The translations under genes and the position numbers were made by a program. Shown here piece after piece: positions 1-64,000 of a stretch of DNA of 64,000 bases; within the stretch, counting starts at the first letter, position 1, and each line of letters begins with the position of its first letter. The notes under the pieces are model-generated. The model searched no databases. It was not told where the DNA came from and worked only from the letters and a program-made list of their open reading frames with translations. This DNA comes from Croceicoccus pelagius (lineage in GTDB: Bacteria; Pseudomonadota; Alphaproteobacteria; Sphingomonadales; Sphingomonadaceae), in assembly GCF_001661915.1 (NCBI RefSeq), contig NZ_LYWY01000034.1, positions 186,001 to 250,000 of the forward strand. Direction: 5' to 3'.

Positions 1-850
1 CCTTCACCGGTGCCGCCTTTACAGGTGCAGGCACCGGAGCGGCCTTGACCGGAGCAGGCTTGCTTTCAGCCATCACCGGAGCGGGGGCCGCCTTAACGGC
101 CGGGAAGTTCGCAAGGGCGAGCTGCGCGGGCATGCCCGCATCGTCCTTGTACTCCGCGCCAACCAGACGGGCGACGCGAACGCCGACCTGATCGGGACGG
201 GCGGTCATGGCCCATTCGGTCATGCGCTTGTCGATCACGTCGGCAGGCACGTCCTGTGCAGCCATCATGCGGGCCTCGCGCCAGCGACCGTCGAGGGCGA
301 AGGCATAAGCGAGGTTCTGGCGGTTCTTGGGATTGTCGTTACCGGCGCGGATGTCCGATGCGATGATCTCGACGCCGCGGGCGGTTTCACCGGCCAGCGC
401 GAAGGCGAGGCCGCGATCCGAAGCCGGAATGGCATTGCCGTGCTGGGCCAGCGTTGCAACGGCGCTGCGGGCGCTGCCGCTGCCGATTTCGGCAAGGGCC
501 AGCATGAGCGCGGTGCGCGGGCTGTTGTCGCCCAGCGAGACCGCTTCGGCCAGGGCCTGACGGGCCGAGGCGAGACGGCCATCGCGAAGATAGGCCTTGC
601 CCAGAAGCGTGCGGCGCGACGCATCGCGCGGATCGGCCTGAACGGCTTCCTCGGCGTAGCGAACGGCCTTGCCGGTTTCGTTCTCGGCCAGTGCCTCGCT
701 TGCCTTCGTGACCGAACGGTCACCGGCGATCGCGGGCTGGGCGATCATGGCACCTGCCAGCATCGTGCCGGCAAGCAGCGGCGCGGCAACTGCGCCAAGG
801 CCAAGGCGGCGGACGCGTTTCGCGGTTTGGAAGCGGATGCTCTTGCTCAT
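1..850 (-). CDS. TPR-repeat exported protein (partial, C-terminus beyond window)
   Basis: I read this frame directly from the sequence; it runs off the left edge. It starts at an ATG preceded by an aagga-type ribosome binding site. Residues 1-43 look like a signal peptide (basic start, Ala/Leu-rich core, ending near QPAIAG). The following ~200 residues are helical and Ala-rich with TPR-like spacing (ALAENETGKAVRYAEEAVQA; LGKAYLRDGRLASARQALAE). From about residue 245 it becomes a Pro/Ala/Lys linker (KAAPAPV, KPAPVKAAPV repeats), which in such proteins often leads into a SPOR peptidoglycan-binding domain; that part lies outside the window, so the SPOR assignment is a guess. Last gene of the ParA operon, 40 nt after its neighbour. 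Confidence 0.8.
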   Translation of the reverse strand, partial: MSKSIRFQTAKRVRRLGLGAVAAPLLAGTMLAGAMIAQPAIAGDRSVTKASEALAENETGKAVRYAEEAVQADPRDASRRTLLGKAYLRDGRLASARQALAEAVSLGDNSPRTALMLALAEIGSGSARSAVATLAQHGNAIPASDRGLAFALAGETARGVEIIASDIRAGNDNPKNRQNLAYAFALDGRWREARMMAAQDVPADVIDKRMTEWAMTARPDQVGVRVARLVGAEYKDDAGMPAQLALANFPAVKAAPAPVMAESKPAPVKAAPVPAPVKAAPVK

Positions 851-890
851 CGGTTGCGGTCCTTGCTCTCGTATTCCCGGTGCGGCGGGA

Positions 891-1613
891 TCAGTTCCAC
901 GAAGTGCCGGCGGGAGGCGTTGTAACACTCTTACCGGCCTGCTTTCCAAGATATTCCTCGATCGCATGCCCGGCAAAATCTGCCTCGTGCATGCCCTGGC
1001 GACCGGCGGCGGCGCGAAGCTGTTCGCGAAGGGCCGGGTTCAAGTGAAGAACGGTGATCGGTCCGCGGCCAAGGATGAGCGCCATGAAATGCGCCCAAGC
1101 GGCACGGATCTGTCCGAACAGGCCGACCGGGATTTCCTCGGCGACCGGCTCTGCATAGACAGGCTCTGCTGCGACCGGAGCGGCTGCAACCGACTGCGTT
1201 GCCGCGGCCTGCAAGCGTTCCTGCATCTCGCCAACGGGGTTCGCGGGCGGGGTCGGCGTCCATGCCGGGGCAGAGGCGTTCCATTCGCTCGCCTCGTCGT
1301 CGTAGCTGTCGGCCTCGTCCCAGTCGGGATCGCTGGACCCGCCGTTCACGTAAAGCGAATCGGCCGAATTGCTCATGGCGGTAAGGCCAATCGCGCTGCG
1401 CTGTCCGAAGTTGGGGGTGCTGGCTGCGCCGTCACCCATGTCGTTCCAGCCGCAGTCGTCCTCGGCGCCCGTCAGCCAGCCCGAAAGACCGCCTGCATTG
1501 GCCGAACCGAAACCTGCCTGCTGAACCTGCGACTGCCGGCGCATGGCCGGACGTGCTGTGCCCTTCTTGGCCAGCAGTCCTCCTGCGCCTGGTTGCATCG
1601 TACCTGCCATCAC
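891..1613 (-). CDS. Hypothetical protein with ribbon-helix-helix-like C-terminus, ParA partner candidate
   Basis: About 240 residues. The start is GTG (1613) or the adjacent ATG (1610); an aaggagg ribosome binding site lies 7 nt before the GTG. The N-terminal two thirds are low complexity, with Gly/Ala-rich then acidic stretches and an Ala/Pro/Glu-rich segment, so probably disordered. The last ~45 residues (ITVLHLNPALREQLRAAA...) resemble a ribbon-helix-helix strand and two helices as in CopG/Arc proteins, but this is read by eye. It starts 12 nt after the ParA gene and is followed by the TPR gene, so the three are probably one transcript. No function is established; a DNA-binding or adaptor role for ParA is inference. 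Confidence 0.7.
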   Translation of the reverse strand: MMAGTMQPGAGGLLAKKGTARPAMRRQSQVQQAGFGSANAGGLSGWLTGAEDDCGWNDMGDGAASTPNFGQRSAIGLTAMSNSADSLYVNGGSSDPDWDEADSYDDEASEWNASAPAWTPTPPANPVGEMQERLQAAATQSVAAAPVAAEPVYAEPVAEEIPVGLFGQIRAAWAHFMALILGRGPITVLHLNPALREQLRAAAGRQGMHEADFAGHAIEEYLGKQAGKSVTTPPAGTSWN

Positions 1614-1625
1614 GACCTCGCCTCC

Positions 1626-2345
1626 TTACGACCCGGCCACGCGGCGGCCGAAGCCACCTTGCGGACGACCGCCAGCCGAAGCACCCGCGCCTGCCTTCTG
1701 GCCGGCGAAAACGGTACGACGAAAATTCTTTTCGAGACGCTCTGCAAGGTATGCCCAGAGCTGTTCGATCTCTTGTGCCGAACGGCCGTAGGGATCAATT
1801 TCCATGACGGTGCGGCCGTCGATCATCGAGGCGGCAAAGTCGGTGCGGTGGTGAAGCACAACGGGCGCGACGGTCCCGTACTGGGCAAGCGCTGCGGCGG
1901 CTTCGGAAGTGATGCGGGCCTTCGACAGGGCCGAGTTAACCACGAACACCAGCGGCTTGTTGGCGCGGGCGCAGATGTCGACGGTGGCGCCCACGGCGCG
2001 AAGGTCATGCGGAGACGGGCGCGTCGGGACGACGACCAGCTCTGCAACCGAAATCACCGACTGGATCGCCATGGTGATTGCGGGAGGCGTGTCGATGACG
2101 GCCAGCTTGAAACCCTGGTCGCGCAGCGTCACAAGGTCCTGCGCAAGGCGGGCCACGGCGGTCTGTGCGAATGCGGGGAATTCGTCCTCGCGCTCGTTCC
2201 ACCAATCGGCGAGCGAGCCCTGCGGGTCGATGTCGATGAGAACTACCGGGCCTGCCCCGGCGCGCTGGGCCTGAACGGCCAGGTGACCCGACAAGGTCGT
2301 CTTGCCCGATCCACCCTTCTGTGAAGCCAATGCGAGTACGCGCAC
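1626..2345 (-). CDS. ParA/MinD-family ATPase
   Basis: A 239-residue P-loop ATPase of the ParA/MinD/Soj group. The deviant Walker A motif is at residues 9-17 (QKGGSGKTT), with the second lysine K10 typical of dimerising ParA proteins. It is followed by DIDPQGS (switch/Walker A' region) and DTPPA (Walker B). Length fits a chromosomal small ParA without N-terminal HTH. The start is GTG, with aaggggatc as ribosome binding site. No parB or parS-like repeat is seen in the window, so it is an orphan ParA, more likely positioning a protein complex than segregating DNA. First gene of a three-gene operon with the RHH-like and TPR proteins. Confidence 0.9.
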   Translation of the reverse strand: MRVLALASQKGGSGKTTLSGHLAVQAQRAGAGPVVLIDIDPQGSLADWWNEREDEFPAFAQTAVARLAQDLVTLRDQGFKLAVIDTPPAITMAIQSVISVAELVVVPTRPSPHDLRAVGATVDICARANKPLVFVVNSALSKARITSEAAAALAQYGTVAPVVLHHRTDFAASMIDGRTVMEIDPYGRSAQEIEQLWAYLAERLEKNFRRTVFAGQKAGAGASAGGRPQGGFGRRVAGS

Positions 2346-2454
2346 CGATGATCCCCTTCAGTGACACTGATATGCTGGCTGCCACTCTTGCGGTGTAACC
2401 CTAATTTTGCGTTAAGACTGGCCGGATAGCGCGATAAAAAGGCCGACGCGGCAC

Positions 2455-3711
2455 ATGACGGATGACAATTCGCAGCCTCAAGTGGTTGCAGATACCAGAA
2501 GAATCCCCGTCATCGACCTTGCCCGCGGTTTCGCGATCCTGGGCATCCTGGTGATCAACGTGACGACGATGGCGGGACCGGGGCTCGCATCGGGCACGCC
2601 TGACTGGCACGGCCATGCCGGGGCGCATGATTGGGCAAGCTTCACGGTCACTTGGTTGTTTTTCGAGGGAAAGATGCGCGCCCTGTTCGCGACGCTTTTC
2701 GGGGTAAGCCTCGCGCTATTCCTGTCGCGCGGCGACGAAGGGGCGCGCATCGTGGAACAGGTCCGCCGCCTCTTGTGGCTGGCGATCTTCGGCTATTTGC
2801 ACTTCGCGCTGTTCTGGTGGGGAGACATCCTGTTCACTTATGCGATCGCGGGGATGATCGCTCTGTTGTTCAAGGACCTGCCGCCATCGCGGCTCTTCAT
2901 CATGGGAATCGGCGCCTACATGTTCGTTAGCTTTGCCGCGGCCGGACAGGTCTGGTCGACACTGGTCGCGGCGCACGCAGTCCATGCCGGAACGGCGAGC
3001 GAGATGGAGGCCGGATTCGTCGCGCAGAACGCGGCCTTCTTTGCCGAGCGGTCGGGCATGAAGATGGCCGAATATGCCCTGCCCTTCTGGCAGGCGGTGC
3101 AATACCGGATGACGGTGATGCCGACCTACCCCTTCACACTGGCGTCGGAGGCGGTGTTTGAAGCGCTGCCGCTGATGCTGTGCGGGATGGCGCTGGCGCG
3201 CAGCGGGTTCTTCACCGGCGCATGGCCGCGCAAGTGGCTGATGTTGATGGCCATCGTCGGCGCGGCGCTCGGGCTGGGCTGGTATGGCGCGATGCTGGCT
3301 TACGAGGCGTCACAGGGCTTCGGCATCGTGGCCGCCAGCCTGCTCCCTTACCGGATCGGACTGATCGGGCGGTTCTTGATGACAGCAAGCTACCTCGCGC
3401 TGATCGCATTGTTCGGCGCGTACCTAGTGCGCGGATGGCTTGGCCAGCGAATCGCGGCGGCAGGGCGCATGGCGTTCAGCAACTACCTCGGATCAACCGT
3501 GGTGATGACGTTCCTGCTGCACGGTTGGGGGCTTGGCCTTGCTGCCCGCGAATATGGCCACACCGCGCTGATGGCCTTTGTCCTGCTGGGCTGGGCGCTC
3601 ATTCTCGGCTGGTCGAAACCGTGGCTTGCGCGCTTTGGTATCGGCCCGCTCGAATGGCTGTGGCGCATGCTGGCCGGCGTCGGCATCCGCAAGGCGAGAA
3701 CTGCGTCCTGA
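2455..3711 (+). CDS. DUF418-family polytopic membrane protein (YeiB-like)
   Basis: 418 residues. The N-terminus has the family hallmark RIPVIDLARGFAILGILVIN, followed by alternating hydrophobic helices, and the C-terminal half is the DUF418 region (RMAFSNYLGSTVV... HGWGLGLA... FGIGPLEWLWR). DUF418 proteins are distantly related to membrane acyltransferases of the heparan/OpgC type; substrates are mostly unknown. Predicted to sit in the inner membrane with about 8-10 helices. Divergent from the parA operon across a 109-nt spacer. Family assignment is firm, function is not. Confidence 0.88.
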   Translation: MTDDNSQPQVVADTRRIPVIDLARGFAILGILVINVTTMAGPGLASGTPDWHGHAGAHDWASFTVTWLFFEGKMRALFATLFGVSLALFLSRGDEGARIVEQVRRLLWLAIFGYLHFALFWWGDILFTYAIAGMIALLFKDLPPSRLFIMGIGAYMFVSFAAAGQVWSTLVAAHAVHAGTASEMEAGFVAQNAAFFAERSGMKMAEYALPFWQAVQYRMTVMPTYPFTLASEAVFEALPLMLCGMALARSGFFTGAWPRKWLMLMAIVGAALGLGWYGAMLAYEASQGFGIVAASLLPYRIGLIGRFLMTASYLALIALFGAYLVRGWLGQRIAAAGRMAFSNYLGSTVVMTFLLHGWGLGLAAREYGHTALMAFVLLGWALILGWSKPWLARFGIGPLEWLWRMLAGVGIRKARTAS

Positions 3712-3735
3712 GCTCGCAAAAAATCGCCATTTGAT

Positions 3736-3754
3736 TTTGCAATCAATTCTCATT
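3736..3754. promoter_or_regulatory. Candidate Fur box upstream of bfd-bfr
   Basis: The sequence tttgcaatc-a-attctcatt lies 38 nt before the bfd start. The right half (attctcatt, 3746-3754) matches the classic Fur half-site exactly, the left half only weakly. Iron control of bfd/bfr is well known in bacteria, which supports the reading, but this is a by-eye match. Confidence 0.4.
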
Positions 3755-3792
3755 AACAAGATTGCAGAGGCAACGGAGAGGCCGATTCGACG

Positions 3793-3969
3793 ATGTACCT
3801 TTGCATCTGCAATGCGATCCGGGAAAAAGACTTCCGCACTCTCGCCCCCCTGTGCGGCGGCGATGCGGAGGAGATCTATCGTGAACTGGGCCACGAGCCG
3901 CAGTGCCGCCAGTGCCTGGAAGAAGCGAACGACATCCTGTGCGAAATGGGCTGCGCCTGCGCCGCCTGA
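3793..3969 (+). CDS. bfd: Bacterioferritin-associated ferredoxin
   Basis: 58 residues. It has the Bfd pattern: N-terminal CIC (C4, C6) and a second pair CRQC (C38, C41), which together ligate a [2Fe-2S] cluster, plus a Cys-rich tail (CEMGCACAA). Bfd delivers electrons to heme in bacterioferritin to reduce and release stored iron. It lies 98 nt upstream of bfr, the usual partner, and a possible Fur box precedes it. Confidence 0.9.
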   Translation: MYLCICNAIREKDFRTLAPLCGGDAEEIYRELGHEPQCRQCLEEANDILCEMGCACAA

Positions 3970-4067
3970 ACCGCGGATAAGAGGCGTTCTCAACAGGCGT
4001 TTATCCTTGCGCCAAAGGTTCCAAGCGACCATCAGAACCCCTGATCCGAAAGCAGGAGTCCGGTCCG

Positions 4068-4550
4068 ATGAAGGGTGATGCAAAAGTCATCGAGTACCTG
4101 AACAAGGCGCTCACCAACGAACTAACCGCCGTCAACCAGTACTGGCTGCACTACCGCATGCTCGACAACTGGGGCGTGGCGAAACTGGCCGAGTTTGAGC
4201 GGCACGAATCCATCGACGAAATGAAACACGCCGATCAGCTGGCGGACCGTATCCTGTTCCTTGACGGGCTGCCCAATTTCCAGGCGATCGGAAAGCTGAA
4301 GATCGGCGAGAACGTCGAGGAAATCCTCAAGGCCGACCTCGCCCTTGAAAACGAGGCGATTCCCCTGCTGCGCGACGCCATCGCGCATTGCGAGGAAGTG
4401 CGCGATTATGTCAGCCGCGACCTGTTCACCGCGATTCTCGATAGCGAGGAAGACCACGTGGACCACCTCGAAAAGCAGTTCGACATGATCGAGCGGATGG
4501 GCATCGAAAACTATGTCCAGCTCAATTCGAAGCCCGTCCACGACGAGTAG
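4068..4550 (+). CDS. bfr: Bacterioferritin
   Basis: 160 residues, the normal length. All functional residues are in place: ferroxidase centre E18, E51, H54, E94, E127, H130, and the heme-ligating methionine M52 (motif DEMKHADQLADRIL). It forms a 24-mer that oxidises Fe(II) and stores ferric mineral, with heme b shared between subunits. It follows bfd in the same direction, so storage and mobilisation are encoded together. Confidence 0.96.
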   Translation: MKGDAKVIEYLNKALTNELTAVNQYWLHYRMLDNWGVAKLAEFERHESIDEMKHADQLADRILFLDGLPNFQAIGKLKIGENVEEILKADLALENEAIPLLRDAIAHCEEVRDYVSRDLFTAILDSEEDHVDHLEKQFDMIERMGIENYVQLNSKPVHDE

Positions 4551-4553
4551 TTC

Positions 4554-4991
4554 ATGTCCGGTCGCGACACCCTGATCGCCCGCGCCCGCGAGGCTGCGGC
4601 CAAGGCCCATGCGCCTTATTCCGGCTTCCACGTTGGCGCGGCGGTCGAAGCCGCCGACGGCACGATCGTAACCGGCGCGAACATGGAAAACGCCTGCTAT
4701 CGCCTCGGCATATGTGCCGAACAGTCGGCGCTGACGGCGGCGCAGCACGCGTTCGGCCTGAAGAACGTGGTTCGCATCGCGGTTGCGGGCGGCCCGTTGC
4801 AGGACGGCGCGATTTCCGGCGGCGACGTCGTGACGCCGTGCGGCGGCTGCCGTCAGGCGATCTACGAGGCGGCGGCGCTTTCGGGCCATGACGTCGAGAT
4901 CGTCTCGGCCAGCGCCGATGGCGACGCGGTCGAAGTCCGCACGATCTCGGAGCTCCTGCCCAGCGCCTTCGGACCCGACGCTCTGGCCTGA
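4554..4991 (+). CDS. cdd: Cytidine deaminase
   Basis: 145 residues. Zinc-dependent deaminase fold with the catalytic motif C54-A55-E56 (ICAEQSAL) and the second zinc pair P95-C96-x2-C99 (PCGGCRQ); E56 is the proton shuttle. Converts cytidine/deoxycytidine to uridine/deoxyuridine in pyrimidine salvage. It starts 3 nt after the bfr stop, so it is probably co-transcribed. The length matches the short homotetrameric class rather than the ~290-aa E. coli type. Confidence 0.94.
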   Translation: MSGRDTLIARAREAAAKAHAPYSGFHVGAAVEAADGTIVTGANMENACYRLGICAEQSALTAAQHAFGLKNVVRIAVAGGPLQDGAISGGDVVTPCGGCRQAIYEAAALSGHDVEIVSASADGDAVEVRTISELLPSAFGPDALA

Positions 4992-5040
4992 CCTTCGCGG
5001 CTCATGTTATCCCTCGGCCATCGAAGCGAGGGGGCATGAC

Positions 5041-5424
5041 ATGAAACGCTTTACCACCTGCATCGCCGTGGTCGGCCTTATCGGTTGTTCGCAAACACCC
5101 GAAAACAGTAAAGCAGTCCCTTCCCCCGAAGTCGCGGGGTTCGAGGCCGTGCCCGGCACTTATGGCGTCGGCGACGAGACCACGATCTACGCCAAGACCC
5201 GCCTCGCCGCGGATGGCACGTACGTGGACATGAACGACAGCGGCCCCGTCGATAAGGGCACCTGGCGCGCGGACGGCGCGACGATGTGCTTCGATCCCGA
5301 AGGTGACGGAGAGGACCGGCAGGAACGCTGCTGGATCAACGGCCCGCCCGATGCCGACGGCAGCTTCCTGTCCACCCGCGACGACGGCAGTCAGTCCTAC
5401 CGCGTCACACCGATCAGCGAATGA
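5041..5424 (+). CDS. Small hypothetical lipoprotein
   Basis: 127 residues. The start at 5041 gives a clean lipoprotein signal (MKRFTTCIAVVGLIGC), with LIGC as lipobox. The mature part is acidic and contains a lipocalin-like run of short strands (TRLAADGTYVDMNDSG, GTWRADGATMCF) with a Cys pair that may form a disulfide. Similar stand-alone domains are common in sphingomonads but I do not know a function. Confidence 0.75.
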   Translation: MKRFTTCIAVVGLIGCSQTPENSKAVPSPEVAGFEAVPGTYGVGDETTIYAKTRLAADGTYVDMNDSGPVDKGTWRADGATMCFDPEGDGEDRQERCWINGPPDADGSFLSTRDDGSQSYRVTPISE

Positions 5425-5430
5425 CTGCGC

Positions 5431-5829
5431 CTAGCTGCGCGCGAAAAACGTGAACCCCATCGCCAGATAGGCGCAGAACCAGAAGCCCGCATCGATCAGC
5501 GCGATCACGCGCGGGTTCCGCTGATGCAGGTAATTGGTCCAGAGAGCGGGAATCACGAAGAACAGCGCGACGCCCCCGCTCATCATCGGGTAGAGCCACC
5601 ACTTCGACGGATCGGACAGCCGCGCGAACATGTGTCCCAGCATCGCGGCAGAAACCAGAAGCAGCAGGAACGTGAAGAACATCGTCGTGAATGGCTTGCG
5701 CCGCACTTCCAGACCGCCCGGCCCTGCCATCACCGCCATCGGGCGTGAGAAGAGCTTGTACCAGACGCCCGCCACGACAATGGCCGCAAATGCCGCGAGA
5801 AACACGCCAATCCAGTCGACAGGACCCAT
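5431..5829 (-). CDS. DUF1761-like small membrane protein
   Basis: 132 residues from the ATG at 5829 (MGPVDWIGVFLAAFAAIVVAG); an upstream in-frame ATG at 5883 would add 18 polar residues without a membrane segment and looks wrong. Four hydrophobic helices are visible. The first helix is followed by VWYKLFSRPM, as in DUF1761 proteins. Convergent with the preceding lipoprotein gene, 6 nt between stops. Function unknown. Confidence 0.75.
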   Translation of the reverse strand: MGPVDWIGVFLAAFAAIVVAGVWYKLFSRPMAVMAGPGGLEVRRKPFTTMFFTFLLLLVSAAMLGHMFARLSDPSKWWLYPMMSGGVALFFVIPALWTNYLHQRNPRVIALIDAGFWFCAYLAMGFTFFARS

Positions 5830-5986
5830 CCGAACTCCGTTTGGCTGATCCCGCTGTCCGGGCGGGAAAGGTTGCCTCTGCAACCGGCCCTACACGTAAT
5901 ATGCGCGGACTTTAAGGGCGCCTCCGCCCCGCTGCCGATAACGAACCGCTGGCGCGCACGGCTCGTCGCGTGTATCGGCGCGCCAA

Positions 5987-7354
5987 ATGGCTCAAGAAAT
6001 CGCTCCCTCCCCCAAAGTCGGCATGGTCAGCCTCGGCTGTCCCAAGGCGCTCGTCGATTCCGAACGCATCCTTACGAAGCTGCGCGCAGACGGATATTCC
6101 ATGAGCGCCGATTACGAAGGCGCCGACGTCGTGCTGGTCAATACCTGCGGCTTCCTCGATTCCGCGAAAGAGGAAAGCCTCGACGCCATTGGCGAGGCGA
6201 TTGCCGAGAATGGCCGCGTTATCGTCACCGGCTGCATGGGCAACGAAGCGGAACTGATCCGCGCGAAGTATCCCGATGTCCTGGCCGTCACCGGCGCGCA
6301 CCAGTACGAACAGGTGGTCGAGGCGGTGCATGAGGCTGCCCCCGCCGCGCGCGGGCCTTTCGTGGACCTGATCCCGCAGCCCGACATCAAGCTGACGCCG
6401 CGCCACTACAGCTATCTGAAGATTTCCGAAGGCTGCAATCACTCCTGCGCGTTCTGCATCATCCCGGACCTGCGCGGAAAGCTGGCCAGCCGCCGGATCG
6501 ATGCCGTCCTGCGCGAGGCGGAAAAACTGGTCGCAGCGGGGACCAAGGAACTGCTCGTCATTTCACAGGACACCTCGGCCTATGGCGTCGACGTGCGCCA
6601 TGAAGAGCGGATGTGGAAGGGCCACCCCGTGCGCACGCACATGACCGACCTTGCCCGCGAACTGGGCAAGCTGCGCACGCCGCAGAACGAGGTTCCGTGG
6701 GTGCGCCTGCATTACGTCTATCCCTATCCGCACGTCGACGCAGTCATCCCGCTGATGGCCGAAGGGCTGCTGACGCCCTATCTCGACATTCCGTTCCAGC
6801 ACGCCAGCCCGTCGGTCCTGCGCGCCATGAAGCGCCCGGCGAACGAGGCGAAGGTGTTCGACCGGCTGAAGTCGTGGCGCGAGATCTGCCCCGACATCGC
6901 GGTTCGTTCCAGCTTCGTTGTGGGCTTCCCCGGAGAGACCGAGGACGATTTCAAATACCTGCTCGACTGGCTGGAAGAAGCGCAGCTCGACCGCGTTGGC
7001 GGCTTCCGCTTCGAACCGGTTGAAGGCGCACAGGCCAATGCCCTGCCCAATCCGGTGCCCGAAGAGGTGAAGGAAGAGCGTTACGCCCGCCTGATGGAAG
7101 TGACCGAGCGGATCAGCGCGGCCAAGCTTGCCGCCAAGGTCGGCCGCACCATCCCTGTCATCATCGACGAAGTCGGCGAGCCGGACGAGGACGGCGACAT
7201 CGGCGCGACGGGCCGCAGCCAAGCCGATGCGCCCGAAATCGATGGCAACGTTTTCCTGCGTGACGTGCCCGAAACGGCCAGCCAGGGCGACATCGTCAAC
7301 GTCACGGTCGAGGACGCCGACGCCCACGACCTGTTCGGCGTCATTGCACCCTGA
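5987..7354 (+). CDS. rimO: Ribosomal protein S12 methylthiotransferase RimO
   Basis: 455 residues. N-terminal UPF0004 domain with cysteines C18 ([10 protein letters not shown]), C54 and C83; radical-SAM motif C150-x3-C154-x2-C157 ([10 protein letters not shown]); C-terminal TRAM domain. The sequence [12 protein letters not shown] is diagnostic of RimO rather than MiaB. It uses two [4Fe-4S] clusters and SAM to methylthiolate the conserved aspartate of ribosomal protein S12. Ends at a bidirectional hairpin (7360-7389). Confidence 0.96.
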
Positions 7355-7359
7355 AACTG

Positions 7360-7389
7360 GAAGGGCGGAGCCTTACAGCCCCGCCCTTC
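7360..7389. terminator. Bidirectional hairpin between rimO and M28 peptidase gene
   Basis: Perfect 9-bp inverted repeat gaagggcgg / ccgcccttc around a 12-nt loop, located between two convergent genes. T-runs are weak on both sides, so termination efficiency is uncertain. Confidence 0.6.
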
Positions 7390-7394
7390 TCACC

Positions 7395-8996
7395 TTACTT
7401 GTTCGGATCGGCGACCTTGAACGGGTCGGTGACCTTGGGCTCTGTCGGAATACCGGCGCGGGGTAGCTCCTCGTCGCTGTTCGCCGCCTGCCACAGCATT
7501 CCGGCCATCACGACGGATGCCTGACGCAAGTCTTCGGCGCGCAGGTGGTCCAGCGTGTCGAGGTTCGAATGGTGCACGCGGCTGAAGTAGTCCAGCGGGT
7601 CCTGGATGAACTGATAGGCCGGAAGCCCGATGCGCTGCAGGTAGACGTGGTCGGTCCCGCCGGTTTTGCCCGCCACCACCCGGTCTGCGTCCATCGAGGC
7701 GAAAGGGGCCAGCCACTTTGTCAGCAGCGGGGTCACGCCATAGTCGCTTTCGGCATGGATACCGCGAAATCGCCCGCCGCCGTTGTCCATGTTGAAGTAG
7801 GCCTTCATGTCGTCATAACCCGGCTTCTTCGTCACCGGCCACGCGCTGCCCCACGAACGGAACTGCGCCATCGGGGCAAGGCTGGTGTCCACGGGTCGCG
7901 TCGCGAGATGCCGCTCGATATAGGCACGCGAACCCAGCAGGCCCTGCTCTTCGCCCGACCACAGCGCGAAGCGGATCGTGCGCTTGGGCTTGGGCAATTG
8001 CGTCAGGATGCGCGCCGCTTCCATCACCACGATGGTGCCCGCGCCGTTGTCCGCGGCGCCGTCGCCTGCGAACCAGCTGTCGAAGTGCGCGCCGGCCATG
8101 ACATAGCCTGCTTTCGGATCGCGCCCCTTGATGTCGGCGATGACGTTTGCCGCCTTGGTGTCCTCGGTATCGAACGATGCGTCGATAGACAGAGAGATCG
8201 TGGGCGCTTTGCCGGTCTGCGCCAGACGGACGAGGCGGCGGTAGTCTTCCTGCGCCAGTTCCATGGCCGGGACCGCAAGGATCTCTCCGCCGCGGAAGTC
8301 ATAACCTTCGCCGTGGACCAGCATCCCGTCGCGGTACGACATGGCGACCATCGCCTGCGCGCCTTCTGCCTTCAGGAATTCGCCCAGCTTCTGCTTGAAC
8401 TCGGCGCTGTCCAGCCGGTCTTCCCATGCGTGCGGGTCGTAAGTTTCTTCCTTGAAGGCGTCCTTCTTGGAAATGTCCTCGCCGGTATAGCGCTTGAAGA
8501 CCGGACCGTCCGATTCGCTGGTCTCGCCGGGCATCGAGATCAGCACCATCTTGCCGGAAAGCTTCCCGCGCCATTCGGCGAAATGCTCCACCTTGCTCAT
8601 CGGCGCGACGACGACTTCGCCGGTGATCACACCGTTCGTCGGCGGCGACCATGCGCGGGGCAGCGCCGTCATGCGCAGCGGGCGGGGGGAGACCATCGTG
8701 GCCGACCAGTCGACAAGGTCCCAGCCGTAACCGAACTCGAACTCTTCGCGGTGAATGTTGGTCAGGCCCATTTTGGCGAACTTGGCGATCGCCCAGTCCT
8801 GCGCGCGGTCCATGTTGGCCGAGTTGGTAAGGCGCGGGCCGATGCCGTCCAGCAGTTCGGATGCCGTAACCATGGCCTCGGACTGCTGCGTCCCTTCCTC
8901 GATGATGAAGGCAATGTCGTCCTTCTCTTCCGCCGCGGCGATCACGGGGTGGCTGGCGCACAGGAACAGGCAGGCAGCGGCAAGGCGCTTCGTCAT
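7395..8996 (-). CDS. Secreted M28-family zinc aminopeptidase/carboxypeptidase
   Basis: 533 residues. Signal peptide 1-21. A PA-like insert (about residues 110-270) precedes the peptidase core. Di-zinc ligands are visible: H304 and D306 (AGAHFDSW), bridging D316 (AADNGAG), E349-E350 (WSGEEQG) with the first as general base, D404 (NMDNGGG) and H450 (GGTDHVY). Architecture fits glutamate-carboxypeptidase-like M28 enzymes that trim peptides in the periplasm. Convergent with rimO. Exact substrate cannot be told from sequence. Confidence 0.92.
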   Translation of the reverse strand: MTKRLAAACLFLCASHPVIAAAEEKDDIAFIIEEGTQQSEAMVTASELLDGIGPRLTNSANMDRAQDWAIAKFAKMGLTNIHREEFEFGYGWDLVDWSATMVSPRPLRMTALPRAWSPPTNGVITGEVVVAPMSKVEHFAEWRGKLSGKMVLISMPGETSESDGPVFKRYTGEDISKKDAFKEETYDPHAWEDRLDSAEFKQKLGEFLKAEGAQAMVAMSYRDGMLVHGEGYDFRGGEILAVPAMELAQEDYRRLVRLAQTGKAPTISLSIDASFDTEDTKAANVIADIKGRDPKAGYVMAGAHFDSWFAGDGAADNGAGTIVVMEAARILTQLPKPKRTIRFALWSGEEQGLLGSRAYIERHLATRPVDTSLAPMAQFRSWGSAWPVTKKPGYDDMKAYFNMDNGGGRFRGIHAESDYGVTPLLTKWLAPFASMDADRVVAGKTGGTDHVYLQRIGLPAYQFIQDPLDYFSRVHHSNLDTLDHLRAEDLRQASVVMAGMLWQAANSDEELPRAGIPTEPKVTDPFKVADPNK

Positions 8997-9148
8997 CTAA
9001 CTCTCCGATAGTGGGGGATTATTCGTCAGGCATTAGTAGGCAATGAAACTAATGCTGCGGCGGCGAAGGTAAAGTGAAAATCCACGTCATGCGGACATCG
9101 TCCACATCGGATTTGACCGGCAAGCCGCCACAAGGCAGGAGAGACGCA

Positions 9149-9910
9149 ATGACCCAGCCAAGCCGCATCTGGACCGCAGCCCTCGTCATCATCGGCGACG
9201 AGATCCTGTCGGGCCGCACCCAGGACAAGAATATCTCCCAGATTGCCACGTGGCTTGGCATCCAGGGCATTCGCCTGCGCGAAGTGCGCGTCGTGTCGGA
9301 CGACATGGACGCGATTGCCGAAGCGGTGAATACCCTGCGTGCGCGCAACGATTATCTGTTCACCACCGGCGGCATCGGGCCGACGCACGACGACATCACG
9401 GTCGACGCGATTTCGGCCGCGCTGGGCGTGGAGGTCATCGTCCACCCCGATGCCCGCGCGATTCTTGAGAGATATTATGCCGACAAGGGCGGGGTCAACG
9501 AAGGCCGCCTCCGCATGGCGCGCACGCCTGCGGGCGCTTCGCTGATCCCCAACCGCTATTCCGGCGCGCCGGGCATCCATGTCGAAAACATCTACGTCAT
9601 GGCCGGCGTGCCGCACATCACGGCGGGAATGCTCGACGCACTGACCGGATCGCTCGAAGGCGGCGAACCGCTGATCAGCGAGACCGTTGGCGCATGGGTG
9701 CCCGAAAGCGAGATCGCGGGACTACTGCTCGAACTCGAACGCGCCCACGAAGGGTCACAGATCGGCAGCTATCCCTTTTTCCGCGAAGGCCGCGTCGGCG
9801 CGAATTTCGTAGTCCGTTCGACCAGCGAGGACACGATCAAAAGCGTCATCGACAGCCTTTGCGAAGGCCTTGGCGAAATGGGCTACGACTTCACGCCGGG
9901 CGGCATCTGA
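9149..9910 (+). CDS. CinA/MoaB-like molybdopterin-binding domain protein
   Basis: 253 residues from the ATG at 9149, which has a caggagag ribosome binding site; the frame opens 25 codons upstream without one. The N-terminal ~170 residues are the MoCF-biosynthesis (MoaB/Mog) fold, with VIIGDEILSGRTQDKN and TTGGIGPTHDDIT as in the CinA N-terminus. The C-terminal nicotinamide-nucleotide amidase half of full CinA (~400 aa) is absent, so this is the short competence/damage-inducible A type. Such stand-alone proteins may act as ADP-ribose or cofactor pyrophosphatases; this is inference from CinA. Stops 3 nt from the convergent GT4 gene. Confidence 0.88.
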   Translation: MTQPSRIWTAALVIIGDEILSGRTQDKNISQIATWLGIQGIRLREVRVVSDDMDAIAEAVNTLRARNDYLFTTGGIGPTHDDITVDAISAALGVEVIVHPDARAILERYYADKGGVNEGRLRMARTPAGASLIPNRYSGAPGIHVENIYVMAGVPHITAGMLDALTGSLEGGEPLISETVGAWVPESEIAGLLLELERAHEGSQIGSYPFFREGRVGANFVVRSTSEDTIKSVIDSLCEGLGEMGYDFTPGGI

Positions 9911-9913
9911 TCC

Positions 9914-11080
9914 TCAGGCGCGGGCTGCCGGGAACGGCAGGACGCTGATCCCCCGCGCCAATTCAACCTCGCGCATCAGGCATTCGGCCCAGTCGTTCAT
10001 GCAGCGATCGATGGCGAAGTCCCCTACCCGCCCGCGCTGCGCGCGTGGGGGACGCAGCGTTTCGAGCTCGATAGCGATGGACGCGGCGAGGTCCGCGACA
10101 TCGTTCGGGCGGGCAAGGGTTCCGAACCGGCCATGGCCAAGCATTTCGGCATTTCCGGTCGGGCAATCCGTGGCAACGATCTTCACTCCGCAGGCCAGCG
10201 CCTCGAGCAGCACATTGCTCGCCCCTTCCCAGCGCGAAGGCATGACGAAGACGTCGGCGGCCCGGATCAGCGGGAACGGGTTGTCGAGATAACCCGCAAA
10301 GCGCACGCGCCGTTGCAGGCTCAACTTCTGAGCCATTAGCCGCAGGTCCTCCTCCTCCGGCCCGGTTCCGGCGATCACCAGCCGCAAGTCGGGCCACCGC
10401 GCCAGCGTTTCGATCAGCAGGTCGAAACCCTTCTGAGGGGCCAGCCGTCCCATCGCAACCAGCAGCGGCCCCTCACCCGGCGGCAGGTCGGGCATGGCCG
10501 ATCCCAATGCCGCCATGCGGTCGATTCGTGCGATATCGACGCCATTGGCGATCACGTCGATCGCGGCGCTCGTCCCGCTGGCCTCGATCTCGGGGCGCAG
10601 CGCTTCGGCGACGGCGACGATGCGGTCCGCAGCCAGATATTTCGACAGCTTCACGAAACCTGGCTCGCGCCCCGGCCGGCGCGAGGAATTGCTGGCGCGC
10701 AGGACCAGCCGCATCTGCCCGCGCAGGCCCGAAAGCCAGGCCGCGCCGCTGACCGGCAAGTGCGAATGGTTGCCGCCGCTGACCAGAACGGCAGGCCGGT
10801 GGAGGCGGATCATACGGGCGAGCGCCGGAACAGCCAAAGTCAGCGCGAACGCGCGCGGCAGACCGGCCCCGACGTTGCACGATCGCACCGGAATGTCGGA
10901 AGGCACACGGGCGCGCATCGGGCCCTCACCGCTGACCGACCACAATTCGACGGCCAATCCGCGTCTGCGCGCAGCAACGGCGATCTCGATCGACTTGGCA
11001 ACCGTGCCGCTGGCGCGGAAGTCGTGGTTCACGATCACGACATCCGGGCCCGATATGGTTCGGAAGAGTTCAGTCATCAT
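9914..11080 (-). CDS. GT4-family glycosyltransferase
   Basis: 388 residues, GT-B fold. The C-terminal half carries the GT4 signatures: nucleotide-sugar loop VAMGRLAPQKGFDLLIETLA, GTGPEEEDL, and the E-x7-E region (SRWEGASNVLLEALACG). The N-terminal half has VVNHDFRASGTVAK and an ASNSS...PGREPG acceptor-side segment. It transfers a sugar from a nucleotide donor, probably to a lipid-linked or surface glycan; specificity is unknown. Its ATG overlaps the stop of the upstream COG4705-like gene by one base (TGATG), so the two are translationally coupled. Confidence 0.9.
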   Translation of the reverse strand: MMTELFRTISGPDVVIVNHDFRASGTVAKSIEIAVAARRRGLAVELWSVSGEGPMRARVPSDIPVRSCNVGAGLPRAFALTLAVPALARMIRLHRPAVLVSGGNHSHLPVSGAAWLSGLRGQMRLVLRASNSSRRPGREPGFVKLSKYLAADRIVAVAEALRPEIEASGTSAAIDVIANGVDIARIDRMAALGSAMPDLPPGEGPLLVAMGRLAPQKGFDLLIETLARWPDLRLVIAGTGPEEEDLRLMAQKLSLQRRVRFAGYLDNPFPLIRAADVFVMPSRWEGASNVLLEALACGVKIVATDCPTGNAEMLGHGRFGTLARPNDVADLAASIAIELETLRPPRAQRGRVGDFAIDRCMNDWAECLMREVELARGISVLPFPAARA

Positions 11081-11862
11081 CAGTGCACCCGTTCACCCGT
11101 GCGCGATGCGGCGCGCTGCGGAAGGAAAAAGATGAGAAGGACGATTCCCGCGCCCAGCACCGCCGATGCGGCAGCGCGGCCGAGTTCCAGCACGCCATGC
11201 GCCACAGGCTTGTCAAGGAAGTCGCCCACGACTGCGCCCAGCGGGCGGGTCAGGATGAAGGCGGCCCAGAACAGCGCAACCTTGTTGGTCGCGGTGAAGA
11301 ACCACAGCGCCGCAACGAAGGCGAGCGCGCCACCAAAGATCAGCGCCGCACCAAGGTAGCCCGGCCCGCCGTCTGCGACCCAGTCGCCCAGCGCCGTGCC
11401 CAACGTCTGCGACAGCGTGATGGTGAGCCAGTAGAACGCCTCGACCTTCACGGTCCGCACCGACAGCACCGATACGGTCCCCGTCGTGAAGTGCCATGCC
11501 GCGATGACCCCGAGCACGAGCGCCAGCAGCAACAGCGACCCGCCCAGATAACCGATGCCCAGCGAACGCGTGGCAAAGTCCGCCATAGTCGTGCCCGCCG
11601 TGGTCGATGCGACGATAGTCGCCCAGTAGAGCGTGGGGTGGAAGCGGGGCGCCCTGATCTGCGCGATGACGAGCGCGATCAGCAAGGCGGCGAAGATGGC
11701 CGTGCCTATGAGGTATCCGAGGTTGAGCGACATGCTGACGGTGTCGCCCGCCGTCTCGCCGAAGGTCGTGGCCAGGATCTTGATGATCCAGAAACCCAGC
11801 GTGATCGCGGGGACCTTGGTAAGGTCGGCCGTGGTCTCGCAGGACAAGGACGATGTCGTCAT
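11080..11862 (-). CDS. COG4705-like polytopic membrane protein with four internal repeats
   Basis: 260 residues from ATG 11862; a longer frame extends upstream to 12108 but would cross the divergent regulator. Roughly eight transmembrane helices. Four internal repeats of the type T/S-x-G-x(3-4)-D ... GYLxG can be seen around D40 (FGETAGD), D95 (AGTTMAD), D160 (LGTALGD) and D214 (LGAVVGD), which would place four acidic residues in the membrane. Transporter or channel activity is possible but not shown. Co-translated with the GT4 gene downstream and divergent from a LuxR-type regulator. Confidence 0.82.
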   Translation of the reverse strand: MTTSSLSCETTADLTKVPAITLGFWIIKILATTFGETAGDTVSMSLNLGYLIGTAIFAALLIALVIAQIRAPRFHPTLYWATIVASTTAGTTMADFATRSLGIGYLGGSLLLLALVLGVIAAWHFTTGTVSVLSVRTVKVEAFYWLTITLSQTLGTALGDWVADGGPGYLGAALIFGGALAFVAALWFFTATNKVALFWAAFILTRPLGAVVGDFLDKPVAHGVLELGRAAASAVLGAGIVLLIFFLPQRAASRTGERVH

Positions 11863-11920
11863 GGCAGGCTCGCAGCAGTTGGTTGAGACCCACGACCTAG
11901 AAATCGATGGCATTGCGCTC

Positions 11921-11958
11921 CATAAGCAGGCGCTGTCTGCGATAAGCACACGCTTATG
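11921..11958. promoter_or_regulatory. Inverted repeat between divergent membrane-protein and LuxR-type genes
   Basis: cataagc (11921-11927) and its exact complement gcttatg (11952-11958) are separated by 24 nt, with a third half-site gataagc at 11941-11947. It lies centrally in the 135-nt divergent spacer, a natural place for an operator of the LuxR-type protein encoded alongside. Inference from position and symmetry. Confidence 0.45.
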
Positions 11959-11997
11959 ACGCACCGATGACGGCCGTTTCAGGGATGGGAGAGCCGC

Positions 11998-12501
11998 TTG
12001 AAAGCAACCCGCCGATTGCCACCGCTGCGCTTTGTGGCCGCAGTCGTCGCGCTGCAGGCCGCCGCTGCGATCTACTTTTTCGTCGACGGCGTGAACGACG
12101 TACTGCACGCAGGGTCAGACATGACCACGCTGGAGGCATCGCTCGAAGCGCTCGTCGCGCTAGGGCTGCTGGCAGGGGTCGTTCTGGGCGTCTTCGCGAT
12201 TCGCGCTGCCGCGCGTGAGGCGCACGAGACGGAGCGGGCTCTGGACCTTGCCCGCGGCGCGCTGGCCGAAGCTATCGACCTGGAATTTGCCCGCTGGGGC
12301 CTGACGGCATCGGAAGCCGACGTCGCGCTCTTCGCGCTGAAGGGCTGCACCGTCGAACAGATCGCGACGATGCGCGCATCCGCGCAAGGGACTGTGCGCG
12401 CGCAGCTAAGCCAGGTCTATGCCAAGGCGGGCGTCAATTCGCAGGCCGCGCTGATGGCGACGATCATGGAAGACCTGCTTCCGCGCCGGGACAGTCAGTG
12501 A
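11998..12501 (+). CDS. Membrane-anchored LuxR-type HTH regulator
   Basis: 167 residues from TTG 11998, preceded by gggagag; no in-frame ATG occurs earlier, and the first internal ATG (12121) would delete the first helix. Two N-terminal hydrophobic segments (about residues 11-33 and 47-68) flank a short loop, then a helical linker ([18 protein letters not shown]), then a GerE/LuxR-type helix-turn-helix at about 100-160 ([26 protein letters not shown]..., [16 protein letters not shown]). There is no receiver or autoinducer domain. It likely senses something at the membrane and regulates the divergent COG4705-GT4 pair through the dyad upstream. Confidence 0.82.
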
Positions 12502-12522
12502 CACTTTAGCAGGCAAAGAAAA

Positions 12523-12550
12523 AGGGCCGGGAGGTCATGCCCCCGGCCCT
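12523..12550 (-). terminator. Rho-independent terminator of rplK-rplA
   Basis: Stem agggccggg / cccggccct (9 bp, 10-nt loop). Read on the minus strand it is followed by tttttcttt, a proper T-run directly after rplA. On the plus strand it is followed by atttt, so it may also stop the regulator gene transcript. Confidence 0.85.
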
Positions 12551-12582
12551 ATTTTCATGAACCTTCGAGAAGGTCGCGGCGA

Positions 12583-13281
12583 TCAGGCGCCGGCGACTTC
12601 CGCGAGGTCGATCTTGAGGCCCGGGCCCATCGAGGAGGTCACGGTGACCTTCTTGACGTACTTGCCCTTGGCGCCCGAGGGCTTGGCCTTGACGATCGCA
12701 TCGACGAATGCGTCGAAGTTCGCCTTCAGCGCGTCGTCCGAGAACGACAGCTTGCCGATGCCGGAGTGGATGATGCCCAGCTTCTCGACGCGGAATTCGA
12801 CCTGGCCGCCCTTGGCGTCCTTGATGGCCTGTTCGACGTTGGGGGTGACGGTGCCCAGCTTCGGGTTCGGCATCAGGCCCTTGGGGCCCAGCACCTTACC
12901 GAGGCGGCCGACGACGCCCATCATGTCCGGCGTCGCGATGACGCGGTCATAATCGAGATTGCCGTTCTGCATGTCTTCCATCAGGTCTTCGGCACCGACC
13001 TTGTCGGCACCGGCGGCCAGAGCCTTCTCGGCGTTGTCGCCGCGGGCGAACACGGCGACCTTGACGTCCTTGCCGGTACCCGAGGGGAGCGAGACCATGC
13101 CGCGGACCATCTGGTCGGCGTGACGCGGATCGACCCCGAGGTTCATCGCGATCTCGACGGTTTCGTCGAACTTCGCGCTCTTCAGGTCGCGCAGGGTCTT
13201 CAGCGCTTCTTCAACGCCGTAGAGCTTTTCGTTGTCCAGCTTTTCGGCCAGCGACTTCTGCTTCTTGGTCAGCTTTGCCAT
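12583..13281 (-). CDS. rplA: 50S ribosomal protein L1
   Basis: 232 residues, the normal length. Typical L1 sequence, including the N-terminal [28 protein letters not shown], the RNA-binding region [19 protein letters not shown] and [24 protein letters not shown]1 forms the mobile stalk at the ribosomal E site and commonly represses its own L11-L1 operon. It follows rplK by 4 nt. No rplJ/rplL follows; the gene is closed off by a terminator. Confidence 0.98.
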
Positions 13282-13285
13282 GATA

Positions 13286-13717
13286 TCAGCCCTCCACCAC
13301 GTCGAGGCCCATCGAACGGGCGCTGCCCTCGATGATCTTGGTGGCCTGTTCGATGTCGTTCGCGTTGAGGTCGGCCATCTTCTGTTCGGCGATGGCGGCG
13401 ACTTCGCTGCGCTTGATGGTTCCGGCCGAGACCTTGCCCGGTTCCTTGGAACCCGACTTCAGCTTGGCGGCCTTCTTCAGCAGGAACGATGCCGGCGGCG
13501 ACTTCGTCGTGAACGTGAAGCTGCGATCGGCATAGACCGTGATGGTCGTCGGGATCGGCATGCCCTTTTCAAGGTCCTGCGTCGCGGCGTTGAACGCCTT
13601 GCAGAATTCCATGATGTTCACGCCGCGCTGACCCAGCGCAGGGCCGATCGGCGGGGACGGGTTGGCGGTGCCGGCAGGCACCTGGAGCTTGATATAGCCC
13701 TCGATCTTCTTGGCCAT
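13286..13717 (-). CDS. rplK: 50S ribosomal protein L11
   Basis: 143 residues. Diagnostic L11 N-terminus [34 protein letters not shown], with the proline-rich switch region, and the C-terminal 23S rRNA-binding domain ([20 protein letters not shown]). Binds the GTPase-associated centre. It is the first gene of a two-gene operon with rplA. nusG, which normally precedes rplK directly, is about 3.3 kb away across a sulfotransferase operon on the other strand. Confidence 0.98.
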
Positions 13718-13959
13718 GATGGCCTCCTTTCACACTGTCGGACCGCCCTTTCGGGTCGATCCTCCTGATAAGCGGTACATGCGGCGTCCGAAGACACCTC
13801 CCGCGCGGAATCACCCGCCCGAAGGCAAGCGAAGGCGCGCAGATAGCGGTTCTGCGGGTGAATGCAAGCAAATCCCCCTTGTCAGCAGCGGTTTTAGCGG
13901 GATGTTAACCAAGTTCTTTCACGCAGGTTGGGACAAACGGGGGCGATAGTCGATCTGCA

Positions 13960-15303
13960 ATGGGTAAGGCGGAAGAAAACGGTGACCGCATCGGTCGGAT
14001 CATGCTGTTTGCGGCAGGGTTCACGCTGGCTGGCCTTGCCGGTGCGCTCGGCATGTCGCCGTTCAACGAACTGGCAAGCGGCGCGCGTGCCACGGTCGGT
14101 CTGATAAGGGAGGTATCCTCGGACCGCCCGACGATGCTGATGCCTATCGCCTATCCCGGCGAGCAGCTGGTCACCAACCACAAAGAAGCGATGCAGCCAG
14201 GGCTGACCTTGATCCAAGGGATCATGCCGGGTGGCAATCAGGTTCGACTGATCTCTGCGGACGGGCGCGAACTGCACCGATGGCGAGCCGATTTTTTCAA
14301 GATATGGCCCGACGCGCCTGAGGTGTTTGGTCGCGACCCTATACCGGCCACTGAAAATCACTATTTCATTCAGGGCATGCACCCCTTCGCCGACGGCTCG
14401 CTGCTCGTCAGCTTCGGACAATTGGGCACGGCCAAGCTGGACCGATGTTCCAACCTCGTGTGGCGCACCGACCGTCAAACACACCACTCGATCACGGCCA
14501 CAAAAGACGGAAAATTCTGGATACCCGGTGCAATCTCCGTTTTCGACACGTCAGAAGACCTTTTTCCTGCTGGACTAAACGCGGAAAAACTACACGCCAT
14601 GGCGGGAGACAATTTGTCCAAGGCCTTCAATAACTCGGTGCTCTTGGTAAACGCGGAAGGCATTGTGGAGCGTGAGCTTTCCGTCCTGCGCGCCGTCAAG
14701 GAAGCAGGCCTTGAGAACGCGCTCTACACCTCGCTTCAGGAAGTGCCTCAGGATCCGATCCACCTCAACGACATCGAAATCGTGACGGAGCCGCTAGCCG
14801 CGAAGATCGAGGGCGTGGAAGCAGGCGATCTGCTGTTGTCCATCCGCGAGATGAACATGCTCGCCATCGTCGATGACGAAACCGGCGAATTGAAATGGGA
14901 AAAGCAGGGGCCATGGCTCCGTCAGCACGACCTCGACATCGCGCCAGATGGCAAGATCGAAATCTTCAACAACAGGTCCAAGATCATTGGGGATTGGGTC
15001 AAAGGCAGTCAGATCCTGGCATTTGATCCCGCAACGGGCAAAGTCGACGTGCTATACCCTGTCGGCAGCAAAGATAATTTCTACACGTACATCATGGGCG
15101 CGCACCAGGCGCTGCCCAACGGCAATCGCATGATCACCGAATCCACCGCCGGCCGCGTCTTCGAAGTTACACCGGCGGGCGAGATCGTGTGGGATTACCG
15201 CCTCCCCTACGACGGGGAAGTCGCATCGCTCTTTTCATACGCCATCCGCGTTCCGGAAGATTTCTACCAAGGGGAAGACCTGTCATGTCCGTCACGAACC
15301 TGA
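13960..15303 (+). CDS. Arylsulfotransferase (ASST)-family protein, membrane anchored
   Basis: 447 residues. One N-terminal membrane anchor (about 13-33), then a periplasmic beta-propeller-like region with repeated 'D-G-K-x-W/I' blades (ITATKDGKFWIPG, DIAPDGKIEIFNN, ALPNGNRMITES, TPAGEIVWDY). Candidate active histidines lie in RQTHHSI, PIHLND, RQHDLDI and GAHQALP; ASST enzymes use a histidine that is transiently sulfated to move sulfate between phenolic esters without PAPS. First gene of a four-gene operon with tight overlaps; the next gene starts 19 nt before this stop. GC content appears lower than in neighbouring ribosomal genes, which fits later insertion. Confidence 0.8.
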   Translation: MGKAEENGDRIGRIMLFAAGFTLAGLAGALGMSPFNELASGARATVGLIREVSSDRPTMLMPIAYPGEQLVTNHKEAMQPGLTLIQGIMPGGNQVRLISADGRELHRWRADFFKIWPDAPEVFGRDPIPATENHYFIQGMHPFADGSLLVSFGQLGTAKLDRCSNLVWRTDRQTHHSITATKDGKFWIPGAISVFDTSEDLFPAGLNAEKLHAMAGDNLSKAFNNSVLLVNAEGIVERELSVLRAVKEAGLENALYTSLQEVPQDPIHLNDIEIVTEPLAAKIEGVEAGDLLLSIREMNMLAIVDDETGELKWEKQGPWLRQHDLDIAPDGKIEIFNNRSKIIGDWVKGSQILAFDPATGKVDVLYPVGSKDNFYTYIMGAHQALPNGNRMITESTAGRVFEVTPAGEIVWDYRLPYDGEVASLFSYAIRVPEDFYQGEDLSCPSRT

Positions 15304-15524
15304 AGACCGCCGCGCTTGCGGCCCTCACGCTCGCTCTGTTCACTGCCGCCAGCCCGGCCCATGCCTACATGGGCGCAGGCGCAGGGCTTAGCGCGATCGG
15401 ATCCGTGCTGAGCTTTATCGGCGTGGTCCTGCTGATGATTGTCGGCTTTGTCTGGTACCCGGTAAAGCGCCTGCTTCGCCGCAAGCGCGCCGATGCCGTC
15501 GTGGAAGACAACGGAGCCGAGTGA
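15285..15524 (+). CDS. Small membrane protein with AYMGAGAG motif, sulfotransferase operon
   Basis: 79 residues; ATG 15285 has a ggggaag ribosome binding site and overlaps the previous stop. Layout: signal-like helix (about 7-25), AHA cleavage-like site, the motif AYMGAGAGL at 28-35, a second helix (about 38-58), then WYPVKRLLRRKR and an acidic tail. From memory, small proteins with A-Y-x-G-x-G-A-G and W-Y-P-x-K-R are found in other proteobacteria beside surface-glycan or sulfotransferase genes, but I cannot verify this here. Function unknown; a scaffold or assembly factor for membrane enzymes is possible. Confidence 0.78.
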   Translation: MSVTNLKTAALAALTLALFTAASPAHAYMGAGAGLSAIGSVLSFIGVVLLMIVGFVWYPVKRLLRRKRADAVVEDNGAE

Positions 15525-15907
15525 TGCTGGCCGCCTACCTTGCCACATGCGTCCTGTTTGCAGCCGCATTCGCCCTTCTGGGGATCGTGGGGCGCACGAT
15601 GGCGATGCTTGCAACCATGCGCGCTTCGGTCGCCGTAATGCGCAACTCGGCGCTGGATGATCTGGCCAAGGAAAAAGCGGTTCAGAAGGGCTCGATCGAG
15701 CTTCTCGGCCATCTCGTCGTCGTCATCGCTATGTTGTCGGTGGCTTTTGGTGTGGCCGCGGTTCCGGCGCTGGTCGGAAGCTGGGCGGCCCTGTTCGGGC
15801 TTGAGCAATTCGTGGCCTTCACGCTGCGGCCCGACATTCTTCTCGGCACGATCGCGGTCTTTGCAGGCGTCGCGGTGCTGATCCGCAAGAGAAAGGCGCA
15901 GGCCTGA
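15524..15907 (+). CDS. Three-helix membrane protein of the sulfotransferase operon
   Basis: 127 residues from ATG 15524 (a GTG at 15521 is also possible). Its start overlaps the preceding TGA (gTGATG) and its own stop overlaps the next ATG (TGATG), so translation is coupled on both sides. Three hydrophobic helices (about 3-23, 60-88, 104-121) surround a charged cytoplasmic-looking loop (NSALDDLAKEKAVQKGS) and it ends RKRKAQA. I do not recognise a family. Its strict linkage to the 79-aa protein and the sulfotransferase suggests a membrane complex. Confidence 0.75.
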   Translation: MLAAYLATCVLFAAAFALLGIVGRTMAMLATMRASVAVMRNSALDDLAKEKAVQKGSIELLGHLVVVIAMLSVAFGVAAVPALVGSWAALFGLEQFVAFTLRPDILLGTIAVFAGVAVLIRKRKAQA

Positions 15908-16956
15908 TGGCAGTCGAGGACTACAACTGGGCCGACAAGCTGGTTCACAAGCTGGCCTTCGGGACCAAGGTACCGCAGGATGTGCTCTGCGACATCGAGG
16001 CACAGCTCTACGCAGACCAGATTTCCCGCCAGAAGGCGATGGCTCCGATCTTCATCACCTCGCTGCCGCGCGCGGGCACGACCGTCTTGCTCGAAGTTCT
16101 GGCGCGGCACCCCGCGCTCGTCGCGCACAGCTACCGCGACATGCCCTTCGTGCTTTCGCCGATCATCTGGCGCCGCGTGTCGAGCCGCTTCCACGTCGCA
16201 CAGGACGCGGCAGAGCGCAGCCACGGCGACGGGCTGATGATCAATGTCGACAGCCCAGAGGCTTTCGAAGAAGTGCTCTGGCTACGCGAGTTCGGCGACC
16301 ACTACACAAAGACCGGCATCGCGACGTGGGACCGGCTACCTCCAGAATTCGTGAAGACTTTCCGCGAACACATGAAGGCGCTGATCGCCTCGCGCGGGGT
16401 GGAGCACGGCGGGCGCTACCTGTCCAAGAACAACGCCAACATCGCGCGGTACGGCGCGCTGGCGCGCGCCTTGCCCGATGCAAAGTTCCTGCTGCCGCTG
16501 CGCCATCCGCTGGATCAGGCCGTGTCGCTGATGAAACAGCACAAGCGCGCGCTGGCCGAACATGACGCGACGCCCTTTGCCCGCGCCTATACCCGCGATG
16601 TCGGGCACTTCGAATTCGGGCGCAATCACCGCCCGATCCTGTTCGACAGCTTCGCGACCGACGGGCTGGACCCCGAGCATGTCGACTACTGGCTCGCCTA
16701 CTGGATCGCAGGCCATCGTCAGTTCGAATCCGACATGCGCGCGGTCGTCTTGGACATGGGGGCGCTGACCAATGGGGCCACGCCGGTCGAGACCGTGTTC
16801 GACAGGCTGGGCCTTGCCCCGTCGGCGGAAGCGCTGGCCCATGCCAGCGGCCTGCTTCGTCCCCTCCCCGAACGCCGCGATGATGCTGGCGCGGACGAGG
16901 ACTTGCTCAAGACCGCGACCGAGCTGTTCGAGACGATCCGGGCAAGAGCGATCTAA
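15907..16956 (+). CDS. PAPS-dependent sulfotransferase-family protein
   Basis: 349 residues, no signal peptide. The 5'-phosphosulfate loop is at 52-59 (SLPRAGTT), followed by helix [10 protein letters not shown]. The 3'-phosphate-binding segment is the later [20 protein letters not shown]. These are the two PAPS-binding signatures of the Sulfotransfer_3 type. It would transfer sulfate from PAPS to an alcohol or sugar hydroxyl in the cytoplasm. Its ATG overlaps the stop of the membrane protein before it. Pairing of a PAPS enzyme with a periplasmic ASST-like protein suggests a two-step sulfation route; substrate unknown. Confidence 0.87.
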
Positions 16957-16982
16957 AGAGCCTTCTGGCGCAGATACGAAAA

Positions 16983-17002
16983 GGGGCGGCCGGAGCCACC
17001 CC
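16983..17002 (-). terminator. Rho-independent terminator of secE-nusG
   Basis: Stem ggggcggc / gccacccc (one G-T wobble, 4-nt loop). On the minus strand it is followed by ttttcgt, 30 nt after the nusG stop. Confidence 0.75.
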
Positions 17003-17031
17003 TGTCGCATTCTCGCTTTCCTTGCGAAAGC

Positions 17032-17568
17032 TTATTTCGAGAGTTCGACCTGCTCGAAGTCGAGTTCGACCGGCGTTGCGCGGCCGAAGATCGAGACGCT
17101 GACCTTGACCTTGTTCTTGTCGAAGTCGAGCTCTTCCACCACGCCGTTAAAGCTGGCGAACGGACCGTCGAGCACTTTGACCGAATCGCCGATCTCGTAA
17201 TCGACGCTGATGTCGCGCTTGGGCTGGCTGGCCATTTCCTCGCGCTGGCCGAAATAGCGGGCAGCTTCGCGTTCGGAGATCGCCTGCGGCTTGTTGTTGT
17301 TGCCGAGGAAGCCGGTGACCTTCGGCGTGTTCTTCACGAGGTGATAGATGTCGTCGTTCATCGCCAGCTTGGCGAGGACGTAGCCCGGCATCGTCTTGCG
17401 CTCGGTCTGGACCTTCTTGCCGCGCTTTACCTCGGTGACGGTTTCGGACGGAACCTCGACCGCTTCGACGAGCGCTTCGAGACCGGTGCGCTCCGCTTCG
17501 GCGAGGATTGCTTCCTTCACCTTGTTTTCAAAGCCGGAGTAGGCGTGGATGATGTACCAGCGAGCCAT
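17032..17568 (-). CDS. nusG: Transcription termination/antitermination factor NusG
   Basis: 178 residues. NGN domain ([43 protein letters not shown]) and a C-terminal KOW domain ([30 protein letters not shown]). NusG binds the RNA polymerase clamp and links it to Rho and to ribosomal protein S10. It follows secE by 25 nt. In most bacteria rplK comes next; here the operon ends at a terminator and a sulfotransferase operon intervenes. Confidence 0.98.
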
Positions 17569-17593
17569 GTTCTTTTCCTGATTATCCTGTCGA

Positions 17594-17788
17594 TCAGACC
17601 AGCGACAACAGCCACTGCATGACCGCGCCGAACAGCGAATCGATGCCGAGGAAGAAAACGGAGAGAATGACCATCATGATACCGACGAAGATCGCCGTGC
17701 TGGTGGTCTCCTTGCGGGTCGGCCAGACGACCTTGGAGCCTTCTGCTCGGACCTGGCGGATGAATTCGCCGGGGCTGGTCTTGGCCAT
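17594..17788 (-). CDS. secE: Preprotein translocase subunit SecE
   Basis: 64 residues from ATG 17788 (an upstream in-frame extension to 18037 has no SecE character). Amphipathic helix with VRAEGSKVVWPTRKET, the conserved SecE hinge signature, then one transmembrane helix (about 31-55). The single-helix form is typical of alphaproteobacteria. SecE stabilises SecY in the translocon. Co-transcribed with nusG. Confidence 0.97.
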   Translation of the reverse strand: MAKTSPGEFIRQVRAEGSKVVWPTRKETTSTAIFVGIMMVILSVFFLGIDSLFGAVMQWLLSLV

Positions 17789-18097
17789 CGTGTCTCTTCC
17801 TTGACTTGTCGTTCGCGTGGACTGTGTTTCGCCATCGGTCCATCGCCGCTCCGAGCGAAGCTGGGAGACGGCGTTAAAAGTTCCGATGTCGGAATTGCGG
17901 GAATGCCAATAGTATCGCACGCGTCTCGGTGCAAGGGGTGACGCACCTTTACGTGGCCCCAATGCCACGAATGTCGGCCCGATCCGCCACCGATCGGCAG
18001 GGGCGACCGTGCAAAGCCCGCGATTGGCGCTTTCCAAGCTTGTTACGGACAGATAGCAATTGAAACCATTCTGTAATCGGGATCACGGGACAACTGC
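17789..18097. other. Divergent intergenic region secE / AGCS symporter
   Basis: 309 nt without a gene. It must hold the secE-nusG and symporter promoters. I looked for tRNA-Trp, which often sits directly upstream of secE, and it is not here; the tRNA-Trp gene lies near 21.85 kb. A minus-strand ttgcac...tactat pair near 17.9 kb could be a promoter but its 14-nt spacing is short. Confidence 0.5.
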
Positions 18098-19630
18098 ATG
18101 ACAGTAGCACCTCAGGCGGGGCCAAGCCTCATCGACCACGTAACGAACGTATCGGATTTCATATGGGGCGGAACGTGGAACGGGGATCCTGTCCTCGCCA
18201 TCGGGGGACAGCCGCTGCCGCCGATGACGATCATCCTGCTAGGCATCGGCCTGTGGATGATGGTAGGTTTGCGGTTCTATCCGATCCTGAAACTGGGCAG
18301 CGCCTTTTCCGGCCTGTTCAAGGGCCGCAAAGGCGAGGGCGCGGGTGAAATCAGCCCCTTTGCCGCGCTTTCCACCGCCCTTTCGGGACAGGTCGGCACG
18401 GGCAACCTTGCCGGCGTCGCCACGGCCATTGCGCTGGGCGGACCAGGTGCGATCTTCTGGATGTGGATCACGGCGCTGATCGGCATGGCGCTGGCCTTTG
18501 CCGAAGGGTCGCTTGCCATCCGGTACCGCGAACAGACGAGCGACGGTTCCTATCGCGGCGGCCCGATGAGCTACATCATGATCGGCCTTGGCCCAAAATT
18601 CACCTGGCTGGCGATCATCTTTTGTATCGGCACTCTCGCCTCAGCCATGGTGACGGGCAACATGATCCAGTCGAACGCCATGGCCGACGGGATGAATGAA
18701 CTGTTCGGGATAGAGGAATGGCTGGGGGGCCTAATCACCGCGATTATCGTGCTGATCGTCATCCTTGGCGGCATCAAGTCGATCGGCAACGTGGCCGAAA
18801 AGGTGATCCCGTTCATGGCCGGTGCCTACATCATCATGGCGATAACGGCGCTGATCCTGAACTTTGCCGACCTGCCCGAAACTTTCGGCCTGATTTTCTA
18901 TGGAGCATTCAATCCGCAGGCGGCGACCGGCGGTTTCGTGGGCGCAGCGATCATGCTGGCCATTCGTGCCGGTGTCGCGCGCGGCCTGTTTTCGAACGAA
19001 GCCGGTCAGGGTTCGACCCCGATCGCCCACGCCGTTGCACAGACCGACGATCCGCAGCAGCAGGGTCGCATGGCGATGATGGGCACGTTTATCGATACCA
19101 TCGTCATCTGCACGATGACTGCGCTGGTCATGCTGACGGTTGAAGGCAACTTTACCGCCGGCGGCGAAACGGTGCGCCATGCGTGGAACTCCGACCTTCA
19201 GGGATTTGCAATGACCAGCGGGGCCTTTGCCGCAGCTTTCCCATTCGAGATCGTGAACGTGCCGCTCGGCACACTGGTCGCGTCGCTGGCCCTGATCCTG
19301 TTCGTTTTCACGACGCTTTTGACGTGGAGCTATTACGGCGAACGCGCGATCACTTTCCTGTATGATCGCGTCCCCGGTTCCACCCGTGGCGGAGAGAAAG
19401 TACTGCACCTGATCTGGCGCGTGCTGTGGTGCGTGGTGATCTTCATCGGCTCCACCCAGGACCTGACGCTGGTCTGGCGCCTTGGCGACATCTCGAACGC
19501 GGCGATGGCACTGCCCAACCTGCTGGCGCTCGCGCTGCTGTCGGGAGTGGTGTTCAAGCTGGCCAAGGGACAGCGCAAGGCTGGGCCCGATCATATCCGC
19601 GCAACGCCCGAAGAGCCGGAGGAATACTGA
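18098..19630 (+). CDS. AGCS-family sodium:alanine/glycine symporter
   Basis: 510 residues with about 11 transmembrane helices. Family signatures: SPFAALSTALSGQVGTGNLAGVATAIALGGPGAIFWMW (contains the sodium/substrate helix), and MLAIRAGVARGLFSNEAGQGSTPIAHA. It takes up alanine or glycine with Na+ across the inner membrane. Stands alone between secE and a terminator hairpin at 19658-19689. Confidence 0.95.
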   Translation: MTVAPQAGPSLIDHVTNVSDFIWGGTWNGDPVLAIGGQPLPPMTIILLGIGLWMMVGLRFYPILKLGSAFSGLFKGRKGEGAGEISPFAALSTALSGQVGTGNLAGVATAIALGGPGAIFWMWITALIGMALAFAEGSLAIRYREQTSDGSYRGGPMSYIMIGLGPKFTWLAIIFCIGTLASAMVTGNMIQSNAMADGMNELFGIEEWLGGLITAIIVLIVILGGIKSIGNVAEKVIPFMAGAYIIMAITALILNFADLPETFGLIFYGAFNPQAATGGFVGAAIMLAIRAGVARGLFSNEAGQGSTPIAHAVAQTDDPQQQGRMAMMGTFIDTIVICTMTALVMLTVEGNFTAGGETVRHAWNSDLQGFAMTSGAFAAAFPFEIVNVPLGTLVASLALILFVFTTLLTWSYYGERAITFLYDRVPGSTRGGEKVLHLIWRVLWCVVIFIGSTQDLTLVWRLGDISNAAMALPNLLALALLSGVVFKLAKGQRKAGPDHIRATPEEPEEY

Positions 19631-19956
19631 CACTCCCGGCCATAAGCTGACACGATGAAGGGCGGCGCGATTCGGTTCGTGCCGCCCTTTTCGTTTGGCC
19701 GCGCGACGGGCCGAGCGCTGGCATGGACGGCCCGAAACCGGCGGTCCGTGTGAAAAACCGAAATATGGCGGAAATTTGCTCCGGTGGCCGAACAGGCCCC
19801 TCCGCCCGTCCCGGATTTCGCCCCCGGTTCATCTGCAATTCACGGCGAAAATCCCGATGTCCGGATCGAGTGTCGCGGGGCGTTCCCTCCCCCCCTCCCT
19901 TGCGTCCCGCGGCACCGGCACCTGTCAAAGGGGAAATTCGGGAAAGGACATCACCC
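19631..19956. other. Intergenic region between AGCS symporter and Ala-rich exported protein
   Basis: 326 nt. The first 60 nt contain the symporter terminator. The remainder holds no gene I can support; a frame continuous with the downstream gene is open from 19723 but its extra residues lack a signal peptide and it is best seen as leader. Confidence 0.5.
19658..19689 (+). terminator. Rho-independent terminator after AGCS symporter
   Basis: Stem aagggcggc / gccgccctt with a 14-nt loop, followed by ttcgttt on the plus strand, 28 nt after the stop. Confidence 0.8.
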
Positions 19957-20313
19957 ATGAAGATCATCGCAGCATCCGCACTTGCCGCAGCAGCGCTCCT
20001 GCCGTTCGCCGCACAGGCGCAGGACGCCGATACGACCGTTGCCGCAGGCGCATCGGTTGAAGCCAGGGCCGAAGCGCCCGGCACCGACATCTCCGCATCG
20101 GCAAGCGACCTCACCGTCGTCGCGAAGGACAACGGCATGGCCAAGGCCGACGCCGCCAAGGCCGAAGGCTCGGTCACGACCGAAGTGCCCGCATCGACCG
20201 CGCACACCGCGCACGATCACGCCGCGATGGCCGGCGCAAAGGTCGAGATGGGCGCCAAGGTGGAGAAGCCCGAAGCGGCAGCAAACGCCAAGGCCGACGT
20301 CGCGGGCAAGTAA
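19957..20313 (+). CDS. Exported Ala/Lys-rich small protein
   Basis: 118 residues. The start at 19957 gives a clear signal peptide (MKIIAASALAAAALLPFAAQAQ). The mature part is low complexity, Ala/Lys/Glu-rich with Thr and Asp (AKADAAKAEGS, AHTAHDHAAMAGAKVEMGAKVEKPEAAANAKADVAGK), probably disordered. No known domain. Followed by an 11-bp hairpin. Expression is plausible because of the signal peptide and flanking terminators. Confidence 0.65.
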   Translation: MKIIAASALAAAALLPFAAQAQDADTTVAAGASVEARAEAPGTDISASASDLTVVAKDNGMAKADAAKAEGSVTTEVPASTAHTAHDHAAMAGAKVEMGAKVEKPEAAANAKADVAGK

Positions 20314-20342
20314 GCCCCCGGCTCTACAGCCAGTTCCCTGGG

Positions 20343-20376
20343 GAAGGGCGCGCGGACAAAGGCCTGCGCGCCCTTC
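20343..20376 (+). terminator. Hairpin after Ala-rich exported protein
   Basis: Perfect 11-bp inverted repeat gaagggcgcgc / gcgcgcccttc with a 12-nt loop, 29 nt after the stop. The downstream T content (tgcgtctattc) is modest. Confidence 0.65.
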
Positions 20377-20463
20377 TGCGTCTATTCAGGGGCGCAGGCG
20401 TCGCTTCCTGCCCGACGATCAGGCACAGGTTGCAAACTTCCAGTCCGCCAGTTGCTTGACTAT

Positions 20464-21459
20464 CTAAAGCCCGCTCGGAGCGTCGGAAGTGCGTTTTGCT
20501 GTCGCACGACGCTCTTCGGCGTCCTCAAGGCTCTGGGCTTCTTCATAGATATACTTTTCCCTCCAGCCAAGCCAGGGCGCCGACAGCGAGATCGCCACCC
20601 CACTCGGCGCGACCGAGAAATGCTTGAACTGCGATTTGTTGCTCAGCGCCTCGAAAAGGTACTGTGCATTGCGGTCACCTTCGAAGATCGCACTGCATCC
20701 TTCAGGCAGATCGTCCGTCTTCGCCAGGTAATCTGCGCAAGTTCCGCGCAACAGTTTCACCTTGCGCTGCCGATCCACCTGTTCAGGACCTCGCTCGTCC
20801 TTGTCGGTAGGCTGCAAGCCTGCGGGGACTGGCATCTGCACATGATACTCGGCAATGATGCTGTTGCCCCATTTCCGCGAGGTTGAAGGTTCACCCAATC
20901 TTTCTTTGAGAGTTTCGGCGTAAAGCTCGGGGTTCACGTCTACCTTGAAGCGTTGTTCGTACCCGACCCTGTAAAGGCGCTGCTCGCCCGCGTTATTGAT
21001 GTAAAACGAGGGTGTCAGATATTCGACATCGACCGGCAATTCGAACTGCGACACATTGATGTCGCCATTACCGGGAATGCGGAGCCATTTGTGGACGTGT
21101 TTCTGCAGATAGCCCGGCTCCCGGCTTCCAATTTTCTTGAGCCCCACCTCGGCAGCCTGCTGCCTGGCTCCGGTCCCGTCGCTATACTCCCAACCATCGG
21201 GCAAGCCGAAGCCAGCCTTGATCAACGCGTCTCTTGTTTCGTCGATGGTCATGTTGAACTTCAGACCAAAGACCTCCGTGTCCATGGCCTCCGCCAGCGA
21301 ATAAGTGCGAGCATCTGTAAAACTGGAGGCCGCCCCTTGTGTACTTGTCGCATCGCTCGCCCCGGTCTCTGCAACTTCCGCATCGACCTCTCCGGTTTCT
21401 CCCGAACCGCAGGAGGCAAGGGCAATAGAAAATAGACACAAAGAAAGCTTCAAACGCAT
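20464..21459 (-). CDS. Hypothetical lipoprotein
   Basis: 331 residues. Lipoprotein signal MRLKLSLCLFSIALASC, then an acidic Ser/Thr-rich linker (~18-50), then a folded region beginning TEVFGLKFNMTIDETRDALIKAGF, a pattern seen in small exported domains with a 'G-x-x-F/L-G-M' substrate-like start. Two later cysteines (GTCADYL, EGCSAIF) may pair. Codon use seems less GC-rich than in neighbouring genes and the downstream flank toward tRNA-Trp is disordered, so acquired DNA is possible. I do not recognise the family. Confidence 0.72.
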   Translation of the reverse strand: MRLKLSLCLFSIALASCGSGETGEVDAEVAETGASDATSTQGAASSFTDARTYSLAEAMDTEVFGLKFNMTIDETRDALIKAGFGLPDGWEYSDGTGARQQAAEVGLKKIGSREPGYLQKHVHKWLRIPGNGDINVSQFELPVDVEYLTPSFYINNAGEQRLYRVGYEQRFKVDVNPELYAETLKERLGEPSTSRKWGNSIIAEYHVQMPVPAGLQPTDKDERGPEQVDRQRKVKLLRGTCADYLAKTDDLPEGCSAIFEGDRNAQYLFEALSNKSQFKHFSVAPSGVAISLSAPWLGWREKYIYEEAQSLEDAEERRATAKRTSDAPSGL

Positions 21460-21811
21460 TTTAGTCCCCTGATTTTGGATTCACCTTCCATCGAAAGATT
21501 GAGATCGTCTTAAATCGCCTGTGCGGCTGACGTCCACATCCCCCTGAGGTCTCAAGGGCACCGCCCGCATTTCTGGACGAAGACGTTGGCATAGATGCCG
21601 ATCGCGACGATGCGACCTGGCCGGACATCATGCAGCCGGTGGATGGTGGGGATTGGTCCTTTAAGCCCGGCGCGGGGGACCAGATGGAAACCGGCGCGGA
21701 ATAGTCCGCCATCAGCCATGAGACTGGCGAAATCACTTCGCGTGCCGCAGCAGGTGGCACTCCCTTGGGGAGGCAAGGGGCTTCGCCAAGTATTTCGGGA
21801 AGTGGCAGGAG
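21460..21811. other. Intergenic region between lipoprotein gene and tRNA-Trp
   Basis: 352 nt. Only short frames with no ribosome binding site and no domain character occur on either strand. Three tandem copies of the 9-mer gtggcagga end the region (21802-21828, the last copies running into the tRNA 3' end). Could be remnant DNA next to a tRNA; nothing firm. Confidence 0.45.
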
Positions 21812-21828
21812 TGGCAGGAGTGGCAGGA
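21802..21828. repeat. Three tandem copies of gtggcagga at the tRNA-Trp 3' end
   Basis: Copies at 21802-21810, 21811-21819 and 21820-21828. The inner copies form the tRNA T-stem/acceptor 3' strand, so the outer copy looks like a duplication of the tRNA end. Confidence 0.8.
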
Positions 21829-21887
21829 TTCGAACCCGCGGCCCTCGGTTTTGGAGACCGATGCTCTACCAACTGAGCTACACTCCT
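21812..21887 (-). tRNA. tRNA-Trp (CCA anticodon)
   Basis: 76 nt, with genome-encoded CCA. Acceptor aggagtg pairs with cactcct; D-loop agctcagttggtagagc; anticodon loop ctCCAaa reads UGG; T-arm gcggg-ttcgaat-cctgc. All four arms close. It is the only tRNA seen. It lies 4 kb from secE, its common neighbour. Confidence 0.97.
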
Positions 21888-21997
21888 GCGGGTGGAGCGG
21901 CCTCTATCGCCCTTCGCACCGGCTGACAAGCGCCTCTTGCAAGGAAATTGGCAGGCGTGCGTGACAAGCCCCCGAACGCGGGGCATATTCGCCTCCG

Positions 21998-22720
21998 ATG
22001 TCGACCGGCGCGCCTCCCGACAAGTCCCACGCGGTCATCGCGCCCGACCTGCTGCTGCTCGCCTATCGCAGCGGCATTTTCCCGATGGCCGAAAGCCGCG
22101 ACGATCCCGAGATCATGTGGATCGAACCTCGCGAGCGCGCGATCATTCCGCTGGACGGGCTGCAGGTCTCGCGCTCTCTGGCCAAGGAACTGAGGCGGGA
22201 CCGCCTTACCATCACCTGCAACCGCGCCTTCGGGCAGGTCATGGCCGAATGCGCCGCGCCGCGACCCGACGAGGACGGGGAAGAGGGCGAAAGCTGGATC
22301 AGCGATCGTATCGTGGCGAGCTATTCGCTGCTGCACCGGCTGGGCCACGCCCATTCGGTGGAGGTTTGGGACGGCGAACGCCTGGTCGGCGGGCTCTACG
22401 GCGTGTCGTTCGACCGAGTGTTCTGCGGCGAATCGATGTTCAGCCGCGTGTCCAACGCTTCGAAGATCGCGCTGTGCTGGCTGGTCGCCGCCATGCGCGA
22501 AGCACGGATGGAACTACTCGACTGCCAGTTCATGACCGCGCACCTTGCCTCGATGGGCGCGGTGGCGATGTCGCAGTCGGCCTATCTGGAAAAGGTGGAG
22601 CAGGCCTGCCGCCCGGCGGAATTTGCGCCTTACGCGCCGCTGCCCGATGCCTTCGCGGCGTTGGCGGCCTCTTCCTCACCCGGGAAAGTCATCGCGCAGT
22701 CCTTGATCCACACGTCGTAG
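21998..22720 (+). CDS. aat: Leucyl/phenylalanyl-tRNA--protein transferase
   Basis: 240 residues. Family blocks: DLLLLAYRSGIFPMAE, WIEPRERAIIPLDGL, VEVWDGERLVGGLYGVSFDRVFCGESMFSR, NASKIALCWLV and LLDCQFMTAHLASMGA. It adds Leu or Phe to N-terminal Arg/Lys, marking proteins for ClpAP through ClpS (N-end rule). The C-terminus (KVIAQSLIHTS) matches the usual family end, so the coding overlap of 91 nt with the convergent DUF2155 gene appears real. Confidence 0.95.
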   Translation: MSTGAPPDKSHAVIAPDLLLLAYRSGIFPMAESRDDPEIMWIEPRERAIIPLDGLQVSRSLAKELRRDRLTITCNRAFGQVMAECAAPRPDEDGEEGESWISDRIVASYSLLHRLGHAHSVEVWDGERLVGGLYGVSFDRVFCGESMFSRVSNASKIALCWLVAAMREARMELLDCQFMTAHLASMGAVAMSQSAYLEKVEQACRPAEFAPYAPLPDAFAALAASSSPGKVIAQSLIHTS

Positions 22721-23202
22721 ATCGGATGTTCGACCACGTTCAGTGACGGGCTGTTTAGGAACAGCCAGCCGGAGAAAACACGCGTCCAGTCCGGATTGTC
22801 GTCTTCGCGGTCGTCGGTCGTGAAGACCTGCACGAAGGCGCCTTCCTCGGGCTCGTTATCCCAGGGCGGACGACGCTCGCACGTCTTCAGGCGGATCAGC
22901 ACGTCGTCGATGCGCTTTTCCTCGCCCGGCTTCAGCACGACATCCTGCGTCAGGTTGTTGCGCTTGTTGAGCAGACCCAGCGTTGCGACCCGCTCTTCCA
23001 GCGGCGTGCCTTCGGGCAGAGTGCCGTCGGGGGCCTGTTCCTCGGTCGCGGCAACGGTTTCGTTCGCGACCGGAGCGGCAACGGAATCGTCGGTCTGAAC
23101 CGCAGGCGTGCCGCCTTCTTCAGCGGGCTTGTCGCCGCAACCTGCCAGCAGCAGTGCCGCGCCAAGCGCGAGCGTTGCGGCCTTCAGGGCGGATCGGCTC
23201 AC
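22630..23202 (-). CDS. DUF2155-domain lipoprotein
   Basis: 190 residues, GTG start. Signal with lipobox LLAGC, an acidic linker (~22-70), then the DUF2155 core (LLNKRNNLTQDVVLKPGEEKRIDDVLIRL, VFSGWLFLNSPSLNVVEHPIYDVWIKDC). The two core cysteines (KTC, KDC) may bond. The family is alphaproteobacterial and of unknown function. Its start overlaps the NDUFA12 stop by 4 nt (GTGA) and its last 91 nt run antisense to the end of aat, the conserved neighbour order in this class. Confidence 0.92.
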   Translation of the reverse strand: MSRSALKAATLALGAALLLAGCGDKPAEEGGTPAVQTDDSVAAPVANETVAATEEQAPDGTLPEGTPLEERVATLGLLNKRNNLTQDVVLKPGEEKRIDDVLIRLKTCERRPPWDNEPEEGAFVQVFTTDDREDDNPDWTRVFSGWLFLNSPSLNVVEHPIYDVWIKDCAMTFPGEEEAANAAKASGSGA

Positions 23203-23597
23203 TGGTCGGGCGACCAGGCTTCGTAGTCCCCGGTCGCACGCGCACGCACGCCGCCCTTTTCCAGCGCGCCGGCGGGGCGATAGGCGCCCGCGGTGCCGGT
23301 GGCGTTGGGAGTGTAGTCGACCTCGAAGATGCGCGGCGGGGGAAGGTTCGATTCAGGAACCGAATCGAAGGCCCCGTGCAGCCAACCGTGCCATTCGGCC
23401 GGAACGCGGCTGGCATCGTTGGCACCGTCGTAGATGACCCAGCGGCGTTCGTTGCCCTGCGCGTTGGGCTTCTTTGCACGATAGTACTTGTTGCCCTGCG
23501 CGTCGGTGCCCACGTGCTCGCCGTGGCGGCTCGTGTTCATCATGGTGGTGAAGGTGGCGCCGTTCCACCACGTGAAGATCTTGCCGAGGATGCTCAT
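23199..23597 (-). CDS. NDUFA12 (B17.2)-family accessory subunit of complex I
   Basis: 132 residues from ATG 23597. Contains the NDUFA12 core: GEHVGTDAQGNKYYRAK, ERRWVIYDGANDASRVPAEWHGWLHGAFD. In alphaproteobacteria this protein is a supernumerary subunit of NADH:ubiquinone oxidoreductase at the junction of the arms, encoded away from the nuo operon. Translationally coupled to the DUF2155 gene. Confidence 0.95.
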   Translation of the reverse strand: MSILGKIFTWWNGATFTTMMNTSRHGEHVGTDAQGNKYYRAKKPNAQGNERRWVIYDGANDASRVPAEWHGWLHGAFDSVPESNLPPPRIFEVDYTPNATGTAGAYRPAGALEKGGVRARATGDYEAWSPDQ

Positions 23598-23671
23598 GGT
23601 GCGTGTGCGATTAGCCGCAAGCGCGCACGCGTGCAACTGCAAGACGCACCCTCAAGCGGCAATCTGCGCGC

Positions 23672-24199
23672 TTATCCCGCCGGAGCGGTAAAAGTGACCT
23701 TGTCGCCTGCCTCCAGCCCCAGCTCCGCAGCGCGCCCACCAGCCAGTTCCAGCACGTACATGACAGGCCCCGTCGAACGCACCGATTCCAGCGAATAGGG
23801 CTCTGCATTCGCGCCGATCGTATCGATCGTGCCGTCGACTTTCACGAAGATGATGTCGAGCGGGATGACCGTGTTCTTCATCCAGAAGCCCTGACGGCTC
23901 GGCTGCGAATCGGTGGTGCTGAAATCGAAGATCATCCCCTCGTCAGCGCCCAGTTCGGTGCGGAACATGAGGCCGCGGGCGCGTTCCTGCGGCGTGCCGG
24001 CATATTCGGCGGCGATCTCGTGGGTCTTGCCGTCGATCGTCAGCGTGACCGGAACGATGGCAAGGCCCGATACGGGGTGGCGCGTGGCCGTCGTTTCGCT
24101 GGCGGCAGCCTTGGGCTGCTCTGCCGATGGCGTGCAGCCGCCCGCAGCCAGCCCGGTTGCCATCAGGCTCAGCAGCACCGGGCCCAGGATCGATTTCAT
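23672..24199 (-). CDS. DUF192-domain exported protein
   Basis: 175 residues. N-terminal lipoprotein-like signal (LAAGGC). The DUF192 core spans about 55-170: AEYAGTPQERARGLMFRTELGADEGMIFDF, FWMKNTVIPLDIIFV, VMYVLELAGGRAAELGLEAGDKVTF. Periplasmic or outer-membrane; function of the family is unknown. Its ATG overlaps the recX stop by 4 nt (ATGA). Confidence 0.9.
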   Translation of the reverse strand: MKSILGPVLLSLMATGLAAGGCTPSAEQPKAAASETTATRHPVSGLAIVPVTLTIDGKTHEIAAEYAGTPQERARGLMFRTELGADEGMIFDFSTTDSQPSRQGFWMKNTVIPLDIIFVKVDGTIDTIGANAEPYSLESVRSTGPVMYVLELAGGRAAELGLEAGDKVTFTAPAG

Positions 24200-24792
24200 C
24201 GGTATTCCTCTTCGTCGAGAGCATGGGCCCAGTCGCGGGCCGTGTCCTGATCGGGCGCATCGACCAATTCGCGCGCCGCGTCCAGCGAATGTCCCGCACG
24301 GATCATCGCCGCGATCTGTTTTTCGCGCACGGCCCTGTCGTCGGCTGGTGCCCCGTCTGCGCCGAACGGCCCGAACCGCCGTTTCTCTGCCATGCGCAGC
24401 GCGGCGTGACGCCTGTCGGCTTGCGAGATGTCGTGCCGGTCTTCGCCAGCGATGCCCGCCTGGTCCAGCGCCGCGCCAACCCGCCTTGCGCCATATCCGC
24501 GGCGCAGCAGGCTTCCGGTGCGCAACCGGGCGAATTCCTCGTCATCGACATACCGCTTTTCGACGAAGCGCGAGACGAGCGCGGCGACATCGGGCGCTGG
24601 GGTGCCTTCCTCCTGCCCTTCCCAGCCGCGTTCCCGCAATTTTCGCCTGCAATACCGCTCCAACGCCTTCGCCGAAGTGGCGAAACGGGCGACATAGGCG
24701 ACGGCAAGCTCTTCCAGCATAATCGGGGTCAAAGGCTTTCTTACCCTTGCAGCCCGCCTTTTCCGGGGATATTCGCCCTCGCTTCCATCCAT
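24196..24792 (-). CDS. recX: RecX-family regulator
   Basis: 198 residues from ATG 24792 (an upstream extension to 24882 is less likely). Helical repeats with basic surface: ARFATSAKALERYCRRKLRERGW, VSRFVEKRYVDDEEFARLRTGSLLRRGYGARRV, and a tail with REKQIAAMIRAGHSLDAARELVDA. RecX binds along RecA filaments and limits recombinase activity. recA is not in the window; the gene heads the recX-DUF192-NDUFA12-DUF2155 operon. Confidence 0.88.
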   Translation of the reverse strand: MDGSEGEYPRKRRAARVRKPLTPIMLEELAVAYVARFATSAKALERYCRRKLRERGWEGQEEGTPAPDVAALVSRFVEKRYVDDEEFARLRTGSLLRRGYGARRVGAALDQAGIAGEDRHDISQADRRHAALRMAEKRRFGPFGADGAPADDRAVREKQIAAMIRAGHSLDAARELVDAPDQDTARDWAHALDEEEYR

Positions 24793-24967
24793 CGCGCCAT
24801 ATTCGTGCCACAGTCTCGTAACAATGCAAGCGGCCTCACGGGTCGCAAGTGGTGGATGTAACGATAAAAACGGCGACTGCACCGGGGGGAGCGAATTTCA
24901 TGCCGTATTCATCAAGCGACAGGCTAGAGCGGCCGGATTTGCAATTGGACGGGAAAGCTTAGTTTTC

Positions 24968-26719
24968 ATGACTCAGACCGCCCCCACGGCTGAAACGACC
25001 CTCGTTCCCACGCCGAACGCGGATTCCCTTCCGCGCCGGCTGGCCGACTTCGATACCTTTGCAGACGCGATCGATTACGCGGCGCAAGGCAATCGCGGCC
25101 TGAATTTCCACGATCCGCGCGGCAAGCTTACCCGGGTCTATACTTACGCCGAACTGCGCGAAGATGCGCTGGCGATGGCCCGCAGGCTGGTGGCCGCAGG
25201 CATCAAGCCAGGCGACCGCGTGGCGCTGATTGCCGAAACCGGCACCGAATTCGCGGCACTGTTCTGCGGCGCGGTCTATGCCGGCGCATGGCCCGTGCCC
25301 CTGCCGCTGCCGACCAGCTTCGGCGGCAAGGAAAGCTATATCGACCAGCTGGCCGTCCAGCTGCAGTCGAGCGATCCTACGGTCCTGTTCTACCCCGCCG
25401 AAATCGCCGCCATGACCGAGGCCGCGGCCCAGCGTCAGGGCTGTCAGGGGATCGACTGGAATTCGTTCGGAGAGCGCGAGGCCCCCGAGGTCGCGCTGCC
25501 CAGGCTTTCGCCCGACGACATCTGCTATCTGCAGTATTCCTCGGGCTCGACCCGTTTCCCGCACGGCGTTGCCGTCACCCACCGCGCGCTGGTGTCGAAC
25601 CTTGCCAGCCACTCGCACGGGATGTGTCTGGCCGAGAACGACCGCTGCATCTCGTGGCTGCCGTGGTATCACGACATGGGTCTGGTCGGCTGTTTTCTCT
25701 CGCTCATCGCGAACCAGGTCTCGGGCGACTATCTGAAGACCGAGGACTTTGCCCGCCGCCCGCTGGCATGGCTTGACCTCATCAGCCGGAACGAGGGCGA
25801 TTCCATCTCCTACTCGCCGACGTTCGGTTACGACATCTGCGCGCGCCGCATCTCCAGCCAGTCGAACGTTTCCGAACGCTTCGACCTGTCGCGCTGGCGG
25901 CTGGCGGGCAACGGGGCCGACATGATCCGCCCCGACGTTATGCAGGGATTCGTCGATGCCTTTGCCGGCGCAGGGTTCAAGGCCAATGCCTTCACGCCCA
26001 GCTACGGCCTTGCCGAAGCGACGCTGGCCGTGACGATCATGCCGCCGGGTGAAGGCATCCGCGTCGAACTGGTCGAGGAAGAGCGTCTTTCCGGCACCCC
26101 GCGCGATCTGTCGCGCCCGGCCCGCTATCGCGCCATCGTCAATTGCGGCAAGGCCGTGAAGGACATGGAAGTCGTGATCCGCGGCGAGGACGGGCACGAG
26201 TTGCCCGATCACCACATCGGCAAGGTCTGGTGCCAGGGCCCCAGCGTCATGCATTCCTATTTCCGCGATCCCGAAGCGACCGAGGCGTGCCTGGTCGACG
26301 GGTGGCTGGATACCGGTGACATGGGTTACATGGTAGACGGCTACCTGTTCATCGTCGGCCGCGCCAAGGACATGATCATAATCAACGGCAAGAACCACTG
26401 GCCCCAGGATATCGAGTGGGCCGTGGAACAGCTGCCGGGCTTCCACCAGGGCGACATCGCGGCATTCGCGGTGCAGGCCGAAAACGGCGAGGAAGTGCCC
26501 GCGGTCCTCGTCCACTGCCGCGTTTCCGATCCGGTCGAGCGTGTGAAGCTGCACGACCAGATCCGCGACAAGGTCCGTTCGATAACCGGCATGAACTGTG
26601 TCGTCGAACTCGTGCCGCCGCGCACGCTGCCCCGCACGTCTTCGGGCAAGCTGAGCCGCGCGAAGGCCAAGAAGCTTTACCTGTCCGGCGAGATCGAGCC
26701 TTACCAGCTCGCCGCCTAA
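24968..26719 (+). CDS. Fatty-acyl-AMP ligase (FAAL-type adenylate-forming enzyme)
   Basis: 583 residues from ATG 24968. ANL-superfamily: P-loop at 190-200 (YSSGSTRFPHG), WLPWYHDMGLVG typical of FAALs, YGLAEATLAVT, and the C-terminal domain with WLDTGDMGYMVDGYLFIVGRAKDMIIINGKNHWPQDIE and TSSGKLSRAKAKK. The FAAL-specific insert region (after IRPDVMQGFVDAF...) is present. These enzymes activate fatty acids as acyl-AMP for carrier proteins in lipid or polyketide assembly. No ACP or synthase neighbours it, so the acceptor is unknown; a role in sphingolipid precursor supply is possible in this order but is inference. Confidence 0.9.
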   Translation: MTQTAPTAETTLVPTPNADSLPRRLADFDTFADAIDYAAQGNRGLNFHDPRGKLTRVYTYAELREDALAMARRLVAAGIKPGDRVALIAETGTEFAALFCGAVYAGAWPVPLPLPTSFGGKESYIDQLAVQLQSSDPTVLFYPAEIAAMTEAAAQRQGCQGIDWNSFGEREAPEVALPRLSPDDICYLQYSSGSTRFPHGVAVTHRALVSNLASHSHGMCLAENDRCISWLPWYHDMGLVGCFLSLIANQVSGDYLKTEDFARRPLAWLDLISRNEGDSISYSPTFGYDICARRISSQSNVSERFDLSRWRLAGNGADMIRPDVMQGFVDAFAGAGFKANAFTPSYGLAEATLAVTIMPPGEGIRVELVEEERLSGTPRDLSRPARYRAIVNCGKAVKDMEVVIRGEDGHELPDHHIGKVWCQGPSVMHSYFRDPEATEACLVDGWLDTGDMGYMVDGYLFIVGRAKDMIIINGKNHWPQDIEWAVEQLPGFHQGDIAAFAVQAENGEEVPAVLVHCRVSDPVERVKLHDQIRDKVRSITGMNCVVELVPPRTLPRTSSGKLSRAKAKKLYLSGEIEPYQLAA

Positions 26720-26742
26720 CTGTTGATCGGTTGGAGAGGAGG

Positions 26743-26764
26743 GGCGGCCCCACGTAGGGCCGCC
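26743..26764 (+). terminator. Hairpin after FAAL gene
   Basis: 8-bp inverted repeat ggcggccc / gggccgcc with a 6-nt loop, between convergent FAAL and MAPEG genes. Followed by tcgattt, a weak T-run. Confidence 0.55.
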
Positions 26765-26797
26765 TCGATTTCTCCGACCGGTCTCCCTCCCCCCGGA

Positions 26798-27193
26798 TCA
26801 GCCCCAGAGCAGCGGCCAAATCACCATGATCAGGCCGATCACGCTGACAAGGAATACCAACGTCCGCACCACCGGAATACCTGCCCAATAAAGCGGCAGA
26901 TAGACGATGCGTGCGCCCAGCCAGATCCAGCCGCCCAGCGCGGTAAGATCGCTGGTCTTGCCAGCCACCACCACGCCCAGCAGGCCGATGACAGCGATCG
27001 GAAGCGTTTCCTGGTAATTGTCGCGCGCGCGTTCCAATCGCCCCACGATGGGGTTCGCCGGCGGCAGATCCTCGTCCCGCGCGCCGGTGTTCCACTTCGT
27101 CCCGTACTGCTTCGTCTTGAAGTGCACCGCCGTGAAAATGTGCACCAGCAGCAGGATCGCCGCGTAGACAAGGATCCGGATCTCGATCGCCAT
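26798..27193 (-). CDS. MAPEG-family membrane protein
   Basis: 131 residues from ATG 27193. Four helices; core PIVGRLERARDNYQETLPIAVIGLL and WIWLGARIVYLPLYWAGIPVVRTLVF match bacterial MAPEG proteins. Eukaryotic relatives are glutathione transferases/eicosanoid enzymes; bacterial roles are mostly unknown, but the R-x2-N-x2-E motif (RARDNYQE) of catalytic members is kept. Starts 19 nt after the DUF389 gene. Confidence 0.85.
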   Translation of the reverse strand: MAIEIRILVYAAILLLVHIFTAVHFKTKQYGTKWNTGARDEDLPPANPIVGRLERARDNYQETLPIAVIGLLGVVVAGKTSDLTALGGWIWLGARIVYLPLYWAGIPVVRTLVFLVSVIGLIMVIWPLLWG

Positions 27194-27212
27194 CGGTATT
27201 CTCCCGTTATCG

Positions 27213-28781
27213 TTATTCTTCGGAAAGCGTGTCGGGTGTCGCCCAGCCCGTTCGCACGAGTCCGCTGTCTCGGCGCTGCTCCTCGACCACGAAAGGCACC
27301 TGCTTTTCCTCCAGCGCCTTGCGGACAGGCGCAATGTCGCCTGCCCCACCAGTCAGCCGCACGGGCGCCTTGATACGCTGCGCAGACCATATGATGAGGT
27401 CGAGCGCGCCTTGCCCCTCGGCGGTCAGCACGCGGCCATCGGGTACCGTCCCGTCGGCAGCGGCTGCCGGAGCCTCGGTCCTCAAGTCCGGTAGCGCGCC
27501 TGCGGGCGGCAGAAGCGTGACCTGCCAGCGCGGCACGCTGTCCGAAATGCGCTTTTCGAGGGCAGCGTAAGTCGAGAGCTTCGCGCCCGGCAATGGCACG
27601 GCGGTCACTTGCGCACGGCGCGCCTCGCGGTCGACGAAGACGTCGGCCTCGCGCACGCCCGAAATCAGCGCCAGCCGCCCGACGAGATCGCGGACCTCGC
27701 GGTCGTTCGCTGCCTGCTCTCTTGCACGCGCTGCGTTCAGCTCTGCCTGCTCTGCCGCCGATGCGCTGGTGCCCACCTCGAACTGGTCGAGTGTCAGGGC
27801 AACCGGCGCCTCCATGATGCGGGCCAGCCTGCGGTTCACCGCTTCCTCGGCACCTGCGCGCAGTTCGGGCGTCAACACCGTTGCCGAAACCGCAACGGGA
27901 TCGGCGTCAAAGTCGATGTCGATCTGCGAAATGCGGGCCTTACCGGGAAAGCTGTCCAGGATCGCGGTATTGGCAAGGCGCTGTGCGTTCGATTCCTTCG
28001 CGATCGAAACCAGCGATAGACCCAGCGGCACAGCCAGACCGGCAAACGCGATGACGACGAGAACATCCTGCATCCGCGTCTGCTTGTCCGAAAGCTGCGT
28101 GTGAAAACCATAGAGCCGCGCCATCATCATGGCGGTCAGCGCGATGGTGATGAGGTTGGTGACGTAAAGCAGCAGCGCGCCCGAAAAGACCGTCCAGTTC
28201 AGCGTGGCGAGGCCGAAGCCCACCACGGCTAGCGGCGGCATCAACGCCGTCGCGATGGCGACACCGACGACAGTGCCCTCGCGCCCGCGGATCATCGCAT
28301 AGGCGCCCGCAAGCGCCGAAAAGAATGCGATGAACAGGTCGAACAGGTTGGGACGTGTACGCGCCGCGATTTCCTGCGTAACCGTCTGCAGCGGCGAGAT
28401 CGCGACGATCAACGCGGTGAACAGCACTGCCAGCACCGTACCCACGGCAAGAGCGCGCAGCGACTTGCGCATCCACGCATAGTCCCCCGTCGCCAGCGCG
28501 AAACCAAGGCCGATGATCGGCCCCATCAGCGGCGACAGCAACATGGCGCCGATGACGACGGCAGGCGACGACAACAGCAAGCCCAGCACCGCGATCCCCG
28601 CCGACATGGCCAGCATGAACATATACCGGGCGGAAATCACCGCCTCTTCGCGGCGGTTCTCGATCACCGAATTCTGGTCGACCGTGTTGATGACCGAATG
28701 CCGCCACCAAAGCCTGAGCGATACCAGAACGCCCGTAAAACTCGTCCGCGCGCGGCGCGCGGCATCTGCCTGTTCTACCAT
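27213..28781 (-). CDS. DUF389 (TIGR00341-type) membrane protein
   Basis: 522 residues. N-terminal DUF389 membrane domain (about 45-260) with SSPAVVIGAMLLSPLMGPIIGLGFA, IRGREGTVVGVAIATALMPPLAVVGFGLA as hallmarks. The C-terminal half is soluble: an Asp/Ala-rich region (270-400) followed by an OmpA/BON-like segment (TAEGQGALDLIIWSAQRIKAPVRLTG...). Function unknown; it probably forms an inner-membrane transporter or mechanosensor-like protein. MAPEG follows in the same direction. Confidence 0.88.
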   Translation of the reverse strand: MVEQADAARRARTSFTGVLVSLRLWWRHSVINTVDQNSVIENRREEAVISARYMFMLAMSAGIAVLGLLLSSPAVVIGAMLLSPLMGPIIGLGFALATGDYAWMRKSLRALAVGTVLAVLFTALIVAISPLQTVTQEIAARTRPNLFDLFIAFFSALAGAYAMIRGREGTVVGVAIATALMPPLAVVGFGLATLNWTVFSGALLLYVTNLITIALTAMMMARLYGFHTQLSDKQTRMQDVLVVIAFAGLAVPLGLSLVSIAKESNAQRLANTAILDSFPGKARISQIDIDFDADPVAVSATVLTPELRAGAEEAVNRRLARIMEAPVALTLDQFEVGTSASAAEQAELNAARAREQAANDREVRDLVGRLALISGVREADVFVDREARRAQVTAVPLPGAKLSTYAALEKRISDSVPRWQVTLLPPAGALPDLRTEAPAAAADGTVPDGRVLTAEGQGALDLIIWSAQRIKAPVRLTGGAGDIAPVRKALEEKQVPFVVEEQRRDSGLVRTGWATPDTLSEE

Positions 28782-28934
28782 CGATCTTCCCTGTGGCGGG
28801 TCCGCGCCCGCAGTTGTCCTGTCCTCGTTTTAACGAAGGTCCGCCCCCTGTCGAGAACGGCCCGTCGTTGTGCAATGCAAAATTTTCGCACACCGCCCTT
28901 CACACACGCGACCTTGTTCCTAAACTGAGACCGG

Positions 28935-30800
28935 ATGACACAGCCGAATCATGACCCGCAGAGCCACGCTCAGGGCCGTTCGCCCGAACATCCCGCCCAC
29001 CTTGGCGACTATGCCAATCTCGAACTCTGGCCGATCGGGAATTGCCAAGCATCTGCGCTGGTCGACAGGCACGGGACGTTCACCTGGGCCTGCATCCCGC
29101 GCGTCGATGGCGATCCGGTGTTCTGTTCGCTGCTCGACAACGGGCGCAGCAAGGAAGACGCGATCGGCTTCTGGTCTATCGACATGGAAGGCGGCAGCGT
29201 CGCCCATCAGGAATATATCCGCAACACGCCGATCCTGAAGACGACTTATGCCGACGATCACGGCAATTCACTGGAAGTGCTCGATTTCTGTCCGCGCTAT
29301 CGCGACAAGGGCCGCATCTATCGCCCCGTCGCCTTCGTGCGCGTGGTGCGCCCCCTCAGCGGCAGCCCGCGCATCCGCATGGCGCTGCGGCCCTCGGCGG
29401 AATACGGCGCGCAAGTTCCCGAACGCAGCTTCGGGTCCAGCCACATCACCTTCAAGATCCCGGCGATGACGATGCGCCTGACGACCGATGCGCCCATCGG
29501 CCTCGTCCAGCAGGAAACGGCGTTCCGCGTCGAACGCCAGCTCCACTTCTTTTTCGGCCCGGACGAAAGTTTCTCGACCAGCCTCGAAAGCGGCATCGGC
29601 GACATGCTGTCGCGCACGGCCAAGGAATGGCGCCATTGGGTACGCGGGCTTGCCATCCCCTTCGAATGGCAGGACGCCGTCATCCGCGCCGCGATCGGCC
29701 TGAAACTTTGCCAGCACGAGGATACCGGCGCGATCGTCGCCGCGCTTACCACCTCGATCCCCGAACATGCCGATTCGGGGCGGAACTGGGACTATCGCTA
29801 CTGCTGGATCCGCGATGCCTATTACACCGTGCAGGCCCTGAACCGCATCGGCGCGCTGGACGTGCTGGAAAGCTACCTCGGCTTCCTGCGCAACATCGTC
29901 GACAATGCCAAGGGCGGGCACATCCACCCGATGTTCGACGTGCGCGGCAATCCCGAACTGCCCGAAGGGGAAGCGGAACATCTTGCCGGCTATCGCGGCA
30001 TGGGCCCGGTGCGCATCGGCAATGCCGCCTGGTTCCAGATCCAGCACGACGCCTATGGCCAGATCGTCCTGTCGAGCGCGCAGGCATTCGCCGACCGGCG
30101 CCTGTTACGCATGAGCGGGATGGAGGATTTTCGGCAGCTCGAAAAGGTGGGCGAACGCGCGCTTTCCGTGTGGGATCAGCCCGACGCCGGCCTGTGGGAA
30201 CTGCGTAATTCCAGCCACGTGCACACCTATTCGGCGGCGATGTGCTGGGCCGCGTGCGACCGGCTTGCCCATGCCGCGAAGGAACTGGGCATCGAGGACC
30301 GCGAGAAATACTGGCGCGAAAACGCCGCGCGCCTTCGCGAAGAGATCCTGGAAAAGAGCTGGAACAAGGAAGAGGGTCTCATCTCCTCCACCTTCGGCGG
30401 CAAGATGCGCGATGCCTCCATCATCCAGTTGCTCGACCTGAGATTCATCTCCAAGGATGATCCCAAGATCCATTCGACGCTGAAAGTGGTCGAAAAATCG
30501 CTGCGCCGGGGCGATCACATGCTGCGCTATGACAGCAAGGACGATTTCGGCGTGCCGCACACTGCGTTCAACGTCGCGACCTTCTGGCTGATCGAGGCGC
30601 TGTCGCTGACCGGTCAGACCGAGGAAGCACGCCGCCTGTTCGAAGTCATGCTCGACCGCCGTACGGGCGCCGGGATGTTGAGCGAGGACATCGATCCCAA
30701 GAGCCTAGAGCTTTGGGGCAACTATCCGCAAACCTATTCGCTGGTCGGAATCATCAATTGCGCCGTCATGCTGACGAAGAGCTGGAACGAGTACCGCTAG
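28935..30800 (+). CDS. Glycoside hydrolase family 15 (glucoamylase/trehalase-like)
   Basis: 621 residues, no signal peptide, so cytoplasmic. N-terminal beta domain (GNCQASALVDRHGTFTWACIPRVDGDPVFCSLLD) and a C-terminal (alpha/alpha)6 barrel with RNWDYRYCWIRDAYYTVQAL and the end block SLELWGNYPQTYSLVGIINCAV. Bacterial members hydrolyse alpha-1,4/1,6-glucans, trehalose or related glucosides. No otsA/otsB or glycogen genes are adjacent, so the substrate cannot be fixed. Divergent from the DUF389 gene across 153 nt. Confidence 0.93.
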   Translation: MTQPNHDPQSHAQGRSPEHPAHLGDYANLELWPIGNCQASALVDRHGTFTWACIPRVDGDPVFCSLLDNGRSKEDAIGFWSIDMEGGSVAHQEYIRNTPILKTTYADDHGNSLEVLDFCPRYRDKGRIYRPVAFVRVVRPLSGSPRIRMALRPSAEYGAQVPERSFGSSHITFKIPAMTMRLTTDAPIGLVQQETAFRVERQLHFFFGPDESFSTSLESGIGDMLSRTAKEWRHWVRGLAIPFEWQDAVIRAAIGLKLCQHEDTGAIVAALTTSIPEHADSGRNWDYRYCWIRDAYYTVQALNRIGALDVLESYLGFLRNIVDNAKGGHIHPMFDVRGNPELPEGEAEHLAGYRGMGPVRIGNAAWFQIQHDAYGQIVLSSAQAFADRRLLRMSGMEDFRQLEKVGERALSVWDQPDAGLWELRNSSHVHTYSAAMCWAACDRLAHAAKELGIEDREKYWRENAARLREEILEKSWNKEEGLISSTFGGKMRDASIIQLLDLRFISKDDPKIHSTLKVVEKSLRRGDHMLRYDSKDDFGVPHTAFNVATFWLIEALSLTGQTEEARRLFEVMLDRRTGAGMLSEDIDPKSLELWGNYPQTYSLVGIINCAVMLTKSWNEYR

Positions 30801-30860
30801 CTCTTCGCCTGCCCGGCCGCTGGCCACGCGGGACGAACCGGCCGCCCCGCGTTACGCCGA

Positions 30861-30992
30861 TCAGTTGATGGCTTCTTCGCCGGCCCGGCCGACCGAGCCG
30901 ATGTCTTCGCCAAGACCCTTGACGGTGTTGCAGGCGGCAAGGCCAAGGACGACGGCGGCAAGTGCGGCGCCGGTTGCGAATTTGCGGATCAT
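30861..30992 (-). CDS. Entericidin A/B-like small lipoprotein
   Basis: 43 residues, read directly from the minus strand. Signal with lipobox LAAC (C21), mature CNTVKGLGEDIGSVGRAGEEAIN, which matches the entericidin pattern C-N-T-x-x-G-x-G-x-D-x3-x-G. A gaagaga ribosome binding site precedes ATG 30992. Entericidins are envelope lipoproteins linked to stress; no antidote partner is needed to be assumed here. Confidence 0.85.
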   Translation of the reverse strand: MIRKFATGAALAAVVLGLAACNTVKGLGEDIGSVGRAGEEAIN

Positions 30993-31117
30993 GGTACGTG
31001 TTCTCTTCGTGAAAATGGTGGCCGATCATAGACCGGATCGCCATTTCACGGAACATTCATTGCGAGCAGATGAACCGGTGGGCTTGCAACCCCTTCTGTT
31101 TGCGGCATGATCGAGTC

Positions 31118-32218
31118 ATGGATCGCACGACGAGCCCTATACCGCGCAGATTGCCCGCAATTCTTGCCGCAATGCTGGCCTGCCTTGCCCTTTTTTCGCC
31201 CGCTGCCGCAACGGCGCAGGAAGGCGGGGATATGCGCATCGCCACGCGCGAGGCCCCTCCTTTCGCGATGAAGGGCGACGACGGCCGCTGGGAAGGGCTC
31301 GCCATCGAGCTGTGGCGCGCAGTCGCCGACACCAACGGATACGAATACACGTTCGAGGAAGCCGACCTCAACGACATGATCGCGGGCGTCGCAAAAGGCG
31401 AATACGACGCCAGCGTGGGCGCGCTGACCATCACGCAGGCGCGCGAACAGGACGTGGATTTCAGCCACCCGTTCTACGCCACCGGCTTCGGGATCGCCGC
31501 ACGCAAGGAACCTGCGTCCTATTTTACGCTGATCGGCAAGTTTTTCTCGTGGGACTTCATGAAGACGCTGGCCGTCCTGATCGCGATGCTGACCGTGGTC
31601 GGCGTATTGTTCTGGCTGGCGGAGCGGAAGCGCAATTCGGAAGAATTTGCCACCGACGCCAAGGGTATCGGATCGGGCTTCTGGTTCGCCGCCGTCACGA
31701 TGACCACGGTGGGTTACGGCGACAAGGCACCGCGCACGCCTGCGGGCAAGATCGTCGCTCTGATCTGGATGTTCACGGCCCTTCTCATCATCTCGACAAT
31801 TACCGGCATGATCGCTTCATCTCTGACGGCGGACAGGCTGGAAGGCGCGGTGACGGGGCCGGGCGACCTCGACGGGGTCAGCGTTGGGGTCGTGGCGGAT
31901 TCGGCAGGAGAGGAATGGCTGGCCCGCGACGGCATTGCCTCAACCGGCTTTTCGGAAGTTTCCGGCGGCTTGCAGGCGCTCGCCAGCGGAGAGATCGACG
32001 CATTCGTGCACGACGATCCGCTTCTGCGCTATTCGGTGGGGCGCGAAGGGCTGGCGGACTTGCGCGTGTTGCCCGGATCGTTCGGGCGGCAGGACTATGG
32101 TATTGCCCTCCCCGAAGACAGCCCGCTTCGCGAAGACGTCAACATCGCACTGCTAAGCCATATCGAAAGCGACAGGTGGCTTGCCCATATCACACAACAA
32201 CTGGGTCAGACCGACTGA
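31118..32218 (+). CDS. GluR0-like ligand-gated potassium channel (periplasmic binding domain split by a pore)
   Basis: 366 residues from ATG 31118. Signal peptide 1-34. Residues 38-130 form lobe 1 of a solute-binding domain (MRIATREAPPFAMKGDDGRWEG; GALTITQAREQDVDFSHPFY). Then TM1 (about 149-167), a re-entrant pore with the K+ selectivity filter T196-T197-V198-G199-Y200-G201-D202, and TM2 (211-233). Residues 248-360 return to the binding domain (lobe 2, GVSVGVVADSAGEEWL; DAFVHDDPLLRYS). This S1-pore-S2 order is that of prokaryotic ionotropic glutamate receptors. The conserved Arg (TQARE) suits an amino-acid carboxylate. Ligand unknown. Confidence 0.92.
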   Translation: MDRTTSPIPRRLPAILAAMLACLALFSPAAATAQEGGDMRIATREAPPFAMKGDDGRWEGLAIELWRAVADTNGYEYTFEEADLNDMIAGVAKGEYDASVGALTITQAREQDVDFSHPFYATGFGIAARKEPASYFTLIGKFFSWDFMKTLAVLIAMLTVVGVLFWLAERKRNSEEFATDAKGIGSGFWFAAVTMTTVGYGDKAPRTPAGKIVALIWMFTALLIISTITGMIASSLTADRLEGAVTGPGDLDGVSVGVVADSAGEEWLARDGIASTGFSEVSGGLQALASGEIDAFVHDDPLLRYSVGREGLADLRVLPGSFGRQDYGIALPEDSPLREDVNIALLSHIESDRWLAHITQQLGQTD

Positions 32219-32290
32219 AGGATCAGTCCGGCAGTCCTTGAATTACGTGTCTTACATAGCTAATACAGTTGATGAACCACAAGGGCGCAC

Positions 32291-33520
32291 ATGCCCTTCA
32301 AACACGGGATGACCATGGCAGAACAGCCGACCGCAACCGCGACCGCAACCGAACTCACGCTGGAAGCGCCCAGCCCCGTTCCGGACGTAAAGCCCGAAAA
32401 GGCGGCCGGCCTCGTCCCGGTCGAGGAAGAGACGAAGTCCAAGCTGGAAGCGAAAGTCGATCTTTTCGTGTCGGACCTGATCGCGCAGGACGCGAACTCG
32501 CCCGAATTCGGCAAGAAGGTCGACCAGCTGACCAACATGGGTCGCAAGGAAATCATGGCGGCATCGTCGATGTCGAACCGGTTTCTCGATCGCCCCGTGC
32601 GCGCAATGGACGCGGACAGCGGCATCGGCGCGGACCTTACCGAACTGCGCCAGACGGTCGAGGATCTCGATCCCGGCCGCAAGGGCAAGCTTACGGGCCG
32701 CAAGCTGTTCGGCATCATCCCCTTCGGCAACAAGCTGAAAGGTTATTTTGACAGCTATACCAGCGCGCAGGGCCACATCCAGGCGATCCTCGCCCGCCTT
32801 GCCAGCGGCAAGGACGAGCTGCTGATGGACAATGCCGCCATCGACGTCGAGCGCCAGAAGCTGTGGGAAGCGATGGGCAAGCTGGAGCAGATGATCCACA
32901 TTTCCAAAACCCTCGACGCGAAGCTTGAGGACGCGGCAAACGATCTTGACGCCACCGATCCGGCAAAGGCCAAGGCGATCCGCGAGAGCGCGCTGTTCTA
33001 CACTCGCCAGCGCACGCAGGACCTTTTGACGCAAATGGCGGTCAGCGTTCAGGGCTACCTCGCGCTTGATCTTGTGAAGAAGAACAACGTCGAACTGGTG
33101 AAGGGCGTGGACCGCGCCAGCACGACCACCGTGTCGGCCCTTCGCACCGCGGTCACCGTGGCACAGGCGATGACGAACCAGCGGCTGGTCCTTGGCCAGA
33201 TTACGGCGCTCAACGAAACGACGGCGGGGATCATCGATTCCACCAGCACGTTGCTGCGCGACCAGACCGGCAAGATCCACGAACAGGCCGCTTCCAGCAC
33301 GATCCCGCTGGAAACGCTGCAGCGCGCCTTCCAGAACATCTACGATACGATGGACACCATCGACACCTTCAAGCTGAAGGCGCTCGATTCCATGAAGCAG
33401 ACGGTCGACACCCTGTCGGACGAGGTAGAGCGTTCGCGCGGCTATATCGCCCGTGCAGAAGGCGCAGCCAGGGCGCAGGTCGACGCACAGTCGAACCCGC
33501 TGCTGAGCCTGGATAGCTGA
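32291..33520 (+). CDS. TelA-family (toxic anion resistance) protein
   Basis: 409 residues; ATGs at 32291, 32309 and 32315 are all possible starts. Long helical protein with the TelA core (LTGRKLFGIIPFGNKLKGYFDSYTSAQGHIQAIL, KDELLMDNAAI, ERQKLWEAMGKLEQM, VVKKNNVELVKGVDRASTTTVSALRTAVTVAQAMTNQ). TelA/KlaA/YceH proteins are known from tellurite and bacteriocin resistance but their mechanism is unclear. It is followed 11 nt later by an XpaC-like gene, the common TelA partner. Confidence 0.9.
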   Translation: MPFKHGMTMAEQPTATATATELTLEAPSPVPDVKPEKAAGLVPVEEETKSKLEAKVDLFVSDLIAQDANSPEFGKKVDQLTNMGRKEIMAASSMSNRFLDRPVRAMDADSGIGADLTELRQTVEDLDPGRKGKLTGRKLFGIIPFGNKLKGYFDSYTSAQGHIQAILARLASGKDELLMDNAAIDVERQKLWEAMGKLEQMIHISKTLDAKLEDAANDLDATDPAKAKAIRESALFYTRQRTQDLLTQMAVSVQGYLALDLVKKNNVELVKGVDRASTTTVSALRTAVTVAQAMTNQRLVLGQITALNETTAGIIDSTSTLLRDQTGKIHEQAASSTIPLETLQRAFQNIYDTMDTIDTFKLKALDSMKQTVDTLSDEVERSRGYIARAEGAARAQVDAQSNPLLSLDS

Positions 33521-33531
33521 GCGCGAGCACA

Positions 33532-34377
33532 ATGGCCGACAGCACTCACGATACCTCCCGCATCATGGACGGGGCCCGCACCAGCCTCGCGGTGAACCGC
33601 ACCGGCGGTTATCACCGCGGGTCGATCGGGGCCGGTTCGGCGCGTCTGAAGAAAGAGCACGCGGCGGCCAAGCTGAAGCGTATCTTCATCGCGATTGCCA
33701 CGATCGTCGTGGCCGCGATGGGCTTTGGCCTGTTCGTCAGCGCGCTGGGCTTCGAAGGGCTGTTCATCACCGTCCTGCTCGCCGTCGTCGCGGTCTGGGT
33801 TCTGAGCAGGTATCCCAAGATCAAGGCGCCCAAGGCGGCCACCCTGTCGCGCGGCGACCTGCAACAGAACGTGGCCAAGACCGAGCTTTGGCTGGAACAC
33901 CAGCGCCCTGCCCTGCCCGCGCCTGCCGTGACGCTCGTCGACCAGATCGGCGTGCAACTCGACGGGCTTGGCGTGCAGCTTCAGGGTCTGGACGAGAACA
34001 CGCCTGCCGCCGTTTCGGTACGCAATCTCGTCACTCGCGACCTCCCCGAAGTCGTGTCGAGCTATACCAAGATCCCGCGCCACTTGCGTTCGCAGGAGAG
34101 CGCGGGCAGCACGCCCGACAGCCAGGTGACCGAAAGCCTGAAGAGCATCAGCCGCGAGATCGACACCGTGACGCGCCAACTGGCCGAAGGCGATCTCGAT
34201 GCGCTGGCGGTGCGGACCCGCTATCTCGACTACAAGTACGGCAGCGCGATGGACGAAACGCCCGCCCTGCCACCTCCCGGCGCGCCCGATCCGGCTCTGC
34301 CTCCGGTTTCCCCTGCGCCCAAGGCGCTGGGCGAGACCGATTCCCTGACACCTGAATATTCACCCAAGGAAAACTGA
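33532..34377 (+). CDS. XpaC-like membrane protein (TelA partner)
   Basis: 281 residues. Two adjacent hydrophobic segments (about 49-71 and 73-88) are followed by a soluble helical domain (KTELWLEHQRPALP... VTESLKSISREIDTVTRQLAEGDLDALAVRTRYLDYKYG) with the XpaC/5-bromo-4-chloroindolyl phosphate hydrolysis family pattern, then a Pro-rich tail. Its enzymatic label in databases comes from a screening phenotype and should not be taken literally. Second gene of the telA operon. Confidence 0.8.
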   Translation: MADSTHDTSRIMDGARTSLAVNRTGGYHRGSIGAGSARLKKEHAAAKLKRIFIAIATIVVAAMGFGLFVSALGFEGLFITVLLAVVAVWVLSRYPKIKAPKAATLSRGDLQQNVAKTELWLEHQRPALPAPAVTLVDQIGVQLDGLGVQLQGLDENTPAAVSVRNLVTRDLPEVVSSYTKIPRHLRSQESAGSTPDSQVTESLKSISREIDTVTRQLAEGDLDALAVRTRYLDYKYGSAMDETPALPPPGAPDPALPPVSPAPKALGETDSLTPEYSPKEN

Positions 34378-34378
34378 C

Positions 34379-34675
34379 ATGCGCGTAGCCGTGCCGCACT
34401 CGCTCCCCAAGGCGGAGGTGCGCCGTCGCCTCGACGACAAACAGGATTCGATGACCAACCTGGTCCCCGGCGGGATGGCCGAAATCGAGACCAGCTGGGC
34501 CAGCGAAGACCGCATGGTCTTGACGATCCGCGCGATGGGTCAGGAAATGACCGGCAATGTCGATATCGAGGATGAAGCCGTGGTCTTCACGATTGACCTG
34601 CCGTTCGCGCTGTCCTTCGTCGAGCCGATGATTTCCGGCGCGATCGAGCAGAAGGGCCGCAAGCTGCTGGCCTAA
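34379..34675 (+). CDS. Polyhydroxyalkanoic acid system family protein (PHA_gran_rgn)
   Basis: 98 residues. Matches the small PF09650-type domain (MRVAVPHSLPKAEVRRRLDD, MAEIETSWASEDRMVLTIRAMGQEMTGNVDIEDEAVVFTIDLPFALSFVEPMIS). The family name comes from PHA gene clusters but members occur without PHA genes; no phaC/phaP is seen here. It starts 1 nt after the XpaC-like gene, so it is the third gene of this operon. Its stop overlaps the convergent DUF2721 stop by 4 nt. Confidence 0.82.
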   Translation: MRVAVPHSLPKAEVRRRLDDKQDSMTNLVPGGMAEIETSWASEDRMVLTIRAMGQEMTGNVDIEDEAVVFTIDLPFALSFVEPMISGAIEQKGRKLLA

Positions 34676-35112
34676 AGATCGCGGTCCAGTTCCAGATAGG
34701 CGAGCGGGACACGCAGCTGTTCCGAGGCTACCCGCGTTTCCATCAGGAACAGGATCAGGCCTGCAAGCAGCAGGGCAATCGCGGTGGCGAAACTGATCGC
34801 GACTGCCGCTTCGGTGGCCGCGTGCAGGAACTGGCCGGAAAAGATCAGCACGACCGTGATCCCGATGGTGATTGCAGACAGCACCATCATCAGTTGCGCC
34901 CGCCCGATCAGCGTCGTGCGGCGAGCCAGCATCCGCAGTTCGCGCACACTGGCGTCGTGTTCCTCGCCACTCGACTCGCGAAAGGCGACCTGCATCTCGC
35001 GGGTACGGTCGACCACGCGAGACAGCCGCGAAGCCATCATGTTGAGGATGTTGCCGATGGCGACGAGCACGAACACCGGCGCGAGTGCAAGCTGGATGGT
35101 CTGAACGATCAT
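34672..35112 (-). CDS. DUF2721 membrane protein
   Basis: 146 residues. One N-terminal helix (QLALAPVFVLVAIGNILNMMA), a charged loop starting SRLSRVVDRTREMQ, and two C-terminal helices. This layout and the VDR-T/R motif define DUF2721. Function unknown. Convergent with the TelA operon. Confidence 0.85.
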   Translation of the reverse strand: MIVQTIQLALAPVFVLVAIGNILNMMASRLSRVVDRTREMQVAFRESSGEEHDASVRELRMLARRTTLIGRAQLMMVLSAITIGITVVLIFSGQFLHAATEAAVAISFATAIALLLAGLILFLMETRVASEQLRVPLAYLELDRDL

Positions 35113-35153
35113 GCGCCGGTTCTAACGCCCCCGATGCATTCGGGAAAGCAGGC

Positions 35154-35960
35154 TCAACAGCCCCGCGTCAGCAGCGCGGTCGCCCCGCCCGCTATCTCTA
35201 CACAGTGGATGTCGTCCGCCAGAGCACATTCGCCGACAGCGACCGCCTTGCTGGCAACGCTCACGCCTTCGCTGCGCGGAATGACCAGCAGCGCGCCCGG
35301 ATAGTCGCCCGCGATCGCCTGTTCGACCGGCCCCTCAACCTTGTCGAGCAGGAAGAACGGACCTTCGACCAGCCGCATCGTCCCGCCCTCGGGCACAGTC
35401 TGGTGCAGACGCATGTCGTAAGGCTCGCCCTTTGCGACGGCCATGCCCTCTTCCAAGTGCAGTTCGCGCGCGCGGCCATAGTCGTAGAGGCGGTAGGTGA
35501 TGTCGCTGTTCTGCTGCACCTCGATCAGGCTGACGCCCGCGCCGATGGCATGGACGGTGTTGGCCGGGATGTAGAAGAAGTCGCCTGCCCTGACCTCGTG
35601 CCAGACAAGCATGTCCTCGATACTGCCGTCGAGAGATGCGGCGCGCATCGTGCCGGCATCGAGGTCCCTTGCGAACCCGATGCCCAGCGTCGCGCCCGGT
35701 TCGGCGTCGATCACGTACCAGCATTCCGACTTGCCCTGACGGCCCAGTCCCGCCGCTTCGGACTGGTCGTCATCGGGGTGAACTTGCACCGACAGCTTCT
35801 CGCTGGTGAAAATGTATTTGACGAGGAGATCGGGCAGAGCCGCGGGCGGTTCGAACCAGATCTCGCCGATCCGTTGGCCTTCAGGCGCGGTGAACGGCGG
35901 CGGCAGGGTATCCTTGCCCCACGGCTTCTCGACCGAGATCGTGCAGAGGACGCTGCTCAT
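35154..35960 (-). CDS. manA: Class I mannose-6-phosphate isomerase
   Basis: 268 residues, the short bacterial class I form. Zinc-site motifs are visible: SVQVHPDDDQSEAAGLGRQGKSECWYV (Q, H and E ligands) and IPANTVHAIGAGVSLIEVQQNSDITYRLYDYGR. It interconverts fructose-6-P and mannose-6-P. It overlaps the ManC gene by 4 nt and closes the mannose operon. Confidence 0.92.
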   Translation of the reverse strand: MSSVLCTISVEKPWGKDTLPPPFTAPEGQRIGEIWFEPPAALPDLLVKYIFTSEKLSVQVHPDDDQSEAAGLGRQGKSECWYVIDAEPGATLGIGFARDLDAGTMRAASLDGSIEDMLVWHEVRAGDFFYIPANTVHAIGAGVSLIEVQQNSDITYRLYDYGRARELHLEEGMAVAKGEPYDMRLHQTVPEGGTMRLVEGPFFLLDKVEGPVEQAIAGDYPGALLVIPRSEGVSVASKAVAVGECALADDIHCVEIAGGATALLTRGC

Positions 35961-36997
35961 TGCGAGCAGGCGCCCGTCAGCTTGCCGACCTTTTGCGAAC
36001 CTTCAGCACTGGTGACGAGGATGTCGTCCCCGTCGACCACGACGATCACGTCTTCAAGCCCGATGACCGAGACGCGCGGCCCGTCGCTGTCGACCATGAC
36101 ATTGCGGCAATCGACCAGTTCGACCCGGCCGCGCGCGACATTGCCATCCTCGTCCCGCGCCCGCGCCTCGCGCAGCGCCTGCCAGTTGCCGATGTCGGAC
36201 CAGCCCATGGCGACAGGCACCATCGCGGCCTTGCCGGTGTTTTCCATGACCGCGTAATCGACGCTCTCGCTCTCGATCTCGGCGAAGGCCTTGGCTTCGG
36301 GGTAGAAGCGGCGCCCCTCGGCGTGTCCTGCACTCACTGCCTCGCGCGCTTTTTGCGCGATCTGCGGGCGGTGTGCGGTCAGTTCGTCCATGAAAGTGCC
36401 GGCGCGAAAGGCGAAGAGGCCGCCGTTCCAGCTATACCCGCCCTCGGCCAGGAAAGCCTCCGCACGTGGACGGTCGGGCTTTTCGACGAAACGTTCGATG
36501 GCCCATGCGCCGTCGCCGATCTCGTCACCCTGCTTCAGGTAGCCGAAGCCGGTTTCCGGCGCGTCGGGCGTGATGCCGAATGCCACCAGCCAGCCTTCGC
36601 GCGCCAGTTCGCAGGCACGCGCGGCCGCAGAGTTGAAAGCGTCGCAATCGGCGATGTGGTGGTCGCTCGGGCAGACCAGCATGACGTCGTTCGCGTCCAG
36701 CCTGCAGGCGGCCAGCGCGATGGCGGCGGCGGTGTTGCGGGCCATCGGTTCGACGATCACGGTGCCTTCGGCAGCGTCGAGCTGCGCCTCGACATGTTCG
36801 AGATGCGCGCTGCCGGTAACGACGACCGGCGCGCCGAACATTTCGGGGTCGGCACAGCGCTTCAGGGTGGAGATGAACAGCGGCTCTTCATCGACCAGCG
36901 GGATGAAGGGCTTGGGCCGCGATGCCCGCGAACGGGGCCAGAGACGGGTCCCGCTTCCGCCGCACAGGACAACCGGAACCATCTTGGTTTTCAACAT
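35957..36997 (-). CDS. manC: Mannose-1-phosphate guanylyltransferase (GDP-mannose pyrophosphorylase)
   Basis: 346 residues from ATG 36997; MVPVVLCGGSG at 36982 is an alternative. Nucleotidyltransferase signature LCGGSGTRLWPRSRASRPKPFIPL, substrate motif VEKPDRPRAEAFL and EWNxG-like YSWNGGLFAFR. The C-terminal PMI domain of bifunctional ManC (~470 aa) is missing, matching the presence of a separate manA downstream. It makes GDP-mannose, the donor for mannosyltransferases. One base separates it from the GH130 gene. Confidence 0.94.
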   Translation of the reverse strand: MLKTKMVPVVLCGGSGTRLWPRSRASRPKPFIPLVDEEPLFISTLKRCADPEMFGAPVVVTGSAHLEHVEAQLDAAEGTVIVEPMARNTAAAIALAACRLDANDVMLVCPSDHHIADCDAFNSAAARACELAREGWLVAFGITPDAPETGFGYLKQGDEIGDGAWAIERFVEKPDRPRAEAFLAEGGYSWNGGLFAFRAGTFMDELTAHRPQIAQKAREAVSAGHAEGRRFYPEAKAFAEIESESVDYAVMENTGKAAMVPVAMGWSDIGNWQALREARARDEDGNVARGRVELVDCRNVMVDSDGPRVSVIGLEDVIVVVDGDDILVTSAEGSQKVGKLTGACSQ

Positions 36998-36998
36998 C

Positions 36999-38336
36999 TT
37001 ACTCCATGATCTGCAGGAGATCCTCGACCGTACAGGTAGCAAATCCGACCGCACTGTCTGAAATGCCGTAAGGAACCAAAAGGTCCTCGCCCATTTTCAG
37101 CGCACCGCATGTATAGACCACGTTGGGGACATATCCCGACCGGTCGTCGTCCTCTGCGGTCAGGACCGGCGCTTTGCTGCGGGCAAGGACCTTTGACGGA
37201 TCCTCTCGGTCGAGCAGCGCACAGCCCAGCGCATACTTGCGCATTGCGCCCACGCCGTGGGTGAACAGCAGCCAGCCATGATCGGTCAGGATCGGGCTGC
37301 CGCAATTGCCGATCTGGATGAATTCCCACGGGTATTTTGGCCCCATCAGCAGTTCGCCCTCGTCGTCCCAGCACGACAAGTCGTCGGATCGCAGCAGGAA
37401 CAGGTTCTTCCCGTCCTGCCGTCCGACCATGACGTACTGCCCGCCAATCTTTTCCGGGAACAGAGCCATACCCTTATTGCGCCCGGCCTTCCCCTGAATT
37501 GCCTCGAGCGTGAAGCTCTTGAAATCGCGGGTTCTCATCAGCTCGGACCGGATCGAACGGCCCGAATAGGCGGTGTAGGTGCCGATCCATTCGTAATCGC
37601 CGCCGCCATGGTCGAACCGCACGAGGCGCAAGTCTTCCAGCCCGCCGGCCTGCTGTTCGGTGACAGGGAAGATCACGGTGTTAGAAAGGCTGGAATCGGC
37701 ATGGCGATAGACAGTGACGGCGTTATCACCCGCTACTTCGGCCACCGCACTGTCGGCGGCAGTCGCGAAAGTGGACTGCGGCCACAGCTCGAAATTGCCG
37801 CCAGGTTCCAGGATGCCTTCACGGAACGCGATCGAGGAAATGTGCCCCTCGCCAACGGCGCGCAGCGACATGACAAAGCGGCAGGCATCGCCCGACATGC
37901 CCGACTGATCGGGATGCGGCACGATCGACGGGTTCATCAGCGCGGCTGCAGCGTAAGTATATTCGTGGCAGAAATAGCTGCCGATCAGCTTGCGCCGCAT
38001 TTCGGAGAATTTCGAACCGTCGATGTCGAGCACTTCCTCCACCTCGGCATAGCGTTCGAGAAACATGGTCTCGGTCTGCCAGTGGCGCTCGGCGAAATCG
38101 TGCTGCACGCGGCGGTATTCTATCGCGGCCTGATCCTCGGTCAGCCCGGCGATATCCTCGACCAGTTTTAGCGCGCGATTACCGTCTGCTGTCCGGGCCT
38201 GCCAGCCCAGGTGAAATGGGCGAAGGACGACCCGCGAAGGGTCTGCGTACAGCCGCTCATCTGAAATGCGTAGCGGGCTGTCGGGGTAATCGCTGGTTCT
38301 CAATGACTTCTCCGGACGACTCGGCTCGCTGCACAT
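36999..38336 (-). CDS. GH130-family mannoside phosphorylase/hydrolase-like protein
   Basis: 445 residues. Five-bladed propeller of the GH130 family: PSIVPHPDQ, MSLRAVGEGHISSIAFREG, GGLEDLRLVRF, YTAYSGRSIRSELMRT, GRNKGMALFPEKIGGQYVMVGRQDGKN, GNCGSPILTDHGWLLFTHGVG, VYTCGALKMGEDLLVPYGISDSAVGFAT. GH130 enzymes split beta-mannosides by phosphate or water. Its first ATG (38336) lies 80 nt inside the upstream GT4 gene; a TTG at 38303 with a ggagaag site is an alternative start. Long N-terminal extension (~100 residues) relative to small GH130 proteins. Confidence 0.88.
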   Translation of the reverse strand: MCSEPSRPEKSLRTSDYPDSPLRISDERLYADPSRVVLRPFHLGWQARTADGNRALKLVEDIAGLTEDQAAIEYRRVQHDFAERHWQTETMFLERYAEVEEVLDIDGSKFSEMRRKLIGSYFCHEYTYAAAALMNPSIVPHPDQSGMSGDACRFVMSLRAVGEGHISSIAFREGILEPGGNFELWPQSTFATAADSAVAEVAGDNAVTVYRHADSSLSNTVIFPVTEQQAGGLEDLRLVRFDHGGGDYEWIGTYTAYSGRSIRSELMRTRDFKSFTLEAIQGKAGRNKGMALFPEKIGGQYVMVGRQDGKNLFLLRSDDLSCWDDEGELLMGPKYPWEFIQIGNCGSPILTDHGWLLFTHGVGAMRKYALGCALLDREDPSKVLARSKAPVLTAEDDDRSGYVPNVVYTCGALKMGEDLLVPYGISDSAVGFATCTVEDLLQIME

Positions 38337-40620
38337 GTGCCAGCGCTACCACGGCGTAGTGGGCAAGCTGAAATGCCAAAATCGATTCCGCACCGCAATT
38401 GCGGTTGGCCCCGCGCGGGGTGATCCCGTCGCGGCAGCGGCCACTGGCCAGATCGGCAAGGACGACGCGGCGGTCGTTGTCGCCGAGGAACCAGCGGTAG
38501 GCGGTGGTGGCGTGGCCGTACCAGAAGCGGTCCTGTGTCGCGTCGAACGCGCTCATCGCGGCTTCCACGGCAGCCTGGGCCTCCAGCGGCTGCTGGTCGA
38601 AAGGCAGGACTTCGTGCGGCTGGTGGAAGCTTTCCGAACCGACGGCACGGAAGTTGCCCTGCGCCGAAGTCTGCTGCTCTGCGATCCAGCGCAGCGAGGA
38701 CAGGCCCGATGCCAGCCACTCGGGCCTGTCGAGAGCACGGCCAGCCTCGATCAGCGCCTGCGACAGGCGGGGATTGTCGTACCCCAGCACACATTCGAAC
38801 CAGGCCCAATCGGGACGACGCGAATCTTCGAGCAGGCCGTGGAGCATCGCCCCGCCCCGCTGCAGCATGGCGGTAGCCCCCGCGTGGTCTTTTTCGCCCT
38901 CAAGCCTGCCGACTGCGCCCAACGTGGCGAAGGCGACGGCGCGCGGGGAATCGATATCGGCAAAGCCTGCCAGCGCCTGATCGAACAGCCCGCGGGCCCA
39001 CCAGCGCAAGTCCTCGGTACGCCCGCGCGACGCGGTGTGACCCAGCGCCCAGATCGCGCGGCCGTTGGAATCGTCGGAGCCGCAAGTCTCGGACCATGTC
39101 CGGTCGTAGGCCATGAAGTTGCGGAATTTGCCCTGCGAGGGGTCGAAGGCGTGCTGGACGAAGGATGCGAACATCGCGGCGAATCTGTCCGCTTCGCGCG
39201 CTTCCATCCGGTCTGTCATGTTCATCAGTATCAACGCGCGGGCATTGTCGTCGAGGCAATAGCCGTGGCTGCGATCGGGTACGGTGCCGATGGCATGCTG
39301 GATCATGCCGACATCGTCACACATACCCATGAAACCGCCCATGCCGGGCGCCGCGAACAGGCGCGAGGCAACGGAACGCTGTTCGCCGAGGCATTTGTCG
39401 ACGAGCGAAGCTGCCGCATCGGCAAAGCGCGGCCAGATCGTCTCGCGCCCCTTTTCATAGGCGCGTCGCTGCATGGCCAAGAGAGCTTCGGGGCGGTCGA
39501 GAAGGCCGTTGACCGCCTCGGCCACGGCCTGGGATGAGCCCGGCTCGAAAAGCTGACCCACACCGCCAGAAAGCAGTTCGCGGGCGTGGATATAGGGCGT
39601 CGACACCACGGCCTTGCCCAGCGCCACGGCATAGCTGAGCGTGCCCGAAGTCGATTGCTGGAGATTGGGATAGGGCGTCAGGTAGATGTCGCACGCCTCC
39701 AGCTGGTCGAGCAATTCGGGCGTGTCGAGGAAGCGGTCCACCCACTCGATCCGGTCGGCAACGCCAAGCTGCGCGGCAAGGTCCTGCAAACCTTCGCGGT
39801 AGCTTTCGCCATGCTCGGCAACAAGGTTCGGGTGCGTCGCGCCGACGATGCGATAGACTACGTCAGGATGATGATCGGCAATCGCGGGCAGCGCCTCGAT
39901 CACGGTTTCGATCCCCTTGCCGGGGCCGAGCAGGCCAAACGTCATCAAGACCGGGCGATCGGACAGGCCGAGGTGCGCTTTGAACTGGTCCTGCCGACCG
40001 AAGGGACGATCGGGGGCGCCATGCGGGATGACGGTCAGCCTCTCCCGCCCGGTGCCGTAAAGGCGGGCGAGCAGATCTGCCGAATGCTCGGACATGACCA
40101 TGACCTGCGCGGCACGCGACAGCAGGTGGGCAAGGATCTCGCGCTGCTTGTCGCCGGGTTCGGCCAGCACGGTATGCAGCGTCAAGATGATCGGCGCCGC
40201 AATGCGATCGACGAAGTCGCAGACCATCTCGCCGCATTCACCGCCGAAGATGCCGTATTCGTGCTGAAGCCAGACGACGTCGGCCCCGCTGTCGTTGATG
40301 GCTTGTGCGGCGCGGCGATAGCCTTCGGCATCGTCCTGCACGATTTCGCGGGCCACACCGTCGTATTCCAATGGATCGTTCGCATCGACGAGCGCATGGA
40401 CGTCGACTTCAAGCTCGCCATGATAACGGCCAAGCTGTTCGACGAGGTCGGAGGTGAAAGTCGCGATCCCGCACTTGCGCGGGACATAAGTACCGACAAC
40501 CGCGACGCGGCCGATCGCCTGGTCCGAGGCCTGTCCGGGGAAAAGGGTTATGACATCGGATCGGTCCGCCCCACCGTGGTCGGCGGAAATGGATTCGTTC
40601 GGGCTGCGATCATCCGACAT
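38257..40620 (-). CDS. Two-domain GT4 glycosyltransferase with C-terminal toroid domain
   Basis: 787 residues from ATG 40620. N-terminal GT-B domain (about 35-420): RVAVVGTYVPRKCGIATFTSDL, WLQHEYGIFGGECGEM, TFGLLGPGKGIETVIEAL, YLTPYPNLQQSTSGTLSYAVALGKAVVSTPY. The C-terminal ~360 residues form an all-helical region (HGYCLDDNARALILMNM... DRTWSETCGSDDSNGRAIWALGH... QTSAQGNFRAVGSESFHQ) like an (alpha/alpha)6 toroid of glycosidases or epimerases. First gene of the operon with GH130, manC and manA; a mannosyltransferase coupled to a sugar-acting toroid is inference. Confidence 0.86.
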   Translation of the reverse strand: MSDDRSPNESISADHGGADRSDVITLFPGQASDQAIGRVAVVGTYVPRKCGIATFTSDLVEQLGRYHGELEVDVHALVDANDPLEYDGVAREIVQDDAEGYRRAAQAINDSGADVVWLQHEYGIFGGECGEMVCDFVDRIAAPIILTLHTVLAEPGDKQREILAHLLSRAAQVMVMSEHSADLLARLYGTGRERLTVIPHGAPDRPFGRQDQFKAHLGLSDRPVLMTFGLLGPGKGIETVIEALPAIADHHPDVVYRIVGATHPNLVAEHGESYREGLQDLAAQLGVADRIEWVDRFLDTPELLDQLEACDIYLTPYPNLQQSTSGTLSYAVALGKAVVSTPYIHARELLSGGVGQLFEPGSSQAVAEAVNGLLDRPEALLAMQRRAYEKGRETIWPRFADAAASLVDKCLGEQRSVASRLFAAPGMGGFMGMCDDVGMIQHAIGTVPDRSHGYCLDDNARALILMNMTDRMEAREADRFAAMFASFVQHAFDPSQGKFRNFMAYDRTWSETCGSDDSNGRAIWALGHTASRGRTEDLRWWARGLFDQALAGFADIDSPRAVAFATLGAVGRLEGEKDHAGATAMLQRGGAMLHGLLEDSRRPDWAWFECVLGYDNPRLSQALIEAGRALDRPEWLASGLSSLRWIAEQQTSAQGNFRAVGSESFHQPHEVLPFDQQPLEAQAAVEAAMSAFDATQDRFWYGHATTAYRWFLGDNDRRVVLADLASGRCRDGITPRGANRNCGAESILAFQLAHYAVVALAHVQRAESSGEVIENQRLPRQPATHFR

Positions 40621-40808
40621 GGGTTTCCTCGCGTTATCGGGGCTTACCGGAAGGCAACCCCCGAGTGGACCGACAGTTCCTTCGCACATGCAAAAATGTC
40701 GGTTCGGTTACGACGACTCGTCCGAAACGTAACACGGGCAAACCCACCAGAAGAAATGTTAATTTGCATCTGCGAAAGAATCTCGCAATTGCGGCAAAAG
40801 TACGGCTG

Positions 40809-41573
40809 TTACTGCCACCACCATTGTTTCCAGCCGACTTTTTCGCTGGTCGGATTGCCATCGCCGTCGATTGCCGGACGATAGCGGAAACGTTCGATCA
40901 CGAGCTGGCAGGTGATCCGGTCGACCTCGGAATTTCCGCTGGACCGGCGGACGCGGCAATCGCGGGTCGTACCGTCGGGATTGACGGTGAAATGGACGAT
41001 CACATAGGCGCCATCGCGTTCCTGAACACTGCTGCGCGGATAGTCCTTGGCGCGGATTTCGCCCGCGATCTTCTCGGCATGGCGGGCGAAGGGAACCCCG
41101 CCCGATCCAGTGCCCTGACCGCCGCTTCCCGTGCCGATGCCCGGACCGCCACCGCCTGTCCCCGTGCCCTGCTCTGCCGCGCCCGAACGCGTCTGGTCGC
41201 CGGTAGAAGAGACCGGCGGGACGGGGTCCTGCTTCTTGGGGATGCGCGCGGGTGGGGCGCTGATTTCCTTGGGCTTGGCTTCTGCCGCTTCTGCCCCCGA
41301 TGCGCCTTTGGGTTCGATTTCCTCGACCTTCTGCGGCGGCTCTTCCGGCTCGCTCTGGAAAGGGATCGAGAATGAGGTGACCGTCTCCTTCACCGCCTCG
41401 GGCACGAAATCGATGTCGAATGCGCGCAGAAGGCCGAAGATGGCGGCAACGTGGATCAGGCCGACGACGGCAAACGTCGCAAGCTTGCGCCCGCTTATGC
41501 GAGAGCGGGCCCTGCTGGCGATTGTTTCGCGGCGGGTAAATGTGGCTTGCGGGGCCTGGTCCATGGGCGTCAA
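40809..41573 (-). CDS. tonB: TonB-family energy transducer
   Basis: 254 residues (the start could also be the Met at 41564). One N-terminal anchor (about 31-50), a Pro/Glu/Lys-rich periplasmic spacer (EEPPQKVEEIEPKG, PPARIPKKQDPVPP) and a Gly-rich stretch (GTGTGGGGPGIGTG), then the C-terminal TonB domain (YPRSSVQERDGAYVIVHFTVNPDGTTRDCRV...CQLVIERFRYRPA). It transduces proton-motive energy to outer-membrane receptors. No exbB/exbD next to it. A Cys pair (DCRV, TCQL) in the C-domain may form a disulfide. Confidence 0.9.
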   Translation of the reverse strand: MTPMDQAPQATFTRRETIASRARSRISGRKLATFAVVGLIHVAAIFGLLRAFDIDFVPEAVKETVTSFSIPFQSEPEEPPQKVEEIEPKGASGAEAAEAKPKEISAPPARIPKKQDPVPPVSSTGDQTRSGAAEQGTGTGGGGPGIGTGSGGQGTGSGGVPFARHAEKIAGEIRAKDYPRSSVQERDGAYVIVHFTVNPDGTTRDCRVRRSSGNSEVDRITCQLVIERFRYRPAIDGDGNPTSEKVGWKQWWWQ

Positions 41574-41659
41574 ACGAATGCCTCCCCCGCCCCGTTCCCG
41601 CGTTCCGACCGCTTTGGCCGCGCGCAGCCTATGATGGGCGGGGCAAGACGGAGGAAACG

Positions 41660-42070
41660 ATGGCCTATATCCTCGTCGCGGACGATGACGAAATTCTTGC
41701 GGAAATGGTGCGGCACAGGCTGGAAACAGTCGGGCATGAAGTCTTGGTCGTCGAAGACGGCGAAGAGGCGCTGGATCGCGTCGGCCAGCGTCTGCCCGAT
41801 GCGATCCTGCTCGACTGGATGATGCCGATACGGTCCGGGATGGAGACGCTCCTGGCGCTGAAGAGCCACCCCACGCGGTGCCATGTGCCGGTGATCATGA
41901 TGACCTCTCGTCGCAATCAGTTCGACGTGCTGACCGCCCTGCGTGCCGGGGCTTCCGACTATGTCACGAAACCGTTTTCGCCCGAAGATCTGGCGCTGAG
42001 GGTTGAAAGTCTTCTGGACCGGAAACGCTTCGTCGCGGAAGGAAACGGCGTTCGCCAGAGGGTTCATTGA
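41660..42070 (+). CDS. Single-domain response regulator
   Basis: 136 residues from ATG 41660, with a gagg ribosome binding site. Complete receiver domain: acidic pocket DDDE (8-11), phospho-acceptor D52 (ILLDWMMP), switch T (MMTSRRN), and the conserved K (YVTKPFS). No output domain, so it acts like CheY/Spo0F by binding a partner. It sits between tonB and the tad locus; involvement in pilus control is possible but unproven. Confidence 0.92.
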   Translation: MAYILVADDDEILAEMVRHRLETVGHEVLVVEDGEEALDRVGQRLPDAILLDWMMPIRSGMETLLALKSHPTRCHVPVIMMTSRRNQFDVLTALRAGASDYVTKPFSPEDLALRVESLLDRKRFVAEGNGVRQRVH

Positions 42071-42074
42071 CAGG

Positions 42075-42551
42075 TCAGTAAGGGAGCAATCCCACGGCCG
42101 GGTTCGACAGCTGCATGATGATGCCGCCTGCCGCGATCGCGACGCCATAGGGCATGACCTTGTCGCCCTTGGAAATCTTGCGCTTCGTTACCTTGAAGAT
42201 GATCAGCCAGACTATGGCCACGACAAGGCCGGCCAGCGCAATCGACACGAACAGGCCCAGCGCCTCGGAAATGGGAAACCACGCAGCGCTTGCGGCGTAG
42301 AACTTGGCATCGCCACCGCCCCACAGCTTCATCGCGAAGATGATCATGGCAACGACCAGCGCACCGGCGAAATGACCGAGCGAGGACAGGCCGAGGTGCC
42401 ACCCGTTGAGCGTCGTCACCAGCACCAGCCCCGCCACGAGCATCGCGGCGTTGAGCCAATTGGGAATGCGCCGCGTGCGGATGTCGGAAACCGCACCGAC
42501 AAGAGCAAAGATGGTAAAGATCGCGGCAAGCGCGACAGCAGCCGTATTCAC
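42075..42551 (-). CDS. cpaA: Prepilin peptidase of the tad locus (A24 family, TadV/CpaA)
   Basis: 158 residues with about six helices. The catalytic aspartates of type IV prepilin peptidases are D23 (AVSDIRTRRIPNWLN) and D81 (WGGGDAKFYAA). The N-terminal methylase domain of PilD is absent, as usual for TadV. It cleaves the Flp pilin and pseudopilin leaders. Last gene of the tad locus on the minus strand. Confidence 0.93.
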   Translation of the reverse strand: MNTAAVALAAIFTIFALVGAVSDIRTRRIPNWLNAAMLVAGLVLVTTLNGWHLGLSSLGHFAGALVVAMIIFAMKLWGGGDAKFYAASAAWFPISEALGLFVSIALAGLVVAIVWLIIFKVTKRKISKGDKVMPYGVAIAAGGIIMQLSNPAVGLLPY

Positions 42552-42594
42552 GCGGGATTATTCCTGCCTTGTTGGTGGGGGGATTTTAGGGAGA

Positions 42595-43332
42595 TCAGTT
42601 CCGCCTGTCCGAACCTGCGTCATTCAGTACGATGCGGATCGGATAGGATGCCTTGCGGGCCATGCGGCTGCGGCGCACCTGCTGCGTCACGCGCAGGGCC
42701 GAACGGCTGGTCTCCACCCGCACGGGCGAATCGATGTCGGACAGCGCCATGCGGACGGCAGGCTCGGCCTGCTTGCTGACGGCGACCTGCCCCTGCGTCA
42801 CGCGGGCGACGCGTACGGTCGGGCGGCTTTCCACGGCAACCGCGCCTGCTACGTCGACAGGACGGGTTTCGACTGTGACAGGGCCGTGAAGCTGCGGCTT
42901 CTCGGCCTCGCGTACAGCGAGTTCGATCGGCTCGAGTTCGGGATAGACCGGCGCCATTACCGGGCCGCGTCCTTCGAGACGGGCAAGGTTGCGGGCAAAG
43001 CGTTCATCCTTCGGAGCTGCCGCAACGGCGCGCGCAAAATAGCGCTGCGCAAGGTCGGGACGACCGATGCGGTCATAAGCGATGGCCATGCCGTTGAATG
43101 CCTCACCGGCGTAACGCGGATCGTAGGATGCCTGGCGGAAAGCGGTGATCGCCCTGGTCGGCCGGTTCGCTTCGAGGTGAAGCTTGCCCATGGCAAGGCG
43201 GCTTTCAAAATAGTCGCCCATGTCGATCGTCGACGGATCGACCGAGGCGCTGTTCGAACCGAAGACCGACTGGCAGCCCCCCAGCGTTGCGGCAACCAGC
43301 ACGATGCCCGCGATGTTTGCAATCTTGCGCAT
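42595..43332 (-). CDS. TPR-containing lipoprotein of the tad locus (TadD-like)
   Basis: 245 residues from ATG 43332. Lipobox LGGC, then a TPR pair (YFESRLAMGKLHLEANRPTRAITAFRQASY, AGEAFNGMAIAYDRIGRPDLAQRYFARAVAAAP). The C-terminal ~110 residues are low complexity with repeated V-R-V-x-x. TadD lipoproteins act in Flp pilus assembly, possibly like PilF in secretin placement. It follows tadC by 29 nt. Confidence 0.85.
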   Translation of the reverse strand: MRKIANIAGIVLVAATLGGCQSVFGSNSASVDPSTIDMGDYFESRLAMGKLHLEANRPTRAITAFRQASYDPRYAGEAFNGMAIAYDRIGRPDLAQRYFARAVAAAPKDERFARNLARLEGRGPVMAPVYPELEPIELAVREAEKPQLHGPVTVETRPVDVAGAVAVESRPTVRVARVTQGQVAVSKQAEPAVRMALSDIDSPVRVETSRSALRVTQQVRRSRMARKASYPIRIVLNDAGSDRRN

Positions 43333-43361
43333 GTTTCCCCCCTTTGGAACCGCGAACCTTG

Positions 43362-44342
43362 TCAGCGCGACATCATCGGGAAGATATCCCGGACGACGCG
43401 GATGGATGCCGGCAGCATCAGGACCCCGATCATTGTCGGCAGCATGCATACCACAAGTGGGATCGAAATGAGAACCGGCAGACGATGGGCCTTTTCCTCG
43501 GCCCGCATGCGGCGCTTTTCACGCATTTCGGATGCATAAACGCGCAGCGTTGAAGACATACTGGTGCCCAGCTTGTCCGACTGGATCAGCAGGGTCGTGA
43601 ACGAGCGGATTTCATCGACACGGGCCATGTCGGCAAGGCGGCGGAAAGCCTCCTCCCGGCTGGCACCGGCGCGAAGGCGCAGGACGGCGATCGAAAGCAG
43701 CTGCGCGACAAGCGGGTGCGACTGCACCATTTCGCGCCCGACGCGGTCCATGGCCGCTTCGATGCCAAGACCCGCCTCGACGCAGACGAGCAGAAGGTCG
43801 AGACAATCGGGAAAGCCGTTGACGATCTCTTCCTTGCGGCGATCGGCCTTGGCCTGGATGAAAAGGTTCGGAAAATAGAGACCGAGCAGGCCAAGTATCG
43901 ACGCGCCGATATAGATCGTGAAGAAGCCCGGCGTTTCTTCCGAGTATCCGTACATCAGGATCACGTACATCAGCGGGAAGAACGCCATCGCGCCAATGCG
44001 CGCCATCGTGAAAATGCGCGGCGCTGCCGGATGCGTGTAGCCTGCCGAGATGAGCTTGTCGCGAAGACGCTCGCTCTTGGTGTCGGTGAGATCGAGACCG
44101 GTCCGCTCGATCATGTCGGCCAGACGTGCCCAGGCGTTCTGGTTCTCACGGTGGCGTAGCGTGTTGCCCGCCAGTTCACCGCCTGTGTTCGTGGGCGTCG
44201 CGATCTGCTGCAGTCCTGCGCGGACTTGCGCGCGGCGGTTCATCACGTTGATCACGATCAGCGCGATGCCGACCACGATGATGAAGATGCCGATCAGCGT
44301 GGCAATGCGCGTCGCCTGGTTCTGGAGTACGAGATCGAGCAT
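43362..44342 (-). CDS. tadC: Tad pilus inner-membrane platform protein TadC
   Basis: 326 residues, GspF-type with transmembrane helices near 14-35, 107-125, 135-150 and at the C-terminus. Core GFPDCLDLLLVCVEAGLGIEAAMDRVGREM, LADMARVDEIRSFTTLLIQSDKLGTSMSSTLRVYASEMREKRRMRAEEKAHRLPV. With TadB forms the platform that works with the TadA/CpaF ATPase. 2 nt from tadB. Confidence 0.94.
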   Translation of the reverse strand: MLDLVLQNQATRIATLIGIFIIVVGIALIVINVMNRRAQVRAGLQQIATPTNTGGELAGNTLRHRENQNAWARLADMIERTGLDLTDTKSERLRDKLISAGYTHPAAPRIFTMARIGAMAFFPLMYVILMYGYSEETPGFFTIYIGASILGLLGLYFPNLFIQAKADRRKEEIVNGFPDCLDLLLVCVEAGLGIEAAMDRVGREMVQSHPLVAQLLSIAVLRLRAGASREEAFRRLADMARVDEIRSFTTLLIQSDKLGTSMSSTLRVYASEMREKRRMRAEEKAHRLPVLISIPLVVCMLPTMIGVLMLPASIRVVRDIFPMMSR

Positions 44343-44344
44343 CG

Positions 44345-45342
44345 TCAGACTTTCAGATTGACCAGATTTCGGATCCAGAAGAACCCGATCGCGTAGAGGG
44401 CCATCAGGCAGATGAAGCCGATGATGAACATGCTCTCACCCGCGACGCTGAGATAGAATTCCGGGTTCACGGTGAAGAGACCGATGAATGCCACGATCGG
44501 CAGGATGGTAAGCATCCACCCAGTCATGCGGCCTTCGGAGCTGAGCGCGCGGACCTTCATGTAAAGGCTCGCCCGCTGGCGGATCACGTCGGACAGGTTG
44601 GCGAGAATTTCTGCAAGGTTGCCGCCCGTCTCGTTCTGGACCGAGAGCGAGACCACGAACATGCGGATGTCCTCAAGGTCCCAGCGATCGGCCATGGCGC
44701 TAAGCGCGTCGGTCAATTCCGCGCCGTAGGAAACCTCGTCCGAGACGATGCCGAATTCGCTGCCGATGGGATCTTCCATTTCGGTCGTCAGCAGTTCGAT
44801 CGCCGACGCGATAGGGTGGCCGGCACGCAGCGCGCGTACGAAGACGTCAAGCGCGACGGGGAACTGTTCCTCTACCCGCTTGCGCCGCTTTTGCGCGATC
44901 GAGGAGATCACCATCAAGGGCAGGAAGATCGCAGCGCACGCCGCAATCGCGACCGCCAGCACCAACACGCCTGCCGAAAACTCGATACCAGTCCCGCCGA
45001 TGGCCAGCAGGATCAGCGCCATGATCAGTACGAAAGCACCGATCATCACGAACAGCATCTGACTTGCCGACACGGGCAGCGCCGCCGTCATCAACGTCCG
45101 CTCAAGCTTCAGGACCATGCCGGCCAGCGCAGGCGGCAGGTTGGTCATCGTCTTGGGCGTTGCCTTGCGCAGACGGGCGAGGATCTCCTCGCGCGTGCTG
45201 CCCTCGCGGATCATTTTCAGACGCTTGTTCACTGCGCGGGTATGCGCGGTACGACTGAAGGTGAAGTCGAGGAAGACCTGTGCGATCAGGAACACCGTTC
45301 CGAAGACGGCGATCAACGTGATGATCTTGAGGAGTGTGTCTA

Positions 45343-45346
<4 letters not shown>
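44345..45346 (-). CDS. tadB: Tad pilus inner-membrane platform protein TadB
   Basis: 333 residues, GspF-type. Core QFPVALDVFVRALRAGHPIASAIELLTTEM, SLSVQNETGGNLAEILANLSDVIRQRASLYMKVRALSSEGRMTGWML. Its start overlaps the end of cpaF by 4 nt, so the two are coupled. Four predicted transmembrane helices. Confidence 0.94.
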
Positions 45347-46719
<1,373 letters not shown>

Positions 46720-46722
46720 AGA

Positions 46723-47904
46723 TTACCCCCCAATGGTACGGTCGCAGATCTGGTCCGCAAGCCGGTCGACGTCCTTCACGAACGCGGCCTTGCGGTTGTT
46801 GTCCGACAGGAGGACACCCTGGTCCTGCGCCATCTGCAGATCCCCGCGATCGCGCGAGACGGTTGCGAATACCTGGCGATTCAGCGTCTCTGCGACCTCG
46901 GCAACGCTGATGGACTGGAAAAGCTTCTTGCCGACGCGATTGACGACGATTCGCACATTCTCGCGGCTGACGTTCATGACGTCGAACAGTTCGACAACGC
47001 GCTTCGTCTGGCGAAGACCGGTGATCGACTGGTCGGTGACCAGCAGGTTCTCGTTACAGGCGAGCGCGGCCGATAGCGTCCAGTTCGTCCAGTTCGCCGG
47101 AAGATCCAGCAGGACGAAATCGAACGTCTGGCGCGCGATCGTCAGCATCTTGAGCAGACGATCGACGTCGACATCCTCAAGCGGCGCGATAACGGAAGGC
47201 GCACCGATCACCCAGAACCCCTGCGGCGCGGCCAGCGAGGCATCGCGCACGAGATCGGAATCGAGACGCTCTGACGCTTCGAGCAGGTCGAGCACGGTCG
47301 TCACCGGCGAAAGACCGAGATAGTTCGCGACTTGGCCGAACTGCAGGTCAAGATCGATGACGCACACGTCCATGCGCGAGCCGCGGCAATCGGTCAGTGA
47401 TGCGGCAAGGTGCGTCAGCAGCGTGGTTGCCCCGACGCCGCCCGCTGCACGGACCATCGAAACCATCGGAGCAAGCGAAGTCTTGCCCGAAGGCGCGACG
47501 TTGGCCGAAGCGTCGAGAAGCTGCGCGGTGAGGTCGTCGGCATTGAAAGGCAGAGTCGCGACATCGGTGACGCCCTGGCGGATCAGGGTGCGCGTCAGCG
47601 CAAGGTCTGCCTGTTCCAACGCGACGATGAGCGGCAGGCTGGGCCGCTTTTCACGAATGGCAGCGACGCGGTTCAGCGATGCGGGCGAAGCCGGATCGAC
47701 TTCGAGCACCAGCACGACGGCACGCGACATGACTTCATCGGGAAGCGCCGCCCCGGCGTCGAGCGAGACGACGTGAACCTCGCTACCGAACCGCGCCTCG
47801 AGCGCGGACGCATGGCGGTCTTGCGCGACAATGTAGATGCCCGAAGGCAAGTTGCGATCCATCCTGATTCCAGTTTCCGAATGAACTTCCATTCTGCCCA
47901 TCAT
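46723..47904 (-). CDS. cpaE: Tad pilus localisation ATPase-like protein CpaE/TadZ
   Basis: About 393 residues from the paired ATG at 47904/47901; MEVHS (47892) and MDRNL (47862) are alternatives. N-terminal receiver-like domain (IYIVAQDRHASALEARFG... SRAVVLVLEVD) and C-terminal ParA/MinD-like domain. The Walker A is degenerate (RAAGGVGATTL, no lysine at either usual place), as is normal for CpaE, which binds but barely hydrolyses ATP. It positions the pilus machine at the pole. Overlaps nothing but starts 1 nt after the preceding pseudopilin stop. Confidence 0.92.
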   Translation of the reverse strand: MMGRMEVHSETGIRMDRNLPSGIYIVAQDRHASALEARFGSEVHVVSLDAGAALPDEVMSRAVVLVLEVDPASPASLNRVAAIREKRPSLPLIVALEQADLALTRTLIRQGVTDVATLPFNADDLTAQLLDASANVAPSGKTSLAPMVSMVRAAGGVGATTLLTHLAASLTDCRGSRMDVCVIDLDLQFGQVANYLGLSPVTTVLDLLEASERLDSDLVRDASLAAPQGFWVIGAPSVIAPLEDVDVDRLLKMLTIARQTFDFVLLDLPANWTNWTLSAALACNENLLVTDQSITGLRQTKRVVELFDVMNVSRENVRIVVNRVGKKLFQSISVAEVAETLNRQVFATVSRDRGDLQMAQDQGVLLSDNNRKAAFVKDVDRLADQICDRTIGG

Positions 47905-47905
47905 C

Positions 47906-48538
47906 CTAACTCGCAATCGCCCCGTCCCCGTCCTCGAGCGAAAGCGAGTACGAGAAGCTCGGGTATGGAACATTCACGCCGACAAGGGTCAGCGTTATGG
48001 GCTGATAACGCATGTTGGTTAAGGTGACGGTAACGATGGGGGCGACGTCTGCGAGCGGTTGATCATCGTCGTCCACGGCCGGATCGGCCACGTAACCGAG
48101 CCCGCTGCCCGCATAGGATATCGTTACATCCGTGTCATGCAGGCGCGGGGTCGCCACACGCATGCGGGTCACGATCGCATCGAATGCCGCCGCGTTATAG
48201 TTGCCGTTGTAGCAAAGGCCCGATCCGCCAGAACAAGAACAGCTCGTGTCGTCGCAGGTGATCGTCTGCATAGCTTCGGCACAGATCGTGTCGCCGGCAA
48301 CGATGGCCACGCCATTGCAGGTCTGGCCTGCGAAACTGCCGCTGTTGAGCGCACCTGGCACGATGTCGGTCGCAACTGCATAACGTGCGCCGAGTTGTAC
48401 CGCCTTTTCGTACTCGTTCAGCTGCCAGGCATACCGCCCGACATCGATGACGCCGAACAGCAGAAGCAATGCGGCCGGAAGAACCAGCGCAAATTCGGCA
48501 GCACCTGCGCCTCGAGTATCTTTGATGAACCGCATCAT
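47906..48538 (-). CDS. TadE/TadG-like pseudopilin with Cys-rich insert
   Basis: 210 residues. N-terminal pseudopilin helix with the TadE pattern (FIKDTRGAGAAEFALVLPAALLLLFGVIDVGRYAWQ), including the G|xxxE leader-peptidase site. A Cys-rich stretch (residues ~84-105: ITCDDTSCSCSGG SGLCYNG, five cysteines) suggests disulfides in the periplasm. The C-terminal ~90 residues look like a beta-rich domain. Third of three TadE/G-like genes; overlaps the previous one by 4 nt. Confidence 0.86.
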   Translation of the reverse strand: MMRFIKDTRGAGAAEFALVLPAALLLLFGVIDVGRYAWQLNEYEKAVQLGARYAVATDIVPGALNSGSFAGQTCNGVAIVAGDTICAEAMQTITCDDTSCSCSGGSGLCYNGNYNAAAFDAIVTRMRVATPRLHDTDVTISYAGSGLGYVADPAVDDDDQPLADVAPIVTVTLTNMRYQPITLTLVGVNVPYPSFSYSLSLEDGDGAIAS

Positions 48539-49065
48539 ACGCCGATCACCGGTGCATGGCTCTCGGCCGCAAGGTGATACGTGCTGTTAATCACGCCCAG
48601 AGTGCCGAGGATGGAGAAATAGGGTACCGCCGGAGCCGCGACAGTGACCACCGCGCCAGTACGTGCATTGCCAGCTGTATCGTTGCCGAGTGAATCGAAA
48701 ATGCCCGTCGAAACGAAACCCGTGCAGTCAACCGAGACGGTGACCTGCGCGTTGGTCCATCCGGGAAGTTCGGCAGGTCCGGTCCCAGCCGTATTGCCGG
48801 TTCGCGTCAGGTTCTTGATCTTGGTTTCTAGCGCCGTGGCAATAGGTGCGTAACTTCCACCGCTGGGGCTGCACATTTGGCTGTAATCGATTCGTGCCGC
48901 GTAACGAGCGCCATTACGCACCGATTCCACCAGTTTCTGCTGGCTCCAGAAGAAATTGCCTGCCTCCATCGCCACGAAGATCAGCGGCAGGATCATCGGC
49001 AGCGAAAGAACGAATTCAGCGGCGGGAGAGCCGCTCTCGTCACGGATAAAATCGCGCAAGGTCAT
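48535..49065 (-). CDS. tadE: TadE-family pseudopilin
   Basis: 176 residues. MTLRDFIRDESGSPAAEFVLSLPMILPLIFVAMEAGNFFW carries the TadE leader and hydrophobic helix (PAAEF site). The rest is a soluble domain with one Cys pair (QMC, DC). TadE and TadF are processed by the prepilin peptidase and are needed for Flp pilus assembly. Overlaps the TadG-like gene by 4 nt. Confidence 0.88.
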   Translation of the reverse strand: MTLRDFIRDESGSPAAEFVLSLPMILPLIFVAMEAGNFFWSQQKLVESVRNGARYAARIDYSQMCSPSGGSYAPIATALETKIKNLTRTGNTAGTGPAELPGWTNAQVTVSVDCTGFVSTGIFDSLGNDTAGNARTGAVVTVAAPAVPYFSILGTLGVINSTYHLAAESHAPVIGV

Positions 49066-50687
49066 CGGATCAAAACCGCCTTGCGCTTGGTGTAGCCCTG
49101 GAACGAGTTATTCGACCCCGGCGGCACCGCCTCGCCATTCATCTCGACATAAAACGACTTCTCGTTGCCGTTCGGCTGAGCCGTAGTAAGCAGGAAGACA
49201 TCCACCCAGTTGATGATGTCCACGACCGCGCTGCCGTGAAGATCGGTACAATCGACGGCCGCGATGGTCAGAGTGCGGCGATCCTTGACCGACGACGGCG
49301 CAAGTTGCGTTGCATCCGTGTAGGCGGGAGCAGTGCAGTAGATGGTGACGTCATAGCGATCATTTGAGCGAAGCTCGGTCTTGCGACCAACCTCGCGATT
49401 CTGGTTCGGCAGGACACGATTGTCATAATCGGCATTTTCCCACTTATACACTTCGTAGCGCGTTGGCGTCCGCGACGGCTCGCTGCCAGAAGCATAGCCG
49501 TTCGCCTGGAACACTGCATTGGCCGAAGTGCCCGTGTGATAGAAATTCATGTAGGCATTGTACTGGGTCGAGGTCCAGCCTTCGCCAATGCGGCTGTAAG
49601 TCGAACAGTTACCGGCCAGCAAACATCCTTCGACATCATAACCTGCCGGCTGGTTGATATACGGCGCCACATCCGGATTGGTTGCGATCGTCGTACCGCT
49701 TGTCCCGCCGGTCGAAGTGCAGGTCTTCAGAGCGGCGTCCGCCTCCGTCGCCAGATTGGTGAACGTTTTCGTGTTCACGGTCTGCTTGGTCAGGTTCTTG
49801 GCCGAACAGAAGCTGCCGTCGCTCATGCAGCTGGGAATACCGTTCTGGTAGATTGCGAAACGGGTGTTGAACGCTTCGCTCTGCTTGTCGACAACGCCGG
49901 GCTGCGCCTCGACTTCGTCGGCTGTGCAGTTTTCGTTCGTGTTGGCCCAACCCAATGACGTGGTCAGGTTGTTACCGGACAGGCCTGCGGGCCGCGTGTA
50001 CGGGAAATCCAGAAACCCGAAGATGCCCGGATTGCTGTCCGTGCTGGTGTTGGGCAGGCTGTGAAGCTTCAGACCGGCGCCTAGGTAGTCGTCGGCATCA
50101 AACCCCGGAGGCGCACAGAACATCAGCGGCGGAACTTTACAATAGGCCGATGTCAGCGTCGCCATGGCGGTGGCGCCAGCGGTGCCGGCAATGGCCCCGA
50201 CGATCGGCGTCAGGGCATAGCGAACCTGCCGGTTGCCGATCGCGACCTGCACGACCTTCGCCTTCGTGGCGGCGTTGCTGGCCGTGCTCTGTTCCGAGAC
50301 GACGTTTACGGGCGCGTCATCGACGTAATCTTCCCAGAAGGTGTAGGAGATCTGGGTAATAGGACGTGTTTCGCCGTCGGAATCGTCGTCGATGTTCGAA
50401 AGGCGGGTGGTGTTGACGAAGTCACTGTCCGACGCAGCAAAGGTCGCATTCGTCGCCTGGATGGCGCGGATGATCGAATCCGTCTTGCCGTCAAGCTGGC
50501 TGGCCGCGGCGAGCGCCGCCTGGTCGGCCGCGTTCTGGAGTTCGGAATCGAGTGCCATGACGCGGGCATAGTCGAACCCCACGCCGGCCATCGCCACGAG
50601 ACCAAACAGCGACAGGGCATAGAGCGGAGCGATTGCCCCGTTTTCGTCACCCCCGAACTTGCGAATTGCCTTCCCCACCATTGGCAA
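49062..50687 (-). CDS. tadG: TadG-family protein (large pseudopilin/Tad domain)
   Basis: 541 residues. N-terminal TadG signature: GDENGAIAPLYALSLFGLVAMAGVGFDYARVMALDSELQNAADQAALAAASQLDG. A VWA-like or Ig-like C-terminal part, Asn/Thr-rich with several cysteines (KVPPLMFCAPPGFD, CTADEVE, SCMSDGSFCSAK). The mature part is large compared with TadE. Likely attaches to the pilus tip or shaft in the periplasm. First of the three TadE/G-like genes. Confidence 0.88.
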   Translation of the reverse strand: MPMVGKAIRKFGGDENGAIAPLYALSLFGLVAMAGVGFDYARVMALDSELQNAADQAALAAASQLDGKTDSIIRAIQATNATFAASDSDFVNTTRLSNIDDDSDGETRPITQISYTFWEDYVDDAPVNVVSEQSTASNAATKAKVVQVAIGNRQVRYALTPIVGAIAGTAGATAMATLTSAYCKVPPLMFCAPPGFDADDYLGAGLKLHSLPNTSTDSNPGIFGFLDFPYTRPAGLSGNNLTTSLGWANTNENCTADEVEAQPGVVDKQSEAFNTRFAIYQNGIPSCMSDGSFCSAKNLTKQTVNTKTFTNLATEADAALKTCTSTGGTSGTTIATNPDVAPYINQPAGYDVEGCLLAGNCSTYSRIGEGWTSTQYNAYMNFYHTGTSANAVFQANGYASGSEPSRTPTRYEVYKWENADYDNRVLPNQNREVGRKTELRSNDRYDVTIYCTAPAYTDATQLAPSSVKDRRTLTIAAVDCTDLHGSAVVDIINWVDVFLLTTAQPNGNEKSFYVEMNGEAVPPGSNNSFQGYTKRKAVLIR

Positions 50688-50719
50688 ACAAGCTTTGTCA
50701 GCTTCCTCCTGATTTCATA

Positions 50720-50995
50720 TCAATTACCGAAGCTGAGCCCGCCGCCCGAGTTCTGCTCGGGCTCGTCAACATCACCTTCGCGATAGGCCGTCACGGCGTC
50801 TGCAGCGAGCTCGGCGTCGCCTTCCATCGGCGCATCATACTCCGGATCGGGATCGACCACCATGGCCGCATAAGTCATGCGGTTCGCTTCGCCGAAATCT
50901 TCCGGATTGAACTTGCCCGCTTCGGGGCTGCTGTAAGTCGCACACCCCGCAAGGGCGAGAGCCGCGGTGCATGCGCCTGCGATCTTAATATTCAT
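50720..50995 (-). CDS. Small lipoprotein of the tad locus
   Basis: 91 residues. Lipobox ALAGC, then a short acidic domain with the motif DFGEANRMTYAAMVVDPDPEY and a C-terminal Gly-rich end (NSGGGLSFGN). It sits between cpaC and tadG, where many tad loci encode CpaD, but it is half that length and I see no CpaD signature. From memory, sphingomonads often have a similar small protein at this spot. A pilotin-like role for the CpaC secretin would fit; this is inference. Its start overlaps the end of cpaC. Confidence 0.72.
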   Translation of the reverse strand: MNIKIAGACTAALALAGCATYSSPEAGKFNPEDFGEANRMTYAAMVVDPDPEYDAPMEGDAELAADAVTAYREGDVDEPEQNSGGGLSFGN

Positions 50996-52346
50996 ATGCC
51001 GTCTCCCCTACAGGCATGTTCGGCGCCAGATCGACCGGTTGGTAATCGTCACCGGCGAGCAGCGTATCGAGCACGTCCGGATCTTCGACCCGGTCGGTCG
51101 GCAAGCGAACCTGACTGGGCCGGATCGGCTCCACCAATCGCGGCGTCACGACGATCAGCAGTTCGGTCTCGCCCTTCTGGAAACTGGTCGATCGGAACAG
51201 CGACCCGATGATCGGGATAGAGCCCAACAGCGGGATCTGGTTCACCGTGGTCTGATAGTCCTGTCGCAGCAGACCGGCGATCGCAAAGCTTTCGCCGTCA
51301 CGCAGTTCCAGCGTGGTGCTGGCGCGGCGGGTCTGGAGGCCCGGCACCGCGATGCCGTTGACCGTGACCGAAGCAGAAGGATCGAGCGAACTGACTTCCG
51401 GTTCGACCACGAGGTTGATCACGCCGTTGCCAAGAACCGTCGGCGTGAAGGCAAGCCCGACACCGAAGTCCTTGAATTCGACCGTAATGCCGTCACCGTT
51501 GCCCTGCGAAACAGGGATCGGGAATTCACCGCCGGCAAGGAACGATGCCGGCTGGCCCGAAAGCGCCACCAGCGTCGGTTCAGCCAGCGTCTTCGACATG
51601 CCCTTGCGTTCAAGGACGTCGAGATAGGCATCGATGTCGAGATCGCCGATCGAGAACAGCGTGTGGATCACTCCAAATGCGCCGCTGACGGCATCGACGG
51701 CAAGCCCGCCCGCATCGGAGCTGGCCGATGCGCCCGGTCCGCTGGCGAATTCGACGTTGGAGCCGACACCGAAGCCGCGCACGCCAAGTTGTTCGCCGAC
51801 AGTGCGGTTCACTTCGGCGAAGCGCACTTCGAGCATGACCTGCTGGCTACCGCGGACGGTGAGCAGGTTGACGACGTTTTCGCCTGCAAATGCCTCTGCA
51901 ATGCGAGCCGCACGGCTGGCGACACCGGCGTCGGTGACGCTACCCGAAAGCACGATCTTCCCGCCGGAAATGCGGGCGTCGATCCCCTCACCCGGGACGA
52001 GCGAGGCGATTTCCGAACGGATACCATCGACATCGGGGCCTACCGTCACGTCCATGACGGCAAGAACCTTGTTGGCCCGATCGTAAAGGGTGAGACTGGT
52101 CGTGCCCATCGACTTGCCGAGCACGTAGATCGACCGATCCGATACCGGCAGCACGTCCGCGATAGCCGGATTGCCGACCATGGCGCGGGCGATCGCACGC
52201 TGCGCGGTGACGACCTCGCTTTTGTTGATGGCGACTTCAAGCGTTCCGGCGTGGATGCCGTATCCGCTGTCTGCCTGGGCATAGGCGGCGGGCGCGGTCA
52301 GCGCCGCTGTCGCCAGTGCGCAGGCCATGATGGTGTGCTTCAGCAT
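50985..52346 (-). CDS. cpaC: Tad pilus outer-membrane secretin CpaC (RcpA)
   Basis: 453 residues from ATG 52346 (4 nt after cpaB stop). Signal peptide ending AAYAQ. N-terminal domain (HAGTLEVAINKSEVVTAQRAIARAMVGNPAIADVLP), BON-like segment (GIDARISGGKIVLSGSVTDAGVASRAARIAEAF), and a secretin core (GSQQVMLEVRFAEVNR; LGVGSNVEFASG..; TLVALSGQPASFLAGGEFPIPV; GVGLAFTPTVLGNGVINLVVEPEVSSLD; LRDGESFAIAGLLR; ELLIVVTPRLVEPI). Forms the outer-membrane ring through which the pilus exits. Confidence 0.95.
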   Translation of the reverse strand: MLKHTIMACALATAALTAPAAYAQADSGYGIHAGTLEVAINKSEVVTAQRAIARAMVGNPAIADVLPVSDRSIYVLGKSMGTTSLTLYDRANKVLAVMDVTVGPDVDGIRSEIASLVPGEGIDARISGGKIVLSGSVTDAGVASRAARIAEAFAGENVVNLLTVRGSQQVMLEVRFAEVNRTVGEQLGVRGFGVGSNVEFASGPGASASSDAGGLAVDAVSGAFGVIHTLFSIGDLDIDAYLDVLERKGMSKTLAEPTLVALSGQPASFLAGGEFPIPVSQGNGDGITVEFKDFGVGLAFTPTVLGNGVINLVVEPEVSSLDPSASVTVNGIAVPGLQTRRASTTLELRDGESFAIAGLLRQDYQTTVNQIPLLGSIPIIGSLFRSTSFQKGETELLIVVTPRLVEPIRPSQVRLPTDRVEDPDVLDTLLAGDDYQPVDLAPNMPVGETAYEY

Positions 52347-52350
52347 TGGA

Positions 52351-53235
52351 TCAATTCCCCCCAAGACGTCCGACGCTGTAATCGGTGGTTTCCGTCCCCC
52401 TGATGACGGTCATGCTAGGCCCGCTGGGCCGCGGCGCAGCAACGCTTCCGGTCGATGCTCGCGCAGGAGCGGATGGCGCAGGCTGATATGCCGCCTGCTG
52501 CGGAGCACCGCCGCCGCCCGAACGCTTCCGAAACGGGCTGACATCGCGCGTCATGACGGCAACACCCGGACCTTCCTCGGCGTTTTCGACGTTGCGCAGC
52601 ACGAGGCTCATCTCACCCATCTTGCGGGCCAGCGTCAGTTTTTGTGCGCCGAACAGGTCGACAAGAACCGTCGCGGTTCCGGCAAGGCCGGGTTCGGTCG
52701 CGTTCTCGCTTTGCGTCGTACCGATGGCGAGGACCTGCACCGCCTCCATCACCACTTCGGTCACTTGCTCGTCATCACCAAGGTCGCGGGTGAGGAGAAC
52801 GTCGACGATGTCGGCAGGACGGATAAAGCCCGAAACCGCGTTCGTCGCGCTGATCGGGATCGACATGGCGCGCATGCCATCGGGCAGCTTGGCGGAAAGC
52901 ACCGCGCGGCCGCTCAACTTGTCGGCAAGGATCGGTTCGCCCGGAACGATAGGCCGCAGCGCAACCTGCCCGCCCTGAAGCAGTTCCTCCATCGAGAAGA
53001 ACGCGCCGACAGGCACGGAATTGGACGGATAATTCTGAAGTCGGATATTCTCGGTCGTCAGCGCGCTGCCGAAGTCGAGAGGCTGGGTAGCAACGACGAT
53101 ACGTGCGAGCTGCTGCTGCTGCGCGACCCGCTCCTGCCGCTCCTCGACCCCCGAGAAATAAGAATTGGCAAGTACGACCGCGACGAGACCAAGCCCGACA
53201 GCGATCAGGATATAGATCAGGTTTCGACTACCCAT
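52351..53235 (-). CDS. cpaB: Flp pilus assembly protein CpaB (RcpC)
   Basis: 294 residues. One N-terminal helix (LIYILIAVGLGLVAVVLANSYF), a coiled segment (VEERQERVAQQQQL), then a SAF domain (PLDFGSALTTENIRLQNYPSNSVPVGAFFS) and a C-terminal domain with DVLLTRDLGDDEQVTEVVMEAVQVLAIG. The last ~80 residues are Pro/Ala/Gly-rich. CpaB stabilises the CpaC secretin and may bind peptidoglycan. First gene of the machinery transcript, 183 nt after flp. Confidence 0.92.
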   Translation of the reverse strand: MGSRNLIYILIAVGLGLVAVVLANSYFSGVEERQERVAQQQQLARIVVATQPLDFGSALTTENIRLQNYPSNSVPVGAFFSMEELLQGGQVALRPIVPGEPILADKLSGRAVLSAKLPDGMRAMSIPISATNAVSGFIRPADIVDVLLTRDLGDDEQVTEVVMEAVQVLAIGTTQSENATEPGLAGTATVLVDLFGAQKLTLARKMGEMSLVLRNVENAEEGPGVAVMTRDVSPFRKRSGGGGAPQQAAYQPAPSAPARASTGSVAAPRPSGPSMTVIRGTETTDYSVGRLGGN

Positions 53236-53370
53236 ATTTCCCCCCTTGGCCGCGAAAACCTAACAGTATCGCGCTCCGCCGCCAACATACACCATTTGAT
53301 TCGTAAAGGAATCACCCATTTTGGGGCATGTTCAAAACAGGCAAATCATTCCGACCCCACCCGGAAAAAA

Positions 53371-53394
53371 AGCCCCGCCGTTTCGGGCGGGGCT
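53371..53394 (-). terminator. Rho-independent terminator between flp and cpaB
   Basis: 9-bp stem agccccgcc / ggcggggct with a 6-nt loop, followed on the minus strand by a run of seven T. It stands 24 nt after the flp stop, so pilin mRNA can exceed that of the machinery genes. Confidence 0.9.
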
Positions 53395-53418
53395 TTCTTA
53401 ATTTTAGTTCGATCTAAA

Positions 53419-53655
53419 TTACTGGATCGTCGGCGTGCATTCGGCGCTGTTGGGGTCAAGGCCCACGCTCGAAGCAGTCGTGTTATTGCAATTGTAGATG
53501 TCGGCCGACGCACCGTCGACGGCTTCCTTGACGTTTGCGCCCAGGACGAGGGCAGCAGCGCCGATGCCAACGCCGACGACGGCGATGATCAGGGCGTATT
53601 CAGCAGCCGATGCGCCGGCTTCGTCAGCGACGAAATTCTTGATGAAAGTCTTCAT
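53419..53655 (-). CDS. flp: Flp-family type IVb pilin
   Basis: 78 residues from ATG 53655. Leader MKTFIKNFVADEAG, then the class IVb cleavage/helix region GASAAEYALIIAVVGVGIGAAAL with the conserved Glu and Tyr (E20, Y21). The C-terminal extension (NCNNTTASSVGLDPNSAECTPTIQ) is long for an Flp pilin and has two cysteines that may form a loop. It is the major pilus subunit. Own terminator downstream; a 7-bp dyad lies in its leader. Confidence 0.95.
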   Translation of the reverse strand: MKTFIKNFVADEAGASAAEYALIIAVVGVGIGAAALVLGANVKEAVDGASADIYNCNNTTASSVGLDPNSAECTPTIQ

Positions 53656-53673
53656 GATAACATTCCCCAGTTT

Positions 53674-53690
53674 CGCATGATCGTCATGCG
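53674..53690 (-). promoter_or_regulatory. Short dyad in flp leader
   Basis: Perfect 7-bp inverted repeat cgcatga-tcg-tcatgcg, 18 nt upstream of the flp ATG. It could be an operator or an RNA hairpin just before the ggggaa ribosome binding site; no binding protein can be named. Confidence 0.4.
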
Positions 53691-53840
53691 TGTCCAAATC
53701 ATAGGGTCCGGCCTCTATTTCCGGGTGCCCTGATGACCGATGTCGAAGATCTGAGACATACCAGGCCCCACCCGGATGTTTCGATGCCCCCCACTCGGCA
53801 TGAACTGAATCTGCGCAAACCGGGCCGAATCGTCAATTTA

Positions 53841-53854
53841 TTACCATCAGGTAA
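53841..53854. promoter_or_regulatory. Dyad ttacc-atca-ggtaa in AT-rich spacer
   Basis: Perfect 5-bp inverted repeat with 4-nt spacer, in the AT-rich part of the flp/PAP2 intergenic region. Possible operator or curved promoter DNA; symmetry alone is weak evidence. Confidence 0.3.
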
Positions 53855-54140
53855 AAAAATCGCTTTCGCTTCATATATTTAGGCAGGCACAATCCTAACG
53901 GGCATCGTTATTTTTTGTCAGAAACGCTGGTCCAACGGCGAAACCGCCACAAAAAGTGCCGAAAAACAGCGATTTCACGCAATTTTTGGCTCACTTCTCA
54001 TCAAGTCGTTCCCATCTGGCACAAAATCGACGATGGCGAAGGCAAGCCAGCGCAGTCGCCCCCAGCGAGATGGCTTGTCACGTTATGCGTATCCGCAACT
54101 GTAACTTGCCTTGGGCGAATTTCTCACGAAAAGTCACTCC

Positions 54141-55247
54141 ATGGGGGGACACATCATTTCGTTTGCACAGAGGTTGGCGCGCCACGTTCAAAGGACGGAC
54201 CTGGTGCTGATTTCGATAAGTGCCTTTGCCTTGGCGTTCAGCGTATTCGCGCGCTGGCTGAGTGGCGAACATACCCTTGCCGTCCCGACGGTCGCGGCCA
54301 AGCGATGGCCAGTCCTGCTGCTGCCATTATTTCTTTGGCTTGGCTGGATTGCAGCCCTGATGATTAGGCGGAAATACGAACGACCCTTGCGTGTAGTATG
54401 GCGGCTTTTGCGACGCGACCCGCTCTGGTTCATCCGCGCCATGGTCATGTTGGCAGTCATATCTGCGACTGCGCCTGCGTATTCGGCCTTCAAGCTGCAG
54501 ATACCGCAGATCATACCTTTCTATGCCGATCCGATCATCGCAGAATTCGAGGCAGCGGTATTCGGGCAGGATCCCTGGCAGCTAACGCACGCAGTCTTCG
54601 GCCTATACGGCACCGTCGTGCTGGATCGCCTCTACATCCTCTGGTTCCCGGTTTCGACGCTCCTTGTCACGTGGGCTATCATGACGCGTGACCGCGTCTT
54701 TCAAGCGCGCGCAATCGCAACGATGTTCTTCGTCTGGTTTGTCCTAGGTAACTTTGCCGCCTTAGCACTCTCGTCGTGCGGGCCGGTATATTACGAGCAC
54801 TTCTATGGCGACGACAGATTCTCACCGCTGATGGATACGCTGCGCGCCTACCACGCACACGCAAATATCAAGGCCGTGGCGGTCAGTGACTGGCTACTTT
54901 CTGACGAAGCTCAAGGAAAACTAGGCACGGGAATTTCCGCAATGCCCTCGATCCATGTCGGGATGACATTCCTGACATGGCTGTTCGTTCAGTCGCGCAT
55001 CGGCTGGAGAAATCTGATCTCGGCGCTACTTGCGGTCTATGTAGCGGCAATCTGGATTGGGTCGGTACACTTGGCTTGGCATTACTGGCTCGATGGTGCG
55101 GTATCGATTGTCGGCGCGGCGCTATTCTGGAAAGCAACGGGGTTTTGGCTGAAGCCGAAAGCCTCCTTATTTCAATCAGTGCGTCCGGCGCCCGGTTCCG
55201 CAGTACCCGAAACGCCCGACTTTCCCAAAGGCGTTCAGGCAGGCTGA
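54141..55247 (+). CDS. PAP2-superfamily membrane protein (IPC-synthase-like)
   Basis: 368 residues from ATG 54141; an in-frame TTG at 54111 is less convincing. About six helices. PAP2/AUR1-type motifs: SSCGPVYYEHFYGDD, AMPSIHVGMTFLTWLFV (second-domain Ser-His) and SVHLAWHYWLDGAVSIVGA (third-domain His/Asp). This layout resembles inositol phosphorylceramide synthases and lipid-phosphate phosphatases. In a sphingolipid-making order a head-group transfer role is attractive but unproven. Codon use is less GC-biased than in flanking genes. Confidence 0.82.
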   Translation: MGGHIISFAQRLARHVQRTDLVLISISAFALAFSVFARWLSGEHTLAVPTVAAKRWPVLLLPLFLWLGWIAALMIRRKYERPLRVVWRLLRRDPLWFIRAMVMLAVISATAPAYSAFKLQIPQIIPFYADPIIAEFEAAVFGQDPWQLTHAVFGLYGTVVLDRLYILWFPVSTLLVTWAIMTRDRVFQARAIATMFFVWFVLGNFAALALSSCGPVYYEHFYGDDRFSPLMDTLRAYHAHANIKAVAVSDWLLSDEAQGKLGTGISAMPSIHVGMTFLTWLFVQSRIGWRNLISALLAVYVAAIWIGSVHLAWHYWLDGAVSIVGAALFWKATGFWLKPKASLFQSVRPAPGSAVPETPDFPKGVQAG

Positions 55248-55270
55248 GCGACGTTGTAAGGCGGCACGCC

Positions 55271-56092
55271 ATGTTTCCGTATCGAAAACACCTCCTGCGC
55301 ATCGTCGCGCATCAGCGTCGTCGACTCATGCGGCAGAGTCGCAGGTTCGTCGACCTGCTGGAGGCGAACCTCTTTGGCGTGACGGTCGGGTGGCTGGGCA
55401 TTGTCGGCATCCTGACCGCCATTCGCATTGCCGATCCCGCCGCGCCGATCAATGCGCTGAGCGATGCCTGGGCCATGATGACGGGTTACGCGATAATCGC
55501 TGTGGCGCCCGTGCTGGGCTATCTGGTCGGCGTCGGCGCTGCCCGCGCGCTGGGGCGCGAATTTCGCGTTCGGCACCGGATCGCGATCCTTGGAAACTGG
55601 CAGGCAGTAGACAGGGAAACCGCAAGGCTGAGGCCCGAATTCGGGCCATACGGCTTTCTCGCCTCGCTGGTCTTTGGCCTCTTGCTCAACGTCGCGATCC
55701 GCACGTTCGAATTCTACACCGCCGTTCCGGCGATGAGCGCGAACGCCCCGCTTTGGGCACAGACGATGTTCGGCGTCATGGCGGTCGATCTAGTGGTGAC
55801 CAGCTTCTTCTACATGACGAGCCTTGCCCTTGCGCTGCGGCTGAACCCGCTTTTCCCGCGCATGCTGTTCCTTGCCTGGGCAGTCGATCTCTACATGCAG
55901 ATCTTTCTCGCCCGCCGTCTTGCGATGGCAGGCGGCGTGCCGGACATGCTGAACGAGCCGATCCGCGACCTGCTGGACGGGAATATCACCAAGGTCCTGA
56001 TCGGCACGGTGATCTGGCTGCCCTATCTGTTGCTGTCGCGCCGCGTGAACGTCACCTATCGCCTGCGCGTTCCCGCCCCTCGCGAGGGATGA
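55271..56092 (+). CDS. Polytopic membrane protein, DUF2569-like C-terminus
   Basis: 273 residues from ATG 55271. About six to seven helices. The last ~100 residues (NPLFPRMLFLAWAVDLYMQIFLARRL... TKVLIGTVIWLPYLLLSRRVNVTYR) resemble DUF2569, while the first half (WLGIVGILTAIRIADPAAPINALSDAWAMMTGYAIIAVAPVLGY) is another membrane unit. Such fusions are seen in sphingomonads; function unknown. 24 nt after the PAP2 gene, so co-transcription is likely. Confidence 0.68.
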   Translation: MFPYRKHLLRIVAHQRRRLMRQSRRFVDLLEANLFGVTVGWLGIVGILTAIRIADPAAPINALSDAWAMMTGYAIIAVAPVLGYLVGVGAARALGREFRVRHRIAILGNWQAVDRETARLRPEFGPYGFLASLVFGLLLNVAIRTFEFYTAVPAMSANAPLWAQTMFGVMAVDLVVTSFFYMTSLALALRLNPLFPRMLFLAWAVDLYMQIFLARRLAMAGGVPDMLNEPIRDLLDGNITKVLIGTVIWLPYLLLSRRVNVTYRLRVPAPREG

Positions 56093-56177
56093 AGCCCTCC
56101 GCAATGTACGAAGCCGCAAGCGTCTAGTCCATTTCGCCAATTGTCGATTTGGGGCCTCGCGTGTAAAGCCCTTGCCC

Positions 56178-56879
56178 ATGGGATCATGTGAAACTTGCGT
56201 CGTACGCAACACGGCAATCTGTGCGGACATGGATGGCGACGAGCTGGAACTGCTCAACACCATCGGTCGTCGCCGTAACCTGGAAGCGGGCGAACAGCTG
56301 CTTTGGGAAGGCGAGGACGCGGTTCTTGTCGCCAATGTCATCGATGGCGTTCTGAAGCTTTCGAACTCGATGGAAGACGGGCGCGAACAGATCGTGGGCC
56401 TTGTCTATCCGTCCGACTTCATCGGCCGTCCCTTCGGCGCGACCACGCCCTACGGCGTCGAGGCGCTGACCGATTCCCGTGTCTGCGTCTTTGCGCGCAG
56501 GGATTTCGACAAGTTCGCGCAGGAACATCCCAAGCTTGAGCACAAGCTGCTGGAACGCACGCTGACCGAGCTTGACCGTACGCGCAAATGGATGCTGCTG
56601 CTGGGCCGCAAATCGGCGGAAGAGCGGCTGGCGACGTTCCTGCTGGAAATATCGCAGCGGCTGGACCCGGCCACCTGCAGCAACCCCGATCCCCAGGCGC
56701 ATTTCGTCTTCGACATCCCGTTCTCGCGCCAGCAGGTGGGCGACGTGCTTGGCCTGACCATCGAAACCGTCAGCCGCCAGTTCACCAAACTGAAGCGGGA
56801 CGGGGTTATCGACCTGCCGTCCCGCCGCTCGGTCGAGATACTCGACCGTTTCGAACTGGAAGCCAGGGCAGGCGGATGA
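56178..56879 (+). CDS. fnrL: FnrL-type oxygen-sensing Crp/Fnr regulator
   Basis: 233 residues from ATG 56178. Cysteines C4, C7 and C15 (SCETCVVRNTAICADM, C-x2-C-x7-C) plus C103 would hold an oxygen-labile [4Fe-4S] cluster, as in alphaproteobacterial FnrL/FnrN. A cNMP-fold beta roll, dimerisation helix and HTH follow (SRQQVGDVLGLTIETVSRQFTKLKRDGVI). The recognition helix keeps E-x2-S-R, which reads TTGAT in FNR. It lies just before the OmpW and cbb3 oxidase genes, and an FNR box precedes ccoN. Confidence 0.93.
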   Translation: MGSCETCVVRNTAICADMDGDELELLNTIGRRRNLEAGEQLLWEGEDAVLVANVIDGVLKLSNSMEDGREQIVGLVYPSDFIGRPFGATTPYGVEALTDSRVCVFARRDFDKFAQEHPKLEHKLLERTLTELDRTRKWMLLLGRKSAEERLATFLLEISQRLDPATCSNPDPQAHFVFDIPFSRQQVGDVLGLTIETVSRQFTKLKRDGVIDLPSRRSVEILDRFELEARAGG

Positions 56880-56901
56880 CCGCCCGCCCCGTTTCCATTA
56901 C

Positions 56902-57603
56902 TTACATGCGATAGGTCAGGCCCGCGCTCACGACCCACGGGTCGAGATCGTGTTCGGTCCTCAGGACTTCGGTACCGTTGGCGTACCAGTGAGCCGTCTG
57001 GTTCACGAAGTAGCGCTTGGCGTCGACCGACAGGCCAAGACCGTTTTCGTTAAGCTTGAAGTCGACACCGGCCTGCAGCGCGAAGCCGAATTCGTCGTCC
57101 ATCTTCTGCGAATCGGCGCCAAGTGCCTGCGTGGTCGCGCCTGACTTGTCCTCGATCCAGAGGAAGTAGGTCGGACCTGCACCGACGTACGGTTTGAACG
57201 GACCTTCGGTGAAGTGATACTTCAGCGTGAAGGTGGCCGGAATGACCTGTGCGTCGGAAACCAGTTCGGTCCCGGCAAGGCCCGCTGCGCCGTCAACGTC
57301 GTGTTGCGTTACGCAGCAGATCATTTCGACCGAGATATTCGGGGTCAGGAAATACTCGATCGCGATCGTCGGCACGACGTTGTCGTTCGCCTTCGTGTCG
57401 AAATCGGCAGTCGGCGAGACCGTGAGCAGCACGTCCAGCAGCGCCGGATCGACATACTTCACTTCCTTGAGGCCACCATCGGGCAGCACGCCCGTACCGA
57501 GCAGCTTGACCTGGATCTTTCCGTCCGGACTGCCCGCGTGTGCGGCCGCCGGAAGCATGGCCGCGGCCATGACGGCGCTTGCGGCGAGTGCGAACTTGTT
57601 CAT
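56902..57603 (-). CDS. ompW: OmpW-family outer-membrane porin
   Basis: 233 residues from ATG 57603. Signal peptide ending AHAG. Eight-stranded barrel features: IAIEYFLTPNISVEMICCVTQHDV, ATFTLKYHFTEGPFKPYVGAGPTYFLW, the final strand PWVVSAGLTYRM ending in Met. OmpW forms a small channel for hydrophobic compounds and, in enterobacteria, is controlled by FNR. It is divergent from ccoN, sharing the region with an FNR box. Confidence 0.93.
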   Translation of the reverse strand: MNKFALAASAVMAAAMLPAAAHAGSPDGKIQVKLLGTGVLPDGGLKEVKYVDPALLDVLLTVSPTADFDTKANDNVVPTIAIEYFLTPNISVEMICCVTQHDVDGAAGLAGTELVSDAQVIPATFTLKYHFTEGPFKPYVGAGPTYFLWIEDKSGATTQALGADSQKMDDEFGFALQAGVDFKLNENGLGLSVDAKRYFVNQTAHWYANGTEVLRTEHDLDPWVVSAGLTYRM

Positions 57604-57870
57604 CTCGATTACCTCCCTGTCGGGATTTTTCCCGATACTTGGCATTCACTCGAAACATGACAGGAATGACTTTACGTGTAGATTTAACAAACACTCTTAA
57701 AGTCACCAATCAGGCTTCTCGAAGCACTTCCGTTCGGTTCCGCAATGACTTCACCTATCAATCAATAACGAAGGATAGTATTATCGTTCGTTACATCAGA
57801 AACTTCGATCAGGTGATTTGACCAACCACCCTGACGACTTGCCATTTGCTCTTACCGATCGCCCCCCGCA

Positions 57871-57884
57871 TTGATCGAGCGCAA
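57871..57884. promoter_or_regulatory. Weak FNR/FixK-like site
   Basis: ttgat-cgag-cgcaa matches TTG-N8-CAA, with a full left half and a two-base mismatch on the right. Fifty-six nt upstream of the strong box, it might be a second, lower-affinity site. Confidence 0.3.
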
Positions 57885-57926
57885 ATTCCTGCAAGCGCGA
57901 AGAAAAAGTGGCTGGATGCGACCGTA

Positions 57927-57940
57927 TTGACATGCATCAA
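57927..57940. promoter_or_regulatory. FNR box upstream of ccoN
   Basis: ttgac-atgc-atcaa matches the FNR/FixK consensus TTGAY-N4-RTCAA at every position. It lies about 77 nt upstream of the ccoN GTG start, a spacing that would place it near -41.5 of a class II promoter. The FnrL gene is 1 kb upstream. Confidence 0.85.
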
Positions 57941-58016
57941 TGCGGACAGGGCCGCGCAGGACCAGAGGGCGACGGGATCAAAAATGCCCTTTGGACAAAT
58001 GGAAAGGGGGACGACC

Positions 58017-59672
58017 GTGGAAACGGTTCTCACTCGCGCGGGTATCTGGCTCGTCGTATTTATTCTCGCAATCGCAGCGATCGCCCTTGCGGCGGACGGT
58101 GCCTACGCGATTCACATGGGAATCGTTGCCGCCGCCGCGCTTGTCGCGCTGACCGCGACGGTGACCCGGGCCGATTACACGGCCGCGGCCAATTCCATCC
58201 TGCGCGCGCCGGCCGACCCGTCACGCTATGATGACGACCCCATCCGCTGGGGCATCATCGCCACGGTGTTCTGGGGCATGGCAGGCTTTGCCGCCGGTCT
58301 TTTCATCGCGGCGCAGCTGGCATGGCCGGTCCTGAACCTGGAGCCGTACCTCAACTTCGGACGCCTGCGCCCGCTGCATACCAGCGCGGTGATCTTCGCG
58401 TTCGGCGGCAACGCGCTGATCGCGACGAGCTTCTACATCGTCCAGCGCACCTGCCGCGCGCGGCTTGCCCTTCCCGGCGTCGCCCGCTTCGTGTTCTGGG
58501 GCTACCAGCTGTTCATCGTTCTTGCCGCCACGGGCTACCTGCTTGGCGCGACGCAGGGCAAGGAATATGCAGAACCCGAATGGTACGTCGACTGGTGGCT
58601 GACGATCGTCTGGGTTGCCTATCTCGCAGTCTTCGTCGGCACGATCCTGAAGCGGAAAGAGCCCCACATCTACGTGGCGAACTGGTTCTTCCTCGCCTTC
58701 ATCCTGACCGTTGCCATGCTGCACGTCGTTAACAATCTCGACGTACCGGTCTCGATCTTCGGCAGCCGTTCGTACCCCGTCTTCGGCGGTGTCCAGGGCG
58801 CGCTGGTCCAGTGGTGGTACGGCCACAACGCGGTGGGCTTCTTCCTCACCGCCGGCTTCCTCGCGATGATGTACTACTTCGTGCCGAAGCAGGCCGAACG
58901 CCCGGTCTATTCCTATCGCCTGTCGATCATCCACTTCTGGTCGCTGATCTTCCTCTACATCTGGGCAGGGCCTCACCACCTCCACTATACCGCGCTGCCC
59001 GACTGGGCGCAGACGCTGGGCATGGTGTTCTCGGTGATGCTGTGGATGCCCAGCTGGGGCGGTATGATCAACGGACTGATGACGCTGAACGGCGCATGGG
59101 ACAAGGTCCGCACCGATCCGATCATTCGCATGATGGTGATGAGCCTGGCCTTCTACGGCATGAGCACGTTCGAAGGCCCGATGATGTCGATCAAGAGCGT
59201 CAATTCGCTGTCGCACTATACCGACTGGACCATCGGGCACGTCCACTCCGGCGCGCTGGGCTGGAACGGGATGATCACTTTCGCCGCGATCTACTTCCTC
59301 GTCCCGCGTCTTTGGAACCGCGAGCGGCTCTACTCCTTGCGGATGGTGAACTGGCACTTCTGGCTCGCGACGGCAGGCATCGTCTTCTACGCCGCGTCGA
59401 TGTGGGTCGCCGGTATCACGCAAGGGTTGATGTGGCGCGAATACGGCGCCGACGGCTACCTCGTGAACTCTTTCGCAGAAACCGTGTCGGCCCTGCATCC
59501 GATGTACATCCTGCGCGCCTTTGGCGGCGTGCTGTACCTTGCCGGTGCCGTCCTGCTGGTCGTCAACGTGTGGGCGACGATCCTGGGCAAACTGCGCAGC
59601 GAAAAGCCGATGAACGACGCAGCTTACGACGCAGAGGCCGATCGCCCCTACGTCCCGGCAATGGCTAACTGA
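58017..59672 (+). CDS. ccoN: cbb3-type cytochrome c oxidase subunit I
   Basis: 551 residues from GTG 58017, preceded by aaaggggg; frames opening at 57846, 57984 or 57999 lack a ribosome binding site or begin in the leader. Twelve or more helices. Metal ligands: low-spin heme/H-region [14 protein letters not shown], CuB histidine segment [16 protein letters not shown] and [14 protein letters not shown], and heme b3 region [13 protein letters not shown]. Catalytic subunit of the high-affinity oxidase, expressed under low oxygen. Confidence 0.97.
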
Positions 59673-59683
59673 GGGTTTCAGCC

Positions 59684-60433
59684 ATGAGCATGACCGAAAA
59701 GCACAAGAAGCTTGAAAAGAACGTCACGCTGCTGGGCGTGGCCGCATTCGCCACCGTCACCATCGGCGGCATCGTGGAAATCGCGCCGCTGTTCTGGATC
59801 GACAACACGATCGAGGAAGTGGAGGGCATGCGCCCCTACACTCCGCTCGAACAGGCGGGGCGCGACATCTACGTTCGCGAAGGCTGCCATGTCTGCCACA
59901 GCCAGATGATCCGCCCCTTCCGGGACGAAGTCGAACGCTATGGCCACTACAGCCTTGCGGCCGAATCGATGTACGACCACCCGTTCCAGTGGGGGTCGAA
60001 GCGCACCGGGCCGGATCTGGCCCGCGTCGGTGGCCGCTATTCGGACGAATGGCACGTCCAGCACCTTCAGAACCCTCAGTCGGTGGTGCCTGAAAGCGTG
60101 ATGCCGCAATACGGCTTCCTCGCCGAAACGCCGCTGTCGGTTCACGACATGGGCGCGAACCTGACGGCCCTGTCGCGCGTGGGCGTGCCCTACACCGACG
60201 ATATGATCGAGAACGCCGATGCCGACATGAAGGCGCAGGCGAACCCCATGGCCGACACCACGGGGCTTTCCGAACGCTATGGCGAGACTGTCAACCTGCG
60301 CGACTTCGACGGCAAGCCGCAGAAGCTGACCGAAATGGACGCGCTGATCGCCTACCTGCAGGTGCTGGGCACGATGGTCGACGTCAACGCCGCCGCCGCG
60401 CAGGAAGAGCTCGCCTCGGAGAAGGGCCGGTGA
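59684..60433 (+). CDS. ccoO: cbb3-type cytochrome c oxidase subunit II (monoheme)
   Basis: 249 residues. N-terminal anchor (about 13-32) and heme c motif C68-H-V-C71-H72, with the distal Met region [18 protein letters not shown]. Second subunit of the oxidase, passing electrons from CcoP to CcoN. 11 nt after ccoN. Confidence 0.97.
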
Positions 60434-60600
60434 CGGGCCACTCCTTCTACGAAACGCTGCGGCATCTCGCCGACAGCTGGGGCCTCCTCATCATGATGCT
60501 CGCCTTCCTCGTGCTGGCCGCATGGCCTTTCCGGCCCGGCGCACGCCAGCGCAATGAGGATGCCGCGACGATGATCTTCAAGGACGAGAACGATGGCTGA
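60430..60600 (+). CDS. ccoQ: cbb3 oxidase subunit CcoQ
   Basis: 56 residues, GTG start overlapping the ccoO stop by 4 nt (GTGA). One helix (about 15-33, [19 protein letters not shown]) followed by the CcoQ pattern [19 protein letters not shown]. Stabilises the oxidase complex. Its stop overlaps the ccoP start by 8 nt. Too short for typical gene lists. Confidence 0.9.
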
Positions 60601-61513
60601 AAAGCGTCTGGACGAAGCCACGAACACCGAAACCGTCGGCCACGAATGGGACGGGATCGAGGAACTGAACACCCCGTTGCCGCGCTGGTGGCTATGGACC
60701 TTCTACGCCACGATCGTCTTCGCGGTCGGCTATGTCGTCGCCTATCCGGCCATCCCGATGGTCAACAAGGCAACCGAAGGCATGATCGGCTGGTCCAGCC
60801 GCGGTCAGCTGGCCAAGGAAATGGACGCCGCGAGCAAGCAGCGTTCCGAGGTCGTGGCGGCGCTTGCCAAGACACCGATCGAACAGCTCGATCCGGAATC
60901 GCCGCTTATGCGTGCCGCGATTTCCGGCGGTGCAGCGGCCTTTCGCGTCAACTGCGTCCAGTGCCACGGTTCGGGCGCGGCGGGGTTCAAGGGCTATCCC
61001 AACCTCAACGACGACGACTGGCTGTGGGGCGGTGATATCAAGGCCATCGAATACACGCTGGTCCACGGCATCCGTCAGCCCGATGCGGACGAGACCCGCT
61101 TTTCCCAGATGCCCGCGTTCGGCCGCGACGGCATTCTGAGCAGTGCGGAAATCTCCGACGTCACCAGCTTCGTGCGCAGCTTGTCCGATCTCGAACCGGC
61201 CAGCGCGGCATCGCAGCGCGGCGCCGCCCTGTTCGAAGCCAACTGCGCCGTCTGCCACGGCCCACAAGGCAAGGGCATGCGCGAGGTCGGTGCGCCAAAC
61301 CTTGCCGATGCCATCTGGCTCTATGGCGGCAGCCGCGAGGACGTGACCGCGACGATCACAAACTCGCGCTACGGCATGATGCCCGCATGGGGCGAACGGC
61401 TCGATCCGGTGACGGTGAAGATGCTGGCCGCCTACGTCCATTCTCTCGGCGGCGGTGAAGATTTCATCGATGTCGCCGAAGACCCCAAGGTTGAGGTCGA
61501 TGAAGCCCCCTGA
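60593..61513 (+). CDS. ccoP: cbb3-type cytochrome c oxidase subunit III (diheme)
   Basis: 306 residues. N-terminal anchor (about 33-52) after HEWDGIEELNTPLPRWW, the typical CcoP start. Two heme c sites: C121-x2-C124-H125 and C218-x2-C221-H222, each followed by an axial-Met region (SQMPAFG; GMMPAWGERL). Accepts electrons from cytochrome c. Overlaps ccoQ (8 nt) and ccoG (14 nt). Confidence 0.97.
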   Translation: MAEKRLDEATNTETVGHEWDGIEELNTPLPRWWLWTFYATIVFAVGYVVAYPAIPMVNKATEGMIGWSSRGQLAKEMDAASKQRSEVVAALAKTPIEQLDPESPLMRAAISGGAAAFRVNCVQCHGSGAAGFKGYPNLNDDDWLWGGDIKAIEYTLVHGIRQPDADETRFSQMPAFGRDGILSSAEISDVTSFVRSLSDLEPASAASQRGAALFEANCAVCHGPQGKGMREVGAPNLADAIWLYGGSREDVTATITNSRYGMMPAWGERLDPVTVKMLAAYVHSLGGGEDFIDVAEDPKVEVDEAP

Positions 61514-63032
61514 CCCCCTGCCCGAAGGTGATCTTCTGGATCGCGCGCTCGTTGCAAAGGATGCCAATCCGGCAACGGCGCGCAAGCCTTCCACGCCGGC
61601 CCCGGACGTGCCACCCTCGCTCTACGAGGAGCATACGACCGTCCATCCCAAGCGCATCGACGGCCGGTTCCGCCGTTTCAAGTGGCTGGTCATGCTCGTC
61701 ACGCTGGCGATCTATTACGGCACGCCGTGGATACGCTGGGACCGCGGCCCCTATGCCCCCGACCAGGCGGTCCTGATCGACCTGGCGAACCGCCGCTTCT
61801 ACATGTTCGACATCGAAATCTGGCCGCACGAATTCTACTTCGTCGCGGGTCTGCTCATCATGGCGGGCATCGGCCTGTTCCTCGTCACCAGTGCGGTCGG
61901 CCGCGCATGGTGCGGATACGCCTGTCCGCAGACGGTCTGGACCGACCTGTTCCAGCACGTCGACCGCTTCGTCGACGGCGATCGCAATGCCCGCATGCGG
62001 CTCGACAAGGCGCCGTGGGGCGCGGGCAAGGCGGCACGCAGGTTCTGGAAGTGGACGATATACCTCGTCATCTCGTTCTGGACCGGCGGTGCATGGATCA
62101 TGTACTTCGCCGACGCCCCGACGCTGACCCGCGAATTCTGGGCAGGCGATGCCGCTTTCGTTGCCTATGCCACTGTTGCCGTCCTGACCGCGACGACCTT
62201 CTGGCTGGGCGGGTTCATGCGCGAACAGGTCTGCGTCTACATGTGCCCCTGGCCGCGTATCCAGACCGCGATGCTCGACGAAAAGTCGCTCATCGTCACG
62301 TACAAGCACTGGCGTGGAGAACCGCGCGGCAGCCTCAAGAAATCCCAGAAGAACCCCGACACGTTCGGCGACTGCGTCGACTGCAACCAGTGCGTCGCCG
62401 TTTGCCCGACCGGGATAGACATCCGCGAAGGCGCGCAGATCGGCTGCATCACCTGTGCGCTGTGCATCGATGCCTGCGACAAGGTGATGAAGGAAGTCGG
62501 CCGCCCGCGCGGGTTGATCGATTACGCAACGCTGGAAGATTGCGAGCGCGAGGCCGCAGGCCATGCGCCCCGCCCCGTGATCAAGACGCTGATGCATCCG
62601 CGCACGCTGATCTATTTCGGCGTCTGGTCGGCGATCGGCGTCGCACTGCTATTCGCACTGGGTTCGCGTGAACGCACGGGCATCACTGTCCAGCCCGATC
62701 GCAACCCGCCCTACATGCTCTTGAGCGACGGGTCGGTTCGCAACAGCTACACGGTGAAGCTGCGCAACATGCAGAGCCGCCCGCGCGAGATGGAGCTATC
62801 CATCGTGGGCCTGCCCGGCGCGACGATGTGGACCGATGACATGAACCGCGACTCGGCGGCCCGTGCTATAGTCCGCGAAGTCGCCGCCGACGTCGCCTTG
62901 CCGCTTCGCGTCTACGTCATGGCCCCGCGCGGCAGCGAAGAGCAGGACTTCAGCTTCAAGGTCACCGCCCTCGACGCAGAGGGCGAGACCGACAGCACCG
63001 AAACCGCTTTCAACGCGCCTGAGGCACCCTGA
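61500..63032 (+). CDS. ccoG: Copper-handling ferredoxin-like protein CcoG (FixG)
   Basis: 510 residues from ATG 61500. Five or so membrane helices, then a dicluster ferredoxin region (CVDCNQCVAVCPTGIDIR... CITCALCIDACDK) for two [4Fe-4S] clusters, and a C-terminal Ig-like domain. CcoG reduces Cu(II) for delivery to the CuB site of CcoN. It overlaps ccoP by 14 nt and is followed 2 nt later by ccoH. Confidence 0.95.
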   Translation: MKPPDPLPEGDLLDRALVAKDANPATARKPSTPAPDVPPSLYEEHTTVHPKRIDGRFRRFKWLVMLVTLAIYYGTPWIRWDRGPYAPDQAVLIDLANRRFYMFDIEIWPHEFYFVAGLLIMAGIGLFLVTSAVGRAWCGYACPQTVWTDLFQHVDRFVDGDRNARMRLDKAPWGAGKAARRFWKWTIYLVISFWTGGAWIMYFADAPTLTREFWAGDAAFVAYATVAVLTATTFWLGGFMREQVCVYMCPWPRIQTAMLDEKSLIVTYKHWRGEPRGSLKKSQKNPDTFGDCVDCNQCVAVCPTGIDIREGAQIGCITCALCIDACDKVMKEVGRPRGLIDYATLEDCEREAAGHAPRPVIKTLMHPRTLIYFGVWSAIGVALLFALGSRERTGITVQPDRNPPYMLLSDGSVRNSYTVKLRNMQSRPREMELSIVGLPGATMWTDDMNRDSAARAIVREVAADVALPLRVYVMAPRGSEEQDFSFKVTALDAEGETDSTETAFNAPEAP

Positions 63033-63034
63033 TC

Positions 63035-63502
63035 ATGAGCAAGACCCCCTCTGCTGCAAAGCCCCGCTTCACCGGAAAGCACATGACCGCGATCCTCGTC
63101 GCGGGATTCGGCGTGGTCGTATCGGTCAACTTGGCTATGGCTACGCTGGCCAGTTCCAGCTTCGGCGGCGTTGTCGTCGAAAACTCCTACGTCGCAAGCC
63201 AGAGCTTCAACGAGTGGCTGGACAAGGCCGAGGCATCGGACGCGCTGGGCTATTCGGTCGAACCGACCCGCCGCGCCGACGGCCTGGTGACCCTAACAAC
63301 CGATGGCGTTCCGGTAGGCGCGCAAGTCACGGCCATCGCCCGCCACCCGCTGGGCCACTTGCCTGACGAGGCACTCGTCTTCGTGCTGACCTCCGACGGC
63401 AGCTGGGCCAGCACCAGCCCGCTTCCCGCAGGCCGCTGGACGCTACGCTTCGACATCGCGGCGAACGGCAACCAGTGGCGCGGGGAAAGGCATCTGCCGT
63501 GA
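63035..63502 (+). CDS. ccoH: cbb3 oxidase assembly protein CcoH (FixH)
   Basis: 155 residues. One helix (about 18-38), then the FixH domain (VVVENSYVASQSFNEWLDKAEASDALGYSVE). Helps assemble cbb3 oxidase together with CcoI. Its stop overlaps the ccoI GTG by 4 nt. Confidence 0.9.
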   Translation: MSKTPSAAKPRFTGKHMTAILVAGFGVVVSVNLAMATLASSSFGGVVVENSYVASQSFNEWLDKAEASDALGYSVEPTRRADGLVTLTTDGVPVGAQVTAIARHPLGHLPDEALVFVLTSDGSWASTSPLPAGRWTLRFDIAANGNQWRGERHLP

Positions 63503-64000
63503 ACGCGGTCGTCCCCCGTACGACTGACGCTTCTGCCTGTATCGACAGCCGGTTTACCGTGCCCGGCATGCGCTGTGCCGGCTGCATCGGCAAGATCGAG
63601 CGCGGGCTTGCCGAAATTGCGGGCGTTGCCGCCGCGCGCGTCAACTTTTCGGCCAAGCGCGTCGCGGTCAGCCATGCACCCGACCTGACCGACGCGCAGA
63701 TTGTCGATGCCCTGAACCACCTGGGTTTCGAGGCACAGCCAGTCGCGGAAAACCCGCTGGCGCGCGACGATGCGGAAACCAAGCGCTTGCTGCGCGCGCT
63801 GGCCGTCGCGGGCTTTGCCATGATGAACATCATGCTGCTGTCCGTCGCGGTATGGTCGGGCGCGGACGGCATCACGAAGGAACTGTTCCACTGGCTGTCG
63901 GCAGCCATCGCACTGCCCGCCGTCGCCTATGCAGGGCGGCCCTTCTTCGCCTCTGCCGCGATGGCGCTGCGCTATCGCCGGACCAACATGGACGTGCCGA
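63499..64000 (+). CDS. ccoI: Copper-exporting P-type ATPase CcoI/FixI (partial, 5' end)
   Basis: First ~167 codons, GTG start in a GTGA overlap with ccoH; the rest lies beyond the window. N-terminal heavy-metal-associated domain with C26-x2-C29 (PGMRCAGCIGKIERGLAEI), then the first membrane helices. CcoI supplies copper to the cbb3 oxidase. The P-type catalytic motifs are outside the window, so identity rests on the metal-binding domain and gene order. Confidence 0.93.
   Translation, partial: MNAVVPRTTDASACIDSRFTVPGMRCAGCIGKIERGLAEIAGVAAARVNFSAKRVAVSHAPDLTDAQIVDALNHLGFEAQPVAENPLARDDAETKRLLRALAVAGFAMMNIMLLSVAVWSGADGITKELFHWLSAAIALPAVAYAGRPFFASAAMALRYRRTNMDVP

Follow-up and report, generated by a model that had tools for sequence, protein, structure and literature searches.

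A recurrent four-gene operon with an ASST-family protein and a PAPS-type sulfotransferase in Croceicoccus pelagius: a putative membrane-bound sulfation relay

Introduction

Where does an enzyme that transfers sulfate outside the bacterial cytoplasm obtain it? PAPS is made in the cytosol, so such an enzyme would need another donor. According to the available text of a 2026 review, for most bacterial ASSTs neither the natural donor nor the natural acceptor is known (PMC13426309). The question is raised anew by an operon in the window, i.e., the whole analysed stretch of 64,000 nt from Croceicoccus pelagius (contig NZ_LYWY01000034.1, positions 186,001 to 250,000), which encodes an ASST together with a single dedicated PAPS sulfotransferase and members of two membrane families that are conserved yet unnamed. 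ASSTs are a poorly understood class of enzymes; the operon offers a concrete handle on their natural substrates, and its dissection gene by gene could expose the donor and acceptor of the ASST directly via sulfated intermediates.

Operon organisation

The operon consists of four plus-strand genes at positions 13960-16956, with successive overlaps of 19, 1 and 1 nt according to the open reading frames and their translations (Table 1). These coordinates bear out the earlier note, which had described a same-strand unit with these overlaps and with an ASST and a PAPS sulfotransferase at its two ends. The Pfam scan assigned the first protein to PF14269 (Arylsulfotran_2; E 1.6e-36, 126.6 bits) and the last to PF13469 (Sulfotransfer_3; E 1.8e-15, 58.2 bits), both above the cut-off of 27, and the reported SLPRAGTT loop and AYMGAGAG motif were both found in the translations. 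An upstream GTG at 15521 is an alternative start of M127, giving 128 aa. Ribosomal-type genes lie next to the operon, and the nearest recognised glycan gene, a glycosyltransferase, lies 2.9 kb off.

Table 1. Genes of the operon, with positions in the window.
Feature	Position	Strand	Description
ASST (PF14269)	13960-15303	+	447 aa; N-terminal hydrophobic segment, then propeller-type domain
S79, small membrane protein	15285-15524	+	79 aa; one hydrophobic helix, basic tail
M127, membrane protein	15524-15907	+	127 aa from ATG; three hydrophobic stretches
PAPS-type sulfotransferase (PF13469)	15907-16956	+	349 aa

Co-occurrence and distribution

The earlier note had proposed a co-occurrence search, and held that the operon would be a chance grouping if the families rarely occurred together or the two small reading frames were not conserved. 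Among the 147 genomes of the order, the S79 family was present in all eight with a strong sulfotransferase match and in none of the 15 with weak matches only, which had no ASST either. Likewise, in the loci taken from the best 80 of 357 sulfotransferase relatives, S79 was found within 6 kb in 76 of 77 and an ASST in 71 of 77; L111 and L112, which share contigs with L039 and L042, and L102, with the gene lengths and spacings of L095, were left out of these counts. In the reverse survey with the S79 profile, which covered 398 genomes of the phylum, a sulfotransferase lay close to each of the 13 additional loci, and 11 of these also had an ASST nearby. Moreover, seven plasmid records found via the sulfotransferase carried an ASST in every case, S79 in six (the exception is L162) and an M protein in six, the seventh having the protein called Mbig in its place. 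The operon is thus a genuine module whose four parts recur together in many bacterial lineages.

Four loci (L092, L100, L108 and L122) have no nearby ASST, though they lie away from contig ends. ASST matches also occur apart from the operon in genomes G019, G086 and G101, and as second copies in G028 and G060. Among the best 80 of 357 relatives, the closest to the window sulfotransferase is that of Croceicoccus sediminis (85 per cent identical), and the system is also present in records of Planctomycetota, Okeania, Desulfobacteraceae and Omnitrophota. The distances of the ASSTs and of the sulfotransferases were moderately correlated (Spearman 0.38 over 71 loci), a value reached by 0 of 1000 permutations. 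Two or three ASSTs lie within 8 kb of a single sulfotransferase in seven of 85 loci, and two sulfotransferases of the family in none of the 85; several ASSTs per sulfotransferase would be expected of a single carrier that supplies more than one acceptor.

The two enzymes

Residues Arg55, Gly57, Arg199 and Ser207 of the sulfotransferase are invariant in 85 of 85 sequences, while Thr58 is kept in 83 and Thr59 in 84. The protein possesses both a PAPS-binding loop and the Arg-Ser pair eight residues apart that we take to be the motif of the SULT family.

A hydrophobic stretch at about residues 14-32 of the ASST, preceded by a charged start, was recognised by reading, and the protein is putatively membrane-anchored and placed outside the cytoplasm. 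E. coli AssT is annotated under PF05935. The window ASST scored below the cut-off of that profile (15.4 against 24.2 bits), nothing in the window's own genome matched it, and PF05935 proteins, sought in order to map the remaining AssT active-site residues, were found in 0 of 115 genomes of the class. His323 in a QHD motif falls on residue 436 in the AssT chain of E. coli (3elq; E 0.0014 for the whole sequence, i-Evalue 0.46 for that stretch alone), and it is the predicted equivalent of the catalytic His436. Together with His176, His268, Asn270, Ser294 and Asn338, it is invariant in 65 of 65 ASSTs, i.e., that of the window and 64 others of at least 380 aa with E <1e-60, one per locus; Arg296 is kept in 61.

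We take the further active-site residues of AssT to be His252, His356, Asn358 and Arg374. Judged by their conservation, His176, His268, Asn270 and Arg296 are candidate counterparts of these residues.

The small membrane proteins

The hydrophobic stretches of M127 were recognised by reading, and the loop behind the first of them contains a K-E motif. The Pfam scan gave no match for M127. In 30 of 85 loci an M domain is fused N-terminally to the sulfotransferase, and the profile built solely from the N-terminal domains of these fusions matched the window M127 at 3.3e-19. Mbig is a different protein that occupies the M slot instead; the comparison by hhalign detected no relation between the two (probability 1, E 0.052). 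An Oxa1/EMC3-type membrane insertase, suggested by eye for M or Mbig, was rejected, as Pfam scans gave no support.

S79, read by eye, begins with AHA-Y-MGAGAG, followed by a single hydrophobic helix and a basic tail, and its best Pfam match (E 0.12) did not rise above noise. Four of its residues (a Tyr, a Pro and two Gly) are invariant in 84 of 84 copies, and this Tyr sits at the likely start of the mature protein. Both small frames thus show conservation of the encoded protein, which is more than chance would give.

Locus L046 encodes an S79-like protein with the same Tyr and has no sulfotransferase match in the 12 kb covered there, which speaks against a sulfate-only role of this residue.

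Genomic neighbourhood

In locus L060, two PAPS-forming genes directly precede the ASST: the first encodes a PAPS_reduct/CysD-type domain, the second a protein of CysN type that includes APS kinase; the latter protein ends at 7958 before its stop, and the ASST frame opens at 7963. An ATP sulfurylase-APS kinase is encoded about 6 kb away in L066. APS kinase is present in 139 of the 147 genomes of the order, including that of the window (G000), and such a near-universal gene is uninformative as a marker, beyond PAPS formation being possible in G000.

Glycan genes lie near some copies, i.e., L042 (a Wzy_C ligase), L066, L087 and L121, and near the plasmid loci L160, L162 and L163, with few or none at four of the seven plasmid loci. 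In the neighbour scan, glycosyl transferase family 2 was the commonest assignment (10 of 89 frames), which is weak evidence because the 89 were picked, mainly as shared between loci, from 316 frames of 200-700 aa in 66 loci. The clustering of neighbour genes revealed no carrier-forming gene among the conserved neighbours; the largest clusters outside the operon were ABC-transporter-like (11 loci) and others in nine loci or fewer.

A two-step relay and its alternatives

The reading towards which we lean, with modest confidence, is a membrane-bound two-step relay in which the sulfotransferase loads a carrier inside the cell and the ASST discharges it outside. M127 would keep the sulfotransferase on the cytosolic side of the cytoplasmic membrane, where, judging by its family and residues, it would sulfate a membrane-soluble phenolic carrier from PAPS. 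The sulfated carrier may then cross to the outside through or alongside the membrane parts S79 and M127. There, as the family and invariant residues of the ASST suggest, its histidine would take up the sulfate and pass it to an alcohol group, which most likely belongs to a glycan or glycolipid of the cell surface, and the carrier would be returned. This reading is based on the gene order, the co-occurrence, the M-sulfotransferase fusions, the conserved residues in both enzymes, the PAPS-forming genes at L060 and L066 and the glycan genes near some copies, as well as on the Cpz8/Cpz4 precedent discussed below. Against it stand the lack of a carrier-forming neighbour, the window genome's lack of any match to a type III PKS, the four loci without a nearby ASST and L162 without S79, the ribosomal-type genes beside the window operon, the plasmid loci poor in glycan genes and a distance correlation of only moderate size. 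The earlier note had drawn a two-compartment route of this kind: the recurrence of the module, the residues kept in both enzymes, the fusions and the loci with several ASSTs argue for it, while its carrier, transport and acceptor stay putative. If the relay is true, it would be a general route for surface sulfation by diverse bacteria.

A wider version seems speculative and rather improbable to us: a general transmembrane sulfate-export machine in which a lipid-soluble phenol of wide occurrence, such as an isoprenoid quinol, would be sulfated in the cytoplasm and passed through a membrane complex of S79 and M. One or more ASSTs in the periplasm would then use it to modify glycans of the surface, in the way that glycosylation draws on lipid-linked sugars. 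In a still bolder variant, the invariant Tyr of S79 might itself be the phenol carrying sulfate on the outer side.

Alternatively, the M-tethered sulfotransferase could sulfate a lipid-linked glycan or lipid directly at the inner face in a single step, with the ASST-like propeller and S79 acting as non-catalytic binders or export helpers. The M-sulfotransferase fusions point to a substrate in the membrane, and the four ASST-less loci would fit as well, as would those copies that have an O-antigen ligase or glycosyltransferases nearby. However, a mere binder would not be expected to keep the six residues that are invariant in all 65 ASSTs, with His323 on AssT residue 436, and we regard this explanation as unlikely. 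It is also unlikely, and slightly more so, that the ASST uses or desulfates environmental aryl sulfates while the sulfotransferase has a separate acceptor, the two being linked via common sulfated surface material. The breadth of ASSTs, which take many external aryl donors in vitro while the natural substrates of most are unknown in the available text of the review (PMC13426309), speaks for this, whereas the near-complete co-occurrence in a tight gene unit across many lineages speaks against it, and several ASSTs beside one sulfotransferase point to a shared intermediate.

The synthesis of sulfated carotenoids is very unlikely as a general role. Erythrobacter flavus, as described in the available part of its report, contains carotenoid sulfates and shows sulfation activity in cell extract, the gene being unexplored (PMC6627997), and the nearest sulfotransferase relative is from Croceicoccus sediminis; the spread over Planctomycetota, Okeania, Desulfobacteraceae and Omnitrophota does not fit such a role, and the best 80 of 357 relatives included no record titled Erythrobacter, which is weak evidence. 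Finally, a chance grouping of unrelated genes, for which the ASSTs outside the operon and the 15 genomes with weak matches might speak, is ruled out for practical purposes by the co-occurrence counts, the reverse survey, the fusions and the plasmid records from other organisms.

Comparison with known systems

The earlier note knew of no described system with these four parts, and none was found in the available open-licence literature; a PAPS sulfotransferase feeding an ASST, however, is already described for caprazamycin, so the pairing is not new in itself. In E. coli CFT073, AssT goes with the oxidative folding pair DsbL/DsbI (PMC13426309, as available). The window ASST resembles it in the aligned histidine and differs in being partnered by a sulfotransferase and membrane proteins. 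We know of no ASST partner in the synechan pathway. Synechan of Synechocystis is a case of bacterial surface glycan sulfation with sulfotransferases, in the text available from its descriptions (PMC8205485, PMC13125312). The carotenoid sulfates of Erythrobacter come from a group related to the window's host and their sulfation gene is unknown in that source, but the spread of the operon across phyla is a misfit with a carotenoid-specific role.

The closest parallel is caprazamycin in Streptomyces. In the accessible text of its descriptions, the PAPS sulfotransferase Cpz8 makes the aryl sulfate that serves as donor for the PAPS-independent ASST Cpz4 (PMC4257720, PMC6731281), which favours sugar hydroxyls as acceptors (PMC13426309). 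As in that pathway, a PAPS sulfotransferase and an ASST are encoded in one cluster here. In contrast, the type III PKS (PF00195) that is the source of the Cpz carrier had no match in the window genome; it exceeded the cut-off in two of the eight operon genomes of the order (G025 and G039, with G060 weak) and in 35 of the 147 overall, and a type III PKS product was therefore rejected as the carrier. The present system further differs in its two extra membrane families, the N-terminal hydrophobic segment of its ASST and the M-sulfotransferase fusion, and, judging from the best 80 of 357 relatives, it is spread over many phyla rather than belonging to a single antibiotic pathway.

Organisation and genomic setting of the operon

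The operon encodes an arylsulfotransferase (ASST), two small membrane proteins (S79 and M127, the latter being the window copy of family M) and a sulfotransferase. The four frames lie on the + strand with successive overlaps of 19, 1 and 1 nt, and they match the description in the earlier note. The relatives of the small proteins matched only unrelated Pfam models, with a best E of 0.007 for S79 (0.0016 for the copy of locus L157) and 0.0066 for M. Among the best 80 of 357 relatives, the nearest named relative of the window sulfotransferase, 85 per cent identical, is from Croceicoccus sediminis.

Genes recognised by reading as rplA- and rplK-like flank the operon on the left and nusG- and secE-like genes on the right, on the opposite strand. 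As nusG-, rplA- and rplK-like protein clusters each occur in nine of the loci compared, this placement is common to some relatives. Between positions 10000 and 21000 of the window, no glycan gene was recognised besides the group 1 glycosyltransferase, which is adjoined by a DUF347 repeat protein.

Coordinates of the operon, neighbouring genes and features of other loci
Sequence	Feature	Position	Strand	Evidence or remark
Window	ASST	13960-15303	+	Pfam PF14269, E 1.6e-36; below PF05935 cut-off
Window	S79, 79 aa	15285-15524	+	reading frame; no Pfam match above noise, best E 0.12
Window	M127, 127 aa	15524-15907	+	reading frame; no Pfam match
Window	Sulfotransferase	15907-16956	+	Pfam PF13469, E 1.8e-15
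Window	Group 1 glycosyltransferase	9914-11080		2.9 kb from operon
Window	DUF347 repeat protein	11080-12108		PF03988, E 2.7e-56
L040 (genome G028)	Second ASST of the same kind	8825-10177		away from operon
L046	S79-like protein	397-654		AHAYLDAGTG
L060 (Myxococcota bin)	CysD-type and CysN-APS kinase genes, ASST, S79, fused M-sulfotransferase	5168-11095		
L060	Sulfatase-family gene	at 11195		PF00884
L157	S79, 643-aa frame, Mbig	3675-7867		

Co-occurrence of the four families

A sulfotransferase profile search of genome contigs gave 357 relatives, of which the best 80 were used. After removal of three repeats (L111 and L112, on the contigs of L039 and L042, and L102, whose gene lengths and spacings equal those of L095), S79 was present in 76 of the 77 loci, and 71 had an ASST on one strand or the other no more than 6 kb away. 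Of the six loci without ASST, L074 and L124 start at a contig end, unlike L092, L100, L108 and L122. Titles of the records among the best 80 of 357 include Alphaproteobacteria, Gammaproteobacteria, Desulfobacteraceae and Nitrospina, as well as Planctomycetota, Cyanobacteria (Okeania, Leptothoe), Bacteroidetes, Myxococcota, Omnitrophota and Longimicrobiales.

In the reverse survey, the S79 profile was run against 398 genomes from the phylum and had 16 matches, three of them already known (the window genome, G025 and G039). At the other 13 places, examined over up to about 10 kb each, a sulfotransferase was nearby in all and an ASST in 11. The two without ASST are G243, with a weak partial S79 match absent from the frame scan, and L157, with its sulfotransferase on the other strand. 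In L157, S79 is followed by a frame read as alkaline-phosphatase-superfamily-like and then by Mbig, a second membrane protein family of the M slot; another envelope-type enzyme appears to stand in the place of the ASST. In seven plasmid records with a sulfotransferase, the profiles found ASST nearby in all seven, S79 in six (not L162), M in six and Mbig in the seventh (L166). The annotation of S79 and of stand-alone M or Mbig there is 'hypothetical protein'.

Within the order, 23 of 147 genomes gave sulfotransferase matches; eight of these were strong, with E at or below 4e-40, and 15 weak, with E no better than 2e-6. S79 was found in nine genomes, namely all eight with a strong match and G073; by our arithmetic, which ignores relatedness, the chance probability that all eight fall among nine of 147 genomes is about 2e-12. 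ASST was matched in ten: seven of the eight and, in distant forms, G019, G086 and G101. G040, the last of the eight, lacks an ASST match on a contig of only 3952 bases. None of the 15 weak-match genomes had S79 or ASST. M127, used as a single-sequence query, was significant in only four of the 147 genomes; in the other four of the eight, a frame of 125-156 aa occupies the M slot. The second ASST of L040 adjoins genes that, by reading, look like methionine synthesis.

A chance grouping, the alternative named in the earlier note, is contradicted by these counts, among them S79 in 76/77 loci, ASST in 71/77 and sulfotransferase in 13/13 reverse-survey places. The four-part operon is real, conserved and widely spread.

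The small membrane proteins

The sulfotransferase of many loci has about 490 residues and starts with an M-like domain. A profile built from these fused N-termini alone recovered the window's own stand-alone M (3.3e-19). Across 85 loci (the 77, the window and seven others of its order), this profile found M fused to the sulfotransferase in 30, stand-alone in 52 and absent in three, and every match in the scanned loci lay with a sulfotransferase. M, judged by its sequence a membrane protein, belongs with the sulfotransferase. Assessed by reading, the pattern of hydrophobic stretches and basic loops in M127 suggests a cytoplasmic C-terminus, which fits the fusion to a PAPS enzyme.

Two of the three loci without M (L043, L045) carry Mbig instead. 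The Mbig profile, built from L043, L045 and L147, matched seven of the 13 reverse-survey loci, L147 included, and plasmid locus L166; M was matched in three of the 13. Mbig occupies the M slot in L147, L148, L149, L152, L153, L156 and L166, where it is about 240 aa long, while the L043 and L045 copies have about 155 aa; in L157 it does not lie between S79 and the sulfotransferase. No relation between M and Mbig was detectable, and L147 Mbig had no Pfam match. Neither was matched in L150, L158 and L159, where other membrane-type frames occupy the gap.

One tyrosine, two glycines and one proline are invariant in all 84 S79 copies. Alanine directly precedes the tyrosine in 80 and stands two residues further back in 71. 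Under the signal-peptidase rule A-x-A, mature S79 would begin with the tyrosine. The 12 kb examined around the S79-like protein of L046 contain neither a sulfotransferase match nor an ASST match; S79 may therefore partner envelope enzymes more generally, and the L046 protein suggests that small membrane proteins of this type form a wider family.

Active-site conservation

Arg55, Gly57, Arg199 and Ser207 are invariant in the 85 sulfotransferases. The last two are spaced as in the 3'-phosphate site of known sulfotransferases. Six residues (His176, His268, Asn270, Ser294, His323, Asn338) are invariant among 65 aligned ASSTs, of which 61 also keep Arg296. In a comparison with solved structures, the ASST profile aligns His323 (QHD) with AssT residue 436 of E. 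coli, although by a weak match (whole-sequence E 0.0014, stretch alone 0.46); its match to entries 9kf4/9kf6, called 'Sulfotransferase', is better, at 4.7e-15. A review gives His436 as the catalytic histidine of AssT (PMC13426309).

Proposed two-compartment sulfation and comparison with known systems

PAPS is a cytosolic donor, and bacterial enzymes that act beyond the cytoplasm therefore require a different one. APS kinase is present in the window genome. In L060 the ASST comes immediately after PAPS-forming genes, and a sulfatase-family gene follows the operon; in L066 PAPS-forming genes are found at a distance of about 6 kb. Two or three ASSTs lie within 8 kb of one sulfotransferase in 7 of the 85 loci, which supports a shared intermediate; two sulfotransferases of this operon family occurred together in none. 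Gene duplication alone could explain the multiple ASSTs, and the asymmetry of the counts may reflect a broader ASST profile. Four observations count against a sulfate relay between the two enzymes: a conserved carrier gene was not found among the loci compared, the distances of ASST and sulfotransferase correlate only moderately (Spearman 0.38, 71 loci), L092, L100, L108 and L122 have no nearby ASST, and in L046 an S79-like protein stands without matches to either enzyme. Since glycan genes lie near some copies (L042, with a Wzy_C ligase, L066, L087, L121 and plasmid loci L160, L162 and L163) and few or none near others (L161, L164, L165, L166 and the window), a surface glycan is a plausible acceptor for the relay, no more.

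The window operon shares the pair of PAPS sulfotransferase and ASST with caprazamycin biosynthesis. There the sulfate donor for the ASST Cpz4 is a sulfated triketide pyrone, the product of the PAPS sulfotransferase Cpz8 (PMC4257720, PMC6731281); Cpz4 prefers sugar hydroxyls (PMC13426309). The carrier of the window operon probably differs, because the window genome lacks a type III PKS match and, among the eight genomes of the order with the operon, only G025 and G039 exceed the cut-off. The earlier note knew of no described system with these four parts, and the papers found in our literature search describe none. This holds for the four-part form and not for two-step sulfation: the principle is already known from Cpz8 and Cpz4, and the membrane-bound four-part form is a variation on it that those papers do not describe.
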